DNA of 64,000 bases, taken from positions 62,001 through 126,000 of the forward strand of contig JAMLIO010000002.1 of the NCBI GenBank assembly GCA_023954155.1. The letters are read 5' to 3'. The notes beneath the pieces were generated by a model that made no database searches, was not told where the DNA came from, and was given only the letters and a program-made list of their open reading frames with translations. Shown here piece by piece: positions 1 to 64,000 of this stretch. A program made the position numbers and the translations under genes. Every line of letters begins with the position of its first letter. Position 1 is the stretch's first letter. The stretch is from Pseudobdellovibrionaceae bacterium (GTDB taxonomy: Bacteria; Bdellovibrionota; Bdellovibrionia; Bdellovibrionales; UBA1609).

Positions 1-398
1 GCATTCTGACTTACTTCAAAGATACAGAAAGAAAAGACTTTTGTAATCACTGCGATGTGTGCGCTCCAGAGTCAGAGCTAAAAAAATATCCTGAAGCTTT
101 ACCTCGAAAAAAACTAGTTAAAAAAGTCAGTAAAAAGAAAAAAGAAGAACTGCAAGGCATGGTTCTTAAAGATGCCGAAGCCAAAGCCCGTCACGATAAA
201 CTTAAAGAGTGGCGCCGTGTGTTTGCAAAAAATCATGATATGCCTGCGTTTATTGTTTTTAGTAATAAGACACTTGTGGATATTTCTAATAAAAACCCTC
301 AAGGTTTAGATGAATTAGAAACAGTATATGGTTTAGGCCAAACTAAGATTGAGCATTATGGGGCTCAGATTTTAAAGTGTTTAAGTGAAGCGCAATAG
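1..398 (+). CDS. recQ: RecQ-family DNA helicase, C-terminal fragment (5' end outside window)
   Basis: The reading frame is open from the first bases, so this is the 3' end of a gene that starts before the window; the GTG at 57 lies inside it. The visible part opens with the RecQ zinc-binding signature (FCNHCDVCAPE, cysteines at about 45-62). A lysine-rich linker of about 45 residues follows, then an HRDC-type DNA-binding domain (from KLKEWRR to YGAQIL). RecQ unwinds DNA 3'-5' during repair and fork restart. The winged-helix (RQC) domain found between zinc and HRDC regions in E. coli RecQ is missing; only the basic linker is there. Confidence is high for the family. Confidence 0.85.
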   Translation, partial: ILTYFKDTERKDFCNHCDVCAPESELKKYPEALPRKKLVKKVSKKKKEELQGMVLKDAEAKARHDKLKEWRRVFAKNHDMPAFIVFSNKTLVDISNKNPQGLDELETVYGLGQTKIEHYGAQILKCLSEAQ

Positions 399-406
399 TT
401 TTTGAC

Positions 407-1195
407 TTAATTATGATTATTTAAAAAGTTTTTAATAAAGTCTTCTTTGGCCAAATAGTCTATGCGGTGATGATTGCCGATGAATTTATAAAAATGCAAC
501 TCACCAGTGGAAGTGCTAATAAGAATGATACGGCCTTCATTTCCCAGTTTTTTGAGCTCCATCAGTTTATATACGACTCCATTTATCTCTTTTTCTACAG
601 CATGACCACCCGTGAAAGCTTTAATGCCATTTTGTCCTTGTTTTTTAACTAAACCACGAAAGATAAGAGGGAATACGCTCTTGCGGTATATGCTGTCGGT
701 TTGGTTAAAAAGGTCAGCAACTTCTTTACTAAAGGTCACTCGCACTGGACCTAGTTCAGGAATAACAGAGTTGTAGGTCAATTGAGGGAAGAGGGGCTCG
801 GTTGTAAAAAGATAGCGATGCAATTCTGTAACAGGAACCATATTGATGTCTACAAGCTCTGCAAACTTTTTTTCAAAGGCATCAATTTCAGTGGTGTACT
901 TCATAAGGCGTTCCATATCTTTGTCATTCAGATCGCCTTTTTTGATAAATTCATTCACCAGCTCTTCAAGTCGATTCATCAATTTTTGCACTTGTCTTTG
1001 AGTTTGTGGGCCAGCGGTTTGTAAACCTTGTTCTATTTTTAAAAATCGAATTTGCATTTCCATGATTAAATTCTGTTGGGGAGATACAGCCTGTTCAGAG
1101 GATAAAAATGGGACACACAAGGGACTTGCCTGTACGTGGGATAAGAAGCTCAAACTGATTAGAAAAACACATAGGTTTATGACCCCAAAACGCAT
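407..1195 (-). CDS. Secreted protein of unknown function, possible RelE/ParE-like C-terminal fold
   Basis: I chose the ATG at 1195 because GGAG lies 5 nt upstream and the protein then begins with a signal peptide (MRFGVINLCVF... ending near VQAS); the longer frame to 1270 has no such support. The mature protein has an alpha-helical, charged middle part (about residues 50-130). The C-terminal ~100 residues follow the order of a RelE/ParE-type toxin: strand-helix-helix (RVTFSKEVADLF), then three strands (VYKLMELKK, GRIILIS, FYKFIGNHHRIDYL). That resemblance is by eye and is inference. It is convergent with recQ, with 8 nt between stops. No antitoxin-like gene is adjacent. I do not recognise the whole protein. 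Confidence 0.6.
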   Translation of the reverse strand: MRFGVINLCVFLISLSFLSHVQASPLCVPFLSSEQAVSPQQNLIMEMQIRFLKIEQGLQTAGPQTQRQVQKLMNRLEELVNEFIKKGDLNDKDMERLMKYTTEIDAFEKKFAELVDINMVPVTELHRYLFTTEPLFPQLTYNSVIPELGPVRVTFSKEVADLFNQTDSIYRKSVFPLIFRGLVKKQGQNGIKAFTGGHAVEKEINGVVYKLMELKKLGNEGRIILISTSTGELHFYKFIGNHHRIDYLAKEDFIKNFLNNHN

Positions 1196-1311
1196 TAAAG
1201 CTCCTTCATCTGGCCTTGTCTTCAAAACTAGTGCCACATCCCCCGCTTTATAAGGGGAGAGACGTGGCAAAAATGGGCTTTTATAGCGTTTTTATTTGAT
1301 TTGGCAAGGTT

Positions 1312-1557
1312 TTATTTACCTCTATGTTGAAAGTTAATGGTGTGCCTAAACCACCAGATGGTGATGAAGAAGCAGCACACGCCAGCACCAATGAAAAACA
1401 CACTGGTAGGTACAAATAGCATCTCTGCCCAGCTGACGTTGTTTTCGTGAGTCCTATAGAAGTAATAAAGCGAAAAAAATGTCAAAACAGGGAGTATCAC
1501 CAGTGCTATGGGCATGATGAATTTTGCAAGGACATGGGTTTGTTCTTTTTCGTTCAT
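1312..1557 (-). CDS. Small two-helix inner-membrane protein of unknown function
   Basis: An 81-residue protein with two clear hydrophobic segments (about residues 12-32 and 46-69) separated by a short charged loop; both ends are hydrophilic. GGAGG lies 7 nt before the ATG, so translation is well supported. The family is not recognised. It is transcribed in the same direction as the secreted-protein gene at 407-1195 with about 115 bp between them, so co-transcription is possible. Confidence 0.6.
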   Translation of the reverse strand: MNEKEQTHVLAKFIMPIALVILPVLTFFSLYYFYRTHENNVSWAEMLFVPTSVFFIGAGVCCFFITIWWFRHTINFQHRGK

Positions 1558-1842
1558 TTTGGGCCTCCTTTTTTAGATGGCCCCACACGAATCTTACTTA
1601 GGTGTATATAAAGTTGGCTTTAATGGGGCCACTCCTATCTACATTACTATTGTGCTCCAGATGGCTTTAAAAGACTTGATGATAATGTGATGAAAAAAAG
1701 TTGTTTTTAACAAATTTCCTGAAGTCTACTTTTGGGCCTTTAAGGGGCAATATATGGCATCTAAACCCAAATTGTTGGCTAAAGTTTTGCACAGGATCGC
1801 GGGTCATCTTTAAATTAAAAAGAACCCAAAAGGAGTCTCAAT
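1558..1842. other. Divergent intergenic region with an 8-bp inverted repeat
   Basis: This 285-bp gap separates two divergent genes. It holds the inverted repeat TGGCCCCA (1578-1585) / TGGGGCCA (1624-1631) with a 38-nt loop, which could be an operator or a leader hairpin. AAAAGGAG close to 1843 is the ribosome site of the rightward gene. I see no convincing gene; a short frame at 1701-1931 lacks a ribosome site and overlaps the real gene. Confidence 0.35.
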
Positions 1843-2346
1843 ATGTTGAGTTTAAGAGTTTTACTTGTAACGATTTTTGTCCCTCAATTGGCTTTTGCCT
1901 TTTCTTCTGCATTCGCATCGCAATTTTGTGATGAAAATCCAAACAATGATTATATTACCCCTAGAACTGTCAATGAAAAGAACCTCAAAGAGATCTGCGA
2001 TCTAGAGCGTGAGCAAGAAGCCATTATCAAAAAGTACAGTCAACAAATTGCTGCTATCAAAAAAAATCTAATACATAAGGTGTATATTAACGCTTACGAT
2101 GTAGATTCAGCTCAATCAAAAAGCGTGATGGAGAAGGTTATTTTCTCTATTTTACCTAATGCGCAAGTGGAAACGAATGCTCAATACACAGAGTTTGTTG
2201 TGGAGACTTCGCAAGACAAAGCCTATGAACTTCTAATGGCTGTTCGTAATCAAAGAGAAATATCTCAATCTAACCTTGCAGTCAGCACAGAAATCGTAGG
2301 TGCGGGATTTAAAAAGAAACAATTCTCAATCACTAACTCAAACTAG
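1843..2346 (+). CDS. Small secreted protein of unknown function
   Basis: A 167-residue protein starting at an ATG with AAAGGAG about 8 nt upstream. The first ~25 residues form a typical signal peptide (MLSLRVLLVTIF... AFAFSSAFAS). The mature part starts with a cysteine-containing segment (FCDENPNNDY), then a charged helical stretch rich in E and K (about residues 48-85). A mixed region follows that looks like an alpha/beta fold (VYINAYDVD, VVETSQDKAYELL). A strong hairpin with a T tract follows the gene at 2491-2523. No family is recognised; a periplasmic or secreted location is inferred. Confidence 0.6.
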   Translation: MLSLRVLLVTIFVPQLAFAFSSAFASQFCDENPNNDYITPRTVNEKNLKEICDLEREQEAIIKKYSQQIAAIKKNLIHKVYINAYDVDSAQSKSVMEKVIFSILPNAQVETNAQYTEFVVETSQDKAYELLMAVRNQREISQSNLAVSTEIVGAGFKKKQFSITNSN

Positions 2347-2490
2347 CTCATCGAAAAAAAGTTCTTTGTAGTTGAGCGCAACGGCTTGTCGCCTCAGATG
2401 GACTTGAAAAGAACTAAGTTACTTGATGAATCTACTTGTGAGCTTATAGTTGATTAAAATCTAAAAATTTCATATTTAACTGACATCAAT

Positions 2491-2523
2491 AAAAGGGAGC
2501 CGAATTTTTCGCTCCCTTTTTTA
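2491..2523 (+). terminator. Intrinsic terminator after the 1843-2346 gene
   Basis: AAAAGGGAGC (2491-2500) pairs perfectly with GCTCCCTTTT (2511-2520), and the T tract continues. The inner part can also pair (CGAA/TTCG). It lies about 145 nt after the stop of the secreted-protein gene and 64 nt before the next gene. Confidence 0.8.
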
Positions 2524-2586
2524 TAGAAATACTAAGCGTTCTTATATAAGCTATTAAGATGAGTCTTTTAAAAGGAAACTTACAAC

Positions 2587-3486
2587 ATGTTTGCATTCGA
2601 GCTTAAGAAAAAGGACCTGCATCATTATATTCAACAGATTTATCCTGGCTCCATTATATCTGACAGCAGTAAATCAGATAGAGCTAGAGAAGAAAGGGTA
2701 GAAGTGGATTCCCTTGGTCTTACGGGTAAGCTATTCATATTAGGTAATTGTTATGCGCAACCTAGGCTAAAAGTTGAAGCAAAGTTGGACTCATTTCCCA
2801 TCTGCTATTGGCAGGTGGAGACTATGGTGCGTCCAGAAAAAGCTTCTGATCCTGAAATGGCTGTAGAGATTGGAGTTATAGTTAAACTGAGTGGAATGCC
2901 AAATAAAAATAAAATCAATGTATTTGGAAAAGAAATGACCCCTCTTATGGAAGTAAAAGGTTGGGAGAGTTTCCTTCTTGTAGGATTTATTTTTATGATT
3001 TTATTTGCACTTACTACATCTACCACTTACTTTTTTTTAATGGGAGAATTTCTAGCTGCGCGGATAGCTGGAGGAGCATTAGTCTTAATCCTTGGAGGCT
3101 GGGTTGTCGGTCATAGACTGGCGCATGATAGAAATCAGGAGAATAGAGCTAAGTTAAAATATATAATGCAGCAAGAGCCCAATAAGGCCTTTGAGGATTT
3201 GATTGTCGAAGGCGACATTCATTCCCCACAAGCCAAATCCCTAGTTGTACTTGCAGCCAAGGCTCGTAAAAAATTCCCTGAACTTAGACTTGCTTTTTGT
3301 TGGACCAATGATGCTATTTACATATATTTACGAGAAGTAAATATAACAGGGTCATACACGATATTTGCTCTTAAAAACAAACGATTTAAAACGGTCAAAA
3401 AAGCGTGGCACCAAACCCACCAGGTCACAAAGTTTGTTATGTCTTTGACTAAAGATCTTCAAAAGCAACCGATCACTAAAAATTAG
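2587..3486 (+). CDS. Membrane protein of unknown function with two central transmembrane helices
   Basis: The 299-residue protein starts at an ATG with AAAGGA upstream. It has a soluble N-terminal domain (about residues 1-125), two hydrophobic helices (about 133-155 and 158-180), then a basic stretch and a soluble C-terminal domain (about 190-299). The C-terminal part contains FCWTNDAIYIYLREVN and ends with a helix rich in lysine. There is no signal peptide, so both soluble domains are probably cytoplasmic. The stop codons of this gene and the convergent DUF4336 gene overlap (TTAG at 3483-3486). I do not recognise the family. Confidence 0.55.
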   Translation: MFAFELKKKDLHHYIQQIYPGSIISDSSKSDRAREERVEVDSLGLTGKLFILGNCYAQPRLKVEAKLDSFPICYWQVETMVRPEKASDPEMAVEIGVIVKLSGMPNKNKINVFGKEMTPLMEVKGWESFLLVGFIFMILFALTTSTTYFFLMGEFLAARIAGGALVLILGGWVVGHRLAHDRNQENRAKLKYIMQQEPNKAFEDLIVEGDIHSPQAKSLVVLAAKARKKFPELRLAFCWTNDAIYIYLREVNITGSYTIFALKNKRFKTVKKAWHQTHQVTKFVMSLTKDLQKQPITKN

Positions 3487-4175
3487 AGATACGCCGCAAC
3501 GAAAGCGCTCTTTCCATCAGTAGGGAGAATGTGACCATGGGCTACAATCACACGGTCAAAATCCCATTGGCTGATCTTTTCCATTGAAGCTTGGAATTTT
3601 TTTCTATCTTTAATGAGTAACCACTTTTCTAATCGTGATAATCCAAATTTGCCAAAGCTACCTATGGCACTAAAAAAAAGTTTAGTTCTCCACGATGTGC
3701 CTTCGCAAACATGTAAGGCTGTGTCGGTCAAAATCAAAGTACGGCTATTTCCATGAAAGAAAGCCACTTCATTGAACATCGGTGCCCCTTGAACAAGGAG
3801 ATGTTCGATCATGGGATTCCATGGTAAAGAGGGATCATCTGTGATTATTCTATCAAAGATGAAATCAGATCGCTTGGTTTCCAAACCTGGCGCACAAAAA
3901 AATTGTGCTTGTGGATATGCGTTTCGAAAATCGTTGATAAAAAGATGGTGCCATTTGTTTGGGGCCACAACATAAGTGACTCGTCCCATGGCATCAAGCT
4001 GTGCACGAATCTCTTCGGTCAGTTTTACGGGAGAATGAACAAACAGAGTGCCTTGTTTATCTAGATCAATCACAGTCATTCGTGTACCCAGCTCAATACC
4101 CATAAGCTTTAAGTCTTGGGTCCAAATTTCAACACCTGGAGCAATTTTTTGATGAGTCATACTTCTATCATTCAC
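3483..4175 (-). CDS. DUF4336 family protein (metallo-beta-lactamase-like fold)
   Basis: About 230 residues. The pattern APNKWHHLFINDF, the later LILTDTALHV and the final VIVAHGHILP match the DUF4336 family, which resembles metallo-beta-lactamase hydrolases but has a reduced metal-binding motif (HH instead of HxHxDH). Substrate and reaction are unknown. The start is uncertain: the frame opens at a GTG (4175), but an ATG five codons later (4160) is equally plausible and neither has a good ribosome site. It ends tail-to-tail with the upstream membrane-protein gene by a 4-bp overlap. Confidence 0.75.
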   Translation of the reverse strand: MNDRSMTHQKIAPGVEIWTQDLKLMGIELGTRMTVIDLDKQGTLFVHSPVKLTEEIRAQLDAMGRVTYVVAPNKWHHLFINDFRNAYPQAQFFCAPGLETKRSDFIFDRIITDDPSLPWNPMIEHLLVQGAPMFNEVAFFHGNSRTLILTDTALHVCEGTSWRTKLFFSAIGSFGKFGLSRLEKWLLIKDRKKFQASMEKISQWDFDRVIVAHGHILPTDGKSAFVAAYL

Positions 4176-4211
4176 TAAAAACGCAGAAATGGGAATAGTA
4201 TTAGTGTGCTT

Positions 4212-5702
4212 TTAAAATCCAGGACGATATTGCCCGTCTTGAGGAAAGTCGTGGTTATAGCAGACTATGTTTACGCCATCACAGGGTAAATCTTTAGGAT
4301 CAACGGGATCGGGTGTGGACTCAATGGTGCTACGGTTGGTGTCTTCCACACCCCAATGAATTTTTAAAATATGAGAACTTGAGTTTAAGTGATAAGTTAA
4401 TTTTTGATAAATAGGTAAAGCGAGAGGAATCCAACTGCTTTGCAGTCGCCATTTTATTAAAGCTGTGCCAGATTTTTCAAAGTTATCAATAGGGGACAAA
4501 ACTTCACCTCTGAAAAAATAATCCACATCTACAGGGTTTTTGAGTTGGCTTTTAAATGCTAAAAAAGTAACGCCTGATTCGTAAAGTGAAGGATTGTATA
4601 GGGCTGAAGCTTTACTAATCGGCCAAACATTAAAGGTGTCGTTACACAGCTCTCTATTGGCTGACCCAGGCGCGGCACTGCAAGACGGACCTGAATATGA
4701 TTTTTCAAACCAAGCTTGGGCATTATCTGTAAGCCCTGAATATTTAGATCTATTTGCGAAAGAAACAGTATAAAGATCAGATTCTGCGAGATACAACCAA
4801 TCAAAAGCAGAAGCATAATAAGACGATGTGAGGTCTTGCATTTCTTTGTGCATGATCTTTCTAAAGAGGGTTTGGACTTCTGCTGACAACCACTTATAAA
4901 TGGGTTCACTGTGACCACTCTTAAGATTTCTGGTTGGAAATTCAATTTGAGCCCGAGCATTTGTTTCCACAAAATTGGGGTGACCTGGTATTTCACGCAC
5001 CAGAATTTGAGGGATGGCCACAGTTTGGCCTTTATTTAGAGTAATGGGTTTATTTAATAAGTTTACACCTAAGGGTGCTGAATAAGTATCGGGATTAGGT
5101 AGTCCTTGATGTAACATAGCATTTTTTAGGTCTTCACCTACCCAGCCCACATGACCAAAACGGTAGTGATATTGACACACTTCGCCCTCAATGTCCCAGT
5201 GATTACCTGTATCCAAATAAGAGTTTCCTCCTCCATCAATTGTGCCAGTTTGAATACGACTTAATGCCACCCTTGTGATTTTAAAATTATCTTTTGGGGC
5301 GCGATAATAAGGTAAGCGGCTACGGATAATCCCTTTATGTACACCACAAGTTTCTCCTGGTTCACAAGTGCCGTTTCCGTTACTATCTACGAGTACAGTG
5401 ATTTCTGGTTGGGTGGGGCTATAAATAAAATGTCCCAACATATTGGCTTTAATATCTTCTCCAGGGTGGCCAGTATGTGGTTCTGCATGAGGAGCCCAAG
5501 GAAAGAGATACAGTTTAGCTCCATAGGTTTCGCTGGCGCCATAAATATGAAGGGCTTGCGGTTCACCTAGACCATCAGTGGTCACTTTGTAATCCATAGG
5601 AAAAGCCTCTGCGATACTGCATGTTTTGGTTTTGCCACCGCCACAAGAAGTGAGGATGAAGCTGCTTGCAATCAAACAAAGTGCATTTAACTTTTTATAC
5701 AT
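4212..5702 (-). CDS. Large secreted lipoprotein of unknown function with a calcium-loop-like motif
   Basis: A 496-residue protein with a lipoprotein signal peptide (MYKKLNALCLIASSFILTSC; lipobox LTSC), so it should be lipid-anchored. The region after the signal is soluble. Around residues 105-117 lies DSNGNGTCEPGE, which fits a dockerin/EF-hand-like calcium loop. Further on, CQYHYRFGHVGWVG and several paired cysteines suggest an extracytoplasmic, disulfide-stabilised fold. I do not recognise the whole family; an enzyme role is not supported. The gene stands alone, 52 nt from the DUF4336 start codon at 4160, and may share its transcript. Confidence 0.65.
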   Translation of the reverse strand: MYKKLNALCLIASSFILTSCGGGKTKTCSIAEAFPMDYKVTTDGLGEPQALHIYGASETYGAKLYLFPWAPHAEPHTGHPGEDIKANMLGHFIYSPTQPEITVLVDSNGNGTCEPGETCGVHKGIIRSRLPYYRAPKDNFKITRVALSRIQTGTIDGGGNSYLDTGNHWDIEGEVCQYHYRFGHVGWVGEDLKNAMLHQGLPNPDTYSAPLGVNLLNKPITLNKGQTVAIPQILVREIPGHPNFVETNARAQIEFPTRNLKSGHSEPIYKWLSAEVQTLFRKIMHKEMQDLTSSYYASAFDWLYLAESDLYTVSFANRSKYSGLTDNAQAWFEKSYSGPSCSAAPGSANRELCNDTFNVWPISKASALYNPSLYESGVTFLAFKSQLKNPVDVDYFFRGEVLSPIDNFEKSGTALIKWRLQSSWIPLALPIYQKLTYHLNSSSHILKIHWGVEDTNRSTIESTPDPVDPKDLPCDGVNIVCYNHDFPQDGQYRPGF

Positions 5703-5756
5703 ATCTATATCTTCTTTGTTGCTGATTGTAAGTCAATCTTGTCTTTAGTCTTGGGC

Positions 5757-5772
5757 TGGTACGAGAGATGCA
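5757..5772 (+). promoter_or_regulatory. Candidate sigma-54 promoter facing a region without a gene
   Basis: TGGTACG-N4-ATGCA keeps the GG-N10-GC spacing of a -24/-12 promoter (GG at 5758-5759, GC at 5770-5771) and deviates from TGGYACG-N4-TTGCA at one base. It points rightwards into about 175 bp without a coding frame, before the antisense tRNA-Leu. The window does encode a sigma-54 activator (29682-31001). A single match can arise by chance. Confidence 0.35.
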
Positions 5773-5816
5773 CTTCAGGTTAAATATAGGCTAATTGAGA
5801 CAGGCAGAATAGTATC

Positions 5817-5831
5817 GGGACATTTTGTCCC
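5817..5831. repeat. 15-bp perfect palindrome GGGACA-TTT-TGTCCC
   Basis: The two arms (5817-5822 and 5826-5831) are exact complements with a 3-nt loop. A third GGGACA lies at 5845-5850. It lies about 115 bp upstream of the lipoprotein gene start and 45 nt downstream of the sigma-54-like site, so it could be an operator or a hairpin in a transcript. The region 5703-5946 otherwise holds no recognisable gene. Confidence 0.4.
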
Positions 5832-5946
5832 CATACTTGAAATTGGGACAAAGCCGAGGCTACAATGCCTTATGTAAGGGGAGCGTTTCGAGAGATTTAA
5901 AAGATTTTGATTTTTTTAGCTATGCTGGTTCGCAGATCTTGACATT

Positions 5947-6033
5947 TGGTGCGCCGAAAAGGACTTGAACCTTCACCCCGTTGCCAGGACCAGCCCCTCA
6001 AGCTGGCGTGTCTACCAATTCCACCACCGGCGC
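5947..6033 (-). tRNA. tRNA-Leu (anticodon GAG)
   Basis: On the minus strand the 87-nt sequence begins GCGCCGG and ends in an encoded CCA. The acceptor stem pairs GCGCCGG with TCGGCGC (one G-T pair). The anticodon stem CCAGC/GCTGG holds the 7-nt loop TTGAGGG, giving anticodon GAG (reads CUC/CUU leucine codons). A long variable arm, typical of class II tRNAs, separates it from the T arm with GGTTCAAGTCC. Confidence 0.95.
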
Positions 6034-6086
6034 ATTCACGTAGGCTTGAAGCTATATCATGAGTTTAAGACCAGTCAAATTTAAAT

Positions 6087-6377
6087 TCACTTACACGAAG
6101 GATGATTCACAATCCCATCTTCACATTGTGCAAGGGTGTGGGTGCTTCTGAGATAGTCGCGCACTTTGGTCTCGTGCTTTTGCCCGCCAGAAATGTCTAC
6201 GCGCACAAGCATAAAGCGATCGCCTTCTGTATCACATTTGCAAAAATGCGAATTAGTACTTGTGGGTGTTGTCGCCGCAGGCAGAGTGGAGTGGGAATGT
6301 CTTTTAAACGCAAAAGCCACATGAGCAGGCATAAGAATCAGTGCTAAGGCGATTAGATTTGTAAAAAACACAGACAT
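6087..6377 (-). CDS. Small secreted protein of unknown function
   Basis: The ATG at 6377 is preferred because AAGGAG lies about 7 nt upstream and the protein then starts with a signal peptide (MSVFFTNLIALALILMPAHV, cleavage near AFA). The mature part is about 75 residues with a Ser/Thr/Pro-rich spacer and four cysteines (CKC, C, C near the C-terminus). RFMLVRVDISGG looks like a beta strand. It is probably a disulfide-bonded periplasmic or secreted protein. No family is recognised. Confidence 0.55.
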   Translation of the reverse strand: MSVFFTNLIALALILMPAHVAFAFKRHSHSTLPAATTPTSTNSHFCKCDTEGDRFMLVRVDISGGQKHETKVRDYLRSTHTLAQCEDGIVNHPSCK

Positions 6378-6490
6378 TAGGATCTCCTTATCCTTACGTA
6401 CAATGACACTAGTGGTTTTTTTCATTGCCTGTCAATGAGATCAAAGCCATAAGGTAAAAATCATAGTGTAACCCTGTCTTGGAGCCCAAT

Positions 6491-7555
6491 TTGAGCCTGA
6501 CCAAATCAGATTTGATGTTTGATTATCCCGAAGAGCTTGTGGCCGTTCGACCACAAAAACCTCCTCGTGTGTTATGGAAACAAAAAGACAAAGCCCCCCA
6601 AGAGATCGCTTTTTCAGACATAGCTCAAGTGTTTCGCGAGGGGGACCTTCTAGTGATCAATAAAACCCAAGTGCTGCCTCGACGACTCTTTGTGGGGGAG
6701 TTTGATATTTTGTTTCTGAATGCTTTAGACTCTCATACTTGGGAAGTGCTTTTCCCTGCTAAAAAATTTCATGTAGGCAGTCAGTGGAATTTGCCTGACG
6801 GGGTGATTTTGACTCTAAAACAAAAAGGCCGTCCGCAAGTGGTACAAACTAACGTAGAACTGACAGAAGAGTATTTTGCTCAATATGGAAGCTTTGCTTT
6901 ACCCCCTTATATCCAACAGGCCCGTGGAGAGAGAAAACCTTTAGCAGAAGATAAGCAGTGGTATCAAACCAGTTGGGCTGAAGTGCCTGGAAGTTTAGCT
7001 GCGCCTACAGCCAGCTTGCATTTTTCCAAAGAAGATTTAAAAGCTTTGCAAAATAAAATTCAAATTGCAGAGGTGATCTTGCACGTGGGCCTTGGCACCT
7101 TCTTGCCGATCACAGCAGAGGATTTAAACGAACACGAAATGCACTCGGAATTTGTCGAAATTCCCAAACATACCTTAATGCTGATTGAAGAGACTAAGGC
7201 CCGAGGGGGAAGAGTATGGGCGTTAGGCACCACAGCCTTACGCGCTTTAGAATCTTACCCTAGGGGACATCTTCAAAAACTGACCACAGAGAGGGATGCA
7301 ACAGAAAAAGTATCTATAGCTGTAGAATCTACCAAAGACAGCGTGCATGGTTTTACGAACTTGTTTTTAAAACCAGGAGACGAGTTCCTAGTTTGCGATG
7401 GCCTTCTGACCAACTTTCATCAGCCTGGCTCCACATTGATCTGCTTGGTGTCGGCTATGGCAGGGTATAAAGAAGTGATGAGTGCCTACGAATGGGCTAT
7501 AGAAAATAAGTTTCGTTTGTTTTCTTATGGTGATCTTAGCATTTGGGAAAAATAG
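6491..7555 (+). CDS. queA: S-adenosylmethionine:tRNA ribosyltransferase-isomerase QueA
   Basis: QueA transfers and isomerises the ribosyl part of S-adenosylmethionine onto preQ1 in tRNA to give epoxyqueuosine. Family motifs visible: YGSFALPPYI, SWAEVPGSLAAPTASLHF, HVGLGTFLPI followed by EHEMHSEF, and TNFHQPGSTL near the end. I chose the TTG at 6491 because GGAG (6481-6484) lies 6 nt upstream; the frame also has a TTG at 6479. The usual GRK-x-GG segment after ARLF is shortened (LFVGEFDILFL instead). Tgt, the preceding enzyme of the pathway, is 2 kb downstream and queC is at 15.6 kb. Confidence 0.93.
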   Translation: MSLTKSDLMFDYPEELVAVRPQKPPRVLWKQKDKAPQEIAFSDIAQVFREGDLLVINKTQVLPRRLFVGEFDILFLNALDSHTWEVLFPAKKFHVGSQWNLPDGVILTLKQKGRPQVVQTNVELTEEYFAQYGSFALPPYIQQARGERKPLAEDKQWYQTSWAEVPGSLAAPTASLHFSKEDLKALQNKIQIAEVILHVGLGTFLPITAEDLNEHEMHSEFVEIPKHTLMLIEETKARGGRVWALGTTALRALESYPRGHLQKLTTERDATEKVSIAVESTKDSVHGFTNLFLKPGDEFLVCDGLLTNFHQPGSTLICLVSAMAGYKEVMSAYEWAIENKFRLFSYGDLSIWEK

Positions 7556-7632
7556 AAATCTTTACTGTTCACTTGAGTGATCGCGTCCCACCTTCTCTTC
7601 AGCGTTAAAAAATGAAAGACTATAATGTAATA

Positions 7633-7661
7633 AAGCCCCCAGAATTTGGTTCTGCGGGCTT
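7633..7661. terminator. Hairpin between convergent genes
   Basis: AAGCCC-C-CAGAA / TTCTG-C-GGGCTT forms an 11-bp stem with one C-C mismatch and a 5-6 nt loop. It lies between the queA stop and the stop of the convergent gene at 7690. On the minus strand it is followed by TTATTA; there is no long T tract on the plus strand. A bidirectional terminator role is inferred. Confidence 0.5.
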
Positions 7662-7689
7662 GCTCACTAAAACTAAAGTGGGGTCAAAA

Positions 7690-7986
7690 TTAAGCAGCAG
7701 TTTTTTTCACAGCTGGGAATAGTATTCCTCGATCTAAAAAGCACTTTTCGCAGGCCTTCCAAAAGCTTTCTTTTAACTTGGCTTCTTTTTCATTAAAGCG
7801 AATTTTTGGAAACTGGTTGCCTTCGAAATTGATGGCAAATTGATTGGCGTTGCAGACGCGGACTACTTTCATTAAAATATTGAAGTGGGGTTCAGTAAAA
7901 GTGCCGTCCACTAACATACTTCTTAAGCCTTTTTCTGGAGTTGATGATAAAAACCCGTATAAACCTTCTGTATCATATTGACTCAT
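7690..7986 (-). CDS. Small conserved-looking soluble protein of unknown function
   Basis: The ATG at 7986 (MSQYDTEGLYGF) has GAGGTG upstream and gives 98 residues; a longer frame to 8004 lacks a ribosome site. No signal peptide or membrane segment is seen. Features: a helical N-terminal half, FEGNQFPKIRFNEKEAK in the middle, and two cysteines (KACEKCF) near the C-terminus that could bind a metal or form a disulfide. I do not recognise the family. Confidence 0.55.
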   Translation of the reverse strand: MSQYDTEGLYGFLSSTPEKGLRSMLVDGTFTEPHFNILMKVVRVCNANQFAINFEGNQFPKIRFNEKEAKLKESFWKACEKCFLDRGILFPAVKKTAA

Positions 7987-8236
7987 GGACACCTCTTTGT
8001 TCATACAGTTTTATCGGTGATTTTAAACAAGACTTAAGTCGTAAGGTATGTTGGAATAAGAAAGCCGAAACAGTAGGTGTCTGTATGGTGACTTTAAAAG
8101 CGTTTAAAACCAAGATGTCTTTGTGGTGAATTGAGAGAAGGCATATAGAGCCACTCATTGTTTGAGAGTGTTTAAAATTGAGACTTTAAAATCAGCTTAA
8201 AGATAGGGTAAACAAAAATAAAGGCGAGAGGTGACC

Positions 8237-8671
8237 ATGGCAAAATGTAAAGACTTTAGAGGACACGAAGAGGCATTAAAACAGAGCTTTCAAAATGGTC
8301 TGTCACAAACTCTAGGAGTTGAATTTTTAACGGCTTATGAAGACGGGCTTGAAGTGAAGGTAGAGGTCTCTGACAGACACTCGCGTCCAGGTGGTATCGC
8401 CAATGGGGGGCTTGCTTTAGCACTTTTAGAAACTGTAGGTAGTATTTCAGCTTACGCACAGATTGATGGTGCTACGTCAACAGCCATGGGTGTATCTGTA
8501 TCTATGAATCATTTAAAAGCAATAAGAATTGGCGAGACCATCACTGCGCGCTCAAAGGCGGTTCATATCGGAAGGTCCACTCAGGTTTGGGATGTGGAAG
8601 TGAGAAACTCTAGTGCTGAACTCACTTCCAGTGGTCGGATCACAATGATCGTGATAGCTCGTAAAGCCTAA
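8237..8671 (+). CDS. PaaI-type hotdog-fold thioesterase
   Basis: A 144-residue hotdog protein. The segment SRPGGIANGGLALALLETVGSISA corresponds to the PaaI-family active-site region (usually HxxxxNxxGxxHGG...D/E; here NGG with E). A central strand (TAMGVSVSMNHLKA) and the strand pair TITARSKAVHIGRSTQVWDVEV are typical of acyl-CoA thioesterases that hydrolyse aromatic or short-chain acyl-CoA. The ATG at 8237 follows AGAGG closely and is preferred over the GTG at 8231. Substrate is unknown. Its stop overlaps that of the convergent nuclease gene by 4 bp. Confidence 0.8.
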   Translation: MAKCKDFRGHEEALKQSFQNGLSQTLGVEFLTAYEDGLEVKVEVSDRHSRPGGIANGGLALALLETVGSISAYAQIDGATSTAMGVSVSMNHLKAIRIGETITARSKAVHIGRSTQVWDVEVRNSSAELTSSGRITMIVIARKA

Positions 8672-9390
8672 AAATCAGAAATGGCATTCACGTATTCAGG
8701 ATGCTCAATAAATGGATTGATGTTGCCTTGAATCTGAGAAATCTCTGTGTTGCGCTCAATCTCTTCGTAATCTACGGGGTCTTCTTCGTGCCACTGACGT
8801 AATACTGCTTCTTGGGTGGCGTCAATTTTTAAACCGTAGCGAATAGAAAAGTAAAATAAAGCACGCGCTACATTGCCTTTGTGAGCAGCGGGTGGTTCAA
8901 ATACCAATTGTCCTTGAGCGTTTCTACCAATTTTTGAGGTTTGGCATTTTAAAACTTTTGTGGGCTGTTCAACAATACCGAAGGGATGGTTCCCTCGGAT
9001 GCTGTTAAGCTCTGAATCTGTGGGAAACAAATGATGTAAGTCAGACTTTTGCATTCTGCGGTCACGGCCCCCAAATTTACTTTGAGGCCAAGTGTGTTCC
9101 ACATTGATGACAGCGTTATTGGGAACTTTACCTGGCCCAGGAGCGCGGTACTCCTTTTCACAATACACATCAGTGATGAAGTACGTGTTATTTGTGCGTT
9201 CTAAGTAAAGATCACCTAAAAGGTCTTTGCGAGCTGAGCTGTAACTGACCGAGTGATGGCTGTTGGATGCCACCTGCTCTAGATGGCTGATCAGTGCAGC
9301 TTCATTATTTGTATTTGTGACTTTGGCAAACGCACTTGTCCCAGCAAGCGATAAAATAAGATAGAAACTTGTTAGCAAGTTAAATCGCAT
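8668..9390 (-). CDS. Secreted endonuclease I (EndA/NucM-like DNase)
   Basis: A 240-residue nuclease with a signal peptide (MRFNLLTSFYLILSLAGTSAFA). The conserved block VEHTWPQSKFGG... then KSDLHHLFPTDSELNSIRGNHPFG matches the beta-beta-alpha-metal active site of endonuclease I (histidine of EHTWPQ, asparagine of RGNHPFG). These enzymes degrade double-stranded DNA in the periplasm or outside the cell. The start has GGGGG about 7 nt upstream. In a predator such a DNase would suit digestion of prey DNA, but that is inference. It ends head-on with the thioesterase gene (CTAA overlap) and is divergent from tgt. Confidence 0.9.
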   Translation of the reverse strand: MRFNLLTSFYLILSLAGTSAFAKVTNTNNEAALISHLEQVASNSHHSVSYSSARKDLLGDLYLERTNNTYFITDVYCEKEYRAPGPGKVPNNAVINVEHTWPQSKFGGRDRRMQKSDLHHLFPTDSELNSIRGNHPFGIVEQPTKVLKCQTSKIGRNAQGQLVFEPPAAHKGNVARALFYFSIRYGLKIDATQEAVLRQWHEEDPVDYEEIERNTEISQIQGNINPFIEHPEYVNAISDF

Positions 9391-9555
9391 TCTTTTCCCC
9401 CTTTAAGTATGCTCTTAACTAAATTGTTTCAATGAAAGGCTGAGGGGTCAAGACAGAGGCAGATCGTAACGAATTCCTAACAGACCTTAAAAAACCTTAC
9501 TTATTACAGTCTACATGGCTTGCCTTTCCACTTAGAGACAAGTATCTAAAGCGTC

Positions 9556-10692
9556 ATGAGTTTGACGCTAAAACATTTCGCCTTAGAGGCCACTTCTGGA
9601 CAGGCCAGAGCCGCAACACTAAAGACCGCTCACGGAGAAATTCAAACTCCTGTCTTCATGCCTGTGGGGACAAAAGCCACAGTAAAAAGCATGACTCCTC
9701 ATGATTTAAAAGACATTGGTTCTCAAATTATTTTGGGAAACACTTATCATCTGCACTTGCGTCCCACAGAAAAACTCATTGCCCAAATGGGAGGACTGCA
9801 TAAGTTTATGAACTGGGATCAGCCCATTCTGACTGACAGTGGGGGCTTTCAGGTGTTTTCTCTTTCAAAGTTAAGAAAGATCACTGACGATGGCGTGGAG
9901 TTTCGTAGTCACTTGGATGGCACAAAACTTTTTATCTCGCCAGAAAAGAGCATGGAAATTCAAATGGACTTAGGGTCTGACATCATCATGGCCTTTGATG
10001 AGTGTCCTCCGTATCCGTGCACTAAGGATGAGCTTTATAAGGCGATGGATCGCACCATCAAGTGGTTACGACGTTGTAAGGATCGCATGACTCGTCCCGA
10101 GAGCCTTTTGTTTGGAATTGCCCAAGGGGGATTGGATTTTGAAGCGCGAAAAATAGCCATCGAACAAGTTGCAGAACTAGACCTGCCTGGATACGCCTTG
10201 GGAGGATTCAGTGTGGGCGAGCCCATGCCGTTGATGCATGCACTATTGCCTGAAGTTGTCCCTTTGATGCCCGCAAATAAACCTCGTTATCTAATGGGAG
10301 TGGGGAAACCCGAGGACCTTTTGATTGGGATCAACAGTGGGATTGATATGTTTGACTGTGTGATGCCTACAAGAGTGGCAAGAAATGGAATGCTGTTCAC
10401 TTGGAATGGCCCTATCAACATTAAACGCAAAGAATTTCAGCTTGATGAACGCCCTATAGATGAAGAGTGTGGGTGCTATACTTGCACAAACTTTACGCGT
10501 TCTTACCTGAGGCACTTATTCTCTGTGGGCGAGTTGCTCTCCTTCCGCCTGAATACCTTACATAATCTGTATTTCTATCATGACCTGATGAGACAGGCGC
10601 GTGCGGCCATCCTCGAAGACCGTTGGGAGAGTTTCTTTACAAAGACTTTAACGCGCTTAATTAGAACTCCCCATGCTACTCAAGAACAGTAA
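9556..10692 (+). CDS. tgt: Queuine tRNA-guanine transglycosylase Tgt
   Basis: A 378-residue enzyme that replaces guanine 34 with preQ1 in GUN-anticodon tRNAs. Visible motifs: TDSGGFQVFSL and DECPPYP in the substrate pocket, the nucleophile region GIDMFDCVMPTRVARNG, and the zinc site CGCYTCTNFTRSYLRHLF. Length and start fit the family. There is no strong ribosome site before the ATG. It heads a likely tgt-yajC-secD-secF-recJ transcript, an order common in Gram-negative bacteria, and works with queA and queC in this window. Confidence 0.97.
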   Translation: MSLTLKHFALEATSGQARAATLKTAHGEIQTPVFMPVGTKATVKSMTPHDLKDIGSQIILGNTYHLHLRPTEKLIAQMGGLHKFMNWDQPILTDSGGFQVFSLSKLRKITDDGVEFRSHLDGTKLFISPEKSMEIQMDLGSDIIMAFDECPPYPCTKDELYKAMDRTIKWLRRCKDRMTRPESLLFGIAQGGLDFEARKIAIEQVAELDLPGYALGGFSVGEPMPLMHALLPEVVPLMPANKPRYLMGVGKPEDLLIGINSGIDMFDCVMPTRVARNGMLFTWNGPINIKRKEFQLDERPIDEECGCYTCTNFTRSYLRHLFSVGELLSFRLNTLHNLYFYHDLMRQARAAILEDRWESFFTKTLTRLIRTPHATQEQ

Positions 10693-10833
10693 TAACAGTA
10701 TATTGCTCAGAAATTATAAGAGCATCCTTTGTAATGGCCGAACTTTTTAAGTCAAAACAGAGGGCGTATTTGTTGTTTATATCGTCACCGTTATAAACCT
10801 TACTGAAAACACAAACTATATATAGGGGTTATT

Positions 10834-11169
10834 ATGCTATTTTTTATCAACTCCGCCCTAGCACAAGAGGCGGCAACGGCGTCACCAGAAACTCTACCCA
10901 AACCCAGTCTTTTATTGCAGTACTTTCCCTTTATTATCATTTTCTTTGTATTTTACTTTTTGATTTTAAGACCGCAGGCCAAACGTGCTCGTCAGCAGGC
11001 TGATTTCCATTCTTCGTTAAAAAAAGGCGATAGGATTTTGACCTCTGCAGGAATTTTAGGAACAATTGAAGGCGTTACTGAAAAATATGTGGATGTCAGT
11101 CTTAATGACGAAGTCCGTGTTAAGATGTTGAAGTCCCACATTTCTTCACTTGCTAAAGAGGTAGAATAA
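10834..11169 (+). CDS. yajC: Sec translocase accessory protein YajC
   Basis: A 111-residue protein with a periplasm-facing N-terminus, one transmembrane helix (about residues 29-48, ending LILRPQAKR, the YajC hallmark) and a cytoplasmic domain (KKGDRILTSAGILGTIEGV). YajC joins SecDF with SecYEG. AGGGG stands upstream of the ATG. It ends 1 nt before secD, so the two are translated from one mRNA. Confidence 0.96.
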   Translation: MLFFINSALAQEAATASPETLPKPSLLLQYFPFIIIFFVFYFLILRPQAKRARQQADFHSSLKKGDRILTSAGILGTIEGVTEKYVDVSLNDEVRVKMLKSHISSLAKEVE

Positions 11170-11170
11170 T

Positions 11171-12883
11171 ATGTTTCAAAACCAAAAGGTTCGTTGGGTT
11201 GTCGTTATGGTCACGTTTTTCGTGGCACTATACTGGTATTTGCCCAACATTTTAGATGCAAAAAAGTTTACATTCTTGCCCGATTCTAAAATCGTAAAAG
11301 GTTTAGATATTCAGGGTGGGATTCACCTTGTCTTGGGTGTCGATGTTAAAAACTTTATGATTGAAAAAACTCAAAGACAGGCGCGTTCACTCGCAGAGGA
11401 CCTTAAAAAAGAAGGCCTTGCAGGTGTGGAAGTGGTTTACTCTGCTACACCCAAACCTTCTTTTATTGTAAAGACAGCAAGCGCGGCGGATTTGTCAAAG
11501 GCCAAGTCTTTTATCAATAAAAACTATCCATCTACTTACCAAGCCATCAATAACGAACCGACTCAAGCCCACTTCACGTATTTTGATAGTGTGGAGCGTG
11601 AGCAAAAAGAAAGAGTTGTGGGTCAAGCCATTGAAGTGATCCGTAACCGTATTGATAGCTTCGGAACGCTTGAACCGAATATTTCTGCACAAGGAACAGA
11701 TCGCATTTTAGTTCAGTTGCCAGGGATTGAAGATTCAGAAAAGGCCAAACAACTTCTCAACACCACTGCAAAGTTAGAGTTCATGATCATCAGTAATGAA
11801 GTGGACAGTGGAACTTTAGAATCATGGGTGAATGAGGTTGAGTCGAAAGGACATTACACTTTAGGGGTGACTAACGAAAACGGTCTTGAGTATGCCCAAT
11901 ACATTAAACGCATCAATGAGGATTTAGCCGATCGTTTACCTAAAGACACTGAGATTGTCTTTGAAATGTTACCTAATGTGTCTTCGTTGACAGAAGGTCG
12001 TGTGCCTAGATTGGCAAAGAACGATCAAATAGTTACAGGAGACATGGTTGATGATGCTTACGTAGGGCGAGATGGCCAAGCGGGCGGACGTCCTATCGTG
12101 CTATTTTCAATGAGTGTAGAAGGTCGTAAACCTTTTGGAGAAATCACAGGCAACAATGTGAATAAACCTTTGGGTATCGTTTTAGATAAAGTTCTAAAGT
12201 CAGCACCTAATGTCAGTACAAGAATTACAGATTCGGGTCAGATCTCATTAGGAAACGGTAATCATGATGAAATTTTTGAAGAGGCTCAGTTTGTGTCTCG
12301 TACACTGAGAGCAGGTGCACTGCCTGCAAGCTTGCAACAGCTTGAAGAGCGAACTGTAGGACCCACACTAGGGGCTGACTCTGTTCGCAAAGGAGCAATT
12401 GCAGGGATTATGGGTGGTCTCATGATCGTTATCTTTATATGCGCGTATTATGGAATTTTAGGTTTCATTGCGAGTTTAGCTTTGGGACTAAATATTTTAT
12501 TGTTGCTAGGTATTTTATCTACTTTGGGAGCGACACTGACCTTACCTGGTATTGCAGGTATTGTGCTGACCATGGGGATGGCTGTGGATGCCAATATCAT
12601 TATTTTTGAAAGAATTAGAGATGAGCTTCTAAAAGGAACAGGTCTAAATGCGGCGATCAATGATGGTTATAAGCACGCATTGTCTGCGATTTTAGACTCC
12701 AACATCACAACTGCAATTGTCTGTATAGTTTTACTTAACTACGGTACTGGACCCATCAAAGGGTTTGCAGTGACTTTGATCTGCGGTGTGATCACTTCTG
12801 TGTACACTGCCGTGTTTGTTTCTAGAACTATTGTGAACTTTGCAACTCAAAAACTAAAACTGCAAAAAGTAATAAGATACTAA
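11171..12883 (+). CDS. secD: Protein translocase subunit SecD
   Basis: A 570-residue inner-membrane protein. An N-terminal helix (about residues 8-27) is followed by KGLDIQGGIHLVLGVD, the SecD signature. The large periplasmic domain ends near residue 395, and the C-terminal RND-type membrane part (GAIAGIMGGLMIV... GMAVDANIIIFERIRDEL) carries the conserved Asp and FERIRDE motif. SecDF uses the proton gradient to help pull proteins across the membrane. It sits between yajC and secF in the usual order. Confidence 0.97.
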   Translation: MFQNQKVRWVVVMVTFFVALYWYLPNILDAKKFTFLPDSKIVKGLDIQGGIHLVLGVDVKNFMIEKTQRQARSLAEDLKKEGLAGVEVVYSATPKPSFIVKTASAADLSKAKSFINKNYPSTYQAINNEPTQAHFTYFDSVEREQKERVVGQAIEVIRNRIDSFGTLEPNISAQGTDRILVQLPGIEDSEKAKQLLNTTAKLEFMIISNEVDSGTLESWVNEVESKGHYTLGVTNENGLEYAQYIKRINEDLADRLPKDTEIVFEMLPNVSSLTEGRVPRLAKNDQIVTGDMVDDAYVGRDGQAGGRPIVLFSMSVEGRKPFGEITGNNVNKPLGIVLDKVLKSAPNVSTRITDSGQISLGNGNHDEIFEEAQFVSRTLRAGALPASLQQLEERTVGPTLGADSVRKGAIAGIMGGLMIVIFICAYYGILGFIASLALGLNILLLLGILSTLGATLTLPGIAGIVLTMGMAVDANIIIFERIRDELLKGTGLNAAINDGYKHALSAILDSNITTAIVCIVLLNYGTGPIKGFAVTLICGVITSVYTAVFVSRTIVNFATQKLKLQKVIRY

Positions 12884-12908
12884 ATTAAATAAATTAAAAA
12901 GGAAGAAC

Positions 12909-13871
12909 ATGTCTCAATATAAAAGTATCAAAGATTTAAAATTGGATAAGGACTATGGAATTTTTGATTTCATGGGTAAGATTCCTGTATTTAGTGGCCT
13001 TCTTTTTGTACTTACAATTCTTGCGCTAGGGGTGATCTTTATAAAGGGTTTCAACTATGGGATTGATTTCTCTGGCGGTGCTGAAGTTCAAGTGAAGTTT
13101 GAAAAGGACGTTCCTGTTTCTGATCTTAGAAATCTCACTGAAGAGCTGGGTTTTAGATCAGCCTCTGTGCAGTCTTTTGGTGATGAAAATGAATATTTGA
13201 TTCGTACACAAGCTGAAGCCGAAGGCACCGATGAAGAGATCAATACTGCGGCAACGGCAACTACAAAAGCTCTAGCCGATGGAATTGTCACTCGTTTTAA
13301 AGAGTTCAGCCCTGATATTCGACGTGTAGACACCGTGGGACCTCAGGTGGGAACAGAATTAAAAAGAAATGGTTTGTTATCTGTATTTTACAGTTTGATT
13401 TTAATTTTGATTTATATCGCTCTAAGATTTGATTACAAATATGCCCCAGCTTCTGTGATTGGTCTTTTAAATGATGCCATCATTACAATGGGAATTTATG
13501 CAGCATTGGGTAAGGAGCTTAATATTCAAACTCTTGCTGCGATTTTAACAGTGATCGGATATTCGTTAAACGACACCATCATTAACTTTGATAGAATCAG
13601 GGAAAACATTCCTGCGTTCAAAGGAAAGCCTTTGGCACTTGTCATTAACCGCTCTTTGAATGATGTGATCTCAAGAACCATGCTGACTTCGCTAACGACG
13701 TTAATGGCGATCATCACCTTGTACTATATTGCAGGTGGAGTCATTAAAGACTTAGCTTTCACACTAGGCGTGGGGGTTATTGTTGGAACTTTTTCAACTC
13801 TTTATGTCGCTGCCCCCTTAGTGATTTGGGCTGATAAGATCCAAGACAGGTTGGAGAAAGCAGGAGCCTAA
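12909..13871 (+). CDS. secF: Protein translocase subunit SecF
   Basis: A 320-residue inner-membrane partner of SecD. Motifs: GFNYGIDFSGGAEVQVKF near the N-terminus, VGPQVGTELKRNGLLSVF before the membrane part, and the NDTIINFDRIRENI motif. A ribosome site (AAAGGAAG) precedes the ATG 25 nt after secD. Its TAA stop at 13869-13871 is followed directly by the likely recJ start. Confidence 0.97.
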   Translation: MSQYKSIKDLKLDKDYGIFDFMGKIPVFSGLLFVLTILALGVIFIKGFNYGIDFSGGAEVQVKFEKDVPVSDLRNLTEELGFRSASVQSFGDENEYLIRTQAEAEGTDEEINTAATATTKALADGIVTRFKEFSPDIRRVDTVGPQVGTELKRNGLLSVFYSLILILIYIALRFDYKYAPASVIGLLNDAIITMGIYAALGKELNIQTLAAILTVIGYSLNDTIINFDRIRENIPAFKGKPLALVINRSLNDVISRTMLTSLTTLMAIITLYYIAGGVIKDLAFTLGVGVIVGTFSTLYVAAPLVIWADKIQDRLEKAGA

Positions 13872-13872
13872 G

Positions 13873-15573
13873 ATCGAAGACTTAAAAGCACTTTATAAAG
13901 ACCTACCTTCAGCATTAGAACGTCTTCTTAAAGCAAGAGGATATCTAGATTGTGAAGAGTGGGATTTGTTGTTTCGACCAAAACTGAGCCAAATTAAAAG
14001 TCCAATGTCCATTGATCAAATGGACATTGCTGTGGATAGACTTACACAAGCCTATGAAAACCAAGATCCCATTTTAGTTTATGGGGATTTTGATTTGGAT
14101 GGTTCGTCAGGCGTGGCGCTGATCTTCTCGGGTTTAAAAGCCCTGGGATTTAAAAATATTTTTTATATACAACCTAAGCGTTTGAGTGAAGGCTATGGTT
14201 TTCACAAAGATATTGTTGAAAAGTATAAAGATAAGGTCAAACTGATTGTCACTGTGGATGTGGGCATTACAGGTCGAGAGGCTACAGCCTATGCCAAAGA
14301 ACTAGGGATTGATGTGATCGTTACCGATCACCATCTACCTGAAGGACAACTGCCTGAGGCCACGGCCATTCTTAATCCTAATAAAGGGTTTTGTCGTAGT
14401 GGTCTAAAGCATCTTTGTGGCGTAGGTGTGGGGTACTATTTAGTGCTTGCTGTGTGGATGCGTTTTAAAGAACTGGGTTGGATGAAGGAAGAGGATTTTG
14501 ATCCTAAATCGATTCTGGATCTGTTTATTATAGGAACCATCACAGATCTTGTTCCCATGGTGGAAGAGAATCGAGTTTTAGTAAAACATGGTCTTCACGT
14601 CTTAGAAAGAACTAAACGAGCAGGCTTAAAGGCATTGATGTATAAGCTTGGGCTTGTGGGCAAACGCCTAAGCTCTCAGGATATTGGCTTTAGATTAGCT
14701 CCAAAGCTCAATGCTTTGAGCCGAATGGATAAAGACTTACTTCCTATTGAAGTTCTTTTGTGCCAAGACGAAGTCAGTGCGCAGAGGATGGTGGACCAAG
14801 TTTTAGCCCTCAATAATGAGCGTTTACAGCTACAGAAAAAAGCCGAGGCCATGGCCTTTGAGCGAGACTTTGAATCTGAAGATCTATTTAGTTTTGTTTA
14901 TGATGAAGAATTTCATAAGGGTGTGATTGGTCTTGTCGCCACTAAACTCTCTCAAAACTATAATAAGCCTGCGTTTGTAGGGAGTGTCAGAGGGCATAAG
15001 GTGTTTGGAAGTGCAAGAATGCCTGATGGTTTGGGGTTGAATCTGGTCGAAATCCTTTCTTTTTGCCCCAGCTTAAAAAAATTCGGCGGCCATCAACAGG
15101 CCGCAGGTTTTGAGCTTGAACTGAGCAAAGCCGAAGATTTTAGAAATGAACTCAGACGTTTCTTTCAAGTGCACAAAGAAGAAAATGGCGACTTTGGTGT
15201 TTTGGACTATGACACCAAATATGACATTGAAATTTCAGCCACGGAACTGACTCCTCAACTGTTAAATTGGATGCAAAAATTAGAACCTTATGGTGTGGGA
15301 TTTGAAGTCCCTGTATTTAAAGTGACCGAGCTTAAGCCTGTGATGATCAGAGTGCTTAAAGAAGCGCATTTAAAAATGCAATTGGTCTCTTTAAAACATA
15401 AAGAAGTGTCACCCATTGATGCCATTTGGTTTCACCACTCTTTAAGTGAAGAGCAATTGGATCAGTTGATTGATCAAAAGCTAGATATTATTGGCAGTCT
15501 TGAATGGAATGAATATATGGGTAAAAAAACACCTCAATTCCTAATCAAAAGTGTCTCTATTGATGATTTGTAA
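13873..15573 (+). CDS. recJ: Single-stranded-DNA exonuclease RecJ (apparent AUC start)
   Basis: A DHH-family 5'-3' exonuclease. Motifs: YGDFDLDGSSG, VTVDVGITGREA, VTDHHLPEG (the DHH motif), LCGVGVGYYL and the DHHA1 motif GGHQQAAGF. The first conventional start is TTG at 13966, but the frame upstream encodes a typical RecJ N-terminus (LPSALERLLKARGY... EEWDLLFRPKL). The in-frame codons between 13825 and 13966 include no ATG, GTG or TTG. ATC at 13873 lies 6 nt after AGGAG (13862-13866) and 1 nt after the secF stop, so I place the start there (566 residues). A sequence error or a start at 13966 are the alternatives. Confidence 0.85.
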   Translation: MEDLKALYKDLPSALERLLKARGYLDCEEWDLLFRPKLSQIKSPMSIDQMDIAVDRLTQAYENQDPILVYGDFDLDGSSGVALIFSGLKALGFKNIFYIQPKRLSEGYGFHKDIVEKYKDKVKLIVTVDVGITGREATAYAKELGIDVIVTDHHLPEGQLPEATAILNPNKGFCRSGLKHLCGVGVGYYLVLAVWMRFKELGWMKEEDFDPKSILDLFIIGTITDLVPMVEENRVLVKHGLHVLERTKRAGLKALMYKLGLVGKRLSSQDIGFRLAPKLNALSRMDKDLLPIEVLLCQDEVSAQRMVDQVLALNNERLQLQKKAEAMAFERDFESEDLFSFVYDEEFHKGVIGLVATKLSQNYNKPAFVGSVRGHKVFGSARMPDGLGLNLVEILSFCPSLKKFGGHQQAAGFELELSKAEDFRNELRRFFQVHKEENGDFGVLDYDTKYDIEISATELTPQLLNWMQKLEPYGVGFEVPVFKVTELKPVMIRVLKEAHLKMQLVSLKHKEVSPIDAIWFHHSLSEEQLDQLIDQKLDIIGSLEWNEYMGKKTPQFLIKSVSIDDL

Positions 15574-15588
15574 TGTGAAAGGGCAGAC

Positions 15589-16290
15589 ATGAAGGCGGTC
15601 GTACTTTTAAGTGGAGGATTGGACTCTTCAGTCAATCTCTATGAAACTTTGCAAAGATATGAAGTGGCTTGTGTGTTGACAATCAATTACGGTCAGAAAG
15701 CCCTAGAACAAGAAGTTCAAAGTGCAAAGATACTATGTCAGAAACTTAAGTTAAAGCATCAGATTTTAGATCTAAGTTGGCTAAAGGATGTGAGTCCTTC
15801 TAGTTTAAATCAAAGCCATCAAGACATTCCTGACTCTAGTATGGTGGACATCAATTCGGTTGCACAGTCTCAAGAGAGTGCTAAATCTGTGTGGGTGCCC
15901 AATCGCAATGGTTTATTCCTTAATGTGGCTGCCGCAGTGGCAGAAGGCTTAGGGGCTAAGCTAGTTGTTCCTGGATTTAATTTAGAGGAAGCCCAAACCT
16001 TTCCTGATAATTCCGAGGCTTTTTTACAGACATTGAACCAAAGTTTTGAGTATTCTACGCAAAATCATGTTAAAGTTTTTTGTTTTACAACTGACCTTAA
16101 TAAAACCCAGATTATTCAAAGAGCCATAGATTTGGGTTTAGATTTAAGTGATTTATGGCCTTGCTATAGAGGACAAAAAGAATGGTGTCTAGACTGTGAG
16201 TCTTGCTTGAGATTTGTAAGAGCTTGTAAGGCTATAGATGTAGACGTGCAAGAGTTAAGGGCTAAAAGAGGAAGTAAAAATGCAATATAA
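15589..16290 (+). CDS. queC: 7-cyano-7-deazaguanine synthase QueC
   Basis: A 233-residue ATP-dependent enzyme that makes preQ0, the precursor of queuosine, from 7-carboxy-7-deazaguanine and ammonia. The PP-loop SGGLDSS is at residues 8-14. The C-terminal zinc site shows four cysteines (CYRGQKEWCLDCESCLRF). VPNRNGLFLNVAAAVAE is another family motif. It follows recJ by 15 nt and overlaps the DUF366 gene by 11 bp, so it seems to be part of the same transcript. The window thus carries queC, tgt and queA. Confidence 0.96.
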   Translation: MKAVVLLSGGLDSSVNLYETLQRYEVACVLTINYGQKALEQEVQSAKILCQKLKLKHQILDLSWLKDVSPSSLNQSHQDIPDSSMVDINSVAQSQESAKSVWVPNRNGLFLNVAAAVAEGLGAKLVVPGFNLEEAQTFPDNSEAFLQTLNQSFEYSTQNHVKVFCFTTDLNKTQIIQRAIDLGLDLSDLWPCYRGQKEWCLDCESCLRFVRACKAIDVDVQELRAKRGSKNAI

Positions 16291-16888
16291 ATTTATCCCA
16301 GAAGAAATGACCTATGATGGGTCTCAACTGTGTTCCCTCTATGCGTACTTAAATCAAGGAGTGCTAGGGGATTCTGTACTCGCTTGGGTAGGAAAGTGTG
16401 ACATCAGTGTTGATAAAATTGTAGATGCCGAAGACTTATTGGCAGGACATAAAATTTATTCCGAAAAGATGCTCCACTTTATTGTTGAAGTTTTTGATAT
16501 ACCTTTGTTTTCTATGGCCTGCTTGCAGAGACTTATGGGTGATTTGGCCAGAGATTTGATCTATCAAAAAACAGGACAATTTCTTGTGCGAAAAGGCGAT
16601 GACCTATATTTGATGCAGACAGAGTCCAAGGGGGCTCACCACCCAGCCTTTGAGCCTGTCAAAGATAAAGACAAAAAGCTCAATATCAGTATCGCCACCA
16701 AAAGCCCTACGTCAGCACTTATGCACTTTGGAGTCAACGTCAGCACCAAAAACACTCCTGTGAAGACCTGCGGGCTTGAAAGTTGGGGTATTGACCCTAG
16801 AAATCTTGCGGATGAATTGGCCGCGGCCTTTATACAAGAGATTCTGGGCCTTCGTCGTGCCACTCAAAAGGTGAGATGGGTTAAATAG
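16280..16888 (+). CDS. DUF366 family protein, coupled to queC
   Basis: A 202-residue soluble protein matching DUF366 by its pattern: YDGSQLCSLYAYLNQGVLGDSVLAWVGKCDI near the start, then EDLLAGHKIYSEKMLHFIVE and SIATKSPTSALMHFGVNV. The function of DUF366 is not established. Its ATG lies inside the 3' end of queC (11-bp overlap), so translation is probably coupled and a role near queuosine metabolism is possible (inference). Confidence 0.8.
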   Translation: MQYKFIPEEMTYDGSQLCSLYAYLNQGVLGDSVLAWVGKCDISVDKIVDAEDLLAGHKIYSEKMLHFIVEVFDIPLFSMACLQRLMGDLARDLIYQKTGQFLVRKGDDLYLMQTESKGAHHPAFEPVKDKDKKLNISIATKSPTSALMHFGVNVSTKNTPVKTCGLESWGIDPRNLADELAAAFIQEILGLRRATQKVRWVK

Positions 16889-16916
16889 TTAGCGCATAAA
16901 AGCCGATAGGCCATTG

Positions 16917-18866
16917 ATGAAACGGCCGTTGAAAACAGTTTTAAAATACTTAAAAAAACATGGTGCCAGAGTCTTTTTGATGGCTCTTGGTTTTGCTGTG
17001 TTGCTCGCCTTACTACAGTTACAAGTGTTTAAAAAAATTGAACAGGATTATCAAAGAAATACAGCCCACTTGCTTTATGCTCCAGCGCCTGAAAATTCTC
17101 CTGTTGCTAATATTTATTTGGATGGAACACAAGGTGCCAAAGCTCTAATGGCCGAGCTTACAGACTTGGTAGCACAAATTAAAAAGAAATCCCCAGAAGA
17201 GCTTTTTGTGGTGATTGATCCCAAAGAACTTAAAGCGTGTAAGCAACTCAGCGCCAATTTTCAAGGTGTGACTTTTATTTTTAAAAGTGCGGATCTTGAT
17301 AAAGACTGCTTGGTGCATTTTCGTAAACAGAATATTAGTTTCTTAGGTTTAGAGAATTTTTCATTGGATTTGGGCAAAGGGGAGCATATTTATGTTAAAG
17401 ATGCCGCCTCAGAAATCTATAATCAGTTTGAAAAAGTACCCAATTCTAAGTTGCAAATGAACATGGCTTTGGCATTTACACGTATTCCACAAATTGATGG
17501 CAGAGAGATTTTAAAATCAGGGACTAAAAAAATCATGTCTCATGGTCATCATATTGTAAGTTTAAAAAATAAAACGGTCTTTGTGGGTTTTAATACCCAA
17601 ACTCTCAAAGAGGGTATGGGACAGTATATCGGTGCAGGAGTCAGGTCTTCGGATAAGCCCTATACACTAAAAAGTGAAACTTTGTCTGAAGATTTTAAAC
17701 TGAGCAACTTATACTTCCATTTGCAAGAGGGTGCGTTTTTAAAAGCTACAAGTCAAAACCTTCAATATGCACTTTGGGCTTTGATCTATTTGCAAGTGCT
17801 ATTTGCTATTTTATATTTTGGCCCCATGATGTCCGTGTTGACTGTAAGTGCTGTGGGGCTTGAGGTTTTGGTTCTGACCGCCGTCCTTCCAGTGGTCCTT
17901 AATTTTAACCTACCTATGAGTTATGGTTTAATTGCCATCGTTTATGCTACGATCTTTGCGCAGTCGTTGAAACGACATGAACAAGACAAAGTGATTAAGC
18001 GAACACAAAGACTTTTAAATGCCAGAAGTCAATTCAACAGACAGATTTTGGAAAATCAGCAGACTCAAGCTCCAAAAGCCAGTCAAGAGCCTCAATCTCA
18101 TGCTGATTTTGATAGATACTTCACGCAGTTAAATGTGGTAGATTCAGTACACGGGGTAGTGATACCTGATATTACGGAAGCGACCAATACATCTGAAAGT
18201 TCAGTATCTCAGCCGTCTAAAAAGATTTTTGTCAATGTGGACGTTAAACATAGCGCGGACCAACCAAGTCCACAGTTTAAAATTTTAAAAGACACTCATG
18301 TCGTACCGCAAATTAAGAGTACTGATAAGCTTGACCCTCGATTTTCTATGATTCGTAAGCCTAAAATTACGGACACGACAAAGACGACAAGTACTGCGAA
18401 TGCTAGTGTTAAAGCTTCAAGTGCTACAGCAGAAACAGTTCCAGCAATGGTGCTGAATTTTAAAAATCTATTTGCTAATAATTTGAAACGTAAAAATTTA
18501 AATTTTGAAGTATTGGGTGTTCCAAAAGCTTCAATTGTGGAGACTCAAAGTCAAAATTCTAAAAAGAAAGAGTTATTTTTTGAAGCGCTTTGTATTCAAG
18601 TGATCAATGATTCTGTCGAGGGTTCTTCCATTGAGTTTTCTTCTCATGATAAGGAAGATTATGTGATTTACGTTTTAAGCCATAAAAGTACGAAGCAGTT
18701 TAACTACAAACAGTGGTTAAAAAATGCGGCGTTTTTTGAAGGGATCGCTTCAGAGCTTAAAACACAAGGCATCATTATTTATCAGAATTTTAATACAGAG
18801 TCGGAATATCATGACCTAGCTATTGGCTTTAAAAAGATCAGTTCACAGGCCTCTAAGGTGGCTTAG
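16917..18866 (+). CDS. CHASE2-type membrane sensor with an unrecognised cytoplasmic domain
   Basis: About 649 residues. Layout: one N-terminal membrane helix (about 20-38), a periplasmic domain (about 40-280) with VSLKNKTVFVGFNTQ, resembling the GKIVLIG segment of CHASE2 domains, then three closely spaced helices (about 285-350). This one-plus-three arrangement is the CHASE2 pattern. The cytoplasmic part has a Gln/Ser/Thr-rich linker (about 380-520) and ends with a mixed alpha/beta domain I cannot assign; no kinase, cyclase or GGDEF motif is seen. I start at the ATG at 16917; a TTG one codon earlier is possible. Confidence 0.6.
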   Translation: MKRPLKTVLKYLKKHGARVFLMALGFAVLLALLQLQVFKKIEQDYQRNTAHLLYAPAPENSPVANIYLDGTQGAKALMAELTDLVAQIKKKSPEELFVVIDPKELKACKQLSANFQGVTFIFKSADLDKDCLVHFRKQNISFLGLENFSLDLGKGEHIYVKDAASEIYNQFEKVPNSKLQMNMALAFTRIPQIDGREILKSGTKKIMSHGHHIVSLKNKTVFVGFNTQTLKEGMGQYIGAGVRSSDKPYTLKSETLSEDFKLSNLYFHLQEGAFLKATSQNLQYALWALIYLQVLFAILYFGPMMSVLTVSAVGLEVLVLTAVLPVVLNFNLPMSYGLIAIVYATIFAQSLKRHEQDKVIKRTQRLLNARSQFNRQILENQQTQAPKASQEPQSHADFDRYFTQLNVVDSVHGVVIPDITEATNTSESSVSQPSKKIFVNVDVKHSADQPSPQFKILKDTHVVPQIKSTDKLDPRFSMIRKPKITDTTKTTSTANASVKASSATAETVPAMVLNFKNLFANNLKRKNLNFEVLGVPKASIVETQSQNSKKKELFFEALCIQVINDSVEGSSIEFSSHDKEDYVIYVLSHKSTKQFNYKQWLKNAAFFEGIASELKTQGIIIYQNFNTESEYHDLAIGFKKISSQASKVA

Positions 18867-18935
18867 TGAGAAGAGGGATGTATTTTACAAAAGAAGAGAC
18901 TGTTCCGATACGTACTTTAAGAGAGGGAGGCTTTT

Positions 18936-19217
18936 ATGAAAATTTGTGGTGATCTCAAGGTGTATTATGACGTCTTGGATGAAATGGGTGCGATTGAGCC
19001 TTTATTAAAGAATGCGGATTGGAATCAACTTCAAGAACTTAAAGAAGCACGAGAAGAGGACTTTGAGGAATTATTAACTAAGATCAATCAACTTTCAAAT
19101 GAAAAGCAACAGATCAAACGAGCCTTAGGATGTTATGACTCTCAGATGATTCTATTTTTTGCTATGGAAGTTGCTAAAGAATTTGCAGATTTTCAAAACA
19201 ACAAACAGTACCACTAG
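18936..19217 (+). CDS. Small acidic helical protein of unknown function
   Basis: A 93-residue soluble protein with GGGAGG 7 nt before the ATG. It is rich in Glu, Lys and Leu and looks entirely helical (for example LQELKEAREEDFEELLTKINQL). It ends 15 nt before cpaF, so the two are probably co-transcribed and it may be a CpaF partner (inference). No family is recognised. Confidence 0.55.
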   Translation: MKICGDLKVYYDVLDEMGAIEPLLKNADWNQLQELKEAREEDFEELLTKINQLSNEKQQIKRALGCYDSQMILFFAMEVAKEFADFQNNKQYH

Positions 19218-19232
19218 GTGGAGTGAACGCAC

Positions 19233-20354
19233 GTGTCTGACACTAAAAAGGATGCAGCATTATTATTTCGTGAGGCCATGAAGAACTATTTGCGCCCTAT
19301 TTATCATCTTTTAGATGATGATAAGGTGACGGAAGTTCTGATCAACAGCCACTCAGAAATTTTTATTGAGATCGGCGGTAGAATGCATCCCACAGATGTT
19401 CGTTTTGATAGTGAAGATGATGTGCGAGCTGCTGCGAATATTATTGCGCAATTTGCACAAAGAAGAATTGATGATGAAAACCCAAGACTGGATGCGCGTC
19501 TGCCTGATGGTTCGAGGGTGCATATTGTAATTCCACCCTGCGCTTTTAAGGGTACCACAATTGCTATTCGTAAGTTTTTTAAGTCAGATATGACATTCAA
19601 AAAGTATGTGCAATTGGGTGCGATGTCCATTGAAGGAGCGCAGTTTTTAGATACATGTATGAAACTGGGAAAAAACATCCTAGTCAGTGGAGGTACGGGT
19701 TCTGGTAAAACAACATTATTGGGACTCTTGGGTTCACGTATCCCTTCAGGTGAACGAATTATTGTGATCGAAGATGCTAAAGAATTAAAAATTGATTATG
19801 ACCATGTGGTCTTTTTTGAAACCCGAATGGCAGATAAACAGGGTAAGGGTGAGGTGACGATTCGTGATCTTGTGATCAGTAGTCTTCGTCTTCGTCCAGA
19901 TCGAATCATTGTGGGTGAGGTGCGTGGTTCCGAAGCTTTAGAACTGGTTCAAGCTATGAACACAGGTCACAAAGGCTGTATGGGAACGGTGCATGCTAAC
20001 ACTCCAACAGAAGCGATGGTGAGACTTGAAGCTCTGGCTCAAGGCGGAGATGCAAAGATCAGTGAAAAGGCTTTAACGATGCAGATATCTTCAGCTGTGG
20101 ATATCATTGTTCAGGTGACTCGTTATTCTGATGGGTCTCGTCGTATTTCCGAAATCGCAGAAGTGATGGGCTTAAATGAAAAAGGGGGCTATGAAACGCG
20201 TCCTATTTTTAAAGTAGGTCGTTTAGTAAAGCAGCCAAATGGTAAACTTAGTGGCTCTATGGACCCTTGCCATTTACCCACATTCCTAGATGAAATCAAA
20301 GACAACGGAATTCCTTTCCCGTTACAGTTATTTAAAAATAAACAAGCAGCCTAG
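19233..20354 (+). CDS. cpaF: CpaF/TadA-type secretion ATPase
   Basis: A 373-residue type II/IV secretion ATPase of the CpaF (Flp/Tad pilus) branch. It has the N-terminal domain with [20 protein letters not shown], Walker [11 protein letters not shown] (residues about 150-159), the Asp/His box region and [15 protein letters not shown], and [13 protein letters not shown]. It starts at a GTG with GGAG 12 nt upstream. No other tad genes (pilin, TadB, TadC, CpaB) are near; only a helical small protein precedes it. It may power a locus elsewhere. Confidence 0.92.
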
Positions 20355-20393
20355 CCTCTAAGCTTGCGTCTCTATGAAGAAGCTGCTTGTTTA
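20339..20393. terminator. 12-bp inverted repeat overlapping the cpaF stop
   Basis: TAAACAAGCAGC (20339-20350) pairs perfectly with GCTGCTTGTTTA (20382-20393) across a 31-nt loop. The left arm is inside the last cpaF codons. The two genes here converge, so this may end transcription in both directions; on the plus strand it ends in TTT. Confidence 0.55.
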
Positions 20394-20401
20394 GTGTCGA
20401 C

Positions 20402-20635
20402 TTATTTTAAATCACTAAGGGCTGCGCCATAGTTGATATGTAAAACTTGGTTATCAATCACCAGAGCAGGAACAGATTTGATTCCAAGGTCTTCGGCCTC
20501 AGCTAGATGGGCTTTGTCTTTACCCAAATCCACCACCTGTAGATCAATATTCTTGCGATCAATCATATTCAGGACTGAATTTTCTGCAGACACACAAACT
20601 GTGCAACCAGCATGATAAAAAACGGCTTTTTTCAT
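20402..20635 (-). CDS. Thioredoxin/glutaredoxin-like small redox protein
   Basis: A 77-residue thioredoxin-fold protein. The active site CTVC follows the first strand (AVFYHAGCTVC), and the cis-proline motif is SVPALVI. Such proteins reduce disulfides or carry thiol signals in the cytoplasm; there is no signal peptide. AAAGGAG precedes the ATG. It is divergent from the MarR gene, and a TTAGGA-N-TCCTAA palindrome lies 26 nt upstream of its start. This points to control by that regulator. Confidence 0.8.
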   Translation of the reverse strand: MKKAVFYHAGCTVCVSAENSVLNMIDRKNIDLQVVDLGKDKAHLAEAEDLGIKSVPALVIDNQVLHINYGAALSDLK

Positions 20636-20660
20636 TATATTCTCCTTTGTTGGTTTATAA

Positions 20661-20673
20661 TTAGGACTCCTAA
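20661..20673. promoter_or_regulatory. Operator-like palindrome upstream of the thioredoxin-like gene
   Basis: TTAGGA-C-TCCTAA is a perfect 13-bp palindrome. On the minus strand it overlaps the predicted start site of the thioredoxin-like gene (-35 TTTTCA, 18-nt spacer, -10 TACATA). The same sequence with central A recurs at 20759-20771, upstream of marR. The pair is best read as binding sites for the MarR protein. Confidence 0.7.
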
Positions 20674-20725
20674 CTATGTATCCTGTGTAAATATTATTTG
20701 AAAAGTAATAACTATATGCGACATC

Positions 20726-20771
20726 TTGAAAAGATCGAGGGGGTGCATTATATCCTAGTTAGGAATCCTAA
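20726..20771 (+). promoter_or_regulatory. marR promoter with overlapping palindromic operator
   Basis: TTGAAA (20726-20731), a 17-nt spacer and TATATC (20749-20754) form a sigma-70-type promoter. The palindrome TTAGGA-A-TCCTAA (20759-20771) covers its expected start site near 20761. Binding there would block marR transcription, so autoregulation is inferred. Confidence 0.7.
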
Positions 20772-20801
20772 TATTCCTGAAATGATGTAGACGGAGAGAC
20801 C

Positions 20802-21422
20802 ATGGCTAAGTCAAAACTAAATACAAAACCAGATCGGCTTAACGAGAAGGTTTTGACGGGGCTTGCAAAAATTGGTCAAGCCTTGCGCGCCGTCGAGCAA
20901 AAACGATCTTTTGATGAGCAACTTTCTCCCACACAGGCACAAGTTTTGGTTTTGATGACTCAGGGTGTGTCCATGCCATCTGAAATCGCCAGACGCCTAG
21001 CTGTGAGCCGCGCCAGTCTCAGTGATTCTTTGTCGTCTTTAGTGGATAAAGGTTTAATTCGTAAACGTGTAGATCCACAAGATTCAAGGTTTACAATCTT
21101 AGAACTCACGGCAAAAGGAAAAAAGCGTTCTTTAGCTATAGCCAAATGGCCAGAAGATTTAATGCAATCGGTGAATGAACTTACTGAGCTTGAGAAGGCT
21201 GGACTTATACGGACTCTTTCTAAATTTATTATTGAAATGCAAGACAGAGGTTTGATCTCTGTCCCTGCTATGTGTGCTAGCTGTAAGTTTTTTCGACCTT
21301 ATGCTCATCCTGGTTCGGCTGAGCCTCACCACTGCGATTATGTAAACGCCTCATTTGCAGACAAGGACTTACGCCTAGATTGCAACGAATACGAGCCATC
21401 TGCCATTAAACATAATCTGTGA
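20802..21422 (+). CDS. MarR-family transcription regulator with a cysteine-rich C-terminal tail
   Basis: A 206-residue protein. Residues about 20-145 are a MarR winged helix-turn-helix (MPSEIARRLAVSRASLSDSLSSLVDKGLIRKRVDPQDSR, the recognition helix and wing). The tail (about 155-200) has CASC, then further cysteines in the spacing C-x2-C-x16-C-x15-C, with a nearby HH pair; this could bind zinc or an iron-sulfur cluster, or form disulfides. Ordinary MarR proteins are about 150 residues and lack this tail. GGAGAG precedes the ATG. Divergent neighbour is the thioredoxin-like gene, suggesting redox or metal sensing (inference). Confidence 0.85.
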   Translation: MAKSKLNTKPDRLNEKVLTGLAKIGQALRAVEQKRSFDEQLSPTQAQVLVLMTQGVSMPSEIARRLAVSRASLSDSLSSLVDKGLIRKRVDPQDSRFTILELTAKGKKRSLAIAKWPEDLMQSVNELTELEKAGLIRTLSKFIIEMQDRGLISVPAMCASCKFFRPYAHPGSAEPHHCDYVNASFADKDLRLDCNEYEPSAIKHNL

Positions 21423-21529
21423 ACAAATCATCACATTTATTGCAAATACTGGTCAATTATTTCAAAACCAGTTGGGCTAGAATTATTATTAAGCCAATAG
21501 TGGCGGATCACTTAACAAGGAGTTACGTC

Positions 21530-21676
21530 ATGTTCACAAAAACTTTAACCATTAAAGAAATTAGTAACATGTCTACAAACGAGTTAAGACATTTGGCAAA
21601 AGAATTTGCCATAGAAAATAGTGAGAAGTTGGAAAGACCCGAGCTGGTTCAAAGACTTCTCCTCCTCGGTAAATAA
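21530..21676 (+). CDS. 48-residue Rho N-terminal-domain-like small protein
   Basis: A short frame with AAGGAG 7 nt before the ATG. The sequence (MFTKTLTIKEISNMSTNELRHLAKEFAI... ELVQRLLLLGK) matches the helical SAP-like N-terminal domain of transcription terminator Rho (pattern L..LA.E..I...ekL.r.eLv). It contains only that domain and no ATPase. A longer in-frame start at 21419 overlaps marR and has no ribosome site. The function is unknown; a small nucleic-acid-binding or Rho-modulating role is only a guess. A long hairpin follows at 21703. Confidence 0.6.
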   Translation: MFTKTLTIKEISNMSTNELRHLAKEFAIENSEKLERPELVQRLLLLGK

Positions 21677-21702
21677 CCTGATTATACCCTTCCCTCCAAA
21701 AT

Positions 21703-21735
21703 GGGGGACATGCGCCTCTCTTAAGCATGTCCCCC
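21703..21735. terminator. 11-bp perfect hairpin after the Rho_N-like gene
   Basis: GGGGGACATGC (21703-21713) pairs exactly with GCATGTCCCCC (21725-21735) around an 11-nt loop. No T tract follows, so it is either a terminator of unusual type or an mRNA-stabilising or regulatory hairpin. It lies 27 nt after the small gene and about 118 nt before the next gene. Confidence 0.5.
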
Positions 21736-21853
21736 GCCTCTCACCGTAATAACGCGATGCTCAGCCTGTAAAACCCGCATATTCGCCCTACATTTCCCTT
21801 TGGTTGGGTGCGCTTAAGGTATCTTTTTTGCCCGTGTAGAGGTAAATAAGGTT

Positions 21854-22828
21854 GTGCAATTTAGTGGCAAAATTACCCATGCTTTTATCAATTACGGTCT
21901 CAAGCATCAGCTTGATGTGATGGATATGCTTGACCGAGCCAATTTGACTTTGGAGGTCGCTTCCAATCCTGAAGTGTGGCTCTCAAGCCAAAATGTAGAG
22001 GCCTTTTTAGCTTTGTTTGCCGAAGAGTCTGTGGCAGGAACAACGGGTTCCATTATTGAAAATGTGGGCCATAAGTCGCCTGAACTTAAGGCTTGGGGTG
22101 TTTTGGACAGTGTCTTAAAAATGATGCGTTCACCAAAAGATTTGTATTTACAACCAGATCGCTTTTTAAGTTACTTTGTATCGCCCCCACCTCCTATTGA
22201 AAAAAAAGAAGTGACTGAAAGCCGAATTGTTTTTGAAGTTCCTATATTTTTTGATGAATACCCCAATACCTGCATGTATCTCAAAAGCTGTTTAGAATCC
22301 TTAACCGTATATGCTAACAAGGATTTGGCCCAAGTGAATTGGGTGGACAATGTGATCTCCATCACTTGGGAGCAATCTCAAAGTTCTTTACTTAACGAAG
22401 AAAATTATTATTTTAACCCAGAACTTGTGAAGTCCATCATCGAGACCGTGGAGTGCAACCAGTTTACTATTGACCACCTCAGAAAAGAGTTAGAACAAAA
22501 AGAAAAAGAGCTTTCACGTTTAAAAGAAATCCAAGCCTCCGCTCACGTAGAGGACATTCATTGGACTACAGAAGATCGCAATTGGTTTGAAAGTGAAATC
22601 TTAAAATTACAAGATTACTTTTCGCGTGCACAACAGCTGGTGACCATTTTGGTGGGTTCAGATCGTAAAACTCGTTTGGTGAAAGAGGCCATGAAAAAAG
22701 TCAGATGGAGTAATGTTCCAGACTCTTTCCCACAAACCATTGGTCAGCTTCGTAAGCGCATTCGCGAAGAAGGTCCCATTCCACAGCTTGACCAGCAAGA
22801 CACTCAGTTTAAATTAGAAATACAATAA
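21854..22828 (+). CDS. Soluble protein of unknown function with a C-terminal coiled coil
   Basis: A 324-residue protein beginning at GTG (AAGG just upstream, GAGG further). The N-terminal part (about 1-190) is a soluble alpha/beta domain with FINYGLKHQLDVMDMLDRANL and repeated Tyr/Phe-rich segments; it faintly recalls ligand-binding domains of heme/arabinose sensor type but I cannot assign it. Residues about 195-230 form a coiled coil (LRKELEQKEKELSRLKEI). A basic tail (LVKEAMKKVRW, LRKRIREEG) may touch nucleic acid. It ends 21 nt before eno. Confidence 0.55.
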   Translation: MQFSGKITHAFINYGLKHQLDVMDMLDRANLTLEVASNPEVWLSSQNVEAFLALFAEESVAGTTGSIIENVGHKSPELKAWGVLDSVLKMMRSPKDLYLQPDRFLSYFVSPPPPIEKKEVTESRIVFEVPIFFDEYPNTCMYLKSCLESLTVYANKDLAQVNWVDNVISITWEQSQSSLLNEENYYFNPELVKSIIETVECNQFTIDHLRKELEQKEKELSRLKEIQASAHVEDIHWTTEDRNWFESEILKLQDYFSRAQQLVTILVGSDRKTRLVKEAMKKVRWSNVPDSFPQTIGQLRKRIREEGPIPQLDQQDTQFKLEIQ

Positions 22829-22849
22829 GGCTTTAAAGGAAATTTTAGT

Positions 22850-24121
22850 ATGAAAATTCAAAAGGTAGTTGCAAGACAGATCTTAGACAGCAGAGGCAAT
22901 CCCACAGTGGAAGTGGATATGTTCACTGACAAAACCTGGGCCCGAGCTGCTGTTCCTTCGGGGGCGTCCACTGGCGCTCATGAGGCTCACGAGCTGCGTG
23001 ATGGTGGTTCTAAATACATGGGCAAAGGTGTTCTTAAAGCCGTTCTAAATGCAGCTCAGTTAGGAAGTGCTTTAGAAGGACAAAGTTTTGCGACCATTGG
23101 AGATTTTGATCAGTGGTTGATTGAACAAGATGGAACAGAAAATAAATCCAATTTGGGTGCCAATGCACTGCTAGGTTTGTCTTTGGCCTTTATTAAGGCT
23201 CAAGCTTTAGAGGCAAAAACAGAATTGTTTGAGTTTCTTAATCCCAATCAGGATAAGTATGCTTTGCCTGTGCCGTTGATGAACATCATCAATGGTGGAG
23301 CGCATGCTAATAACGGTGTGGACATTCAGGAATTTATGGTGGCTCCTGTTTGTGGGGGATCATTCAGTGAATCTTTGCGTGTGGGCTCAGAGATCTTCCA
23401 TCATCTTAAGAAAAAAATAGATCAGCAGGGTATGTCTACAGCAGTAGGTGATGAAGGGGGATTTGCTCCAAATTTAAAAAATAACGAGCAAGCTCTGGAA
23501 TTTATTTTAAGTGCTATCGAGGCCGCAGGCTATAAAGCAGGCGAAGATGTATTTTTAGCCCTGGATGTGGCCTCTACAGAATTTTTCAAAAATGGAAAAT
23601 ATCAATTTGAAGGTCGAAGCCTCTCGTCTGAAGAGCTGGCAGAGACTTATGCCAGCTGGTGCAAAAAATATCCTATCGCTAGTATTGAAGATGGCATGGC
23701 TGAAGACGACTGGTCAGGTTGGACTTATCTGACGGGGCAACTGGGTTCAAAAGTGCAGCTTGTAGGGGATGACCTTTTTGTCACTAACATTAAACGCATT
23801 CAAGAGGGCTTAAAGCAAAAGGCAGCCAATGCCCTATTGGTTAAAGTCAATCAAATCGGTACAGTCTCAGAAACCATGCGAGCGATCTCTTTATGTCATG
23901 AATCCAACTACAGAACAGTGATGTCTCATCGAAGTGGTGAAACCGAAGATGCGACCATTGCAGATTTAGCTGTGGGTTTAGGTTCAACACAGATTAAAAC
24001 GGGCAGTCCATGCCGTGGTGAAAGAACAGCTAAATACAATCAGCTGCTAAGAATTGAGCAGCAGCTAGGAGCTAAAGCCACTTATTGGGGCAAAAAAGCC
24101 TGGGCACAATTCTGTATCTGA
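22850..24121 (+). CDS. eno: Enolase
   Basis: A 423-residue glycolytic enzyme converting 2-phosphoglycerate to phosphoenolpyruvate. Motifs: ARQILDSRGNPTVEVD at the start, VPSGASTGAHEA, the metal-ligand regions VGDEGGFAPN, LDVASTEF and SIEDGMAEDD, and the signature LLVKVNQIGTVSET with MSHRSGETED. Length fits the family, and GGAAAT precedes the ATG. A cell-division gene follows (ftsB-like), as in many Gram-negative genomes. Confidence 0.98.
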   Translation: MKIQKVVARQILDSRGNPTVEVDMFTDKTWARAAVPSGASTGAHEAHELRDGGSKYMGKGVLKAVLNAAQLGSALEGQSFATIGDFDQWLIEQDGTENKSNLGANALLGLSLAFIKAQALEAKTELFEFLNPNQDKYALPVPLMNIINGGAHANNGVDIQEFMVAPVCGGSFSESLRVGSEIFHHLKKKIDQQGMSTAVGDEGGFAPNLKNNEQALEFILSAIEAAGYKAGEDVFLALDVASTEFFKNGKYQFEGRSLSSEELAETYASWCKKYPIASIEDGMAEDDWSGWTYLTGQLGSKVQLVGDDLFVTNIKRIQEGLKQKAANALLVKVNQIGTVSETMRAISLCHESNYRTVMSHRSGETEDATIADLAVGLGSTQIKTGSPCRGERTAKYNQLLRIEQQLGAKATYWGKKAWAQFCI

Positions 24122-24171
24122 AGCGCAATTCACTGGGGTTGTCTTTAAGTGTTTAAAAGTGACCAATCTAA

Positions 24172-24203
24172 CTCGCGTACCAGACGTTAGTCTGGATTGC
24201 GAG
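24172..24203. terminator. Hairpin downstream of eno
   Basis: CTCGC (24172-24176) pairs with GCGAG (24199-24203), and CCAGAC (24180-24185) with GTCTGG (24190-24195), with a 3x3 internal loop and a GTTA tetraloop. It starts 50 nt after the eno stop and lacks a T tract. It could be an attenuator or stabilising hairpin between eno and ftsB. Confidence 0.45.
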
Positions 24204-24286
24204 GGCGGGCCGATTGTTGTGTCTCTTTTTTGCCATCTTATTTTTCAATCCTTCTCTTTAGAAATTGTGCTACAATAATTTTAACT

Positions 24287-24574
24287 ATGAACAAAGTGTT
24301 CTATTATCTTTTTCAATCCCCTCGAAGAATGCTGATCATGTGTTCTTTCTTTTTATTTTTTGGTCTCATTTTAAGTGGTGATCTTTTTAAGCTCTTTAAA
24401 CTGATTCGTCATAAAGAGGCTCTTACAGCACGAATCACAAAAGTGGAAGTGGCCAAACAAGAGATCAAAAGTAAGATCAAAGAGTCAAGTTCACAAGAGT
24501 ACATTGAAAGAGAAGCCACAGAGCGTTTTGATATGGTTCAAGATGGAGATTTAATTTTTGTTTTTAACGACTAA
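24287..24574 (+). CDS. FtsB/DivIC-like septum-formation protein
   Basis: I start at the ATG at 24287 because the sequence then has the family's layout. It is 95 residues: a short cytoplasmic tail, one transmembrane helix (about residues 15-33) and a periplasmic coiled coil (KEALTARITKVEVAKQEIKSKI), ending with EYIEREATERFDMVQDGDLIFV, the usual FtsB/DivIC ending (ERxARExLGMVxPGE). It stabilises the FtsQLB-type division complex. The enolase neighbour is the same as in E. coli. Confidence 0.85.
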   Translation: MNKVFYYLFQSPRRMLIMCSFFLFFGLILSGDLFKLFKLIRHKEALTARITKVEVAKQEIKSKIKESSSQEYIEREATERFDMVQDGDLIFVFND

Positions 24575-25292
24575 GAAAAATCCTTTGTGTAAGTGTCTTG
24601 TTTTACCCCTCATCACAAGCGTGTTTGTAGGATGTAAGACCTTGGGTGAGCTTGAAGAGATGAAAAATCAAATCTTATCAAGCTCTGGTCCTGTCACCAT
24701 AGAAGAGATGCACACCGCATTTCGAGACGCTTTAGAGCAGGGCGTGAAAACAGGTGTAAGTAAATTAGCACAAAAAGGGGCCTTTCTGAATGATCCGGAA
24801 TTGCGCATTCCATTCCCACCTGAGGCACAAAAAATACAAGCTAAATTAAAGAAAATAGGCTTGGAGTCTGTCAGCGAACGTTTTCAGGTGTCAGTGAACA
24901 CGGCTGCAGAAAGTGCTATGACCATGGCATTGCCTATCTTTGAAAATGCTATTAAGAATTTAACTTTCAAAGATGCTGTAAAGCTTTTAAAAGGACATGA
25001 CTCTGCGGTCACAGAATATTTGCGCAAAGCCACAGAGGCCGAGTTGATCAAACAGTTTAAGCCTGTAGTGGACACCCAGCTTAAAGCGGTGTCTGCCACT
25101 AAATATTGGTCACAAATTGTAACAACCTACAATCGCTTCAGTTCAGGCCCTGATTTTTCTAATGATCTAGGGTTATTTGTTTGTGAGCAGGCCATTGATG
25201 GCTTATTCAAACAGATTGCTCAAGAAGAAAAAGAGATCCGTAAAAATCCTGCGGCACGCACGACAGAGGTCATGAAAAAGGTCTTTGAGTAA
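24558..25292 (+). CDS. DUF4197 family lipoprotein
   Basis: A 244-residue protein with a lipoprotein signal peptide (lipobox VFVGC, Cys at about 26). The pattern EEMHTAFRDALEQGVKTGVSKLAQKGAFLNDPELRIPFPPEAQKIQ and the later FENAIKNLTFKDAVKLLKG, ATEAELIKQFKPVV, are DUF4197. The family is mostly helical and periplasmic; function unknown. The start is a TTG with GGAG 9 nt upstream, overlapping the ftsB-like gene by 17 bp, so translation may be coupled. A shorter start is possible. Confidence 0.75.
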   Translation: MFLTTKKNPLCKCLVLPLITSVFVGCKTLGELEEMKNQILSSSGPVTIEEMHTAFRDALEQGVKTGVSKLAQKGAFLNDPELRIPFPPEAQKIQAKLKKIGLESVSERFQVSVNTAAESAMTMALPIFENAIKNLTFKDAVKLLKGHDSAVTEYLRKATEAELIKQFKPVVDTQLKAVSATKYWSQIVTTYNRFSSGPDFSNDLGLFVCEQAIDGLFKQIAQEEKEIRKNPAARTTEVMKKVFE

Positions 25293-25361
25293 ATTATAAC
25301 AAGCCAAGTAAACGCCTCTCTTACAGTATATTTTTAAGTAAAATTAAGCTATGAATAAGGC

Positions 25362-27860
25362 ATGAAAAAGCTTTATCTTGTTGACGTCAGTGCCATGTTT
25401 TTTAGGGCGTATTACGCTATCCCCAACCTTCGCAGCAAGGAGGGGTTTCCCACAAATGCCTTGTATGGTTTTGTCAGTATGACGGTCAAATTGCTCAATG
25501 ATTATAAACCAGATTATATGGTTTACTGTTTTGATAGACCTGAGCCTTCATTTCGTAAAGAACTTGATCCCAGATATAAAGCCAATCGCACAGAGATGCC
25601 TGAAGACTTGCAGCTGCAAGTGCCCTACATCAAAGAGATCACAGACCTTTTGGGTATTCCACGTTTAGATATTTTAGGCTTTGAGGCTGATGATCTGATT
25701 GGCTCGTATGCCCGTTGGGGAGAAGAGAATGGTTTTGAAGTGGTCATTGTCAGTGCCGATAAAGACTTTGCACAGATCATCACTGATAAGACAGTGATGC
25801 TTGATACAATGAAGAGTGTCACTTACGACGTCAACGGCGTAAAAGAAAAGTGGGGGGTTCAGCCTCGTCAGTTTATTGATTACTTGGCTTTGATTGGCGA
25901 CAGCTCTGACAATGTGCCAGGTGTACGCGGCGTAGGTCCTAAGACAGCGCAAAAGTTAATTGCCGATCACGATAACTTGGATGCGATTTATGCCGCAGTG
26001 GAGAGCATAAAGGGGAGTCTGCAAACCAAACTTATTGAAAATAAAGATGAAGCTTATTTATCTAAAACTCTAGTCACCATCAAAACAGATGTAGAAGTTC
26101 CTACGGATGCAGATTTTTTTAAGATGAAATTCAGAGACGAAGGGAAACTCAAAGAGCTTTTTGCTAAGTTTAGTTTTAAAACCTTTGCTGAACAACTTTT
26201 AGGAACTACAGTGGAAGAGATTGAAACAGAAACCTCTTCAAAAGCCACTCAGTATGAGATCCTTAAGGATCAAGTTGTTGCTGCCCTTAAGGATTTAAAA
26301 GAAGGCTCTTCGGTGTATTTTTTTGAGGAGCATCCCTATTATTTTTTGATAGAAGGTCAGAGAGCCTATCTGTTAGAAGAGATCACAGATGAAGTTAGAG
26401 CTGTATTGAGTTCTAAGAGGCTTAAATGGTCTGGATATGATTTAAAAACACTTTGGAAAGAACTAGGAATTGAAACCGCAGAATTTGAAGACGATTTGAT
26501 GCTTGCGGCTTATGCTGTGAATGCTGGCAATATTGATTTCAGAACCCTCCATCAAGAGTATTTAGGGCCTTCAGTTCCAGATGGGCTAAGTCCACTGGCT
26601 TTGATCAATGCTCACATGCGACTTTTAGAAAAGATCAAACACAAAATGCCAGAGTCTGTGCGCAAAGTTTATGAAGATATAGAAAAGCCCATCATGCCTA
26701 TTCTGTTAAAAATGGAAAAGTTAGGTGTTCGTATCGACACAGAGATACTTGAAGAGCAAAGTAAGAGTTTAAAAACTGACATCGAAATTTTAGAAAAAGA
26801 AATTCATGAGCTTGCTGGTGAAGAGTTTAATATCAATAGCCCCAAGCAACTGGGCGAAATCTTATTTACTAAGATGAACATTGCCACATCTAAAAAAACC
26901 AAAACAGGTTTTTCAACTGCAACGGAAGTGTTAGAAAAACTCACTGAATATCCTATCGCAGGAAAAGTTTTAGAGTACAGAGAGCTTGCAAAGTTAAAGT
27001 CCACGTATGTTGATGCTTTGCCTAAATTGGTTCATGCCGACACGGGACGTGTGCATACGACTTTTAGACAAGCTCTCACCACCACGGGACGACTTTCTAG
27101 TGTGAATCCCAACTTACAAAACATTCCCATTCGTACAGAGAAAGGAATTTTAGTCAGGAAAGCTTTTGTTCCCACTCCAGGTTGGGAGTTGATTGCCGCA
27201 GACTATAGTCAAATTGAATTAAGAGTTCTAGCGCATATCGCTGGGGATAGTGCATTGATTGAAGCTTATAAAAATGACAGAGACATTCACGCAGTAACGG
27301 CTTCTGAAGTGTTTGGAATTGCCATTTCTGATGTGGATCGCAATCAACGGCGCATTGCTAAGGCGGTCAACTTTGGGATTGCCTATGGTCAAGGAGCGTA
27401 TGGCTTGGCTGAGAATTTAAAAATTTCTAGAACCGAGGCAAAAGGTATTATTGAAACCTACTTCAATAAATTTCCAGGGATCAAAGCCTATATGGATGAA
27501 ATTGTTCGTGTGGCTAGAGACCAAGGTTATGTCGAAACCATTTTAGGGCGACGTAGATATTTACCAGAATTGAAATCCAAAAACAGAGTCATGCAAGCTT
27601 TTGGTGAACGAGCTGCGATCAATGCCCCTATGCAAGGGACAGCGTCGGATATTGTGAAACTTGCAATGATTGAAGTGCATAAGCAGGTCAAAGCCCCTAT
27701 GATCTTACAAGTTCATGATGAATTGATTTTTGAGTGTGAGCCAGCCGAAATCCAAGAACAGATGAAATTGATTCAAGAGGTGATGGAGAACATCATTGAA
27801 CTTAAAGTCCCACTTGTGGTGAACTGCTCTAAGGGTAAAAATTGGCTTGAAGCCCATTAG
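25362..27860 (+). CDS. polA: DNA polymerase I (proofreading domain inactive by motif)
   Basis: An 832-residue repair and replication polymerase. Residues about 1-290 are the 5' nuclease (SADKDFAQII, GDSSDNVPGVRGVGPKTA). The middle 300-460 corresponds to the 3'-5' exonuclease fold, but the Asp/Glu pair of Exo I is lost (VYFFEEH near 318-324), the Exo II aspartate is missing (YDLKTLW near 359) and Exo III is altered. The polymerase part (about 470-832) has motif A DYSQIELRVLAHIAGD, motif B RRIAKAVNFGIAYGQGAYG and motif C QVHDELIFE. This pattern, as in Taq, predicts no proofreading. Confidence 0.95.
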   Translation: MKKLYLVDVSAMFFRAYYAIPNLRSKEGFPTNALYGFVSMTVKLLNDYKPDYMVYCFDRPEPSFRKELDPRYKANRTEMPEDLQLQVPYIKEITDLLGIPRLDILGFEADDLIGSYARWGEENGFEVVIVSADKDFAQIITDKTVMLDTMKSVTYDVNGVKEKWGVQPRQFIDYLALIGDSSDNVPGVRGVGPKTAQKLIADHDNLDAIYAAVESIKGSLQTKLIENKDEAYLSKTLVTIKTDVEVPTDADFFKMKFRDEGKLKELFAKFSFKTFAEQLLGTTVEEIETETSSKATQYEILKDQVVAALKDLKEGSSVYFFEEHPYYFLIEGQRAYLLEEITDEVRAVLSSKRLKWSGYDLKTLWKELGIETAEFEDDLMLAAYAVNAGNIDFRTLHQEYLGPSVPDGLSPLALINAHMRLLEKIKHKMPESVRKVYEDIEKPIMPILLKMEKLGVRIDTEILEEQSKSLKTDIEILEKEIHELAGEEFNINSPKQLGEILFTKMNIATSKKTKTGFSTATEVLEKLTEYPIAGKVLEYRELAKLKSTYVDALPKLVHADTGRVHTTFRQALTTTGRLSSVNPNLQNIPIRTEKGILVRKAFVPTPGWELIAADYSQIELRVLAHIAGDSALIEAYKNDRDIHAVTASEVFGIAISDVDRNQRRIAKAVNFGIAYGQGAYGLAENLKISRTEAKGIIETYFNKFPGIKAYMDEIVRVARDQGYVETILGRRRYLPELKSKNRVMQAFGERAAINAPMQGTASDIVKLAMIEVHKQVKAPMILQVHDELIFECEPAEIQEQMKLIQEVMENIIELKVPLVVNCSKGKNWLEAH

Positions 27861-27877
27861 TAAAAAGAGCTATAAAA

Positions 27878-27922
27878 ATTCGTATTCGTATTCGTATTCG
27901 TATTCGTATTCGTATTCGTATT
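27878..27922. repeat. Hexanucleotide tandem repeat (ATTCGT)n
   Basis: Seven exact copies of ATTCGT in a row (27878-27919) plus a half copy (ATT). It lies just after the polA stop (27858-27860) and 5 nt before the stop of the convergent small secreted-protein gene. Perfect short repeats change copy number by slippage. Confidence 0.95.
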
Positions 27923-27927
27923 AAGTT

Positions 27928-28239
27928 TTAGTCTTTGGGGATGATCAAGATGCACTTGCCGTCACGGCATGTAGGACGTTTTTTAAGGTCTTCCATAACT
28001 TGCGCATCAGAAATGGGGGTGCAGTCGTCATGAGATTGCAGCTCCTCAACAAAGTCTAAATAATCAGACTGATACTTTCGATGGACAGCCACTGCACGGT
28101 TACACACATTGCCCGTGACTTTGATACAATTTGAAAAACGTTTGCAGGCAAACCATTTAGGATTAGGTGTGGATTTGGCTTGGGCTTGTAGGATCGAAGT
28201 CATTAAAAGAACCAGAAAGGTCACAAAAAACACTCTCAT
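27928..28239 (-). CDS. Small secreted cysteine-rich protein
   Basis: A 103-residue protein with a signal peptide (MRVFFVTFLVLLMTSILQAQA). The mature part has six or more cysteines (FACKRFSNCIKV, NVCNRA, DDCTPI, TCRDGKCILI), so it is expected to be disulfide-bonded in the periplasm or outside the cell. No family is recognised. The gene ends just inside the tandem repeat region behind polA. Confidence 0.6.
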   Translation of the reverse strand: MRVFFVTFLVLLMTSILQAQAKSTPNPKWFACKRFSNCIKVTGNVCNRAVAVHRKYQSDYLDFVEELQSHDDCTPISDAQVMEDLKKRPTCRDGKCILIIPKD

Positions 28240-28375
28240 AGGTTAAGAATACGGGACTTACAGGCCTAGTGCAATGGACCTGCTGGACTTCGGACCAAAA
28301 TGAAACGGGTGTCTAGGTGATAAATCACTATAGACGTAAGCTAAAAAGGCAAGTAAAGCTAATTTTAGGGAAATT

Positions 28376-29575
28376 ATGGTTATATTTTTAAATCGAAATT
28401 TAAGAAAAAGTATATTGCAAGGCCACCCTTGGGTCTATAAAGAAGCTTTACTGCCTATTTCAGGTTTGCAAGGAAAGATGGAGGCTTCGCTTGCAGTGCT
28501 AAAAGATGCTAAGAAGCAGTTTTTAGCCTGGGGCATTTATGACCCTCATTCTCCGATTTCTTTTAGAGTTTTAAGCCTTAAAGATAAAAAGCCTGATGAG
28601 AATTTTTTTGCTGAGGCCATTAAAACTGCAGCCCAAAAACGACGTTTTCTTACTGAAACACAGACGAATGCTTTTCGGTGGGTGAACGGTGAAGGGGACT
28701 ATCTGCCTGGTTTAGTCTGTGACGTCTATCATAATGTGGCAGTCTTACAATTTGATGGTAAAGGTCCAGAGCAATTTTGGGGTTCAGAAAAGATTTTGAG
28801 TATATTACGAGATAAGATGCCGCTCGTTTTTAAAGATATATGGGGCTTTGACCTGCAATCCATTGTCATAAAAGAACGCGGAGCCTCTGAAAGTTTAAAG
28901 ATCGTATACGGCGAGGATGTTCCCGAAGATCTTGTGATTCAAGAAAACGGCCTGCAATTTAAAATTAAAGTTCTGCAAGGGCAAAAAACAGGGTTCTTTT
29001 TAGATCAAAGAGACAACAGGAATTATATTAGAAGTCAATCCAAAGACAAAACTGTGCTCAATCTGTTCAGCTATACAGGTGGTTTTTCTATGTACGCAGG
29101 GGCAGGGGGAGCTAAATTTGTGGCGAGTGTGGATATCTCTAAGGGGGCCATCGTACAAGCTGAAGACAATTGGGTCTTAAATCAGTTTGCAAAAGAAAAA
29201 CACAAAGGTTTTGCAGAAGATGTCTTTGAATTTCTAGAGTCCCATGTGGACCATGACGAATGGGACATGATCATTGTTGACCCTCCGTCTATGACTCATT
29301 CCGAAAAGCAAAAACCACAGGCCATCACAAAATACATTGAGGCCTTTGCAAAAGCAGCTCGCAAAGTGAAGGTGGGGGGTGATTTGGTGCTCAGTTCGTG
29401 CTCAAGTCATATCAGCTTTGATGATTTTGATCACATTATCCAAGAATCTCTGTCACAAGCACGAAGACGAGGACAAATTTTAAGAATATCAGGCCAAGGC
29501 AGCGATCATCCTTTTCTGCATGTCCATCCAGAAATGAAATATTTAAAATTTGTTCATCTGTGCCTTGTCCCTTAA
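28376..29575 (+). CDS. rlmI: RlmI-like class I rRNA (cytosine-5) methyltransferase
   Basis: A 399-residue SAM-dependent methyltransferase of the RlmI/RlmK type, which methylates cytosine 1962 of 23S rRNA. N-terminal PUA-like part (ILQGHPWVYKEALLP, and WGIYDPHSPISFRVL), then the catalytic part: KTGFFLDQRDNR, LNLFSYTGGFSMYA (SAM-binding motif I), IIVDPPSM (motif IV) and LSSCSSH with the catalytic cysteine. Length fits RlmI. The ATG has no strong ribosome site (TAGGGAAATT). It is alone between small genes. Confidence 0.85.
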   Translation: MVIFLNRNLRKSILQGHPWVYKEALLPISGLQGKMEASLAVLKDAKKQFLAWGIYDPHSPISFRVLSLKDKKPDENFFAEAIKTAAQKRRFLTETQTNAFRWVNGEGDYLPGLVCDVYHNVAVLQFDGKGPEQFWGSEKILSILRDKMPLVFKDIWGFDLQSIVIKERGASESLKIVYGEDVPEDLVIQENGLQFKIKVLQGQKTGFFLDQRDNRNYIRSQSKDKTVLNLFSYTGGFSMYAGAGGAKFVASVDISKGAIVQAEDNWVLNQFAKEKHKGFAEDVFEFLESHVDHDEWDMIIVDPPSMTHSEKQKPQAITKYIEAFAKAARKVKVGGDLVLSSCSSHISFDDFDHIIQESLSQARRRGQILRISGQGSDHPFLHVHPEMKYLKFVHLCLVP

Positions 29576-29681
29576 TAGTTTAAAAATAATAAAAATTTAA
29601 AAGAAGTTATTAAAACAAGGTTGATTTCAAGGTGATTTGGACGTCGATTTTAAACCACGTCCCGTAAACCATAAGTGACTT

Positions 29682-31001
29682 TTAAAGTTGAAGTTCTTTT
29701 TTGTAGGCCTTGATGCGATCATTCAAGGTGGATTTTGCAATTCCAAGTTCGCGTGCGGTCTGTCTTTGATTGCCTCTGTTAGCTGCCAAACGTTCTAAGA
29801 TCATTTCTTTTTCAAACTGTTTGATCAATGAGCCACCACCAAGAGTTCCTTTATTTTGGGAATGGATCAGTTCTTCGAGTCCTTTTGTGGGCTCGGCTTT
29901 TTCAGGTTCGTTTAAAATCAAAGAAATGTCTTCGGGGTTAATGGATTGGCCTTGGAATAAAACAGAAGCTCTTTGCACCATTTGTTTGAGTTGACGAATG
30001 TTTCCTGGCCATCTTTTAGTCTTAAGTTCTTGGATGCAATTGTGTGAAAATCGAACTCGAAACTCTTTGGCAAAACCAAAGATCAAAGAGTCAAAGTCTT
30101 CGATGCGCTCAGTAAGTGAAGGCGGACGTAAAATAAAAGTCTGCAAACGGTACAAAAGGTCTTCGCGGAAGAGCCCATCGTTGACCATTTGATTAAGGTC
30201 TTTATGGGTGGCTGCGATGATACGGACATCCACGTGAATAGGTTTATCGGACCCCACGGGTATGATTTCATTATTTTCCAAAGCACGTAAGAGTTTAGGT
30301 TGAAGGTCTAAGGGCAAGTCCCCGATTTCATCCAAAAATAAAGTTCCTTCATGGGCCTCTTGAAAAGCGCCATTGCGATCCTTGTGCGCACCAGTAAAGC
30401 TGCCTTCAAGGTGACCAAAAAGTTGGCTTTCAAAAAGTGTAGAGGTGAAAGCACTACAGTTCAGAGTCACAAGTTTTTTCTGATTTCGTTGTGAAAGCTT
30501 ATGAATCTCTTGGGCTAAAACTTCTTTACCACTGCCTGTAGGACCTTGCAGAAGAACGGGAAAAGAAGACTGGGAGATAGAGGGCAGAAAATTAAGCTGT
30601 TGCGCCCACTTTGTATTTTTAGACTGCAACTGGGATTTGGGGTAGGTCATGGTTTTAGATTGAATCAAGATGTCGGTTTTACCTAAGGTGATGATGTCCC
30701 CATGCTGTAAAATGGCCTCTTGAACCAAGCTACCGTTTAAGTGAGTGCCATTTCTAGAACGCAAATCTCGTAAGATGAATTTAGCTCCATGGCGTTCAAT
30801 ACGAGAATGCCTTGAAGAGACACAAGGATCATTGATCTTTAAAGAGTTCGAACGATCACGTCCTACGGTGAGAAATTCAGGCAAAGAAAGCTGAAGATTT
30901 TGATCAGGCACGCTAAGAAAAAAATCAGTGACGTGTTCAAAGGGGCGGTCCATCAATTGTGTTTGTGCACCACTGGTTGTATCGGTTTTGGTAAAGCTCA
31001 T
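29682..31001 (-). CDS. FHA-domain sigma-54 activator (enhancer-binding protein)
   Basis: About 439 residues. I chose the ATG at 31001 (AAGGAG 9 nt upstream) over the frame start at 31058. Domains: N-terminal FHA (about 28-95; LTVGRDRSNSLKI, SSRHSRIE, LRSRNGTHLNG) that binds phosphothreonine, then an AAA+ sigma-54 domain (GPTGSGKE Walker A; GSFTGA, a variant of GAFTGA; GTLFLDEIGDL Walker B), and a Fis-type helix-turn-helix (QTARELGIAKSTLNDRIKAY). No receiver domain is present, so control is probably by a Ser/Thr kinase, as for similar myxobacterial activators. Confidence 0.93.
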   Translation of the reverse strand: MSFTKTDTTSGAQTQLMDRPFEHVTDFFLSVPDQNLQLSLPEFLTVGRDRSNSLKINDPCVSSRHSRIERHGAKFILRDLRSRNGTHLNGSLVQEAILQHGDIITLGKTDILIQSKTMTYPKSQLQSKNTKWAQQLNFLPSISQSSFPVLLQGPTGSGKEVLAQEIHKLSQRNQKKLVTLNCSAFTSTLFESQLFGHLEGSFTGAHKDRNGAFQEAHEGTLFLDEIGDLPLDLQPKLLRALENNEIIPVGSDKPIHVDVRIIAATHKDLNQMVNDGLFREDLLYRLQTFILRPPSLTERIEDFDSLIFGFAKEFRVRFSHNCIQELKTKRWPGNIRQLKQMVQRASVLFQGQSINPEDISLILNEPEKAEPTKGLEELIHSQNKGTLGGGSLIKQFEKEMILERLAANRGNQRQTARELGIAKSTLNDRIKAYKKELQL

Positions 31002-31252
31002 AAGCTTTTTCTCCTTAGGGATTTCTGTATATCTTGTGCTTGGGTTTTTTGGCTGCATTTTCCTGTGGCCTAGTAATCATTTCAGTCTTAACTTGAAATC
31101 CGTATAAGCAAAGACCCACGAGCCATGCTTGTGAAAACCCATCCTTTTTAAAATGCGAAGGTGAAGCCAGTAAAGAATGCAAATGGGCTTGCTTTGAGAG
31201 AATCATGTCCGTAAAACGGACTCATAGGATACGGACAGACAAGGGAGCCATC

Positions 31253-31828
31253 ATGAAGTTTGAGTTTGAAAAAAGTGCAGTCTATCCGAAAGACTATCCT
31301 GAAAAGCTTTTGCCCGAAGTGGGGATTGTGGGTCGTTCGAACTCAGGAAAAAGCTCTTTGGTGAATGCGTGGACAGGGATGAAGATCGCCAAAGTCAGCG
31401 GTCAGCCTGGGAAGACTCGATTGCTCAATTTCTTTAGAGCCGCAGACAAGTACCGCTTGGTGGACATGCCAGGTTATGGTTTTGCTAAAAGAGCAGGAAA
31501 AGAAAAGAAACTTTGGGAAGAGATGATTGAAACCTATGTGTCTGTGCGTTCAAATTTGCGTGGCCTGCTTTTAATTATGGACATCCGCCGAGAATGGGAA
31601 CCCGAAGAAGAGATGATTGTCAGGTGGGCGCAGGCCAACTTTAAGTCTGTTTATGTGGTTTTGAATAAGGCGGACAAGGTCAATCAAAGCCAAAAGTATA
31701 AGGCCATAAAAGGGGTGGAGGCCCTAGGTATTGTGCCCTTTGTGGTCTCGGCTAAAACCAAAAAAGGGGTCGAAGAGCTGATCCAGTCGGTATGGGCTGA
31801 ATGGGTCGCGGTACCCCCTAAAAACTAA
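31253..31828 (+). CDS. engB: Ribosome-assembly GTPase EngB/YsxC
   Basis: A 191-residue GTPase. I start at the ATG at 31253 because AAGGGAG stands upstream and the protein begins as family members do; the longer frame from 31205 lacks this. Motifs: GRSNSGKSS (G1), DMPGYGFAK (G3), NKADK (G4) and VSAKTKKG (G5). EngB acts in 50S subunit assembly. It is divergent from the FHA activator, with about 250 bp between them, and is followed by kdsB after 73 bp. Confidence 0.95.
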   Translation: MKFEFEKSAVYPKDYPEKLLPEVGIVGRSNSGKSSLVNAWTGMKIAKVSGQPGKTRLLNFFRAADKYRLVDMPGYGFAKRAGKEKKLWEEMIETYVSVRSNLRGLLLIMDIRREWEPEEEMIVRWAQANFKSVYVVLNKADKVNQSQKYKAIKGVEALGIVPFVVSAKTKKGVEELIQSVWAEWVAVPPKN

Positions 31829-31901
31829 GGGAAATGCTAAGAATTCCACCTATACAGACCTAGTGTTTTATGCTAATTACATAAGAACCTTTAGGAGAAA
31901 A

Positions 31902-32645
31902 ATGGAGTTAATAGGTGTTATCCCAGCTCGACTTGGATCCACGCGCCTTGAGCGTAAACCCCTTCAACCCCTCAAAAATAAGCCAATCATTTTATGGGTC
32001 TGTGAGGCTGTGGCCAAATGCCAAGCTTTGGATGGGTTTTTTGTGGCCACGGATTCAGAAGAGATTGCAGCAGTAGTCACTGAAGCGGGCTTTAAAGTCG
32101 TGATGACCCCTGTGGAGTGCGCTTCAGGGACGGATCGAATTTGGCAAGCTCTTAGCTCTCATCCTGAATACCAAACCGCTCGTAAAATTATAAACATCCA
32201 AGGTGATGAACCACTCATTGATCCGCGAGCCATTGAGGCTTTGGCTGAGTTTATCAAACAACAAAACGAAGACTGTTGGGTGACCTTGGGTGCAGAACTT
32301 GTGCTTGAGGATATCGAGAATAAAAATGCGGTGAAGGTGGTGGTGAACCAAAAAGGCAAAGCCCTTTATTTTTCAAGATGGCCGATTCCTTTTTCTCGAA
32401 CGCCGCCTTATGTGGGGCATCCTAATGTGCTTAAGCACGTGGGGCTTTATGCTTACACTTATGAAGCTCTAAAGAGTTTTTGTGAAGCCCCTGTTTCGGA
32501 TTTAGAGCAGAGCGAATCCCTAGAGCAACTTAGAGCTTTGGATTTAGGCTACAGCATTTATGTCTTAAAGACGGATTATCATTCGCAAGGTGTGGACACA
32601 AAAGAAGATCTGTTGAAGTTAGAAAAGTTTCTAACACAGCAGTAA
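31902..32645 (+). CDS. kdsB: 3-deoxy-manno-octulosonate cytidylyltransferase KdsB
   Basis: A 247-residue enzyme activating Kdo with CTP to CMP-Kdo for lipid A core synthesis. Motifs: IGVIPARLGSTRLERKPLQPL at the start, CASGTDRIWQA, INIQGDEPLIDP, YFSRWPIPF and HVGLYAYTYEAL. The ATG at 31902 has AGGAG 5 nt upstream; the earlier frame start at 31863 has none. It opens the likely kdsB-pyrG-kdsD-kdsC transcript, in which pyrG makes the CTP this enzyme uses. Confidence 0.96.
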   Translation: MELIGVIPARLGSTRLERKPLQPLKNKPIILWVCEAVAKCQALDGFFVATDSEEIAAVVTEAGFKVVMTPVECASGTDRIWQALSSHPEYQTARKIINIQGDEPLIDPRAIEALAEFIKQQNEDCWVTLGAELVLEDIENKNAVKVVVNQKGKALYFSRWPIPFSRTPPYVGHPNVLKHVGLYAYTYEALKSFCEAPVSDLEQSESLEQLRALDLGYSIYVLKTDYHSQGVDTKEDLLKLEKFLTQQ

Positions 32646-32651
32646 GTGATG

Positions 32652-32667
32652 GGGCCTAAAAAGGCCC
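32652..32667 (+). terminator. Short hairpin between kdsB and pyrG
   Basis: GGGCCT (32652-32657) and AGGCCC (32662-32667) form a 6-bp stem with an AAAA loop, 7 nt after the kdsB stop. It is followed by an A-rich rather than a T-rich stretch, so it may set transcript stability or partial termination rather than full stop. Confidence 0.35.
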
Positions 32668-32704
32668 AAACGATTAAATTTTATGGGTACAAAAAAGGTG
32701 TAAC

Positions 32705-34354
32705 GTGACAGATGTAAAAGAACAAAAAGAGAGCAAAGATACCAAATACATTTTCATTACAGGTGGAGTGGTCTCGTCCATTGGTAAAGGTCTAACAGCT
32801 GCAAGCCTTGGTGCACTTTTAGAGGCAAGAGGATATAAAATATCTTTGATGAAATGTGACCCTTATATCAACGTCGACCCAGGAACTATGTCGCCACTTC
32901 AACATGGGGAAGTGTACGTCACCAATGATGGTGCAGAAACAGACTTGGATTTAGGACATTACGAAAGATTCACTTCAGTGGAATTGACAAGAGCCCACAG
33001 CACCACTGCGGGTCAGGTTTATGAAAGTGTGATTTCCAGAGAAAGACGTGGGGATTATTTAGGGGGGACAGTGCAAGTGATCCCTCATATTACAGATGAA
33101 ATTAAAAATCGTATTTTAAGAATTTCCAAGAATGTGGACATTTCAATTGTGGAGATAGGTGGTACTGTCGGGGACATCGAAGGCTTACCCTTTATTGAAT
33201 CCATACGCCAGCTACGTGCGGATGTGGGGTTTGAGAACTCTATATTTATTCATGTGACTTACATTCCATACATTGCGGTTGCGGGAGAGTTAAAGAGTAA
33301 ACCCACTCAACATAGTGTGAAAGAGCTTCGAGCAGTAGGTATCCAGCCTGACTTTTTGGTTTGCCGAAGTGATAAAGAGATTCCTTCGGATTTAAAATCT
33401 AAGATAGGTCTGTTTTGCAGCGTGCATCCTCAGAATGTCATTGGGGCGCAAGATTCTTCGTCCATTTATGAAGTTCCTTTGAAATTATTTGCAGAAGAAT
33501 TAGATGCAAAGGTATGTAAACGTTTGGAATTGCCTTTAAGCGATATTGATCTTACTGAGTGGAAGGACATTGTCGATGCCGTGAAAAACCCTAAACAAAA
33601 GATCACAGTGGGTCTTGTGGGAAAATACGTCGACCTTAAAGAAAGCTATAAATCTTTACATGAAGCCATTAACCACGCAGGAATTAAAAATCGTTGTGCT
33701 GTTGAGGTGAAATATATTGATTCGGAAACTTTGACCAAAGATGAAATGAAAAGAGTTTTTAAGGACATTGACGCGGTTCTGGTTCCAGGAGCTTTTGGTG
33801 AACGTGGTGCAGAGGGCAAGATCACGGCGATTCAATATGCTAGAGAGAATAAGATTCCATTTCTGGGAATCTGTTTTGGGATGCAAATGGCGGTTGTGGA
33901 ATACGCGCGCAATATGTGTGGTCTTAGAGAGGCCACAAGTCGTGAGTTTGTGCGCAAAGTAGAAACTCCTGAATATGTGATTGATCTAATGGAAGATCAA
34001 AAGTTACTTAAAGGCTTGGGGGGGACCATGAGACTAGGTGCCTTCCCTTGTGATCTGAAACCAGGGTCGGTAGTGCATAAATATTATGGCGAAGATCAGA
34101 TCAGCGAAAGACATCGCCATAGATTTGAATTCAACAATAAATTTAAATCCATGATTGAGTCTAAAGGTCTGCACCTGTCAGGTGTCTGTTCCGAAAGGGA
34201 TTTGGTTGAGATTGTGGAGCTGCCTCAATCTGAACACCCCTTCTATGTAGGTGTGCAATTTCACCCTGAATTCCAATCTAAACCCCTTAAACCTCATCCC
34301 TTATTTTTTGGTTTGATTAAAACCGCTTTGGATGAGAGCGCAAAAAGAAAATAG
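32705..34354 (+). CDS. pyrG: CTP synthase
   Basis: A 549-residue enzyme that makes CTP from UTP and glutamine. N-terminal ATP/UTP domain: [45 protein letters not shown]-terminal class I glutamine amidotransferase: [15 protein letters not shown] with the nucleophile cysteine, and [12 protein letters not shown] with the catalytic His-Glu. It starts with GTG; AAAAGGTG lies just upstream. CTP feeds KdsB, so this gene's place in the Kdo cluster makes sense metabolically. Confidence 0.97.
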
Positions 34355-34361
34355 GTGGGCT

Positions 34362-35369
34362 ATGTCACGAGTTGAAATTATCAATGAAGCTCAAAGAGTT
34401 TTAGAAGTTGAGGCCGATGCGGTTCGAGATGTCATTCAAACCATTGGGGATGAATTTGTAAAGGCGGTAGAGTTACTGCAAGACTGTAGTGGGAAGGCGA
34501 TTATTTCTGGTATAGGCAAATCAGGAATCATTGCTCGTAAGATATCAAGCACATTGAGTTCAACAGGAACTCCTGCGATCTATTTGCATCCTGCAGAAGG
34601 CTCCCATGGTGATTTGGGTGTGGTGACTCCAGATGATATTTTGGTTTTGATCAGTTATGGTGGTGAAAGCTCTGAACTGGAAGATCTGATCAAGTACGCT
34701 AAACGTAGAGGGGTGAAGATCATTGCCATGACGGGCAATCCGCAAAGTCGATTAGGGGTAGCGGGTGATGTTTTATTAAATATCGCTGTGAAACAAGAAG
34801 CCTGCTCGCTGGGGTTGGCGCCTACGACAAGCACCACAGTGACCTTGGCATTGGGGGATGCTTTAGCGATGAGTCTTTTAAAGGTGAAAGGCTTTAAACA
34901 AGAAGATTTTGCCATTTATCACCCAGGCGGAAAATTAGGGCGTCGTTTATTGACCCGTGTGGAAGATGTCATGCTGGAAGAAGATTTACCCATTGTGGAT
35001 CAGGACGCGTCATTTAAAGATATTTTATATTTAATGACTAAAGCAGGGGTTAGGGGCATTTGTGGAGTTGTGGACTCTGCAAGCCAAGACCTTATTGGTG
35101 TGATCACAGATGGAGATTTAAGGCGCAGAATGAGCCAAGATATTGATAAGGGTTCTGTGCAGTCTACGTTTATCTCTTTAAAGGCTAAGGATTTGATGTC
35201 AGCCCACCCTAAAACCTTGGATAAATCAGAGTTGGCTGAAAAGGCCCTGTTTTTAATGGAGCAATTTAAAATTCAATGTCTGTTTGTCAACGACAGAACG
35301 GCAGAAAATACCAATAGACCCATAGGTCTTATTCATCTTCAGGATTTACTTGCGCAGAAAATTCGTTAG
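34362..35369 (+). CDS. kdsD: Arabinose-5-phosphate isomerase KdsD
   Basis: A 335-residue isomerase making arabinose 5-phosphate, the first Kdo precursor. An SIS sugar-isomerase domain (ISGIGKSGIIARKISSTLSSTGTPA, LHPAEGSHGDLGVV, SYGGESSEL) is followed by two CBS domains (about residues 205-335). I start at the ATG at 34362 with AGGTGGG upstream; the frame start at 34332 overlaps pyrG. It is 7 nt after pyrG and 9 nt before kdsC. Confidence 0.95.
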   Translation: MSRVEIINEAQRVLEVEADAVRDVIQTIGDEFVKAVELLQDCSGKAIISGIGKSGIIARKISSTLSSTGTPAIYLHPAEGSHGDLGVVTPDDILVLISYGGESSELEDLIKYAKRRGVKIIAMTGNPQSRLGVAGDVLLNIAVKQEACSLGLAPTTSTTVTLALGDALAMSLLKVKGFKQEDFAIYHPGGKLGRRLLTRVEDVMLEEDLPIVDQDASFKDILYLMTKAGVRGICGVVDSASQDLIGVITDGDLRRRMSQDIDKGSVQSTFISLKAKDLMSAHPKTLDKSELAEKALFLMEQFKIQCLFVNDRTAENTNRPIGLIHLQDLLAQKIR

Positions 35370-35378
35370 AATGTTCTT

Positions 35379-35861
35379 ATGCAGGAAAAACTTAAAAAAA
35401 TTAAATTATTACTTTCAGATGTAGATGGGGTCATGACAGATACTACTGTTTGGTTGGACTCTGATGGAAACTGGAAAAGGCACTTTAGCATTTACGACGG
35501 CATGGGTTTTAAGCGTTTGCAAGCCGAAGGCATCCAAGTGGGAATCATCACAGCCGCCGATGCCTTAGATGTTCGTGAGCGCTTTAAATTTTTAAAAGTA
35601 GATCATTTTTATGAAAAGGCATCGGACAAAAGGCCAGCTCTTGAGGATATTAGACAAAAGACAGGTTTTGAATTGGAAGAAATAGCTTATATTGGAGATG
35701 ATATTATGGATGTTCCTCTCATTGAGGTTGTGGGGTTTGGTGTATCTGTGCCCCATGCTTTAGAAGAGGTCAAAAGCAAAGCGGATTTTATCACAAAAAA
35801 TCCAGGCGGATACGGAGCAGTCCGCGAAGTTTGCGAAATGATCTTAAAAGCTAAGAAGTAA
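35379..35861 (+). CDS. kdsC: Kdo 8-phosphate phosphatase KdsC
   Basis: A 160-residue HAD-family phosphatase removing phosphate from Kdo 8-phosphate. Motifs: LLSDVDGVMTDT (HAD motif 1, nucleophile Asp), IITAAD (motif 2 Thr), KDxx-type KASDKRPAL and IGDDIMDVPL (motif 4). It has the short cap-less KdsC length. KdsA, the intermediate synthase, is not in the window. Confidence 0.95.
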   Translation: MQEKLKKIKLLLSDVDGVMTDTTVWLDSDGNWKRHFSIYDGMGFKRLQAEGIQVGIITAADALDVRERFKFLKVDHFYEKASDKRPALEDIRQKTGFELEEIAYIGDDIMDVPLIEVVGFGVSVPHALEEVKSKADFITKNPGGYGAVREVCEMILKAKK

Positions 35862-35894
35862 AGTTTTTAAGATTATAAATAGGGGGAGGCGGGT

Positions 35895-36710
35895 TTGAAG
35901 TCGCATCAGGGAAGACAAGGCAAAAACAAATCGCTAATTTCAAGTGCAGTATTAGGTTTGAGCATAATGGCTGTGACGTGGCTGGTATCAGTTGAGGGTC
36001 ATGCCGCCAGTGTGAGATTTCCTGAAGATGAACTGGCGCAAGAAGCGGTCCTGCCTGTATTTGACGAGAAGATCGCCATTAAAAGTCGCAGGGTGAACCA
36101 CGCAGAACGTTTTGAAGTGAATCTATTTGGTAGTACTGTGATGTCAGAACCCATTTATAACCCGTATAATTTTGGCCTGTCTTTGACCTATCATTTTGAT
36201 AACACTCGTGGAATCCACTTTATGGGAAGCTTTTTCCCCGATGGATTGTCCTCTAATGGTGAAAAATTAAGACGTGGTGATGTGATTCCTATTTCTGGTA
36301 CAGCAAAGTATTTTGATGCCAGTAGGGCTCCACATAAAAATATTATGCTAGCGGCACATTATCAGCACACAGCCTATTATGGTAAAATCAGTATCACCAA
36401 ACAAAGTGTAATGAATTTATCTTTATATGGTCTGTTGGGTGGTGGGGCTTATTTGATGGATGGGGACATTGCTCCTATGATCAACCTAGGCGTTGGTCAG
36501 AGGTTCTATTTGACGCCCAGCATAGCATTTCGATTAGACCTCTTGCTCAGTGCTTATTATGGCGTGGACATCACCTCAACTTATAATGCAGCAGACCCTA
36601 GTGATAGGCTAGACAACGACACTCCTGCACCAAAGGTAGATGCTTCGAAGTTTGATAAAAAGCTTCTATTTGATACTCAGATCGTTTTAGGCTTTAGTTT
36701 CTTGATTTAA
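35895..36710 (+). CDS. Outer-membrane beta-barrel protein, first gene of gliding-type cluster
   Basis: A 271-residue protein that starts with a TTG and a GGGGGAGG ribosome site. It has a basic N-terminus and a signal peptide (LISSAVLGLSIMAVTWLVS... GHAAS). The mature part alternates hydrophobic and polar residues in strand-like blocks (FEVNLFGSTVM, FGLSLTYHF, GIHFMGSFF, YFYLTPS, FRLDLLLSAYYG) and ends with a phenylalanine-rich strand (IVLGFSFLI), as outer-membrane barrels do. It resembles the small barrel proteins (myxobacterial OMP family) in glt gliding clusters. The next seven genes follow closely. Confidence 0.7.
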   Translation: MKSHQGRQGKNKSLISSAVLGLSIMAVTWLVSVEGHAASVRFPEDELAQEAVLPVFDEKIAIKSRRVNHAERFEVNLFGSTVMSEPIYNPYNFGLSLTYHFDNTRGIHFMGSFFPDGLSSNGEKLRRGDVIPISGTAKYFDASRAPHKNIMLAAHYQHTAYYGKISITKQSVMNLSLYGLLGGGAYLMDGDIAPMINLGVGQRFYLTPSIAFRLDLLLSAYYGVDITSTYNAADPSDRLDNDTPAPKVDASKFDKKLLFDTQIVLGFSFLI

Positions 36711-36803
36711 AAATCAAAAGTTTTTGAATTGAATTAGATACTTACAGTCCAGTTCTTACAGAAATTCTTTCCTTATCTAAAAGCTTTGTTATCCTTTAAT
36801 TAG

Positions 36804-37562
36804 ATGAGTGTACATATATCAAAACTTTTATTTATATTGTGTTTGGTTTTAACTGGTCAAAACAGTTGGGCTGAGGAATCAGATGTAGAACTGGAATCGC
36901 CTCGGTCAGGCTCACAATCCGCACCTCAATCCGAGTCGCAAGTTTCTGATCAGTTAGGTGATCTTGAACCCTATAAAAATATTGCTGTGATTCAAAAGAA
37001 GTTCTTCCCTAAGACAGAGCGCTGGGAAGTGTTTGTTTCAGGTTTTGGATCTTTGAACAACAAGTTGTTTACAAGCTTAGGTGGGAAGGCTCATGTGGGT
37101 TATCACTTCAGTGAGCGATGGGCCGTTGAAGGACAGCTTTGGTTCTCGGGACAAATAGGAAGAGACTTCACTGATGACATCGAAAATCGCTATGCCATCA
37201 CCTCTTCGGATTTGTCGACCCCACAAGGCTATCTGGGTGTAAATCTGCTTTGGTCACCTATTTATGGAAAACTAAGTTTATTTGAAAAGACCATAGATCC
37301 TTTTGAGCTTTATTTTAGCTTTGGGGGAGGGTTGATTCTGACGGATGACAGTCAAACAGTGCCTTCACTGCATGGAGCAATTGGTCAGGTGCATCCAGTT
37401 TCTACTAAATCTACGATCCGTTGGGAAATTGGCGGAAACTTATTCCAAGCCAAAGGTAAAAAATCTTTAGTGGGTGCAAGTCGAGGTAAAAAGGTCATGA
37501 GTGAACTGATTTACTTCTCGATTGGCATGAGCTTTTATTTTCCAGAGGTTGAAAGACGATGA
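36804..37562 (+). CDS. Second outer-membrane beta-barrel protein of the gliding-type cluster
   Basis: A 252-residue protein with signal peptide (MSVHISKLLFILCLVLTGQNSWAEE) followed by a Ser/Gln/Glu-rich segment. The rest shows barrel-like strands (WEVFVSGFGSL, HVGYHFSERWAVEGQLWFSG, GYLGVNLLWSPIYG, LYFSFGGGLIL) and ends with IYFSIGMSFYF, a typical barrel terminus. It shows the same order and residues (NIAVIQKKFF... RWEVFVSG) as its neighbour, suggesting paralogy. Its stop overlaps the next start (ATGA). Confidence 0.7.
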   Translation: MSVHISKLLFILCLVLTGQNSWAEESDVELESPRSGSQSAPQSESQVSDQLGDLEPYKNIAVIQKKFFPKTERWEVFVSGFGSLNNKLFTSLGGKAHVGYHFSERWAVEGQLWFSGQIGRDFTDDIENRYAITSSDLSTPQGYLGVNLLWSPIYGKLSLFEKTIDPFELYFSFGGGLILTDDSQTVPSLHGAIGQVHPVSTKSTIRWEIGGNLFQAKGKKSLVGASRGKKVMSELIYFSIGMSFYFPEVERR

Positions 37563-39100
37563 GTAAGCAAAATAAAAAGACTCACTTGTTTGGATTTGGT
37601 TTAATATGCGCCTTGATGTTATTGGCGGGGCAAAATGTTTTTGCGGCCTCACAAGCTTACAAAAGAGCTGAATACTCGATGAACCGTGGAGAGTATTTGC
37701 AAGCAGCCCAAAGATTTTATGACATTACAAAAAACTCTCAGTATAAACTCGAGCATCCGCAAGCACTTTATAATTTAGGTCGAACATTAAATAAGCTCAA
37801 CCTCAATCAGGCGGCCATTAACTATCTTACGGTCATCGCAAAGCTCAATCGCGGTCCAGTAGATGACGCTCTAGAGGTGTTGTATGAGCTGGGGTTTGAG
37901 ATTGGGGATCAAGAGTCCTTGGTGTACGCCCTGTCAAAATTAAATTTAAAAAAATTCCCTAAAAGCAAACAAGACCTCTTATATTATAGAATTGGTGAGG
38001 TGTATTTAGAGGGCAAACATTATGCTAAAGCCGCAGCCTCTTTTGCGCGAGTGCCTAGTTCAAGTAAGCTCTATGCTAAAGCGCAATACAGTAGAGGACT
38101 GGCTTTTGCTGAACAGGGAAATGCTAAGGCTTCTGTGATCAGCTTTACTCGAGCGGTGAACGCTAGAAAAGAGAAAGGCATCACAGACACTCAACGAGTT
38201 GGGGCCTTAATGGGACGAGCGCGTGCTTATTATCAGGCGGGTTTATGGGATCAGTCTATTTCTACTTATCGAATGATCCCAAGAGACTCTTATTTTTGGC
38301 ATGACTCTATTTTTGAATCGAGTTGGGCGTTACTGCGTTCTGGGCGTTTTAGAAGTGCATTGAGTAACTTCCAATCTTTGCATTCTAAATTTTATGATGA
38401 CAAATATCAGCCAGAGTCCTTGATTTTACGTTCGATTGTTTATCTTTATATTTGCCGTTACGACGAAGTAGACAAAGTTTTGGCAAGCTATGATACCACT
38501 TATGGTAAAATGCAGTCTCAGATCAACGCTTATGTATCAGACAGAAAGGCTAAAACTGAAAATCTGATTCAAGCCAATAGAATGTATGAAGATTTAAAAG
38601 TTCCTGGCAAGACCATCCGTGACAGCTATAACGGCATTCCAGGTGTGGCTCTTCGTTATATCACTAAAAAGGCCGAGTTTTCTAGATACTATAACTATCT
38701 TTTGAATTTATATGCAGAACGCGAGAGACTTCGCAAGCAGCCTGCCAATTGGTTAAAGTCTAACCTTGGGCAGCAGATCACTAAGTATTTAAATGGTCGA
38801 ATTGAAAACGTAGAGACTTATCTATCAAAATTTGTTGAAGACTCATTAAAGCTTATGGCTAAAGAGTTAGTCGAACTTAACGATCAAAAAGAATATATTA
38901 AATACGAAGTTTTAAACTCAAAAACGGAATTAGCTAGAAAAGAATTAAGTGGAAATGACTCAGAAGAGTCGTATGTAGATCAAGAGACGTCTCGTAATTA
39001 CTACATTCAAAACGGATACGAGTATTGGCCGTTTAAGGGTGAATACTGGTTAGATGAAATAGGAAACTACCATTATGTTGGTACAAGCCAGTGTCAATAA
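37559..39100 (+). CDS. TPR-repeat periplasmic protein of the gliding-type cluster
   Basis: A 513-residue protein with a signal peptide (HLFGFGLICALMLLAGQNVFAA) and tetratricopeptide repeats (AYKRAEYSMNRGEYLQAAQRFYDI, ALYNLGRTLNKLNLNQAAINY, AQYSRGLAFAEQGNAKASV, ALMGRARAYYQAGLWDQSI). TPRs form protein-docking surfaces. By context (two barrels before, a second TPR protein after) it is the counterpart of the periplasmic TPR proteins of the myxobacterial Glt complex such as GltE/AglT; that name is inference. ATGA overlap at the start. Confidence 0.75.
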   Translation: MSKQNKKTHLFGFGLICALMLLAGQNVFAASQAYKRAEYSMNRGEYLQAAQRFYDITKNSQYKLEHPQALYNLGRTLNKLNLNQAAINYLTVIAKLNRGPVDDALEVLYELGFEIGDQESLVYALSKLNLKKFPKSKQDLLYYRIGEVYLEGKHYAKAAASFARVPSSSKLYAKAQYSRGLAFAEQGNAKASVISFTRAVNARKEKGITDTQRVGALMGRARAYYQAGLWDQSISTYRMIPRDSYFWHDSIFESSWALLRSGRFRSALSNFQSLHSKFYDDKYQPESLILRSIVYLYICRYDEVDKVLASYDTTYGKMQSQINAYVSDRKAKTENLIQANRMYEDLKVPGKTIRDSYNGIPGVALRYITKKAEFSRYYNYLLNLYAERERLRKQPANWLKSNLGQQITKYLNGRIENVETYLSKFVEDSLKLMAKELVELNDQKEYIKYEVLNSKTELARKELSGNDSEESYVDQETSRNYYIQNGYEYWPFKGEYWLDEIGNYHYVGTSQCQ

Positions 39101-42100
39101 TAGGCTGCTTTGCGCAGCCGCCATATCTGTATTGTTTTTTGCATCTACTGTCAGTGCAAAGACAGTAGGGCATGTTCTTAAGGATATTAAAAAAGAAAGA
39201 GCTTCCTTGCCTGCTCAAAAAGCCAAGAAGGCTCAAGCCGCACAAAGACCTGCACCTGTGAATCTGCGCATGGTAAGGCCCGTGCAGACCACCACTTTAA
39301 CTTCACAACCTGGAACATCTGAAGCGCAATTTGAAAAGTATTTAGATCAACAGATTGATCAGCTTTATAAGTTATCAGAAAAGACAAAATCTCAAAGAAA
39401 CAGAGGCGATGTGTGGTTGCGTTTGGCTAAAGCCTATACGGAAAAGGCCACTTTGGTTGAAAAGCGTTTAAACGAACAGTATGACGAACAATTAAAAGAA
39501 TATTTAGCCAATAAAAGAAATAAACGTCCTGCTTTAAATCTGGCTCCTTCTCAGGCTTATAACAAAAAAGCCATTCAACTTTATCAGTGGTATTTAAAAG
39601 ACAATCCTAAGGGTGCAAACATTGATCAGGTGTTATTCTTCTTAGGCTATAACTCTATGGCATTAAATCAAAATGCCTTAGGGATTAAGTATTACGAAAA
39701 GCTCGCTAAAGAGCATCCTAAGAGTGAATTTTTAACAGAAGCCAACTTGTCTTTAGCGGATCATTATTTTGAACTAGCAACGCGTAAGGCCTCTAAAAAT
39801 AGAGCCGAATTTTTAAAGGCAGAAAAACATTATAAAGAAGTTTTAAAAGTAAAGACGCGTTTGACTCCGATTGCTACATATAAGTTAGCATGGGTTTATT
39901 TTAAATTAGGTCAACCTAAGGACGCTTTGGTTTATCTCTCTAGACTTGTCAAAGACAGTAAAAGTTCTGATGAAAGAATGGCTTCAGCGCAAAGATTGGC
40001 GCGAGAAGCTCAAAAAGAACTTCCTATGTTTTACTCGCAAGTGGGGGATTACACTAAGTCAGTCGATTACTTCAAAGCTTTGTTGCCACCCAATGAAGTG
40101 AATAAATCTTTAGAAGATTTAGCGATGCTGTATTCGGATTCAGGAAACCGTGCTGGCGCAAACTATTTACTAGATTATTTGGCAAAAAACGCAGCACTTT
40201 CGGATGAAAAGACTTTCGAGTTTCAATACAAGAAGTTCACTTTGGCAGAATCCAAATCAGGCATTGTTAATACTCGCAATGAAGTGTTTACGATGATTCA
40301 AAAGTTTGGACCTCAGTCGCCTTGGGGCAAGAAGAATGCGCAGAAGGCGTTTTATAAAAATGCCTTACAGCAAATGGAATTTACGTTAAAGTCTTACACT
40401 CTTGCGGTCCATAAGATGGCCCAAGCCAAAGAAGACTTATACAATATGAAAAAAGCCGAAGAGGCTTATAAGCTTTATGATCATAATTTTGCGTCATTTG
40501 ATAAAAAAGGTGAGATGCGCTTTTTCTATGCAGAATTGCTTTATGATATGAAAGACTACTACAAAGCCGCAGAGCTTTACAGCAGCATTGCCTCTAAAAA
40601 GACGGAGTATTCAACAAAAGCAGAATTAAACACTTTATTGTCTTTAGAAAAACTGCTTCCGAGTACAGAACAGATCAAACAGCAAGTGGGTTCATCTACT
40701 GAAGTTTTAAAGTTAAATCCAGTAGAAGAAAAATTCAGAGGTCATGCTGAAAATTACTTAAAGAATCCTAAAAACACAGAGAACCGCGTAGAGGTGATGT
40801 ATAAGTTGGCCTCGATGCTTTATGCGCACAATTACTTAAATGAAGCAGAAAAGCACTTTAAGCAAGTCACCACCGAGTTTCCAAAGACTCAGTATGCTGA
40901 GTACTCGACTAACTTGATTTTAGATATTTATAACTTAAGACAAGATTACAAAGGCTTGGAGCAAGCAGGTTTAGAGATTTTAAAATCCAATGCAACCACA
41001 AACCAAAATATCGCTAAAGACGTCAAAGATGTAGTCGAAAAATCAGCATTTAAAAATGCCGAGTCCGTAGAACAAAAAGGTCAGCCTTTAGAAGCGGCCA
41101 AAGCGTATCTAGAGTTTTACAAAAAATATCCTAAGTCAGAACTTTCAGGGCTTGCTTTGTATAATGCGGCCATCAATTTTGAAAAAGGGGATAAAAAACT
41201 TTTAGCTCTTGAAACCTATGAGAGATTTAGACAATCTGTGCCTAAAAATGATGAGCGTTCTATTGAAAGCTATCTCTTCACGGGGATTATTAAGGAAAAC
41301 CTAGCTGACTTTGTGGGTGCAGTGGCAGACTACGAAAGTTATTTGGCTCAAGTAGCACCAGAAAAGGTCAATGTGGACTTATACTATAATATTGGTGTCA
41401 TTTATGAAGCCTTAAGGAACTTTCCTAAAGCTCATGCTTTTTTTAATCTGTATGCCAGCCAATCTAAAAAAGATTCCAATGCAAACCTATTATTTAGAAT
41501 TGCAGAGTTGGCAGAACAATTAAATCTTAAGGCCGATGCTATTAGAAACTACGAAAGATTCAGAACAACTCCTGGTGCTTCTGAAGATTTAAAGATTGAA
41601 GCTCTGGGGCGTTTGGCTTGGTTGTACAGAGACACTCGCCAGATCACCAAAGCGAAGCAGGCATTTGATGAATCCATTGCAATTCAAAATAAACTTAGCG
41701 TAAAGAAAAATGCTAAGTACGCGGCTGAAGGTTTATTTTTAGCTACTGACAGTATCTATAAAGAACTCAGAGATGTGAAAATCAGTGCCGATCCTGCCAA
41801 ACAACAGGTGGAATTGCAGAAAAAGATTAAGCTGGTCGGAGATTTACAAAAAGCCACAGAGCGAGTCATTGCTTTAGACGCACCAGAGTGGATTGTGGCA
41901 GGATTGACTCGTATGGCGCAAGGCTATCAGCATTTGGCTTACTCGTTAGTCACGGCTCCTGTTCCTAAAGACCTGAATGCCGAAGAATTAAAGGAGTATC
42001 GTTCCAAAATTGCAGAGGTGGCAGAGCCTTTTAAACAAAACGCCATTGTGGGATATGAAAAGGCTTTGGAAAGAGCGGCAAGTTTGGGTGGTTATGGGGA

Positions 42101-42890
42101 TTTCTACTCTATAGCTCGTATTGAACTGTATAGTCTTGCCCCTGAAAAGACGTATTACGGTCAGGAAGACTTTTTCGTTATGGAACTTTATGACAATCAA
42201 ATGCCTAGGGATCAGGTGTATAACCGACTGGTGCAAGCTGATTTAGATGAAGGATCTTTAAAAAAGGAATTGGCAAAGATATTAGAGACAGATGCCAAAA
42301 ACATCACAGCTCACGAATATATGGCTTATTATTATTATAAAAATAAAGCGTATCAATTAGCGGCCTTACACTTAGATAAGATCAATGATGTGGCTAAGAA
42401 TAATGTCAGAGTGCTTAACAATCAGGGATTGATCAAGGCCAAGTTGGGCAATGTGGATGAGGCTCAAAATCTTTATAAACGAGCTTTGGATATACAGCCT
42501 GACTATGAAGCGGCTAACATCAATACTACAAAAAAATATATTGAAAAGAATGGTTTTGAAACGCCAGCCCCTCATTTAGAAATTCTTTATGGTAAAACTC
42601 GCTCTAGAATGTCTAAGGGTGATCGTATGGCTATAGATATTGCTGTCAATCATGGTATTGCCCTGGCAAGACAAGGTTCATACGATGGTAGTGTTAAAAT
42701 TTATAGCACAGTTTTAAAAGAAGAACCTGGTAATGTGGCGGCTGCTAGAAACCAAGCCATCTCTGTCATCACTGGACTAAAGAAAAAGGACCAAGGTGCA
42801 GAAGTGTTGCAAAAGTACAAAAGTCTAGCCTCTAAAAAGAAAGACTTTGATACCATTAAACTACTAGAGGATGTGTTAAAAACATTATGA
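39075..42890 (+). CDS. Giant TPR-repeat protein of the gliding-type cluster
   Basis: A 1271-residue protein whose start lies inside the previous gene (26-bp overlap). A signal-like segment (RLLCAAAISVLFFASTVSA) is followed by a basic Ala/Lys-rich stretch and then more than ten TPR-like repeats, such as ALNQNALGIKYYEKLAKEHPKSE, AEKHYKEVLKVKTRL and AALHLDKINDVAKNNVRVLNNQGLIKAKLGNVDEAQNLYKRAL. It is close in size and type to the AgmU/GltD protein of Myxococcus (inference). No catalytic motif is seen. It ends by an ATGA overlap with the next gene. Confidence 0.75.
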   Translation: MLVQASVNNRLLCAAAISVLFFASTVSAKTVGHVLKDIKKERASLPAQKAKKAQAAQRPAPVNLRMVRPVQTTTLTSQPGTSEAQFEKYLDQQIDQLYKLSEKTKSQRNRGDVWLRLAKAYTEKATLVEKRLNEQYDEQLKEYLANKRNKRPALNLAPSQAYNKKAIQLYQWYLKDNPKGANIDQVLFFLGYNSMALNQNALGIKYYEKLAKEHPKSEFLTEANLSLADHYFELATRKASKNRAEFLKAEKHYKEVLKVKTRLTPIATYKLAWVYFKLGQPKDALVYLSRLVKDSKSSDERMASAQRLAREAQKELPMFYSQVGDYTKSVDYFKALLPPNEVNKSLEDLAMLYSDSGNRAGANYLLDYLAKNAALSDEKTFEFQYKKFTLAESKSGIVNTRNEVFTMIQKFGPQSPWGKKNAQKAFYKNALQQMEFTLKSYTLAVHKMAQAKEDLYNMKKAEEAYKLYDHNFASFDKKGEMRFFYAELLYDMKDYYKAAELYSSIASKKTEYSTKAELNTLLSLEKLLPSTEQIKQQVGSSTEVLKLNPVEEKFRGHAENYLKNPKNTENRVEVMYKLASMLYAHNYLNEAEKHFKQVTTEFPKTQYAEYSTNLILDIYNLRQDYKGLEQAGLEILKSNATTNQNIAKDVKDVVEKSAFKNAESVEQKGQPLEAAKAYLEFYKKYPKSELSGLALYNAAINFEKGDKKLLALETYERFRQSVPKNDERSIESYLFTGIIKENLADFVGAVADYESYLAQVAPEKVNVDLYYNIGVIYEALRNFPKAHAFFNLYASQSKKDSNANLLFRIAELAEQLNLKADAIRNYERFRTTPGASEDLKIEALGRLAWLYRDTRQITKAKQAFDESIAIQNKLSVKKNAKYAAEGLFLATDSIYKELRDVKISADPAKQQVELQKKIKLVGDLQKATERVIALDAPEWIVAGLTRMAQGYQHLAYSLVTAPVPKDLNAEELKEYRSKIAEVAEPFKQNAIVGYEKALERAASLGGYGDFYSIARIELYSLAPEKTYYGQEDFFVMELYDNQMPRDQVYNRLVQADLDEGSLKKELAKILETDAKNITAHEYMAYYYYKNKAYQLAALHLDKINDVAKNNVRVLNNQGLIKAKLGNVDEAQNLYKRALDIQPDYEAANINTTKKYIEKNGFETPAPHLEILYGKTRSRMSKGDRMAIDIAVNHGIALARQGSYDGSVKIYSTVLKEEPGNVAAARNQAISVITGLKKKDQGAEVLQKYKSLASKKKDFDTIKLLEDVLKTL

Positions 42891-43159
42891 AAAAAATAGC
42901 TATAGCATTTGCAGTATTGTTATCAACAACCTTAGTGTATGCTCAAGACGAGCAACCAGCAGCTCGTCAAAAACAAGCACCTCGAACAACAGTTTTATCT
43001 TTCGAAGATGAATTGATTCAAGGTGATGTCAGTTCACCAGATTTATTTGTAATCTTAAAAAATAAAAACTTAAACTTTGGAAAACTTTTAAGATTACGAG
43101 AGAACTTTATTCCTGAAATGCGCCAGACACGACAAGATGTTCACGGGAGTCAAGATTGA
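42887..43159 (+). CDS. Small secreted protein of the gliding-type cluster
   Basis: A 90-residue protein with signal peptide (MKKIAIAFAVLLSTTLVYAQ). The mature part is short, charged, and ends RLRENFIPEMRQTRQDVHGSQD. It shares ATGA with the previous stop, and its own stop overlaps the next start. The position suggests a periplasmic component of the same complex; a GltF counterpart is possible but unproven. Confidence 0.65.
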   Translation: MKKIAIAFAVLLSTTLVYAQDEQPAARQKQAPRTTVLSFEDELIQGDVSSPDLFVILKNKNLNFGKLLRLRENFIPEMRQTRQDVHGSQD

Positions 43160-45480
43160 GCCAGATAGTAGTCATCAAAGTTTTTCATAAGAATCAGTTG
43201 ATCTCTGTCAAACAGTTTGATCGACCGCAGATTGTGATTGGTCAACAAAGCGATGTGAACTTGGTGCTCCGCCATAAGGACGTCGCCCCTGTGCATTGTG
43301 TGATTGAAAAACGTGGTGACGCTTACGTGCTGTGTGATCTTGGTTCAGACGCGGGTGTTGAGGTCAATGATCAAAAGACTTTAGAAGTTGAACTTAAAAA
43401 CGAAGATGTGATCTCTATTGGAGATTTACGCTTGAACTTTTACATCGGCATTCCTGGTGTAGGCACTAATGCGACAGACGCTCCAAGTTCTGCTGTAGGC
43501 GAAGCTTCTCAAGATGCAGGAGCAGTGGCTGCTGGACAACAAAAGGCCTCAGCAGCGTCTACCCCAGTTGAGGGCTCGGCGTCTCAATCTCATGCTGCAT
43601 CTCAACCGCAAGCTCAGACACAATCTAAAGTAGAATCACAGGCTAAAACTGAGTCTCAGTCCCAAGCTGCATCAAAGTCAGAAGATCTTGCGGCGACTGA
43701 TTCTGCACCACATGTGGTGAGTTCTCAAGAAGCTCCCGTTGTTCATACTTCAACACAAGATCAAGAAGGGCAACTTTCTACCCAAGAGATGCAAAAGATC
43801 AGCGCACAACAGGAGTTTTCTGTACAACGTTCGGCTGCGAATGAACCTGTATCGGGATTTATGCATGTGGGAGTCGGGGCCACAGCTTCACTTTCAGATG
43901 GATTAGATTTAGCGGCAGGCACTTATGCTCCTGCGGCTTCTTTTGTAGACTTAGATGAAGTGATTGATGTGAACAGTCGCGGTTCCGTGGTGGAAGTGAT
44001 GCTCACTTGGAAAGAGCGTATCATTGGCACCTATCACTTTAGCCAAAAACAAAGAGTCACTTTGGGAAACAGACCCGAGTGTGATTTAAAACTTTCTATT
44101 TTAGACTTTAAACATGAATTCATTAACATCGACAATGGGGCGCAAATCCGAATCCCGCAAAAGATGGATGGATTTTTATATCGTGGAACTCAACGCATTC
44201 CCATTTCGGCTTTGCGTGAAGCAGGCCAACTTCAACTTGATGGCGACAGTCATATTCTGACTTTAGCTCAAGGGGAGATGGTGAAGTGCTTTTTGATGGG
44301 CGATAAGATTCAAGCTTATATCAGTTATGTAGAGCAAACGCCTAAAGCTATGGGTGTTCCGATGTTTGATTTTACACCATCGGAAGTTGTGGCCATTGCC
44401 ATGTCCTTTATCATTTCTGCATTGATTGCACTTTATATGACTTTCTTTGCACCATCTAAAGGCTTAAATGATTTAGACACTTTAATGGAAGACCAGTATC
44501 GAGTGGCTGTGATTGAATTTAAGCCACCACCACAAGTGAAGTTCAGACAAGAAGATCCAGAACCTATTCTTGAGGAGCTAGAGAAAAAACCTGTAGTGAC
44601 TCAAGTGACAGAAAAGAAAGTACAGCAGACTGTGGTGCAAGAAAAGAAAAATGATCCGACTAAAAAACCTCAAGAGACACAAAGTAAGGGCAAAAAAGGT
44701 CCTGTTGTGAAATCAGTGGGCGAACAAAAGGGAACTCCACAAGACGTAGCTCCTAATAAAGAAACTAAAAAGACCAACCAACAGGTGTCTAACAAACCAG
44801 GTGGTGCGGTAGGTACAGGTAAAGAAGGTGCTAACGCTGAAACCGCCAAGAAAGACGTCACCAAATCAGGTCTACTGAGTGTGATCAGTTCAGGTGGTGC
44901 AGCTAGCAATTTAGACAAAGTGTATTCGGGTGCTGGTACTACATTTGGTTTAGCTGACAGTGCCACAGGACATGGGGGCCAAGCTTCAGACCGTGAAGGT
45001 GAAGGACTTGGAACGGACCTTAAGAACGTGGGTGCTGGAGGTAAAGGCACTGCGACGGTGGGTATTGCTGGAGTGAACTCTAAAGGTCGTGGTGGTGGTG
45101 AAGCCACTTACGGTGGTGCTGGCGGTATTGGTGATAAGGGGCGTGTGTCCATCATCAACGTCGAAGGAAACTCTGGAGAGTTTGTCAGTACTATTGATAA
45201 AGAAGCCGTAAGACGTGTGATCATCAGAAACAGAAGTGCTATTAAATCATGTTATGATGTAGAATTAACGAAGAATCCCAACCTTGTCGGTAAAATTGTT
45301 TTAGAGTGGGAGATTGTGAATACGGGTAAAATGCGTAATGCTAAGGTGAAGAGTTCCGATGTCGGAAGCGGAGCACTGGCTGAATGTATTATAAATAGAT
45401 TACGAGTTTTAAAGTTTCCAGACCCAGGGCCAAATGAGATTGCTAAAGTCGCATTCCCCTTTGTCTTTGAGGCGAGATAA
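43156..45480 (+). CDS. gltG: FHA/TonB-like inner-membrane protein with AgmX/PglI-type C-terminal domain (GltG-like)
   Basis: A 774-residue protein. Cytoplasmic part: an FHA-type domain (1-95) in which the phospho-peptide motif is degraded (IGQ, not GR; no NG), a Gln/Ala/Ser linker, and a second FHA-like domain (about 279-385). One membrane helix (about 411-432). Periplasmic part: Lys/Pro-rich segment, Gly-rich stretch (about 590-670) and a C-terminal domain (about 671-774) with IKSCYDVELTKNPNLVGKI and CIINRLRVLKFPDP, as in AgmX/PglI. TTG start with GGGAG 7 nt upstream. It probably links the motor to the outer part of the complex. Confidence 0.85.
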   Translation: MSQIVVIKVFHKNQLISVKQFDRPQIVIGQQSDVNLVLRHKDVAPVHCVIEKRGDAYVLCDLGSDAGVEVNDQKTLEVELKNEDVISIGDLRLNFYIGIPGVGTNATDAPSSAVGEASQDAGAVAAGQQKASAASTPVEGSASQSHAASQPQAQTQSKVESQAKTESQSQAASKSEDLAATDSAPHVVSSQEAPVVHTSTQDQEGQLSTQEMQKISAQQEFSVQRSAANEPVSGFMHVGVGATASLSDGLDLAAGTYAPAASFVDLDEVIDVNSRGSVVEVMLTWKERIIGTYHFSQKQRVTLGNRPECDLKLSILDFKHEFINIDNGAQIRIPQKMDGFLYRGTQRIPISALREAGQLQLDGDSHILTLAQGEMVKCFLMGDKIQAYISYVEQTPKAMGVPMFDFTPSEVVAIAMSFIISALIALYMTFFAPSKGLNDLDTLMEDQYRVAVIEFKPPPQVKFRQEDPEPILEELEKKPVVTQVTEKKVQQTVVQEKKNDPTKKPQETQSKGKKGPVVKSVGEQKGTPQDVAPNKETKKTNQQVSNKPGGAVGTGKEGANAETAKKDVTKSGLLSVISSGGAASNLDKVYSGAGTTFGLADSATGHGGQASDREGEGLGTDLKNVGAGGKGTATVGIAGVNSKGRGGGEATYGGAGGIGDKGRVSIINVEGNSGEFVSTIDKEAVRRVIIRNRSAIKSCYDVELTKNPNLVGKIVLEWEIVNTGKMRNAKVKSSDVGSGALAECIINRLRVLKFPDPGPNEIAKVAFPFVFEAR

Positions 45481-45517
45481 GATTTAGAATAAAAACTGCT
45501 TAGAGGAGGTTTCTTAA

Positions 45518-46204
45518 GTGGATCCAACAACAACTGCTGATTTGCACTCATGTCAAATGTATGACTTTTTCTTGTCCAAAGCTTTTTGCGAGGGCGGACC
45601 TGTAATGTATATGATCGCATTGATAGGCTTTCTATCTTTGTTTTTGATCATTGAAAGGTTCGTGGCATTAGGCCGTTTAACAGTAAGAAAGAAAAGCGTG
45701 ATTGAAACTTTAAGAACTATGATTCTTAGAGGGGATATCAGACAAGCTATCACTTTCTGTGATACTAAAAAAGCTCCTTTAACCAACACACTGCAAGCAG
45801 GTTTAATCCAAGTGATGAACAAAAGACCTGACGAAGAAGTGCAAGTGGCAATGGATGCCGCTGTGTTAAGAGAGACCCCTCGTTTAGAAGGTTGGGTTTC
45901 GTTCCTTGCGGTATTTGGTAACGTGGCGGTTCTGATCGGTCTATTTGGAACAATCATCGGTATGATCCGTTCGTTTGGTGCGGTATCTAAAGCGGATGCA
46001 GCCACAAAAGCAATTCTGTTGTCACAAGGTATTTCTGAAGCCCTAAACTGTACAGCAGGCGGACTTTTCGTAGCGATTGTGTGTATTATTTTTTACGGAT
46101 TTTTCCAAATGCGAATCTCAAGAGCAGTGAATGATATGCTTGAGACCAGTATGGATTTAATGAACTTAGTGGTGTCTAATAGAGATAAGATTTCTAACTC
46201 TTAA
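45518..46204 (+). CDS. aglR: TolQ/ExbB/MotA-type proton-channel protein (AglR-like)
   Basis: A 228-residue protein with three membrane helices (about 27-50, 127-152, 170-200). Conserved elements: GSxxEGWVSFLAVFGNVAVLIGLFGTIIGMI (TM2) and GISEALNCTAGGLFVAIV (TM3) with the small and Thr residues lining the ion path. With TolR-type partners it forms a proton-driven motor. GTG start with AGGAGG upstream. It follows gltG and precedes two TolR/ExbD genes, the order of the AglRQS motor of Myxococcus gliding. Confidence 0.88.
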   Translation: MDPTTTADLHSCQMYDFFLSKAFCEGGPVMYMIALIGFLSLFLIIERFVALGRLTVRKKSVIETLRTMILRGDIRQAITFCDTKKAPLTNTLQAGLIQVMNKRPDEEVQVAMDAAVLRETPRLEGWVSFLAVFGNVAVLIGLFGTIIGMIRSFGAVSKADAATKAILLSQGISEALNCTAGGLFVAIVCIIFYGFFQMRISRAVNDMLETSMDLMNLVVSNRDKISNS

Positions 46205-46228
46205 GATGGTTAGAAAGAATGGAATATA

Positions 46229-46705
46229 ATGGCTCACATAGATGATGGCAAAGGATCAAGATCAACCAACGTAGAGATCAATATCGTACCCGTTATTGAT
46301 CTTATGAGTGTGCTTATTGTGTTTTTGTTGATCACGGCAGTATGGAATCAAATTTCAATGATTCAGCTTGCAACTTCTGTTTATGGCAAAAAGTCCGCAG
46401 ATCAAGAGATCACGGAACAAGAGATCAAACAGGACAGCATCCCCTTAAGGTTAGATATTCTTACCAATGGATATGTTTTATTTATTCAAGATCAAAGAAC
46501 ACCTATTTCTATGATCGGTGATGAGTACGACACGAAAACTTTAGGTGAAGAACTCAGAAAGGTGAAGCAGGCCTTTCCAGACAAAAAAGATATCGTGATA
46601 GCAGTTGATGACGGTATTGATTATGGAAGTCTAGTTAAGGGAATGGATATCGCTATTAGCGAAAGATTCCCACAGGTTTCTATTGCCACTGGAGGAGTTG
46701 AATAA
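46229..46705 (+). CDS. TolR/ExbD-type motor protein, first copy
   Basis: A 158-residue protein: cytoplasmic N-terminus (about 1-25), one membrane helix with the conserved proton-carrying Asp (NIVPVIDLMSVLIVFLLITAVW) and a periplasmic peptidoglycan-facing domain ending SERFPQVSIATGGVE. It partners the TolQ-like protein (AglQ/AglS counterparts in Myxococcus). The stop TAA shares its last A with the next ATG. Confidence 0.88.
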   Translation: MAHIDDGKGSRSTNVEINIVPVIDLMSVLIVFLLITAVWNQISMIQLATSVYGKKSADQEITEQEIKQDSIPLRLDILTNGYVLFIQDQRTPISMIGDEYDTKTLGEELRKVKQAFPDKKDIVIAVDDGIDYGSLVKGMDIAISERFPQVSIATGGVE

Positions 46706-47316
46706 TGCCTATCCATGTACCAGGAAAACGTGATCGTAGAGGCCGTATGCGTAATGCGGGCACTCGAAGTGCGGTGTTTGTTCTTTCACTCACTGCGATG
46801 GTGGATATGTTCACAGTGCTTGTGGTGTTTTTGCTTCAAAACTATAAGGTGACGGGTCAAACCTTAACCCTCAAGGAAGATGTGAATTTACCTCAAGCCT
46901 CTGCTGTGACAGAACTACAACCTTCAAACGTGGTGGTCATTGGATCAGAGTTTATTGAGTTGAATGAAAAAAGAGTAGCCTCTGTGGCTCCAGTCAGAGA
47001 AAGCGAAGACTGGCTGATCATTCCTTTACGAGATGCAGTCAAAAAAGAGTTGATCTTACAAAGACAAAAGCTTGAGACCTCTTTAAAATCTCAAGTGCAA
47101 AATACCATAGCAGGTATTGATGACTCTCAAAGAATCAACGCGCAAAACTGGAATCAAATCACCATTCAGGCTGATGAAAAACTAGATTTATTAAGCCTTA
47201 AAAAAGTGATGTACACCCTGGTCGAAGCAGGTGGCGGAGCGATTAACTTTGCGGTGATCAAAAAAGAAAGACCGCCACAGTATATGCACTTGGATGGCGA
47301 AGAGTTTACTGAATAA
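46705..47316 (+). CDS. TolR/ExbD-type motor protein, second copy
   Basis: A 203-residue protein with a basic start, one membrane helix (SAVFVLSLTAMVDMFTVLVVFLLQNY) containing the conserved Asp, and a long periplasmic domain. Two different TolR-type partners beside one TolQ-like gene is the layout of the AglRQS gliding motor. Its 3' end overlaps by 11 bp the stop region of the convergent HNH nuclease gene. Confidence 0.87.
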   Translation: MPIHVPGKRDRRGRMRNAGTRSAVFVLSLTAMVDMFTVLVVFLLQNYKVTGQTLTLKEDVNLPQASAVTELQPSNVVVIGSEFIELNEKRVASVAPVRESEDWLIIPLRDAVKKELILQRQKLETSLKSQVQNTIAGIDDSQRINAQNWNQITIQADEKLDLLSLKKVMYTLVEAGGGAINFAVIKKERPPQYMHLDGEEFTE

Positions 47317-48268
47317 ACCCTTCTACAAGAATTCCTGTATTTAAAAAATTCTCAAATTGCACATCATCAAGCTGTATGAACTTTTCATAGAGCTTTCTTG
47401 TAATCACAAGCATGATGTCTTTAGGCTCTTCGGTGGATTGAATTTTGGCGGCCTCGGTTCGTTGTATCAAAGGGTAAGTCTTCATGACTTGCGTGACGTC
47501 ATCGTTAAATACGATTTCAGTTTTCACGTTACTTTGGGTTTGAAATTCTCGCACCATCTCTAGAGTGAAGTTTGTGGGATTCAGATCAAGTTTCATGATG
47601 GCTGAAGGACCAATGATTTTAATCACTTTAGGATTCTCACGCACAACACCTCTTAAGTAAGTCAGAAAGCTCGTAAAATCGCGGCTTAAAGGTTCTACTA
47701 GCTGAATGCGTTTGACCTTGGCCACACGGTCCACGATCTGTCCTGCCTCAATAGGGACCTTGCGTGGGTCTTCGCTTTTGTGCATCTGTTCTTTGGTAGC
47801 TTCGGGAAGGTTATAAAGATTGTTCAGTTCACGGATCACTTTTTCAGCATACACGGTTCTGACAATGGAAAGAACCGCAATGGCCGACACTTCGTCAAAT
47901 AGATTCCCCTTGGTCCCGTTGATCAGCTGGGAAGTGGGGACGTAGTTATAGAGGTTGTTGGGTCCCCCTTTGGATTTGGGGATGATATGATCAATGGTCA
48001 TCTCTTGATAGTTTATGGGTTGGCCTGTGTAGAAGTCTCTTCCACCAAAGGCATTATAAACAGCAAGCCTTAAGTCTCTGTTACCAGTACGAAGTTCATA
48101 TTCAGCAGGGAATTCAAAACTTTCTAGGACTTGGGTGATGGCTTGGCTCTGGGCCTCATGAAGCAAGAACCGAAGGCACTGCCTTCCAGCAAAGGCTGGT
48201 GATCCCCACAAAAGCCCCACACATAAAATGATCCCCGTCTTAAACACCTGTCTCTTACCCTTAGACAT
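47306..48268 (-). CDS. Secreted HNH endonuclease-like protein
   Basis: A 320-residue protein with a signal peptide (TGIILCVGLLWGSPAFA). The HNH core is present: CxxC is absent, but YTGQPINYQEMTIDHIIPKSKGGPNNLYNYVPTSQLINGTKGN shows the DH, the beta-hairpin and N..K of HNH nucleases. The C-terminal part (about 200-320) is unassigned. HNH enzymes cut DNA using a metal; export suggests action in the periplasm or on extracellular/prey DNA (inference). It converges on the gliding operon. Confidence 0.75.
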   Translation of the reverse strand: MSKGKRQVFKTGIILCVGLLWGSPAFAGRQCLRFLLHEAQSQAITQVLESFEFPAEYELRTGNRDLRLAVYNAFGGRDFYTGQPINYQEMTIDHIIPKSKGGPNNLYNYVPTSQLINGTKGNLFDEVSAIAVLSIVRTVYAEKVIRELNNLYNLPEATKEQMHKSEDPRKVPIEAGQIVDRVAKVKRIQLVEPLSRDFTSFLTYLRGVVRENPKVIKIIGPSAIMKLDLNPTNFTLEMVREFQTQSNVKTEIVFNDDVTQVMKTYPLIQRTEAAKIQSTEEPKDIMLVITRKLYEKFIQLDDVQFENFLNTGILVEGFIQ

Positions 48269-48402
48269 AGTGTTACCTAAGACAGATTTGTGAAAAAATC
48301 CACCCTAAAAGGCAAAAATGTATTTAATCAAATAGCATTTTATGGCATCTTTAACGAAATCCTAATATATGGGCGTTTTATAAACAGAAGCTGGGTGAAA
48401 AA

Positions 48403-49884
48403 ATGATCCAATTGAGTAATATTTCCAAAAGGTTTGGTGAGCGTGTCCTTTTTGACAACGTCACTCTGACTATGGGCAAAAAAGAACGTTTGGGCTTAGT
48501 GGGCAGGAACGGTCTGGGTAAGTCCACTTTATTTAAAATCATTCTAGGAGAGACAGGATACGACACTGGGGATATCTCTATGCCCAGAGGGTATCGTCTA
48601 GGACATTTAAACCAACATATTGAGTTTACTAAGGACACAGTGATTGAAGAATGCTGTCAGGTCTTGCCTGAAGATGAAATTTATGACTTTTATAAAGCAG
48701 AAAAATTGCTATTTGGTTTAGGTTTCACTCAAGAAGACATGTATTCTGACCCCAACACTTTTTCTGGGGGCTATCAACTTAGAATCCAGCTGACTAAATG
48801 TTTATTACAGCAACCTGATTTGCTTCTGTTAGATGAGCCTACGAACTATTTAGACATTGTGAGTTTGATTTGGCTCAGACAATTTCTTAGGACCTTTCCT
48901 GGTGAAGTGCTGATGATCACCCATGATCGTTCGTTTATGGACAGTGTGGTGACCCATACGGCAGGGATCAATAGAGGGCAGGTGCGCAAAGTCGAAGGTG
49001 GAACAGAAAAGTACTACGATCAAATTCAAATGGATGAAGAGATCTATGAGAAGACTAAAAGCAATCATGATAAAAAGATCAAAGACTTAGAAAAGTTTGT
49101 AGAAAAAAATCGAGCTAATGCCGCCACTGCGTCTCTGGCGCAAAGTAAAATGAAGTTGATCAAAAAAATGGGAACCATGGATGATCTTGGAGACATTGAT
49201 ACGATGGGTTTTCGTTTTAACTATAAGCCGACTCCAGCTAAAACGGTATTGACCGTTAAAGATTTAAGTTTTGGCTTTGAAGAAGGCAAAGACCTGTTTA
49301 AAACACTTAATTTTGAGGTCAAAATTGATGACCGTGTGGCCATTGTGGGTAAAAACGGGAACGGAAAAACCACTTTACTCAATGTCATTGCAGGTAAATT
49401 ACAAGCCAAAACAGGGGAGATGCAGTTTCACCCAGAAACTCAGATCGCATACTTTGAACAGACCAATAAAAAAAATCTTCAAGTACAAAATAACGTCATT
49501 GATGAGATATGGAGTGCGGATCCTCTATTATCCTTAACACAAGTGCGTGCCATCTGTGGGGCAATGATGTTTCCTGGTGACACAGCAGAAAAGAAAATTG
49601 GTGTTCTTTCTGGAGGAGAGTTGAGTCGTGTACTTCTGGGACAAGTGATTGCAAGACCCAGTAATTTACTTCTGCTTGATGAACCTACAAACCATTTGGA
49701 TATGGAATCTATCGCTGTTCTTGCTGATGAGATCAAAGATTTTCGAGGAGCCACTTTGATGGTGACCCATGATGAAGACCTATTGCATAAGTTGGCCACC
49801 AAGATCATCTATTTTAAAAATGGTAGAACAGATCTTTTCTTAGGAAACTACGAGGAATTTTTAGAAAAAATAGGCTGGGACTAG
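48403..49884 (+). CDS. ABC-F family ATPase (translation-associated, EttA/Uup-like)
   Basis: A 493-residue soluble protein with two ABC domains: Walker A GRNGLGKST and GKNGNGKTT, signature motifs FSGGYQLR and LSGGELSR, and Walker B LLLLDEPTN twice (LDEPTNYLDI, LDEPTNHLDM). A charged inter-domain linker (about residues 210-270) is the P-site tRNA-interaction motif region. No membrane segments exist, so it is ABC-F, which acts on ribosomes, not transport. The exact subfamily is uncertain. The start codon has only a weak ribosome site. Confidence 0.9.
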   Translation: MIQLSNISKRFGERVLFDNVTLTMGKKERLGLVGRNGLGKSTLFKIILGETGYDTGDISMPRGYRLGHLNQHIEFTKDTVIEECCQVLPEDEIYDFYKAEKLLFGLGFTQEDMYSDPNTFSGGYQLRIQLTKCLLQQPDLLLLDEPTNYLDIVSLIWLRQFLRTFPGEVLMITHDRSFMDSVVTHTAGINRGQVRKVEGGTEKYYDQIQMDEEIYEKTKSNHDKKIKDLEKFVEKNRANAATASLAQSKMKLIKKMGTMDDLGDIDTMGFRFNYKPTPAKTVLTVKDLSFGFEEGKDLFKTLNFEVKIDDRVAIVGKNGNGKTTLLNVIAGKLQAKTGEMQFHPETQIAYFEQTNKKNLQVQNNVIDEIWSADPLLSLTQVRAICGAMMFPGDTAEKKIGVLSGGELSRVLLGQVIARPSNLLLLDEPTNHLDMESIAVLADEIKDFRGATLMVTHDEDLLHKLATKIIYFKNGRTDLFLGNYEEFLEKIGWD

Positions 49885-50435
49885 TAAAGCTTAAAATGAG
49901 TTTCAGCTTGGTTGATCAAGTAAGCATTGTCTAAAATAAATCTTAAAAGTAAGAGCGATCGACGAGGAAGTTCTTTGCTGTTCGAAGCTGAGGGGTTAGC
50001 ATCTAAAGCTGCGTACCGCGCTTTAATCTCTAAATGAACTTTAGCTAACTTTTCAATATGAGAGTGTGTGTTGGGATCTATCGGCTGGCGGTTAAGAATT
50101 TTATAAGATAAAAAATAAGTGACCACACTTTCTTGGGACTGCATAAGTAACTGGACGATCTTTTTATCAAGCACTCTGTTGTTATGGTTTATGCGAAGAG
50201 TTTGAAGGCTCATATTTAAGTTTGTGATATGATCAATCTGTTGATACTTTGAATTTTCATGAAACCTTGATACAAGTTGAGGATTCATAATCCCAAAAGT
50301 CCTTAAAACCTTACGCCCTTCCTCTGGTGTAAGTGACAAAAAACGTCCCTCTGAAGACCCAAGAAATCCCTCACAACGAGCGGCTTGAATCTCAAAGCTT
50401 AAAAACATCATCAATAGACAAAAAATAACTTTCAT
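49881..50435 (-). CDS. Secreted protein of unknown function
   Basis: A 184-residue protein with a signal peptide (MKVIFCLLMMFLSFEIQAA). The mature part is helical and basic, with one Cys (RCEGF) near the start. The stop overlaps the ABC-F stop (CTAG). The ribosome site is weak. No family is recognised. Its promoter region, 50436-50535, separates it from the long fold-back element. Confidence 0.55.
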   Translation of the reverse strand: MKVIFCLLMMFLSFEIQAARCEGFLGSSEGRFLSLTPEEGRKVLRTFGIMNPQLVSRFHENSKYQQIDHITNLNMSLQTLRINHNNRVLDKKIVQLLMQSQESVVTYFLSYKILNRQPIDPNTHSHIEKLAKVHLEIKARYAALDANPSASNSKELPRRSLLLLRFILDNAYLINQAETHFKLY

Positions 50436-50535
50436 AAAAACCCATAAAGTAAAGTCCTTGTGTTATATGCAGATTTTAGATCTAAACATCAACACAAAAA
50501 AGATAAATAGAAAATTGTACCTTAGGCCTTATCTA

Positions 50536-50733
50536 GTTCGCCTCGCTGGTTTTTTGAGTCTATTATCCCTATTCACAACGACCCTCCGAGGCGAGCAATG
50601 CGTATCCGACACGCGTTGGCCTATGGGGCCAAAAGGTCCCAGAGGGTAACGCGTGCCGCAGACGCTTTGCACCCGCAGTCGGTCGGGTCGTTGTGAATAG
50701 GGATAATAGACTCAAAAAACCAGCGAGGCGGAC
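50536..50733. repeat. Long fold-back element (46-bp perfect arms plus near-continuous inner hairpin)
   Basis: The arms 50539-50584 and 50685-50730 are exact reverse complements (46 of 46). The 100-bp interior continues to fold: 50595-50617 pairs with 50648-50670 (4 mismatches of 23), and then with 50618-50630 / 50635-50647 to an AAAA tetraloop at 50631-50634. Only one asymmetric internal loop (10/14 nt) breaks the hairpin. It lies 13 nt after the recG stop, transcribed away from it. TCTAG stands on both sides (50532-50536 and 50738-50742), which could be target-site duplication. No gene is inside; a short open frame crosses it. Confidence 0.9.
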
Positions 50734-50745
50734 GGGTTCTAGGGC

Positions 50746-53061
50746 TTAGCCAATTTTAGCAAGGGCGAGGCGCTTTTTATTCTTTTCTAAAATGCGTTTG
50801 ATTTTGTGGTTTTTTTGTTCTTGTAAATAGGGATCTTCTTTAAAGATTTGAAAGGCTTTGTCCCTAGCTATGTGTAAGAGGCGGGTGTGAAGGCCTAAGT
50901 TGGCGAATCTAAATAAAGGTAGCCCCGATTGTTTGGCACCTAAAAATTCTCCTGGGCCTCGCATTTCTAGGTCGTATTCAGAAATTTTAAAACCATCTGT
51001 GTTTTCGGCCATGATGTGAGCGCGCTGTTTGGCCACATCAGAAAAAGCGTCCCCAAGGACAAGAAAGCAGTAACTTTGATGTGTGCCACGTCCCACTCGT
51101 CCCCGCAGTTGGTGCAGTTGGGATAAACCAAAGCGTTCGCAGTTTTCAATGATCATGACATTGGCGTTAGGTACATCCACTCCGACTTCAATCACGGTGG
51201 TGGAGACTAAGATATGTAAATTACCATTTTTAAACTCACTCATGACCTCGTCTTTTTCGCCTGACTTCATACGGCCGTGCAGTAGTCCCACTTTAAAATC
51301 AGGGAAAGTTTGTCTGATTTTGTCATACTCTTCAGTAGCATTTTTAAGGTCTAGAGTTTCACTCTCTTCAATCAAAGGGTAAACAATATAAGCCTGTTGT
51401 CCCTTCTGCAATTGGGTGTGCATGAACTCCAAGGCTTTCCTTTTTTCTTTCGGGTAAAAGACTTGAGTTTGTATGGGAGAGCGTCCAGGAGGAAGTTCGT
51501 CAATCACGCTCACATCAAGATCGCCGTAAACGCTCATGGCTAAAGTTCTGGGGATGGGTGTGGCTGTCATGACTAAAAAGTGAGGGGCGCCACCTTTGGT
51601 TTTTAACTTTTGTCGTTGATTCACCCCGAATCTGTGCTGTTCATCAATGATAACCAGACCTAAATTTACAAACTGCACCTGATCTTCGATCAGGGCGTGG
51701 GTTCCAATGCAAATATCAATATCACCTTGAGCAAGTAGATCTAGAACTTCTTGCTTTTCTGAAGCTTTCATCGATCCTGTTAAAAATCCAATGCGAACAC
51801 CAAGAGGACTTAAATAGGTCTGTGCATTTTTGTAGTGCTGTTCTGCTAAAATTTCTGTAGGGGCCATAAAGGCCACTTGATATCCATTGTCTATGGCATG
51901 GAGGGCCGAGGCCAAAGCCACTAAAGTTTTTCCGCACCCCACATCTCCTTGTACCAGCCTGTGCATGGGAGAATCTTGGCGCAAGTCTTCTAGGATTTCT
52001 GCAAGTGCTCTTTTTTGTGCTCCCGTGTAGGAAAAACTTAAACTGTTTTCTAATTCTTGCATACGCAAAGACTGGATAGGCATAGCAAGGCCTTGCTCTT
52101 TTTGACGATGCAATTTTTTGTAGGCACAAAGCACTTCCATTTCAAAAAGTTCATCAAAGGCCAGACGGTAGTGAAAAGGGGTTTTGCCCTCGCTGTAATT
52201 AAATGTCTCTTTAAGCTCAGGGTAGTGAATCTTCTGTAAGGACTCTTTACGAGAGGGAAGTTTGAACTCCTGAATGATCCATTCAGGCAAGGGATCGTAA
52301 CTTAAAAGTTTTTCTGTTTGGCTTTTGGTATCTTTTTCTGCCAGGCTCAAATTTTGAAAAGCCATATCAATCAATGTGCGAATCTTTTTTTGCGAAAGCC
52401 CTTCGGTTTCAGAATAGACGGGAACAAGAGCATTCTCTCTTTGTTCTTGCTCTTGATCCTGTGTCAGTCCTTTTGTTTGGCCCTGCACTTGATCGCGATG
52501 CTGATTTTGCCCTTGCACTTGATTGAGGTCTTGTTTCTTTGCTTGATGGCCATTCTGATTGCGCCCTAGCACTTGATCAAACTTTTGATTTTGAGCCAGA
52601 CTTCGCGTTTGATCTTGAGTGGCTACAGAGGGAGTGTTTTGTACTTTAATGATCTCTACTTCTGGGTGATGAAATTCCTTTTTGCCGCCATAGTAAGTGA
52701 CAGTACCCGTAACATAAACCTCCATGTGAGGTTCAAAGTTATTGAGATATCCACGGAAAGGGAGGCGAAAAAATTTACAGACAATGCTACCTGTTTCATC
52801 AAAGATCAAAATCTCAGAGATCTGACGACGCCCACCACGAACTGCAAATTGCCGCGTTTTTAAAACTTTGGCTTTAATTTTAACGGTGTCTCCTGCTTCT
52901 AGAGTGGCGATCTTTCTATTGAGTCTCTGGTCTTCGTAAGCACGTGGTACAAACTCCACAAGATCATTGATATTATAAATCCCTTTTCTTTTTAGACGTT
53001 CCCCCAAAGCAGGGCCCACGCCTTTTAAGAACTGTATGGGAGTCTCTAAATCAATGGACAT
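50746..53061 (-). CDS. recG: ATP-dependent DNA helicase RecG
   Basis: About 771 residues. I start at the ATG at 53061 (GAGGTG upstream). RecG remodels stalled replication forks and Holliday junctions. The N-terminal wedge/OB part (about 1-140) contains LKGVGPALGERL; the helicase part has GDVGCGKT (motif I), IIDEQHRFGV (motif II), MTATPIPRT (III) and LRGRVGRGTHQSYCFL (VI). Residues about 142-200 are an extra Gln/Asn-rich stretch (52462-52638) between wedge and helicase domains, not normal for RecG. The element at 50536 lies just behind its stop. Confidence 0.95.
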   Translation of the reverse strand: MSIDLETPIQFLKGVGPALGERLKRKGIYNINDLVEFVPRAYEDQRLNRKIATLEAGDTVKIKAKVLKTRQFAVRGGRRQISEILIFDETGSIVCKFFRLPFRGYLNNFEPHMEVYVTGTVTYYGGKKEFHHPEVEIIKVQNTPSVATQDQTRSLAQNQKFDQVLGRNQNGHQAKKQDLNQVQGQNQHRDQVQGQTKGLTQDQEQEQRENALVPVYSETEGLSQKKIRTLIDMAFQNLSLAEKDTKSQTEKLLSYDPLPEWIIQEFKLPSRKESLQKIHYPELKETFNYSEGKTPFHYRLAFDELFEMEVLCAYKKLHRQKEQGLAMPIQSLRMQELENSLSFSYTGAQKRALAEILEDLRQDSPMHRLVQGDVGCGKTLVALASALHAIDNGYQVAFMAPTEILAEQHYKNAQTYLSPLGVRIGFLTGSMKASEKQEVLDLLAQGDIDICIGTHALIEDQVQFVNLGLVIIDEQHRFGVNQRQKLKTKGGAPHFLVMTATPIPRTLAMSVYGDLDVSVIDELPPGRSPIQTQVFYPKEKRKALEFMHTQLQKGQQAYIVYPLIEESETLDLKNATEEYDKIRQTFPDFKVGLLHGRMKSGEKDEVMSEFKNGNLHILVSTTVIEVGVDVPNANVMIIENCERFGLSQLHQLRGRVGRGTHQSYCFLVLGDAFSDVAKQRAHIMAENTDGFKISEYDLEMRGPGEFLGAKQSGLPLFRFANLGLHTRLLHIARDKAFQIFKEDPYLQEQKNHKIKRILEKNKKRLALAKIG

Positions 53062-53398
53062 GAAGGTCACCTCGTTGTGGAGACCAATAACAATCTGTAC
53101 GGGTCTACCCATTAAAACCCCCTTAGCCTACTATAAATTTGCAAAGAAGACACGATCAGAGTTCTGACAGTGGCGGTGCACCTGAGTGAGGAACGGCCTG
53201 AATGCCAAAGCGTGTCGAAGGTTTTGTGCTTAGAGGCCGTTCTGGCATGAAGTCGTGAATGGCGAGCCTTGCCGCAGCTTTTATAACTCTTATCATTTTG
53301 CTTGAAGACATGCACAGCTCATATTTGTATCTTCAAGGCAGGTGGAGTATGCTGCGCCCTTAAAAGACTAAAATTTTAAAACAAAAGGGGAAGGCTGC
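53062..53398. other. Divergent intergenic region (recG / symporter) with two inverted repeats
   Basis: This 337-bp gap holds GAACGGCCT (53191-53199) / AGGCCGTTC (53234-53242), a 9-bp perfect inverted repeat with a 34-nt loop, and CTTGAAGA (53301-53308) / TCTTCAAG (53330-53337) close to the symporter start. Short frames here (for example 53112-53315, minus) have no ribosome site and I do not consider them genes. The repeats may be regulatory sites or hairpins. Confidence 0.4.
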
Positions 53399-54817
53399 AT
53401 GTCGGATTCAGAGCAGGCCGTAGGGGCTCTAGATGTTTTTGTTACCAATCTTAATGCAACAATAGAATGGTTGGTGGGGTATGTTTGGAGCACGCCCACG
53501 ATTTTAACTCTTCTTGGAGTTGGAGCGTTGTATACTATTGGTCTTGGCTTCATTCAGATTCGTGGTGCCAAACATGCTATCAAAATTTTAAGAGGAAAAT
53601 ACTCTACACCTGAAGCGGAAGGACAGATTTCCCACTTTGAAGCTCTCACTACAGCGCTGTCATCCACTGTGGGCTTAGGCAATATTGCGGGGGTGGCAGT
53701 GGCCATTTCTTATGGTGGGCCAGGAGCTACGTTTTGGATGCTTTTAGCTGGAATGCTAGGGATGGCCACCAAATATGCTGAGGCCACCTTAGCACTTAAA
53801 TACAGAATTATTGATGAAACAGGTGTCGCGCGTGGCGGTCCCATGTATTACATCACTAATGGTTTGGGACCAAAGTGGAAACCTATGGCTATCTTTTTTG
53901 CTGTGGCCACGGCCATTGGAACATTTGGTGGTCCTAATATGTTTCAAAGTAACCAAGTGGCGTCGATTCTTAACGAAAGTTTTTCCATCAATATTCATCT
54001 TACAGGAATCGTCCTAGCGGTCATGACAGGTGCTGTGATCTTAGGGGGTATCCAACGTATTGGTAAAGTCACATCTAAACTTGTTCCATTTATGGTTGTG
54101 ATCTACTTGGGTGGAGCCTTTTTAGTGATTCTTTTAAATCTTAAGGAAATCCCTGGGGTACTGATGATGGTGCTTGACCATGCTTTTAATGGTACGGCTG
54201 CGGTAGGGGCCTTCCAAGGGGTTGTGGTTAAAGAGGTGATCATTGCTGGGATGAGAAGAGCAGTGTTTTCTAATGAAGCGGGAATGGGAACTTCGGCTAT
54301 GGCCCACTCTGCGGCTGCAACTAAAGAACCTATTCGTGAAGGAACGGTGGCTTTGTTAGAGCCCTTTGTAGATACGATGATCTGTTTTTGTTCGACCGCT
54401 ATGGTGATCTTGATCTCTGGAGTATGGAAAGATGGCGGCAATGGAGTGGTTCTTACGGCCAAAGCCTTTGATGCCGCAGTTCCTATTCCTGGATTTGGTC
54501 AATACTTGGTTCCGCTTGTTGTTTTGTTATTTGGTTATTCCACACTTTTAAGTTGGTCTTATTATGGTGAGGTGGCTTTAAATTACCTCATAGGTAATAA
54601 AAGTATATTTTACTACCGCGTTTTATTTTGTATCTGCATTTACATCGGAGCCATCTGGAGTTTGGATCCCATCATTGCCTTTTCAGACTTGTTATTTGGT
54701 CTGATGGTGATTCCAAATTTGATTGCCTTATTGCTTCTGTTTAAAGATGTGAAAAAAGACACCATCTCCTACTACGATCGCCTAGCGGCGGGCGAGTTTG
54801 AGAAGGTGAAATCTTAA
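53399..54817 (+). CDS. AGCS-family sodium:alanine symporter
   Basis: A 472-residue inner-membrane transporter with many hydrophobic helices. The signatures GxHFEALTTALSSTVGLGNIAGVAVAI, GGPGATFWMLLAGMLGMATKYAEATLALKYR and GGPMYYI match the sodium:alanine/glycine symporter (AlsT/AgcS) family, as do FSNEAGMGTSAMAHSAA and LSWSYYGE. It imports amino acids with sodium. A ribosome site (AAGGGGAAGG) precedes the ATG. It converges on lysS with a hairpin between. Confidence 0.92.
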   Translation: MSDSEQAVGALDVFVTNLNATIEWLVGYVWSTPTILTLLGVGALYTIGLGFIQIRGAKHAIKILRGKYSTPEAEGQISHFEALTTALSSTVGLGNIAGVAVAISYGGPGATFWMLLAGMLGMATKYAEATLALKYRIIDETGVARGGPMYYITNGLGPKWKPMAIFFAVATAIGTFGGPNMFQSNQVASILNESFSINIHLTGIVLAVMTGAVILGGIQRIGKVTSKLVPFMVVIYLGGAFLVILLNLKEIPGVLMMVLDHAFNGTAAVGAFQGVVVKEVIIAGMRRAVFSNEAGMGTSAMAHSAAATKEPIREGTVALLEPFVDTMICFCSTAMVILISGVWKDGGNGVVLTAKAFDAAVPIPGFGQYLVPLVVLLFGYSTLLSWSYYGEVALNYLIGNKSIFYYRVLFCICIYIGAIWSLDPIIAFSDLLFGLMVIPNLIALLLLFKDVKKDTISYYDRLAAGEFEKVKS

Positions 54818-54902
54818 GTCAAAGTGCAAGAACTGTAAATAAACTCTAAGATTTGAGTGCATAGAAGAAAAACTCTGGTTTTACAAATTAAAATCTTGCA
54901 AA

Positions 54903-54924
54903 ACGGGCTCTATAAGAGCCCCGT
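54903..54924 (-). terminator. Terminator-like hairpin between convergent symporter and lysS
   Basis: ACGGGCTC (54903-54910) pairs with GAGCCCCGT (54916-54924), with one bulged C and a TATAA loop. On the minus strand it is followed by TTTTGC, so it fits best as the end of the lysS transcript. Confidence 0.55.
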
Positions 54925-54951
54925 ATAAATCTGTAAGGTAATAGTTCGATT

Positions 54952-56430
54952 TTATCCTCTAGGTTTCATCGTAGGGAAAAACAGAATATCGCGGATAGAA
55001 TGTTGGTTGGTTAAAAGCATCACGATACGCTCAATACCAATCCCTACACCACCAGTGGGGGGCATGCCCACATCAATGGCATTTAAGAAGTCTTCATCCA
55101 TAGGCTGAGCCTCTTCGTCCACTACACGTTGAGCCTCTTGCTCTTTTAAGCGGGCTCTTTGATCTTCGGGATCGTTAAGCTCTGTATACGAATTCCCAAT
55201 TTCCATCCCTGCGCAAATAGGTTCAAATCTTTCCACCAACCCAGGTTTTGAGCGGTGGGATTTAGTCAATGGAGATATCTCAACAGGGAAATCCGTAATA
55301 AATGTAGGCTGAACAATTTTAGGTTCCACGGTGTGGTCAAAAAGTTCCATGATCAGATGTCCTTTAGAAGGAACATCTTTAGCGTCAAACTTAGGATCAT
55401 ACTTTTTGATCTCAGCAATAATGTCTTCTGCAGGAGCGCTTTCTACATCAAAGTCGCCATATTTTTTAATGGCATCATAAACGCTAATTCTTTCCCACGG
55501 AGGAGTAAAATCTAACTCTTTATCTTGATATACGACTTTTGTGCTGCCTGTGACTTCTTTAGCCACAAAAGCAATGACCTCTTCAAATTGCTTCATTTGA
55601 TCAATGTAATCTGTGTAAGCTTCGTAATATTCAAGCATGGTGAACTCAGGGTTATGGGATCTATCAATGCCTTCGTTTCTAAAGTTCTTACCAATCTCAT
55701 AGACCTTTTCAAATCCACCCACGATGAGTCGTTTTAAATACAGCTCTGGGCTGATCTTTAAGAACAGCTTCATGTCTAAAGCTCTATGGTGAGTAGAGAA
55801 AGGATAAGCTGCGGCCCCTCCGTAGATGGGCTGCAATACGGGGGTCTCTACTTCTAAAAATCCTTTGTTATCCAGATAAGTTCTAAAGGCGCGGATGATC
55901 TTTGAGCGGGCCTCAAACACGTTGCGCGTTTCGGGACTCATAATTAAATCTAAGTATCTTTGTCTGTATTTGATCTCTACATCGGCTACACCATGATATT
56001 TTTCTGGTAGTGGTTCTAAGGTTTTACATAAAATTTGTAGGTCTTTAACGTGTAAAGACATTTCGCCTTTACGGGTTTTAAACATATAGCCTTCCACACC
56101 AATGATGTCGCCAATGTCCATCAGTTTAAAACTCTTTTGAGCAGTCTCACTTAGCTCAGAAACTTGCACATAGGATTGAAAACTTCCTGTTTGATCTTGC
56201 AGGTTAAAAAAAGCGGCTTTTCCCATTGGACGTTTGGTCATCAAGCGCCCTGCAAGCTTGGCCGTGAGTTCTTCTTTTACATCGCCTGGCTCAAACTCCG
56301 CATCCTTACTTTTAAGGTCCGCAGCATTATGAGTCTTTTTGTAGTTATGCGGAAAGGGATCAATCCCTAAACTGCGAAGTTCCTGAAGTTTTCTTGTTTT
56401 TTCGAGACGAAGTGGATTTTCTTTGCTCAC
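54952..56430 (-). CDS. lysS: Lysyl-tRNA synthetase, class II
   Basis: About 492 residues. I start at the GTG at 56430 (AAGGAAG upstream) because the protein then begins as LysS does (SKENPLRLEKTRKLQELRSLGIDPFP); the frame extends to 56553 without a ribosome site. OB-fold anticodon domain first (about 60-170), then class II motifs: FRNEGIDRSHNPEFTMLEYYEAY (motif 2), and GVGIGIERIVMLLT (motif 3). It charges tRNA-Lys. The aldolase gene lies upstream with a terminator between. Confidence 0.96.
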   Translation of the reverse strand: MSKENPLRLEKTRKLQELRSLGIDPFPHNYKKTHNAADLKSKDAEFEPGDVKEELTAKLAGRLMTKRPMGKAAFFNLQDQTGSFQSYVQVSELSETAQKSFKLMDIGDIIGVEGYMFKTRKGEMSLHVKDLQILCKTLEPLPEKYHGVADVEIKYRQRYLDLIMSPETRNVFEARSKIIRAFRTYLDNKGFLEVETPVLQPIYGGAAAYPFSTHHRALDMKLFLKISPELYLKRLIVGGFEKVYEIGKNFRNEGIDRSHNPEFTMLEYYEAYTDYIDQMKQFEEVIAFVAKEVTGSTKVVYQDKELDFTPPWERISVYDAIKKYGDFDVESAPAEDIIAEIKKYDPKFDAKDVPSKGHLIMELFDHTVEPKIVQPTFITDFPVEISPLTKSHRSKPGLVERFEPICAGMEIGNSYTELNDPEDQRARLKEQEAQRVVDEEAQPMDEDFLNAIDVGMPPTGGVGIGIERIVMLLTNQHSIRDILFFPTMKPRG

Positions 56431-56513
56431 TTTTTCTTCCTTATGTTGGGTTCTTGTGATGACTCCAGCGAGCCATATTTTTAATTTAGTTACCTTTTCT
56501 TTTTTCTGATCAC

Positions 56514-56546
56514 AATAAAAAGGGGTCAAAACACGGTTCTGACCCC
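56514..56546 (-). terminator. Intrinsic terminator after the aldolase gene
   Basis: On the minus strand TGGGGTCA and TGACCCC (arms 56540-56546 and 56522-56528) form a 7-bp stem with an 11-nt loop, followed by a run of T (complement of AAAAA at 56517-56521). It lies 40 nt after the aldolase stop, read on the minus strand. Confidence 0.8.
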
Positions 56547-56585
56547 AGTTCAAAAATTGAAAAATATAATGCTTGGACTTAGGGT

Positions 56586-57509
56586 CTAATTTTTACCAGC
56601 ATAAGTATCCATAATCTTATGCAGAAGTTCAATAGCTTCAGCCTTAGGACGTTGGAAAGCGTTACGCCCCATAATGCTCCCAAAACCACCACCTTGGGCG
56701 ATTTCAGAAATCTCTTTCATCACTTCGTCTGTCCCCTTAGCGTCTCCACCACTAAAGATCACAATGCGTTTGCCGTTAAAAGAGGACTTAATGACGAGCT
56801 TAATACGGTCAGCAAGAGAGGAGATCTTAATTCCGTCACGCTCAATAGCGGTCTTATTTTCTTTTTGTTCAATATAAGCTGAAGGCGGTTTAACTTTGAT
56901 GATGTGGGCTCCAAGTTGGGCCGCAATGTGTGCCGAGTAAGAGATCACATCAATGGCAGTTTCGCCCTCTTTAGACAGCTGCTCCCCGCGAGCATAAGAC
57001 CAGATCACAACGACAAGGCCTGCATCACGAGCCATACGAGAGGCCTCAGCGATCACTTCATACATTTCATGGCGGTTTGCACTTCCTGGGTAAATGGTAA
57101 AACCAATGCCCACACAACCCAGTTGCAAAGCCTCTTGAATGTAAGAGGTCACGGCAGAAATAGGTCCACCTTTGTCGGTGTATAAAACGTCTGAATTGTT
57201 GATCTTTAAGATCAAAGGGATTTCGCCTGCAAAACGTGCGGCCCCCGCTTTTAAGAATCCGTAAGGAGCGGCATAGGCATTACAGCCTGATTCAATAGCA
57301 AGCTCAAAGTGGAAAAAAGGATCATAACCATCGGGGTTTTTTGAGAAAGAACGGATGGGTCCATGTTCAAAACCTTGGTCCACGGGAAGGATCACCATCT
57401 TTCCTGTACCTGCTAGGCGACCATGGTTCATGATGCGAGCTAAATTTGTAAGCACTCCAGCGTTTTCGGTTTCATACCAACTTAAAATTTCTCGAACTCT
57501 TGGTGTCAT
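56586..57509 (-). CDS. fba: Class I fructose-bisphosphate aldolase (DhnA type)
   Basis: About 307 residues; the ATG at 57509 has GGGAG 6 nt upstream and is preferred over the frame start at 57560. It interconverts fructose 1,6-bisphosphate with two trioses. The DhnA-type features are visible: VILPVDQGFEHGP near residue 45, then GIGFTIYPGS, and the Schiff-base lysine region IIKVKPPS; FSGGDAKG and SIMGRNAFQRP bind phosphate. It is divergent from the MFS gene. Confidence 0.93.
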   Translation of the reverse strand: MTPRVREILSWYETENAGVLTNLARIMNHGRLAGTGKMVILPVDQGFEHGPIRSFSKNPDGYDPFFHFELAIESGCNAYAAPYGFLKAGAARFAGEIPLILKINNSDVLYTDKGGPISAVTSYIQEALQLGCVGIGFTIYPGSANRHEMYEVIAEASRMARDAGLVVVIWSYARGEQLSKEGETAIDVISYSAHIAAQLGAHIIKVKPPSAYIEQKENKTAIERDGIKISSLADRIKLVIKSSFNGKRIVIFSGGDAKGTDEVMKEISEIAQGGGFGSIMGRNAFQRPKAEAIELLHKIMDTYAGKN

Positions 57510-57545
57510 CGGATCTCCCTTTGTTTTTACTCTCATGATACATTC

Positions 57546-58793
57546 TTGAATGTGAGTCAATTTTTAATCAGCAGACTAAAACCCTTTTGGTACAGAAACT
57601 TCAGGCTGTTTTACTTTGCCCACATTTTATCCCTTATTGGTCGCTGGTCTCATGATTTAGCTAGAGCTTGGATCATTTATGAACTGACGGCAAGTGCTGG
57701 GGCAATGGGCAATGTACTCTTAGCGGGAGCCATTCCTGTGCTGCTGTTTATGTTTTATGGCGGAGCCCTAGTTGATCGTGCTGATGTCAGAAAAGTCATG
57801 ATGATCACCCAAAGTATCATGTGTGGTTTAGCCATCATCTTTGCGTTTTGGGTGGAGTTTGGACAGATTCAGCTCTGGCACTTTATTATTTACGCGATCA
57901 TTGAAGGCACTGTAGCGGCTTTTGATGGCCCTACCTTTCAGGCTCTTGTGGTGAGACTGGTTCCCAGGGAGGATTACCAGCAGGCCCTGGCCCTAAATTC
58001 CACAATCTTTCATACGGGACGTGTGCTTGGCCCTTTTATTGCGGGCTCTTTGATGATGATTTATGGCCCAAGTCTGATCTTCTTCTTAGATGCGTGCACT
58101 TATATGGTTTTAGTTTTTACTCTATGGCAATTGGACTGGAGCCCCACGGCTAAAAAAGTATCCGAGGTGGCCAAAAGCTCTACCGAGCAGATCAAAGAGG
58201 GGCTGGTTTATTTTTTCAAAAGCCCTGTGCTTTTGTATCCCATCCTGCAACTGATCTTAGCCATCTGTTTTATATTCCCACTTTTACTTACGGTTTTGCG
58301 CACCTATATCCCGATTAAGTTTGGTCTTGATGCGGGAACCTATGGATGGGTGTTTAGCTTTCCAGCTTTAGGTTCGCTTTTTGGGGCTTTAACTTTTGCG
58401 ATCTGGAAACCCAAAAATCCATTGACCTCCTTGTGGGTGGGGATCCCTGCTATGGTGTTCTTTTTATTTCTCATTCCAAGGGCTAACACCCCTTTTGAGG
58501 CGAGTATGCTGATGGCAGGACAGGGATTTGCCTCTTATCTAGTGATGGCCGCACTGACTGTGTATCTGCATCTTGAAGTTTTAGATGAATACAGGGGGCG
58601 ACTGAGTGCCCTTATTGGGATACTGTTTATGAGCATTGCTCCTCTTATGAGCTTTCCTATTGGGCATTTGTCGGATGTGCTGGGATATGAATTCACGATC
58701 GAGAGCTGTGCGATTTTATTTTTTATTGGCTCTCTGACCCTTAGGATTTTTCATAAAACATCACCAAGGGTCGAAAAGGACACTATTCACTGA
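57546..58793 (+). CDS. Major facilitator superfamily transporter (MFS_3/EntS-like)
   Basis: A 415-residue inner-membrane protein with about 12 helices. The segment FAHILSLIGRWSHDLARAWIIYELTASAGAMG and the loop GALVDRADVRKVMM match the MFS exporter group that includes EntS. A gap around residues 195-215 marks the central loop. Substrate unknown. The start is not secure: TTG at 57546 or GTG at 57552, both without ribosome sites. Its 3' end overlaps by 11 bp the convergent lipoprotein gene. Confidence 0.85.
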   Translation: MNVSQFLISRLKPFWYRNFRLFYFAHILSLIGRWSHDLARAWIIYELTASAGAMGNVLLAGAIPVLLFMFYGGALVDRADVRKVMMITQSIMCGLAIIFAFWVEFGQIQLWHFIIYAIIEGTVAAFDGPTFQALVVRLVPREDYQQALALNSTIFHTGRVLGPFIAGSLMMIYGPSLIFFLDACTYMVLVFTLWQLDWSPTAKKVSEVAKSSTEQIKEGLVYFFKSPVLLYPILQLILAICFIFPLLLTVLRTYIPIKFGLDAGTYGWVFSFPALGSLFGALTFAIWKPKNPLTSLWVGIPAMVFFLFLIPRANTPFEASMLMAGQGFASYLVMAALTVYLHLEVLDEYRGRLSALIGILFMSIAPLMSFPIGHLSDVLGYEFTIESCAILFFIGSLTLRIFHKTSPRVEKDTIH

Positions 58794-60198
58794 TCACAAA
58801 ATTAAATTTACCAGAGATGCTGCCTTTGTCGGTTTGCAGTTCAGAAGTTTGAATTTCAAAATTACTTTTGCGAACCACTTGAAACCACTCTTTGCAGGCT
58901 TGTAACTGGGACACGTCAGACTGGTCTTTAGTTTTTAAAGTCAGAATCACAATGTCGTTATTACTGCTGATCTGGGCAATAGGGCGACAGACTACGGGTG
59001 TGTCAGTACCTAGAATAGCGACATCAAGTTCTTTAATGGGGCTTGAATGTTTTTTGTTGTGCAGTGGACTTCGGCTATCAATCTTGGCTGTGATCTTTAA
59101 TATCGGAAATCGCTGTTCGTTTTGGGGATTTGGAATTTCTGTATACATAGCACCTGTAGAGGTAAAGTAAATCAAATTGAAAGATTCGGGTCGGGTCTCT
59201 TCAGACACATCTGACACTTCTTCGGGGCTTTTAGGTGTCGCATCGCTCGGAGCTGTGGTGTTGGGTGTTTCTGCTTTTGCTGTTTCAGGTGTATCCACTT
59301 TAGCCGTTTCAGCGGGAGTGGTGACAGAACTGTCTGCGGGTTGAGACGGTCTTGGGTCTTCTGTTACGGTGCCTGCTGGACGAGTGACTTCCTCTTTAGT
59401 GGTTCCTAAGTCCGCAGGACGAGGACGTGGGATGGGCACTCGATCTAGTGGAACATCGGCCACAGCATCGGAAACGATAGTCTCAGGTTGATCTTTTTTC
59501 GGTGTTGTAATGGGAACACTGGCCGCCTCACTAGGTCTTTTCACAGGGGGGCGATCTTTACCACCCGTTTCAGGTCTTTGCTGATCAGGACGCACTAAAG
59601 TCGATCCTGTTTGCCCTCCGTAGTTGGGGTGATTAGGACCATAGATATTAGAGTCATTCAAAGTAGGATCGTAGGCGAGCACTCCATCTAGGTACACTTT
59701 GCCGTTTCGAATTTCTAATTTTTCTCCAGGCTTTCTGCACACTCCATGTTCGCAAATCAGTCCGTCATCAAGCTCAGTTTCTGCTGTTTCATAGGCCACG
59801 CGCATCGGCTCGTCATGCAGATCAGGTCTTTCTAAAACCACAGGGCCGTTAGGGGTAAGAATATAAGGCTCGTTATTGGCGTTATAAAAAACTCCAGGAC
59901 TGGGCGAGTAGGGTTGGTTTCCAGTTTGCAAAAGGTCACCTCTATGACAATTTTTGTCTTCAAATTGCCGTAAAATTTGAGGGGCCGCGCAAGGGTGAAG
60001 TTGGGCTTGGTAGCTTAACGCCTGACACATTTCTGCCAAGGTGCTAAAGCGTCCTTTGAACACCGAAGGAGTGCAGTTGCTAACGGTAAAATTATAGCGG
60101 TAACTATTAGATTTTGAAGAGGATTTTGCGGAGTCAGAACCACAGGCACTTAAGGCTAACAGGCCGCTTAATCCAAGCGATAAAATTTTATATCTCAC
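58783..60198 (-). CDS. Lipoprotein of unknown function with a Pro/Thr-rich linker
   Basis: A 471-residue protein starting at GTG (AAGGAG 6 nt upstream) with signal peptide and lipobox (LLALSAC). The N-terminal domain (about 20-165) contains several Cys; then a long Pro/Thr/Glu-rich linker (about 200-345) and a C-terminal domain (about 350-471) with strand-like segments. A surface lipid-anchored protein with a flexible stalk is inferred; no family is recognised. Confidence 0.6.
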   Translation of the reverse strand: MRYKILSLGLSGLLALSACGSDSAKSSSKSNSYRYNFTVSNCTPSVFKGRFSTLAEMCQALSYQAQLHPCAAPQILRQFEDKNCHRGDLLQTGNQPYSPSPGVFYNANNEPYILTPNGPVVLERPDLHDEPMRVAYETAETELDDGLICEHGVCRKPGEKLEIRNGKVYLDGVLAYDPTLNDSNIYGPNHPNYGGQTGSTLVRPDQQRPETGGKDRPPVKRPSEAASVPITTPKKDQPETIVSDAVADVPLDRVPIPRPRPADLGTTKEEVTRPAGTVTEDPRPSQPADSSVTTPAETAKVDTPETAKAETPNTTAPSDATPKSPEEVSDVSEETRPESFNLIYFTSTGAMYTEIPNPQNEQRFPILKITAKIDSRSPLHNKKHSSPIKELDVAILGTDTPVVCRPIAQISSNNDIVILTLKTKDQSDVSQLQACKEWFQVVRKSNFEIQTSELQTDKGSISGKFNFVISE

Positions 60199-60350
60199 GC
60201 CACACTCCTTTTATTTTGGTGTGCTTTTTAGGAAGCTTTCAATGCAGCCTATTCAGCAAGGAGCAGGCCAACTTCAGCTGTTATTGTATTTTTTTCACAT
60301 TGATAATATGTGTCAAAAATGCTAATTTAACCCACTGTCAAGGAGGCGAC

Positions 60351-60842
60351 ATGATCTCATTTAAGGTTGGCGACAATGCTGTTTACCCAGGACACGGAGT
60401 GGGCGAGGTAACGGCTATTGAAGAAAAAGAGATTTTTGGCACCAAACAGAAGTTCTATTCAGTGAAAATTAAAGAAAGTGGAATGAAAGTGATGGTTCCC
60501 GAGAAGAACATTTCTTCTGTGGGTTTAAGACCTGTAATCTCTCGCGAGCAAGCTGATGAAGTCATGGGCATTTTAAGACAGAGATCTACAAAAGTAGACA
60601 ATCAAACTTGGAACCGTCGTTACCGCGAATACATGGAAAAGATCAAAACGGGTTCTGTTTATGAAATTGCTGAAGTTTTAAGAGACCTTTTTACTTTAAA
60701 AGTAGAAAAAGACCTAAGTTTTGGTGAAAAGAACCTTTTAGACACCGCTCGTGGTCTACTTTGGAAAGAATTATGTTTGGCCGTTGATGAAGAAGCTTTG
60801 AAATCTGATGAAGTCACTGCTATCTTCGGTCATGATGAGTAA
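60351..60842 (+). CDS. CarD/CdnL-type transcription regulator
   Basis: A 163-residue regulator that binds RNA polymerase beta and stabilises open promoter complexes. I start at the ATG at 60351 with AAGGAGG directly upstream; an in-frame extension back to 60114 runs over the divergent lipoprotein gene. The N-terminal RID domain is FKVGDNAVYPGHGVGEVTAIEEKEIFGTKQKFYSVKI; the C-terminal helical DNA-binding part includes RRYREYMEKIKTGS and SFGEKNLLDTARG. It overlaps gltX slightly, so the two are co-translated. Confidence 0.93.
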   Translation: MISFKVGDNAVYPGHGVGEVTAIEEKEIFGTKQKFYSVKIKESGMKVMVPEKNISSVGLRPVISREQADEVMGILRQRSTKVDNQTWNRRYREYMEKIKTGSVYEIAEVLRDLFTLKVEKDLSFGEKNLLDTARGLLWKELCLAVDEEALKSDEVTAIFGHDE

Positions 60843-62319
60843 GACAAATAATACCAATACCCCAAATTCCGTACGCGTTCGCTTTGCTCCCAGTCCTACA
60901 GGCTATTTGCATGTAGGTGGAGCCAGAACTGCGCTTTATAACTATCTTTTTGCTAAAAAAAACCAAGGCACTTATATCCTTCGGGTGGAAGACACTGATG
61001 AAGAGAGAAGCTCTGATGAGTATCTTAAATCCATGCTTGCTGACCTTCAGTGGTTGGGGCTGCCATGGGATGAGGGGCCAGATTTAGACTTACAAGATCA
61101 CGGTGATTTTGGTCCTTATAAGCAAAGTCAAAGAAAAGACATTTACAACGAATGTACCAATAAACTTCTTGAAAGTGGAAAAGCCTATTACTGCTTTCTG
61201 ACCGATGAAGAGCTTGAAGCTCAAAGAGAAGTGGCCATTCAAAAAGGTGTGCCCTTTAGACCTGAGTCTCCCTATAGGGACTGGAGTCTGGATCAGGCCA
61301 AAGAAAAACTAAAAGCACAACCCGCATCTGTGCGTTTTAAAAACGACTACACACAAGATTTTAAATTTCAGGATCTGGTACGTGGCGAGGTGACCTTTCC
61401 CTCTGACATGATTGGCGACTTTGTTTTGGTGCGATCCAGTGGAATGCCCGTGTATAACTTTGTGTGCACTGTGGACGATGCCTTGATGAAGGTGTCCCAT
61501 GTCTTTCGCGCCGAAGAGCACTTAAGTAATACTTTAAAGCAGATGATGATTTATGATGTATTTAACTGGCCTTTGCCCAAGTTTGGACACTTGTCCATCA
61601 TGCTTGGTGGTGATCGTCAAAAATTAAGTAAGCGTCACGGGGCGACCAGTGTCACTCAGTTTAAAGAGCAGGGGTATTTGCCTGAGGCTTTAGTGAACTT
61701 TATTGCCCTTGTGGGGTGGAGTTCTCCGAGTGGTAAAGAGATCATGTCTATTGACGAAATGATTTCAGAATTTACAGCAGATCGCTTTAACCCTGCAGCG
61801 GCTGTATTTGATAACGACAAATTAAAATGGATGAATGCCCAATACCTTAGAAATTTACCCGCACTTGAGTTGTGGAAACGCCTTGAGCCTTTCTTTGATC
61901 AAGAGGGTTTAAAGTTCACAGGGGATGACACTTGGAAGACCAAAGTCATTGAGGCTTTCAAATCGGCTATGGAAACCTTAGCTGATGGGGCGACGGTGTT
62001 AAAGCCTTTAAGCGAAACTCCTTTGGTGATCGAAGATCAAGCCAAAGAAGTTTTGACGTGGGAAAAGACCAAAGGCGTGATTGGAATTTTAGAATCAGAG
62101 GTGAAGGCCAGTGCCGAAACGTATTTAAGCAATGAAGTCTTAGATAAAGTGATGGAGCGCTGTAAGGCGGAATTAGATGCCAAGGGCAAATTTTTATTTA
62201 TGCCTCTTAGGGTCGCTCTGATTGGTAAAGCTCATGGTACTGAGATCAAGGACTTATTCCCACTTCTCAGAAAAGAAGTGCTTTTAAGTCGCATTTCAGA
62301 AGTCCTTAAAGCTCTTTAA
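60832..62319 (+). CDS. gltX: Glutamyl-tRNA synthetase
   Basis: A 495-residue class I synthetase. Motifs: RFAPSPTGYLHVGGARTALYNY (HIGH-type motif, here HVGG) and KLSKRHGA (KMSKS motif). VEDTDEERS and the later YNFVCTVDDALMKVSHVFRAEEHLSNT are standard. It charges tRNA-Glu. Two ATG codons (60832 and 60835) overlap the end of the carD gene by up to 11 bp; the real one is not decided. It precedes uvrB by 43 nt. Confidence 0.96.
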   Translation: MMSKTNNTNTPNSVRVRFAPSPTGYLHVGGARTALYNYLFAKKNQGTYILRVEDTDEERSSDEYLKSMLADLQWLGLPWDEGPDLDLQDHGDFGPYKQSQRKDIYNECTNKLLESGKAYYCFLTDEELEAQREVAIQKGVPFRPESPYRDWSLDQAKEKLKAQPASVRFKNDYTQDFKFQDLVRGEVTFPSDMIGDFVLVRSSGMPVYNFVCTVDDALMKVSHVFRAEEHLSNTLKQMMIYDVFNWPLPKFGHLSIMLGGDRQKLSKRHGATSVTQFKEQGYLPEALVNFIALVGWSSPSGKEIMSIDEMISEFTADRFNPAAAVFDNDKLKWMNAQYLRNLPALELWKRLEPFFDQEGLKFTGDDTWKTKVIEAFKSAMETLADGATVLKPLSETPLVIEDQAKEVLTWEKTKGVIGILESEVKASAETYLSNEVLDKVMERCKAELDAKGKFLFMPLRVALIGKAHGTEIKDLFPLLRKEVLLSRISEVLKAL

Positions 62320-62362
62320 CAAACAGTTTCCTCGCTCATCCTCCCTATGGTAAGCTGTAGGG

Positions 62363-64000
62363 ATGAAAAAGAAGGCCCAGTTCAAGCTGCACTCTAAGTT
62401 TACGCCTGCGGGGGACCAGCCCCAAGCGATCCAGCAGATCACTGAAAATTTTAATAATCATCTCAATCATCAAACTCTTCTAGGTGTGACAGGGTCAGGT
62501 AAGACCTACACCATGGCCAATATCATTCAAAATTTAAACGTCCCTACTTTGATCCTAGCACCAAATAAAACGTTAGCGGCGCAACTGTATGTGGAGTTCA
62601 AAGAGTTTTTTCCTGAAAATGCCGTGGAGTACTTTGTCAGCTACTATGACTATTATCAACCTGAAGCTTATCTCCCTGCTACAGACACCTTTATTGAAAA
62701 AGACTCTTCGATCAATGAACAGATTGATCGCATGCGACACTCTGCCACGCGTTCTTTGTTTGAACGCCGAGATGTGGTGATTGTCAGCAGTGTATCTTGC
62801 ATTTACGGTTTGGGTTCGCCTGAGCAGTATGGAAATCTGATGATTGACCTTAAGGCCAACTCTAAACTTAAGCGCGACACTCTTTTACGTTCTTTGGTGG
62901 GCATTCAGTATGTGCGCAGTGATGTGGATTTTCATCGAGGAACCTTTCGGGTGCGAGGGGACATTGTGGAGATTCACCCCACCTACGAAGAAGACCTTGT
63001 TATTCGTGTCGAATTTTTTGGGGATTATATTGAAAGAATCTCTTGGTTAGACCCAGTGAGAGGCACGGTGGTCAGAGACGTGGAAGAGGTGTCTATTTTT
63101 CCAGGCAGCCATCACGTCACTTCCCAGGAAAATATCAAGGCTGCTATTGGGGGCATTCAAGACGAACTTCGTGATCGCATTCAACACTTCAAGACCAATA
63201 TGCAGTATCTTGAAGCGGAAAGAATTGAGAAAAGAACCTATCATGACATTGAGATTTTAGAAGAGATGGGATTTTGCCCTGGAATTGAAAACTACTCCAG
63301 GTTTTTAACGGGACGTCCTCCAGGAATGGCCCCTCCCACTCTGCTTGAATATTTCCCCGCTGACTTTTTAACCATCATAGATGAGAGCCATGTCACGGTT
63401 CCTCAAATTGGGGGAATGTATAGAGGCGATCGTGCCAGAAAGATGACCCTAGTAGAGCATGGTTTTAGGTTGCCTTCAGCTTTAGACAATAGACCCCTTA
63501 ATTTTGATGAGTTTGAAAAGTTCACGCGTAAAACTTTATATGTCTCTGCAACTCCTAAAGAATTTGAAATTGAAAGAAGTCAGGGACTTATTGTAGAGCA
63601 GATCATTCGCCCTACAGGTCTTTTAGACCCAGAGGTGTTTGTAAAACCTGCAAAACATCAGCTGGACGATCTGTTAGTAGAGATACAAATGCGTACAAAA
63701 CAAAAAGAACGAGTGTTAGTGACAACACTTACGAAAAAAAGCGCAGAAGATTTAACGGACTTTTTAACTAAAAAGAACATGAAGGTTAAATATTTACATA
63801 GTGATGTACACACCATAGAACGCACAGAAATCATCAGAGATTTACGTTTAGGGGTTTTTGATGTGTTAGTGGGGATTAACCTCTTAAGAGAGGGATTGGA
63901 TATACCTGAGGTGAGCTTAGTCGCTATACTTGATGCCGATAAAGAAGGTTTTTTAAGATCAGAACGTTCTTTGATCCAAACTATTGGTCGTGCCGCAAGA
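62363..64000 (+). CDS. uvrB: Excinuclease ABC subunit B, N-terminal part (3' end outside window)
   Basis: An open frame of 546 codons runs to the end of the window. UvrB is the damage-recognition helicase-like subunit of nucleotide excision repair. Seen: [20 protein letters not shown] at the start, [13 protein letters not shown] (Walker A), [11 protein letters not shown], the beta-hairpin [36 protein letters not shown], and the last motifs [44 protein letters not shown]. The ATG at 62363 (AGGG next to it) is the start. The C-terminal UVR domain is beyond the window. Confidence 0.97.

Follow-up and report, generated by a model that had tools for sequence, protein, structure and literature searches.

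The MarR-family regulator and the thioredoxin-like gene that lie divergently in the 64,000-nt stretch of Pseudobdellovibrionaceae DNA analysed here (the window) probably form a local, autoregulated stress switch, in which a metal or Fe-S centre in the four-cysteine tail of the regulator would react with oxidants or reactive nitrogen species. Two palindromes between the genes are the predicted operators. The relevant features are the following.

20402..20635, minus strand: gene for a thioredoxin-like protein of 77 aa with a CTVC motif (open reading frame; Pfam Thioredoxin_3).
20661-20673: operator 1, TTAGGACTCCTAA, centred 32 nt before the trx start (predicted site, conserved in relatives).
20726..20754, plus strand: possible marR promoter TTGAAA-17-TATATC (seen in the sequence; weak, and not listed by the promoter scan).
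20759-20771: operator 2, TTAGGAATCCTAA, centred 37 nt before the marR start (predicted site).
20802..21422, plus strand: gene for a MarR-family repressor of 206 aa (open reading frame; Pfam MarR_2; MarR fold).
21273..21395, plus strand: C-terminal tail with C158, C161, C178 and C194 (alignments; no Pfam family; pLDDT).

Both 13-bp TTAGGA-N-TCCTAA palindromes had been predicted at these positions, and both are exact and correctly located, 98 bp apart from centre to centre. Rather than many unrelated matches, a motif scan of the 2.44-Mb genome gave two exact copies, both here, a result in favour of the original prediction. The reversed control pattern gave none. When one mismatch was allowed, five further palindromes were found elsewhere in the genome compared with eight for the control, which is no excess. 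With two mismatches the window contains 4 sites versus 3.88 expected; since this is the chance level, only exact or near-exact copies are meaningful. When the window was simulated 100 times with a Markov model, twin palindromes at most 150 bp apart never arose and exact TTAGGANTCCTAA occurred once. A scan of 47 genomes of the family found the exact palindrome in three, with two copies only in this genome. Doublet operators 16-17 bp apart, in comparison with the 98-bp pair of the window, were seen in cyanobacteria (L062:371-400, L069:1925-1953, L074:2170-2198 and L087:1862-1890).

The hexamers proposed for the marR promoter are present as described, TTGAAA at 20726-20731 and TATATC at 20749-20754 with a spacer of 17 nt, and are a weak match. 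The transcription start predicted from them is at about 20761, within operator 2. A promoter scan did not include this pair in its list and found no promoter for trx. Because of the weak marR match and the lack of a trx promoter in the scan, the proposal that each palindrome covers a start site is a plausible one for marR but unproven for trx.

The reading of the divergent gene as a CTVC thioredoxin-like protein was borne out by a score of 30.9 bits against Thioredoxin_3 (cut-off 24.8) and by the presence of the CTVC motif. The protein missed the cut-off of TIGR00412, the model of the MTH895/ArsE thioredoxin subfamily (28 versus 62 bits). A homologue in a relative (L016/L008) is 71% identical and has the same position and the same operator. 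No redoxin was found elsewhere in the genome of the window. In another genome (G061; L112:1492-2651) the thioredoxin-like gene and a redoxin gene lie next to an HxlR-type regulator in place of MarR; the cassette is the same and the regulator differs. Within the order, the MarR protein was found in 3 of 140 genomes (E <= 1e-12) and the thioredoxin-like protein in 3 of 138 (E <= 1e-8), which suggests patchy inheritance of both.

The body of the regulator is an ordinary MarR fold: it scored 39.7 bits against PF12802 (MarR_2; cut-off 27), and the best Foldseek matches to its model were MarR proteins. Beyond it lies the predicted tail C-x2-C-x16-C-x15-C, which we confirmed, with cysteines at 158, 161, 178 and 194 and no other cysteine in the protein. 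These four residues are invariant in an alignment of 73 rows, although the invariance of the first three is partly by construction, as they are included in the two search patterns. F164 and H176 are also invariant in the 73 rows, and H177 nearly so. The fourth cysteine, which lies outside the search patterns, was found in 80/80 proteins (the best 80 of 394 relatives), and 61 of these 80 have no cysteine beyond the four. A plasmid search that used no pattern returned 35 records, and the six tailed MarR proteins fetched from it (L009, L010, L011, L014, L120 and L121) all carry the four cysteines.

The tail matched no Pfam family and, among PDB sequences, nothing better than E 0.05; ferritin matches at E 0.05 and above were taken as chance. 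In a PDB search with the full profile, the match never extended past profile position 153 of 220 in the 60 listed of 125 chains. A HiPIP-like fold was considered on account of the CxxC-F and the spacing and was rejected, since hhalign against 12 HiPIPs gave 2% probability over 12 columns with only the CxxC in common. AlphaFold2 modelled the full protein with a pLDDT of 90.3 overall, 85 at residues 151-160 and 92-94 at residues 161-200. Modelled alone, the tail reached a poor 54.8, so that a confident model of it depends on the presence of the MarR body. Positions 21530-21676 of the window, which follow marR on its strand, encode a 48-aa protein whose match to SAP/Rho_N-like sequences is weak.

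Relatives of the regulator were collected by scanning a single genome for each species, which gave 394 proteins, and the best 80 were retained for locus counts. Some of these 80 are near-duplicates (L020 and L022 are identical, and the contigs of L015 and L016, judging by their matching lengths, are apparently those of L007 and L008), so that effective numbers are smaller. The best 80 of 394 span Cyanobacteriota, Pseudomonadota, Acidobacteriota, Planctomycetota, Actinomycetota, Nitrospirota, Armatimonadota, Gemmatimonadota, Chloroflexota, Deinococcota and more phyla. In a tree the window MarR groups with two Bdellovibrionota rows (support 100/100), and two Actinomycetota are the neighbours of this clade (99/86). 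The 35 plasmid records, obtained by tblastn, include Ensifer, Paraburkholderia, Nostoc and Deinococcus. MarR proteins of Pseudomonas, Lelliottia, Vibrio, Phaeobacter and Thermus have a tail with a shorter loop, C-x2-C-x11-C-x15-C or nearly so, and tblastn with the Pseudomonas protein found tailed MarR proteins of Deinococcus (E 2e-7) and Shinella (E 7e-6). As judged from sequence comparison, tail and operator together define what appears to be a widespread family, which was beyond the reach of the original prediction.

Neighbouring genes were identified by iterated profile searches within flanks of at most 3 kb, many of which are cut by contig ends; the seeds were chosen after inspection of the neighbours, and the counts are raw. 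Among the 80 loci (best 80 of 394), protoglobin was found at 27, an AhpC/TSA-type redoxin at 22, a thioredoxin-like protein at 19, glutamine amidotransferase at 13, globin at 10, Tpx at 6, MOSC at 5, TM_HPP at 4 and AurF at 1. A family of apparently secreted proteins, about 250 aa long and matched by neither Pfam nor NCBIfam, occurs at 19 (for example L054:978-1775), and a universal-stress-protein seed found nothing in the 80 loci. At least one of the ten recurrent families is present at 68 of the best 80 loci and none at 12, the latter count speaking against the proposed switch; a redox enzyme is present at 36, a globin or protoglobin at 36 and both at 15.

Several cyanobacteria and Calidithermus have an operon that starts with the operator and includes marR as a later gene, as in protoglobin-tpx-marR (L035), globin-HPP-marR (L087) and protoglobin-marR (L089). 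A Nostoc plasmid carries MOSC, Trx, tpx, marR, an AurF-type oxygenase and globin; exact operators lie ahead of marR and between trx and tpx. L008 has NnrS and Rrf2 genes next to it. On the Thermus thermophilus plasmid pTT27 (L116:2492-3531) a short-loop tailed MarR lies beside cytochrome P460, with TAGGAATCCCA, one mismatch from the core, 23 nt before the P460 gene; the P460 family is tied to hydroxylamine and NO chemistry. The short-loop tailed MarR of Phaeobacter lies beside MOSC. In an Acidobacteria MAG, MarR and protoglobin share one ORF of 436 aa with an operator 12 nt upstream (L064:2953-4263), which could be a true fusion or an effect of assembly or stop loss.

We propose that a MarR dimer would bind each TTAGGA-N-TCCTAA and block both marR and the divergent thioredoxin-like gene; repression is expected rather than activation because the sites lie over or just after the promoter. 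The tail, directly after the dimerisation helix, would hold a metal or iron-sulfur centre, and we consider it quite likely to be a Cys4 site of one of these kinds. The centre may react with oxidants or with reactive nitrogen species (NO, peroxynitrite, hydroxylamine), and there are good grounds for thinking that the signal belongs to one of these two groups. The reacted centre would then alter the dimer, leading to release of the DNA and synthesis of redox or haem defence proteins. The small redox- or metal-sensing circuit of the original prediction is supported: such a circuit fits the invariant four cysteines and the redoxin, Trx, Tpx, globin and protoglobin neighbours. As candidate inducers, reactive nitrogen species are no worse than thiol oxidants, and the company of globin, protoglobin, NnrS, P460 and HPP tilts the family towards reactive nitrogen. 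The window itself, where the thioredoxin-like gene is the only target, is neutral between the two.

The strongest competitor, to which we nevertheless give a rather low probability, is a Zn(Cys)4 thiol switch, in which oxidants such as HOCl, disulfide stress or electrophiles oxidise the cysteines, eject the zinc and derepress thiol-repair genes. Thiol-repair neighbours (Trx at 19, redoxin at 22 and Tpx at 6 of the 80 loci), the four invariant cysteines and the CTVC thioredoxin of the window itself all accord with it. However, globin and protoglobin taken together are as common as the redox enzymes (36/80 each), and these, like the NnrS, P460 and HPP genes at some loci, suit reactive nitrogen better. 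An unlikely alternative is that the tail has a structural role, as a (Zn) stabiliser, and that a small ligand bound in the pocket typical of MarR proteins acts as the signal. The ordinary fold of the body, and a tail model that needs this body to be confident, speak for it. Ligand-sensing MarR proteins usually control efflux or catabolic genes, though, and the ten recurrent neighbour families include neither.

Conservation of the operator identifies the window MarR as, very probably, the protein that recognises the palindromes. The exact 11-mer core, TAGGANTCCTA, lies between -200 and +60 of the marR start at 37 of the best 80 loci, compared with 0/80 for the reversed core and 0.05/80 expected from shuffles. 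There are 31 exact 13-mers across 26 of these loci and 49 sites with at most one mismatch across 39, while the reversed 13-mer gave no exact match and one with a single mismatch. A site of either grade is present anywhere in the locus at 57/80. No recognisable site was found at 23 of the best 80 loci, most of which have nothing, and this counts against the proposed switch; in L079 and L092 TTCGGAGTCCGAA may be an alternative site. In 67 collected sites conservation reaches beyond the core used for picking sites, notably to a T at -9 with an A at +9 (88%), which puts the true operator at about 19-21 bp.

The exact 13-mer was counted in 16 genomes that we chose from those behind the 80 loci, and is present in 10 of them in 14 copies, 11 at the marR locus and the other three all in one cyanobacterium (G219). 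Across 19 genomes (these 16 plus G000, G056 and G124) the 11-mer occurs in 36 copies, 20 of them at the marR locus, and the reversed control in 80; in 12 of the 19 every copy is at the marR locus. The predicted regulon is thus a single locus, against which stand G222, with no exact copy, and G219 and G221, with none at the locus. Conservation across phyla shows that this putative operator goes with this MarR family. That the palindromes belong to another regulator and are linked to this MarR incidentally is very improbable: the pairing rests on comparative genomics and 23/80 marR loci have no site, but in 12/19 genomes, over several phyla, all copies of the core are at the marR locus.

OhrR and SarZ act in peroxide defence and have their reactive, sensing cysteine near the N-terminus, whereas the window MarR has no cysteine outside the tail. 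These one-cysteine MarR proteins are described as redox sensors (PMC4500134). The closest precedent in mode of action is ArnR of Corynebacterium, a winged-helix repressor of hmp whose C-terminal cysteine domain, placed like the tail after the dimerisation helix, binds [4Fe-4S], and which NO releases from DNA (PMC12343034). ArnR differs in having three cysteines (179, 193 and 223) and a larger sensory domain, compared with four at other spacing in the window MarR, which scored 16.9 bits against the NCBIfam ArnR model (cut-off 400). ChlR of cyanobacteria is likewise a MarR-family protein with cysteines, a 135-aa activator with an O2-sensitive [4Fe-4S], the N-terminal cysteines C18 and C25 and the motif TTMCC-N3/4-GGWAA (PMC4500134, PMC13421787). 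At that length ChlR is too short for such a C-terminal tail, and membership of the window MarR was rejected on cysteine position and motif, since the window protein has no cysteine before 158 and its putative operator is TTAGGA-N-TCCTAA. The tailed MarR is a variant distinct from ChlR and ArnR. The zinc regulators AdcR and ZitR are among the top matches to the MarR body by structure and by profile, but the tail of the window MarR is not covered in the solved chains among the matches listed, and the window MarR fell under the cut-off of NCBIfam AdcR (41.7 versus 175 bits). PADLOC matches were generic HTH and were set aside.

MarR proteins of Pseudomonas aeruginosa and Lelliottia (L012:4325-5832 and L013:4317-5921) are divergent from the same thioredoxin-like family and have the related short-loop tail. 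They differ in their palindrome, GTATCG-N3-CGATAC, in a loop that lacks HHC, and in their operon partners, Trx followed by DUF2024 and a Rho-inhibitor (ROF) gene, which are unlike those of the window. The P. aeruginosa MarR beside Trx-DUF2024-ROF is presumably locus PA0942. MarR and Trx of this type also occur on many Enterobacter plasmids. In the openly licensed PMC literature we found no account of the operator, tail or MarR family of the window, and of the seven papers there that contain the operator strings none concerns a bacterial MarR, judging by title.

We put forward more tentatively that these proteins may be a class of reactive-nitrogen sensor that is undescribed and almost pan-bacterial. 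In it a MarR body would be joined to a Cys4 Fe-S domain at the C-terminus and would read one TTAGGA-N-TCCTAA code across many phyla, each copy governing its own locus only, while the defence module (protoglobin, globin, redoxin, Trx, P460, HPP, NnrS) is swapped. If the proposed switch is right, the tail would be a sensor domain for which Pfam has no model, and an operator code would have been kept over many phyla for a single-locus switch. The operator would then let the regulon be read in any genome, and the switch would give a physiological handle on bacterial protoglobins and several unnamed redox proteins.

Follow-up and report, generated by a model that had tools for sequence, protein, structure and literature searches.

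What kind of sequence is the long fold-back that lies beyond the 3' end of recG in the 64-kb stretch of DNA analysed here (the window, taken whole), and how did its arms come to match? The two outer arms are reverse complements at 46 of 46 positions and enclose a centre of 100 nt, within which 50595-50630 pairs with 50635-50670 (Table 1). The RNA folding energy of the hairpin is -155.1 kcal/mol, compared with -67.4 +/- 4.5 for shuffled sequences (z = -19.3; 0 of 200 shuffles reach it), and it is the sole inverted repeat with a score of at least 18 across the window. The exact arm match and this z value confirm the long fold-back with a 46-bp perfect outer stem that an earlier note had described from the letters.

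Table 1. Positions of the window hairpin, its parts and neighbours, and of the other hairpin families elsewhere in the dataset.
Feature	Location	Strand	Remarks
Left outer arm	50539..50584	+	Locus-specific; exact reverse complement of 50685-50730
Right outer arm	50685..50730	+	Mirrors the left arm exactly; about 15 nt from the recG stop
Dispersed Family 1 repeat core, type A	50582..50683	+	24 genome copies, including type B and one short copy
Conserved motif, 5' half	50600..50608	+	GCGTATCCG
Conserved motif, 3' half	50657..50665	+	CGCAGACGC in the window copy; family form CGAAGACGC
Variable apical stem-loop, type A	50609..50656	+	Loop AAAA at 50631-50634
recG, host gene	50746..53112	-	3' end faces the hairpin; identity confirmed
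Host gene of 184 aa, other side of the hairpin	49881..50435	-	No Pfam family
63-codon ORF across the hairpin	50458..50649	+	Probably not a gene
Family 2 hairpins	G000:C9:55679, C2:297068, C4:92417 and 16 others (L105-L114, L047)		
Possible third hairpin family	L058:2210-2360; L195:8428-8574; L195:9490-9632		

Several suggestions made for this locus could be followed up directly. An intrinsic terminator is a hairpin followed by a T-run, and no T-run belongs to the window hairpin, which bears out the view that it is not a terminator. The short frame crossing it had been put down to the hairpin being read as protein; it is probably not a gene, and the arm sequence is not conserved between copies of the element. 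The gene identity of recG holds, while its proximity, to which some weight had been given, is not special, since the 24 copies described below adjoin many ordinary genes. TCTAG is present on both sides of the hairpin (50532 and 50738) and had been counted in favour of a transposon; the pentamers do not abut the arms, and across 109 pairs of flanks 5-mers are shared no more often than chance predicts (10 observed, 11.4 expected), so that TCTAG is no evidence for a target-site duplication and none was found in these flanks.

A search of the whole genome (2.44 Mb in 15 contigs) found 24 copies of the centre, here called Family 1, comprising 12 of type A, 11 of type B and one short copy. GCGTATCCGAC is present in all 24, together with a corresponding 3' motif (GCCGAAGACGCTTTGCACCCG or a near variant), and the core is asymmetric, GCGTATCCG...CGAAGACGC, with two conserved mismatches. 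The apical stem is short and GC-rich in type A; in type B it is long and AT-rich, and keeps its self-complementarity while its sequence varies. Family 1 is a dispersed, multi-copy and mainly extragenic palindrome found mostly at gene 3' ends, some copies forming close pairs in opposite orientation. In 23 of the 24, outer arms of about 37-100 bp are near-perfect inverted repeats within the copy and differ from locus to locus; similarity between copies fades about 25-50 nt from the core in most, and pairing mostly continues for 16-57 bp further. The outer sequence of the window copy is unlike that of the other 23, save for about 40 nt of weak similarity beside the core, and the different histories proposed for the perfect outer and the diverged inner stem are borne out. 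Core orientation is unbiased relative to GC skew in this genome (10 versus 13); a replication-strand bias was therefore rejected, and the proposed replication, packaging or fork-pausing site finds no support. ORFs were called mechanically, and most neighbouring genes were judged by eye. Beside one copy (L033, G000:C4:43875) the serA ORF appears about 10 residues longer, reaching into the hairpin arm, which, compared with usual SerA tails, looks like an extension by insertion.

Dispersal of this kind, mainly intergenic and with some close pairs in opposite orientation, is what might be expected of a conventional MITE or REP moved by a transposase in trans, the arms being termini that later diverged; part of each arm is indeed shared within subfamilies. 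MITEs are likewise small non-autonomous dispersed elements, with conserved ends and target duplications. In Family 1, by contrast, the centre is conserved and the arms are locus-specific, the reverse of a MITE, target duplications are missing, and the arms hold host coding sequence at a junction where other genomes are without the element (see below). The Y1 transposase domain (Y1_Tnp, PF01797) is absent from this genome, with positive controls, and the ORFs between paired copies include no shared transposase and look like host genes (most judged by eye). We therefore regard this explanation as very unlikely, and the miniature transposon with long terminal repeats imagined in the earlier note has the opposite layout to the one observed.

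The distribution of the element could be followed beyond this genome with covariance models, which detected relatives, whereas blastn of the core in 58 relatives gave no match outside this genome. A model built from type A found homologues in nine genomes besides this one (141 searched), and a second, built from 31 diverse cores, was positive in 13 of 144 genomes including this one, representing 11 genera and three families; ten of the 12 other positive genomes belong to the same family and two to other families. Gathering by exact motif missed diverged copies, which were added by model R2. With 24 copies here and homologues in 12 further genomes, the prospect that the hairpin might be a single copy without relatives can be set aside. 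In a named scan of GTDB species, 24 of 35 matches were Bdellovibrionales or Bdellovibrionaceae MAGs, and the remaining 11 pattern matches fell in unrelated bacteria and have no arms. By eye, cores from one genome are more alike than cores from different genomes, which is what an amplifying family would be expected to show. A strict 21-nt core pattern had no match in genome contigs, a longer specific pattern had 0 matches in IMG/VR, and blastn against phages and plasmids found none; a short pattern had 36 matches in viral contigs, which are presumed to be chance. Within one genus, G134 and G133 are core-rich (31 and 13 matches) and G018 and G031 have none. Targeting to repair genes, suggested by the shared neighbours uvrA, rpsA and mfd, was rejected, the number being, on a rough reckoning, near chance. 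A literature search covering few subscription journals, on palindromes in Bdellovibrio, on long palindromes and on inverted duplication, had no matching description, and we consider Family 1 to be an undescribed repeat of a Bdellovibrionales bacterium.

All named source genomes are MAGs and some copies lie at contig ends, circumstances in which fold-back chimeras of assembly or amplification would have to be considered. Such chimeras would have random centres, but here the same covarying core is central in different palindromes from 13 genomes and several named projects, and an artefact is scarcely credible.

The covariation, which the earlier note had suggested checking, is strong, and the structure is kept across species and genera. 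Over 31 aligned sequences, a 24-pair core structure is 90.7% paired, against 76.2% in shuffles; 118 cells are changed on both sides, against 36; and the covariation score is 0.414, against 0.142. These values are reached in 0 of 500 shuffles. The helix formed by GCGTATCCG and CGAAGACGC has an A.G mismatch in 31/31 aligned sequences and a C.A mismatch in 30/31, the exception being the window copy, where the two halves pair apart from A50604.G50661 and C50606.C50659 and the second mismatch is thus C.C. One pair of this helix changes jointly from C-G to U-A, and G.U occurs on the core strand at two core columns, in 14 and 11 sequences. The span between the motif ends is 42-114 nt, and Rfam scans at gathering and relaxed thresholds gave no relevant match to any known family. 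A structured or small mobile element, as the earlier note considered, is likely.

The origin of the arms was approached with 99 deduplicated Family 1 hairpins, 23 from this genome and 76 from relatives. Their arms are 94.9% complementary over 5424 columns, with a median of 51 bp and 25 perfect, and 18 of the 99 have an arm that overlaps 8 nt or more at the 3' end of an adjacent ORF. A convergent mfd/lipoprotein junction is common to most genomes examined. Two of them (G022 and G017) carry a core at this junction, in opposite orientations, and in both the last 21-22 nt of the lipoprotein coding sequence (..GLRLEF* and ..GFKLEM*) are repeated inverted on the mfd side. The stretches downstream of mfd in 20 other genomes have no core; a few of these have another gene after mfd, and that of G015 ends early at a contig end. 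In G033, a congener of G022, the mfd and lipoprotein stop codons are about 6 nt apart. Downstream of mfd in G011 (L259) there is an inverted repeat with 46-nt arms and a 113-nt spacer, and no recognised core, at a junction that is empty in other genomes. A second contrast comes from this genome, in which siderophore-interacting-like paralogues, 87% identical and ending ..ASGYWKRTRS*, each have a core downstream: at C14:10579 the gene tail ..YWKRTRS* is mirrored in the far (right) arm, whereas beside the paralogue at C5:223069 the matching arm is absent, a difference perhaps due to recombination between copies. The mfd junction and the paralogues show that host sequence can be copied, inverted, into an arm, and copying of the flank is supported at two loci. 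Where there is neither an empty site nor a paralogue, an ORF that enters an arm may be a gene lengthened by the insertion; part of each arm may also be element-borne, since many copies have related arm sequence close to the core.

Our preferred reading, to which we assign a probability of about 0.5, is that these are REP-like dispersed hairpins of the Bdellovibrionales that act through a folded core strand, and whose insertion or upkeep copies one flank in inverted form by fold-back synthesis. The heritable part would be the core of about 45-140 nt, folding on one strand around the A.G and C.A mismatches. A putative enzyme would place it beside a gene end, and the core strand would fold back during insertion; the 3' side of the folded core could then prime DNA synthesis, so that about 40-110 nt of adjoining flank are copied inverted, and the copied end would then be linked to the opposite flank. 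The match between the arms may afterwards be kept up by template switching or by selection acting on the core strand in its folded form. Known bacterial repeats have conserved ends or are conserved palindromes; what would be new here is a conserved centre whose long arms can duplicate nearby host sequence in inverted form, and mirror arms that vary with the locus and are copied from the neighbouring gene end would point to an unusual route of DNA insertion. Fold-back synthesis is mostly deduced from tumour genomes or rare mutants; here it would be seen as a process that recurs in nature, and there are empty sites for comparison.

The mismatches that remain in the arms are not evenly divided between the strands. 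G.T is found 84 times on the core strand and 32 times on the other (p = 1.5e-6, 99 hairpins), and counted per copy the bias is 48 versus 10 (p = 4.5e-7), both p values being approximate owing to relatedness among the copies and the common ancestry of several arms; its strength comes from the relatives, as this genome alone gives 19 versus 9 (p = 0.09). The bias may stem from selection acting on the core strand in its folded form, or from bases misincorporated on that strand in the course of fold-back synthesis. It holds in each gene layout (++ 11:4, -- 26:9, +- 26:13), and among tandem layouts of copies -- is the commoner (29, versus 12 for ++).

This bears on whether the hairpins are structured RNAs at mRNA 3' ends, such as bidirectional terminators, RNase III substrates or 3'-end stabilisers, with RNA selection keeping the stems paired and the arms overlapping gene ends as transcript caps. 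The covarying core, the G.U tolerated on one strand, the location at gene 3' ends and the strong folding would all suit such a role. The G.U bias, however, follows the core strand in all layouts, including the commoner -- arrangement, where mRNA that reads through would be of the opposite strand; the window hairpin lacks a T-run of its own, many genomes do without the element at the same junction, and inverted copies of one gene's tail are left unexplained. On balance, a purely RNA-level explanation seems unlikely.

SbcCD cuts long hairpins, and neither SbcC nor SbcD was detected in this genome; SbcD is above cut-off in no core-positive genome. Within the order the protein passes that threshold in a single family, where no core was found; since nearly every family of the order lacks it, its absence is no guide to where the element occurs. 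SbcCD and palindromes are treated in PMC3315005. Lack of SbcCD would permit long palindromes and does not discriminate between the explanations; near-perfect palindromes of 200-350 nt do persist in these bacteria, for which SbcCD went undetected. In one further explanation, an old dispersed repeat with imperfect arms might have been homogenised and extended outward by template switching during replication in the absence of SbcCD, with no active insertion. That template switching between inverted-repeat arms homogenises them is described in PMC8604942 and is also established knowledge, and in the apparent orthologues G134 L301 and G133 L331 the arms match at 93-96% within each copy and are not recognisably similar between the species, a pattern that fits either continued rewriting or separate insertions. 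Against so passive a process, nearly all copies retain the core mismatches, though correction should remove them first, and symmetric correction does not predict a strand bias. Long inverted repeats are also rare away from the cores: statistics for the genome come from sampled stretches, and a 400-kb sample held only six with a score of at least 20, three of them built on a core of Family 1 or Family 2 and a fourth on a Family 3 core (Families 2 and 3 are described below). With SbcD absence failing to track the element as well, we think passive perfection of an old repeat improbable.

Among known systems, quasipalindrome template switching and fold-back or ODIRA-type palindromes resemble the present hairpins in their inverted flank copies and arm homogenisation, but we know of no tie between these processes and a conserved dispersed core. 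Integron attC sites share the single-strand hairpin, unpaired bases on one strand, a variable apex and a position at gene 3' ends; the flanks of Family 1 differ in being ordinary host genes, and the attC boxes GTTRRRY/RYYYAAC were not seen by eye in core alignments A1 and A3. REPs and REPINs with their RAYT (TnpA-REP) are also dispersed short palindromes, mainly intergenic, asymmetric on one strand and sometimes in inverted pairs, for which mobilisation as single-stranded hairpins has been proposed. By analogy, Family 1 would work in the manner of REPs or attC sites, as a single-stranded DNA hairpin element. It has the dispersed, multi-copy and mainly extragenic habit of REPs; its core is longer, with conserved internal mismatches and long locus-specific arms, and no Y1 transposase was found. 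PMC3733652 gives REPs a length of 20-40 bp and a GTAG or CGTC tag, and the core, stems and mismatches of Family 1 do not conform to such a unit with its short stem and unpaired tag. CGTC-type REPs are, according to that paper, palindromic, mostly dimeric and without a known dedicated transposase, all points of likeness; they differ in having stems of 8-9 bp, loops of 4-5 nt and a CCA-like tail, and the passages on them describe no locus-specific arms (PMC3733652).

The plan of Family 1 recurs around other cores. Family 2, with the core CTCCAGCAAGCGGGACGCG...TGCTGGCAGAGCCCATGGATGGGCGTGTC, has 19 copies in this genome, and its arms are near-perfect in most copies read; the core is unrelated to that of Family 1. 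A further core with long arms, GTGACGTTTGGC...GCCAAGCCGAACTC (one strand), is present in three places and represents a possible third hairpin family, Family 3. We tentatively propose, at odds somewhat short of even, a class of non-autonomous elements of the Bdellovibrionales in which a folded single-stranded core is inserted at gene ends and self-primed fold-back would write the inverted gene end on the opposite side, each insertion building its own palindrome; at least one core family unrelated in sequence, Family 2, and perhaps a second, would share the process in this genome. In the Family 2 copy at C4:92417 an arm runs into an ORF ending AFDPKMKK*, and at L113 (G000:C5:181200-189100) IS3-like transposase ORFs and RHS-like gene fragments lie between two Family 2 hairpins.
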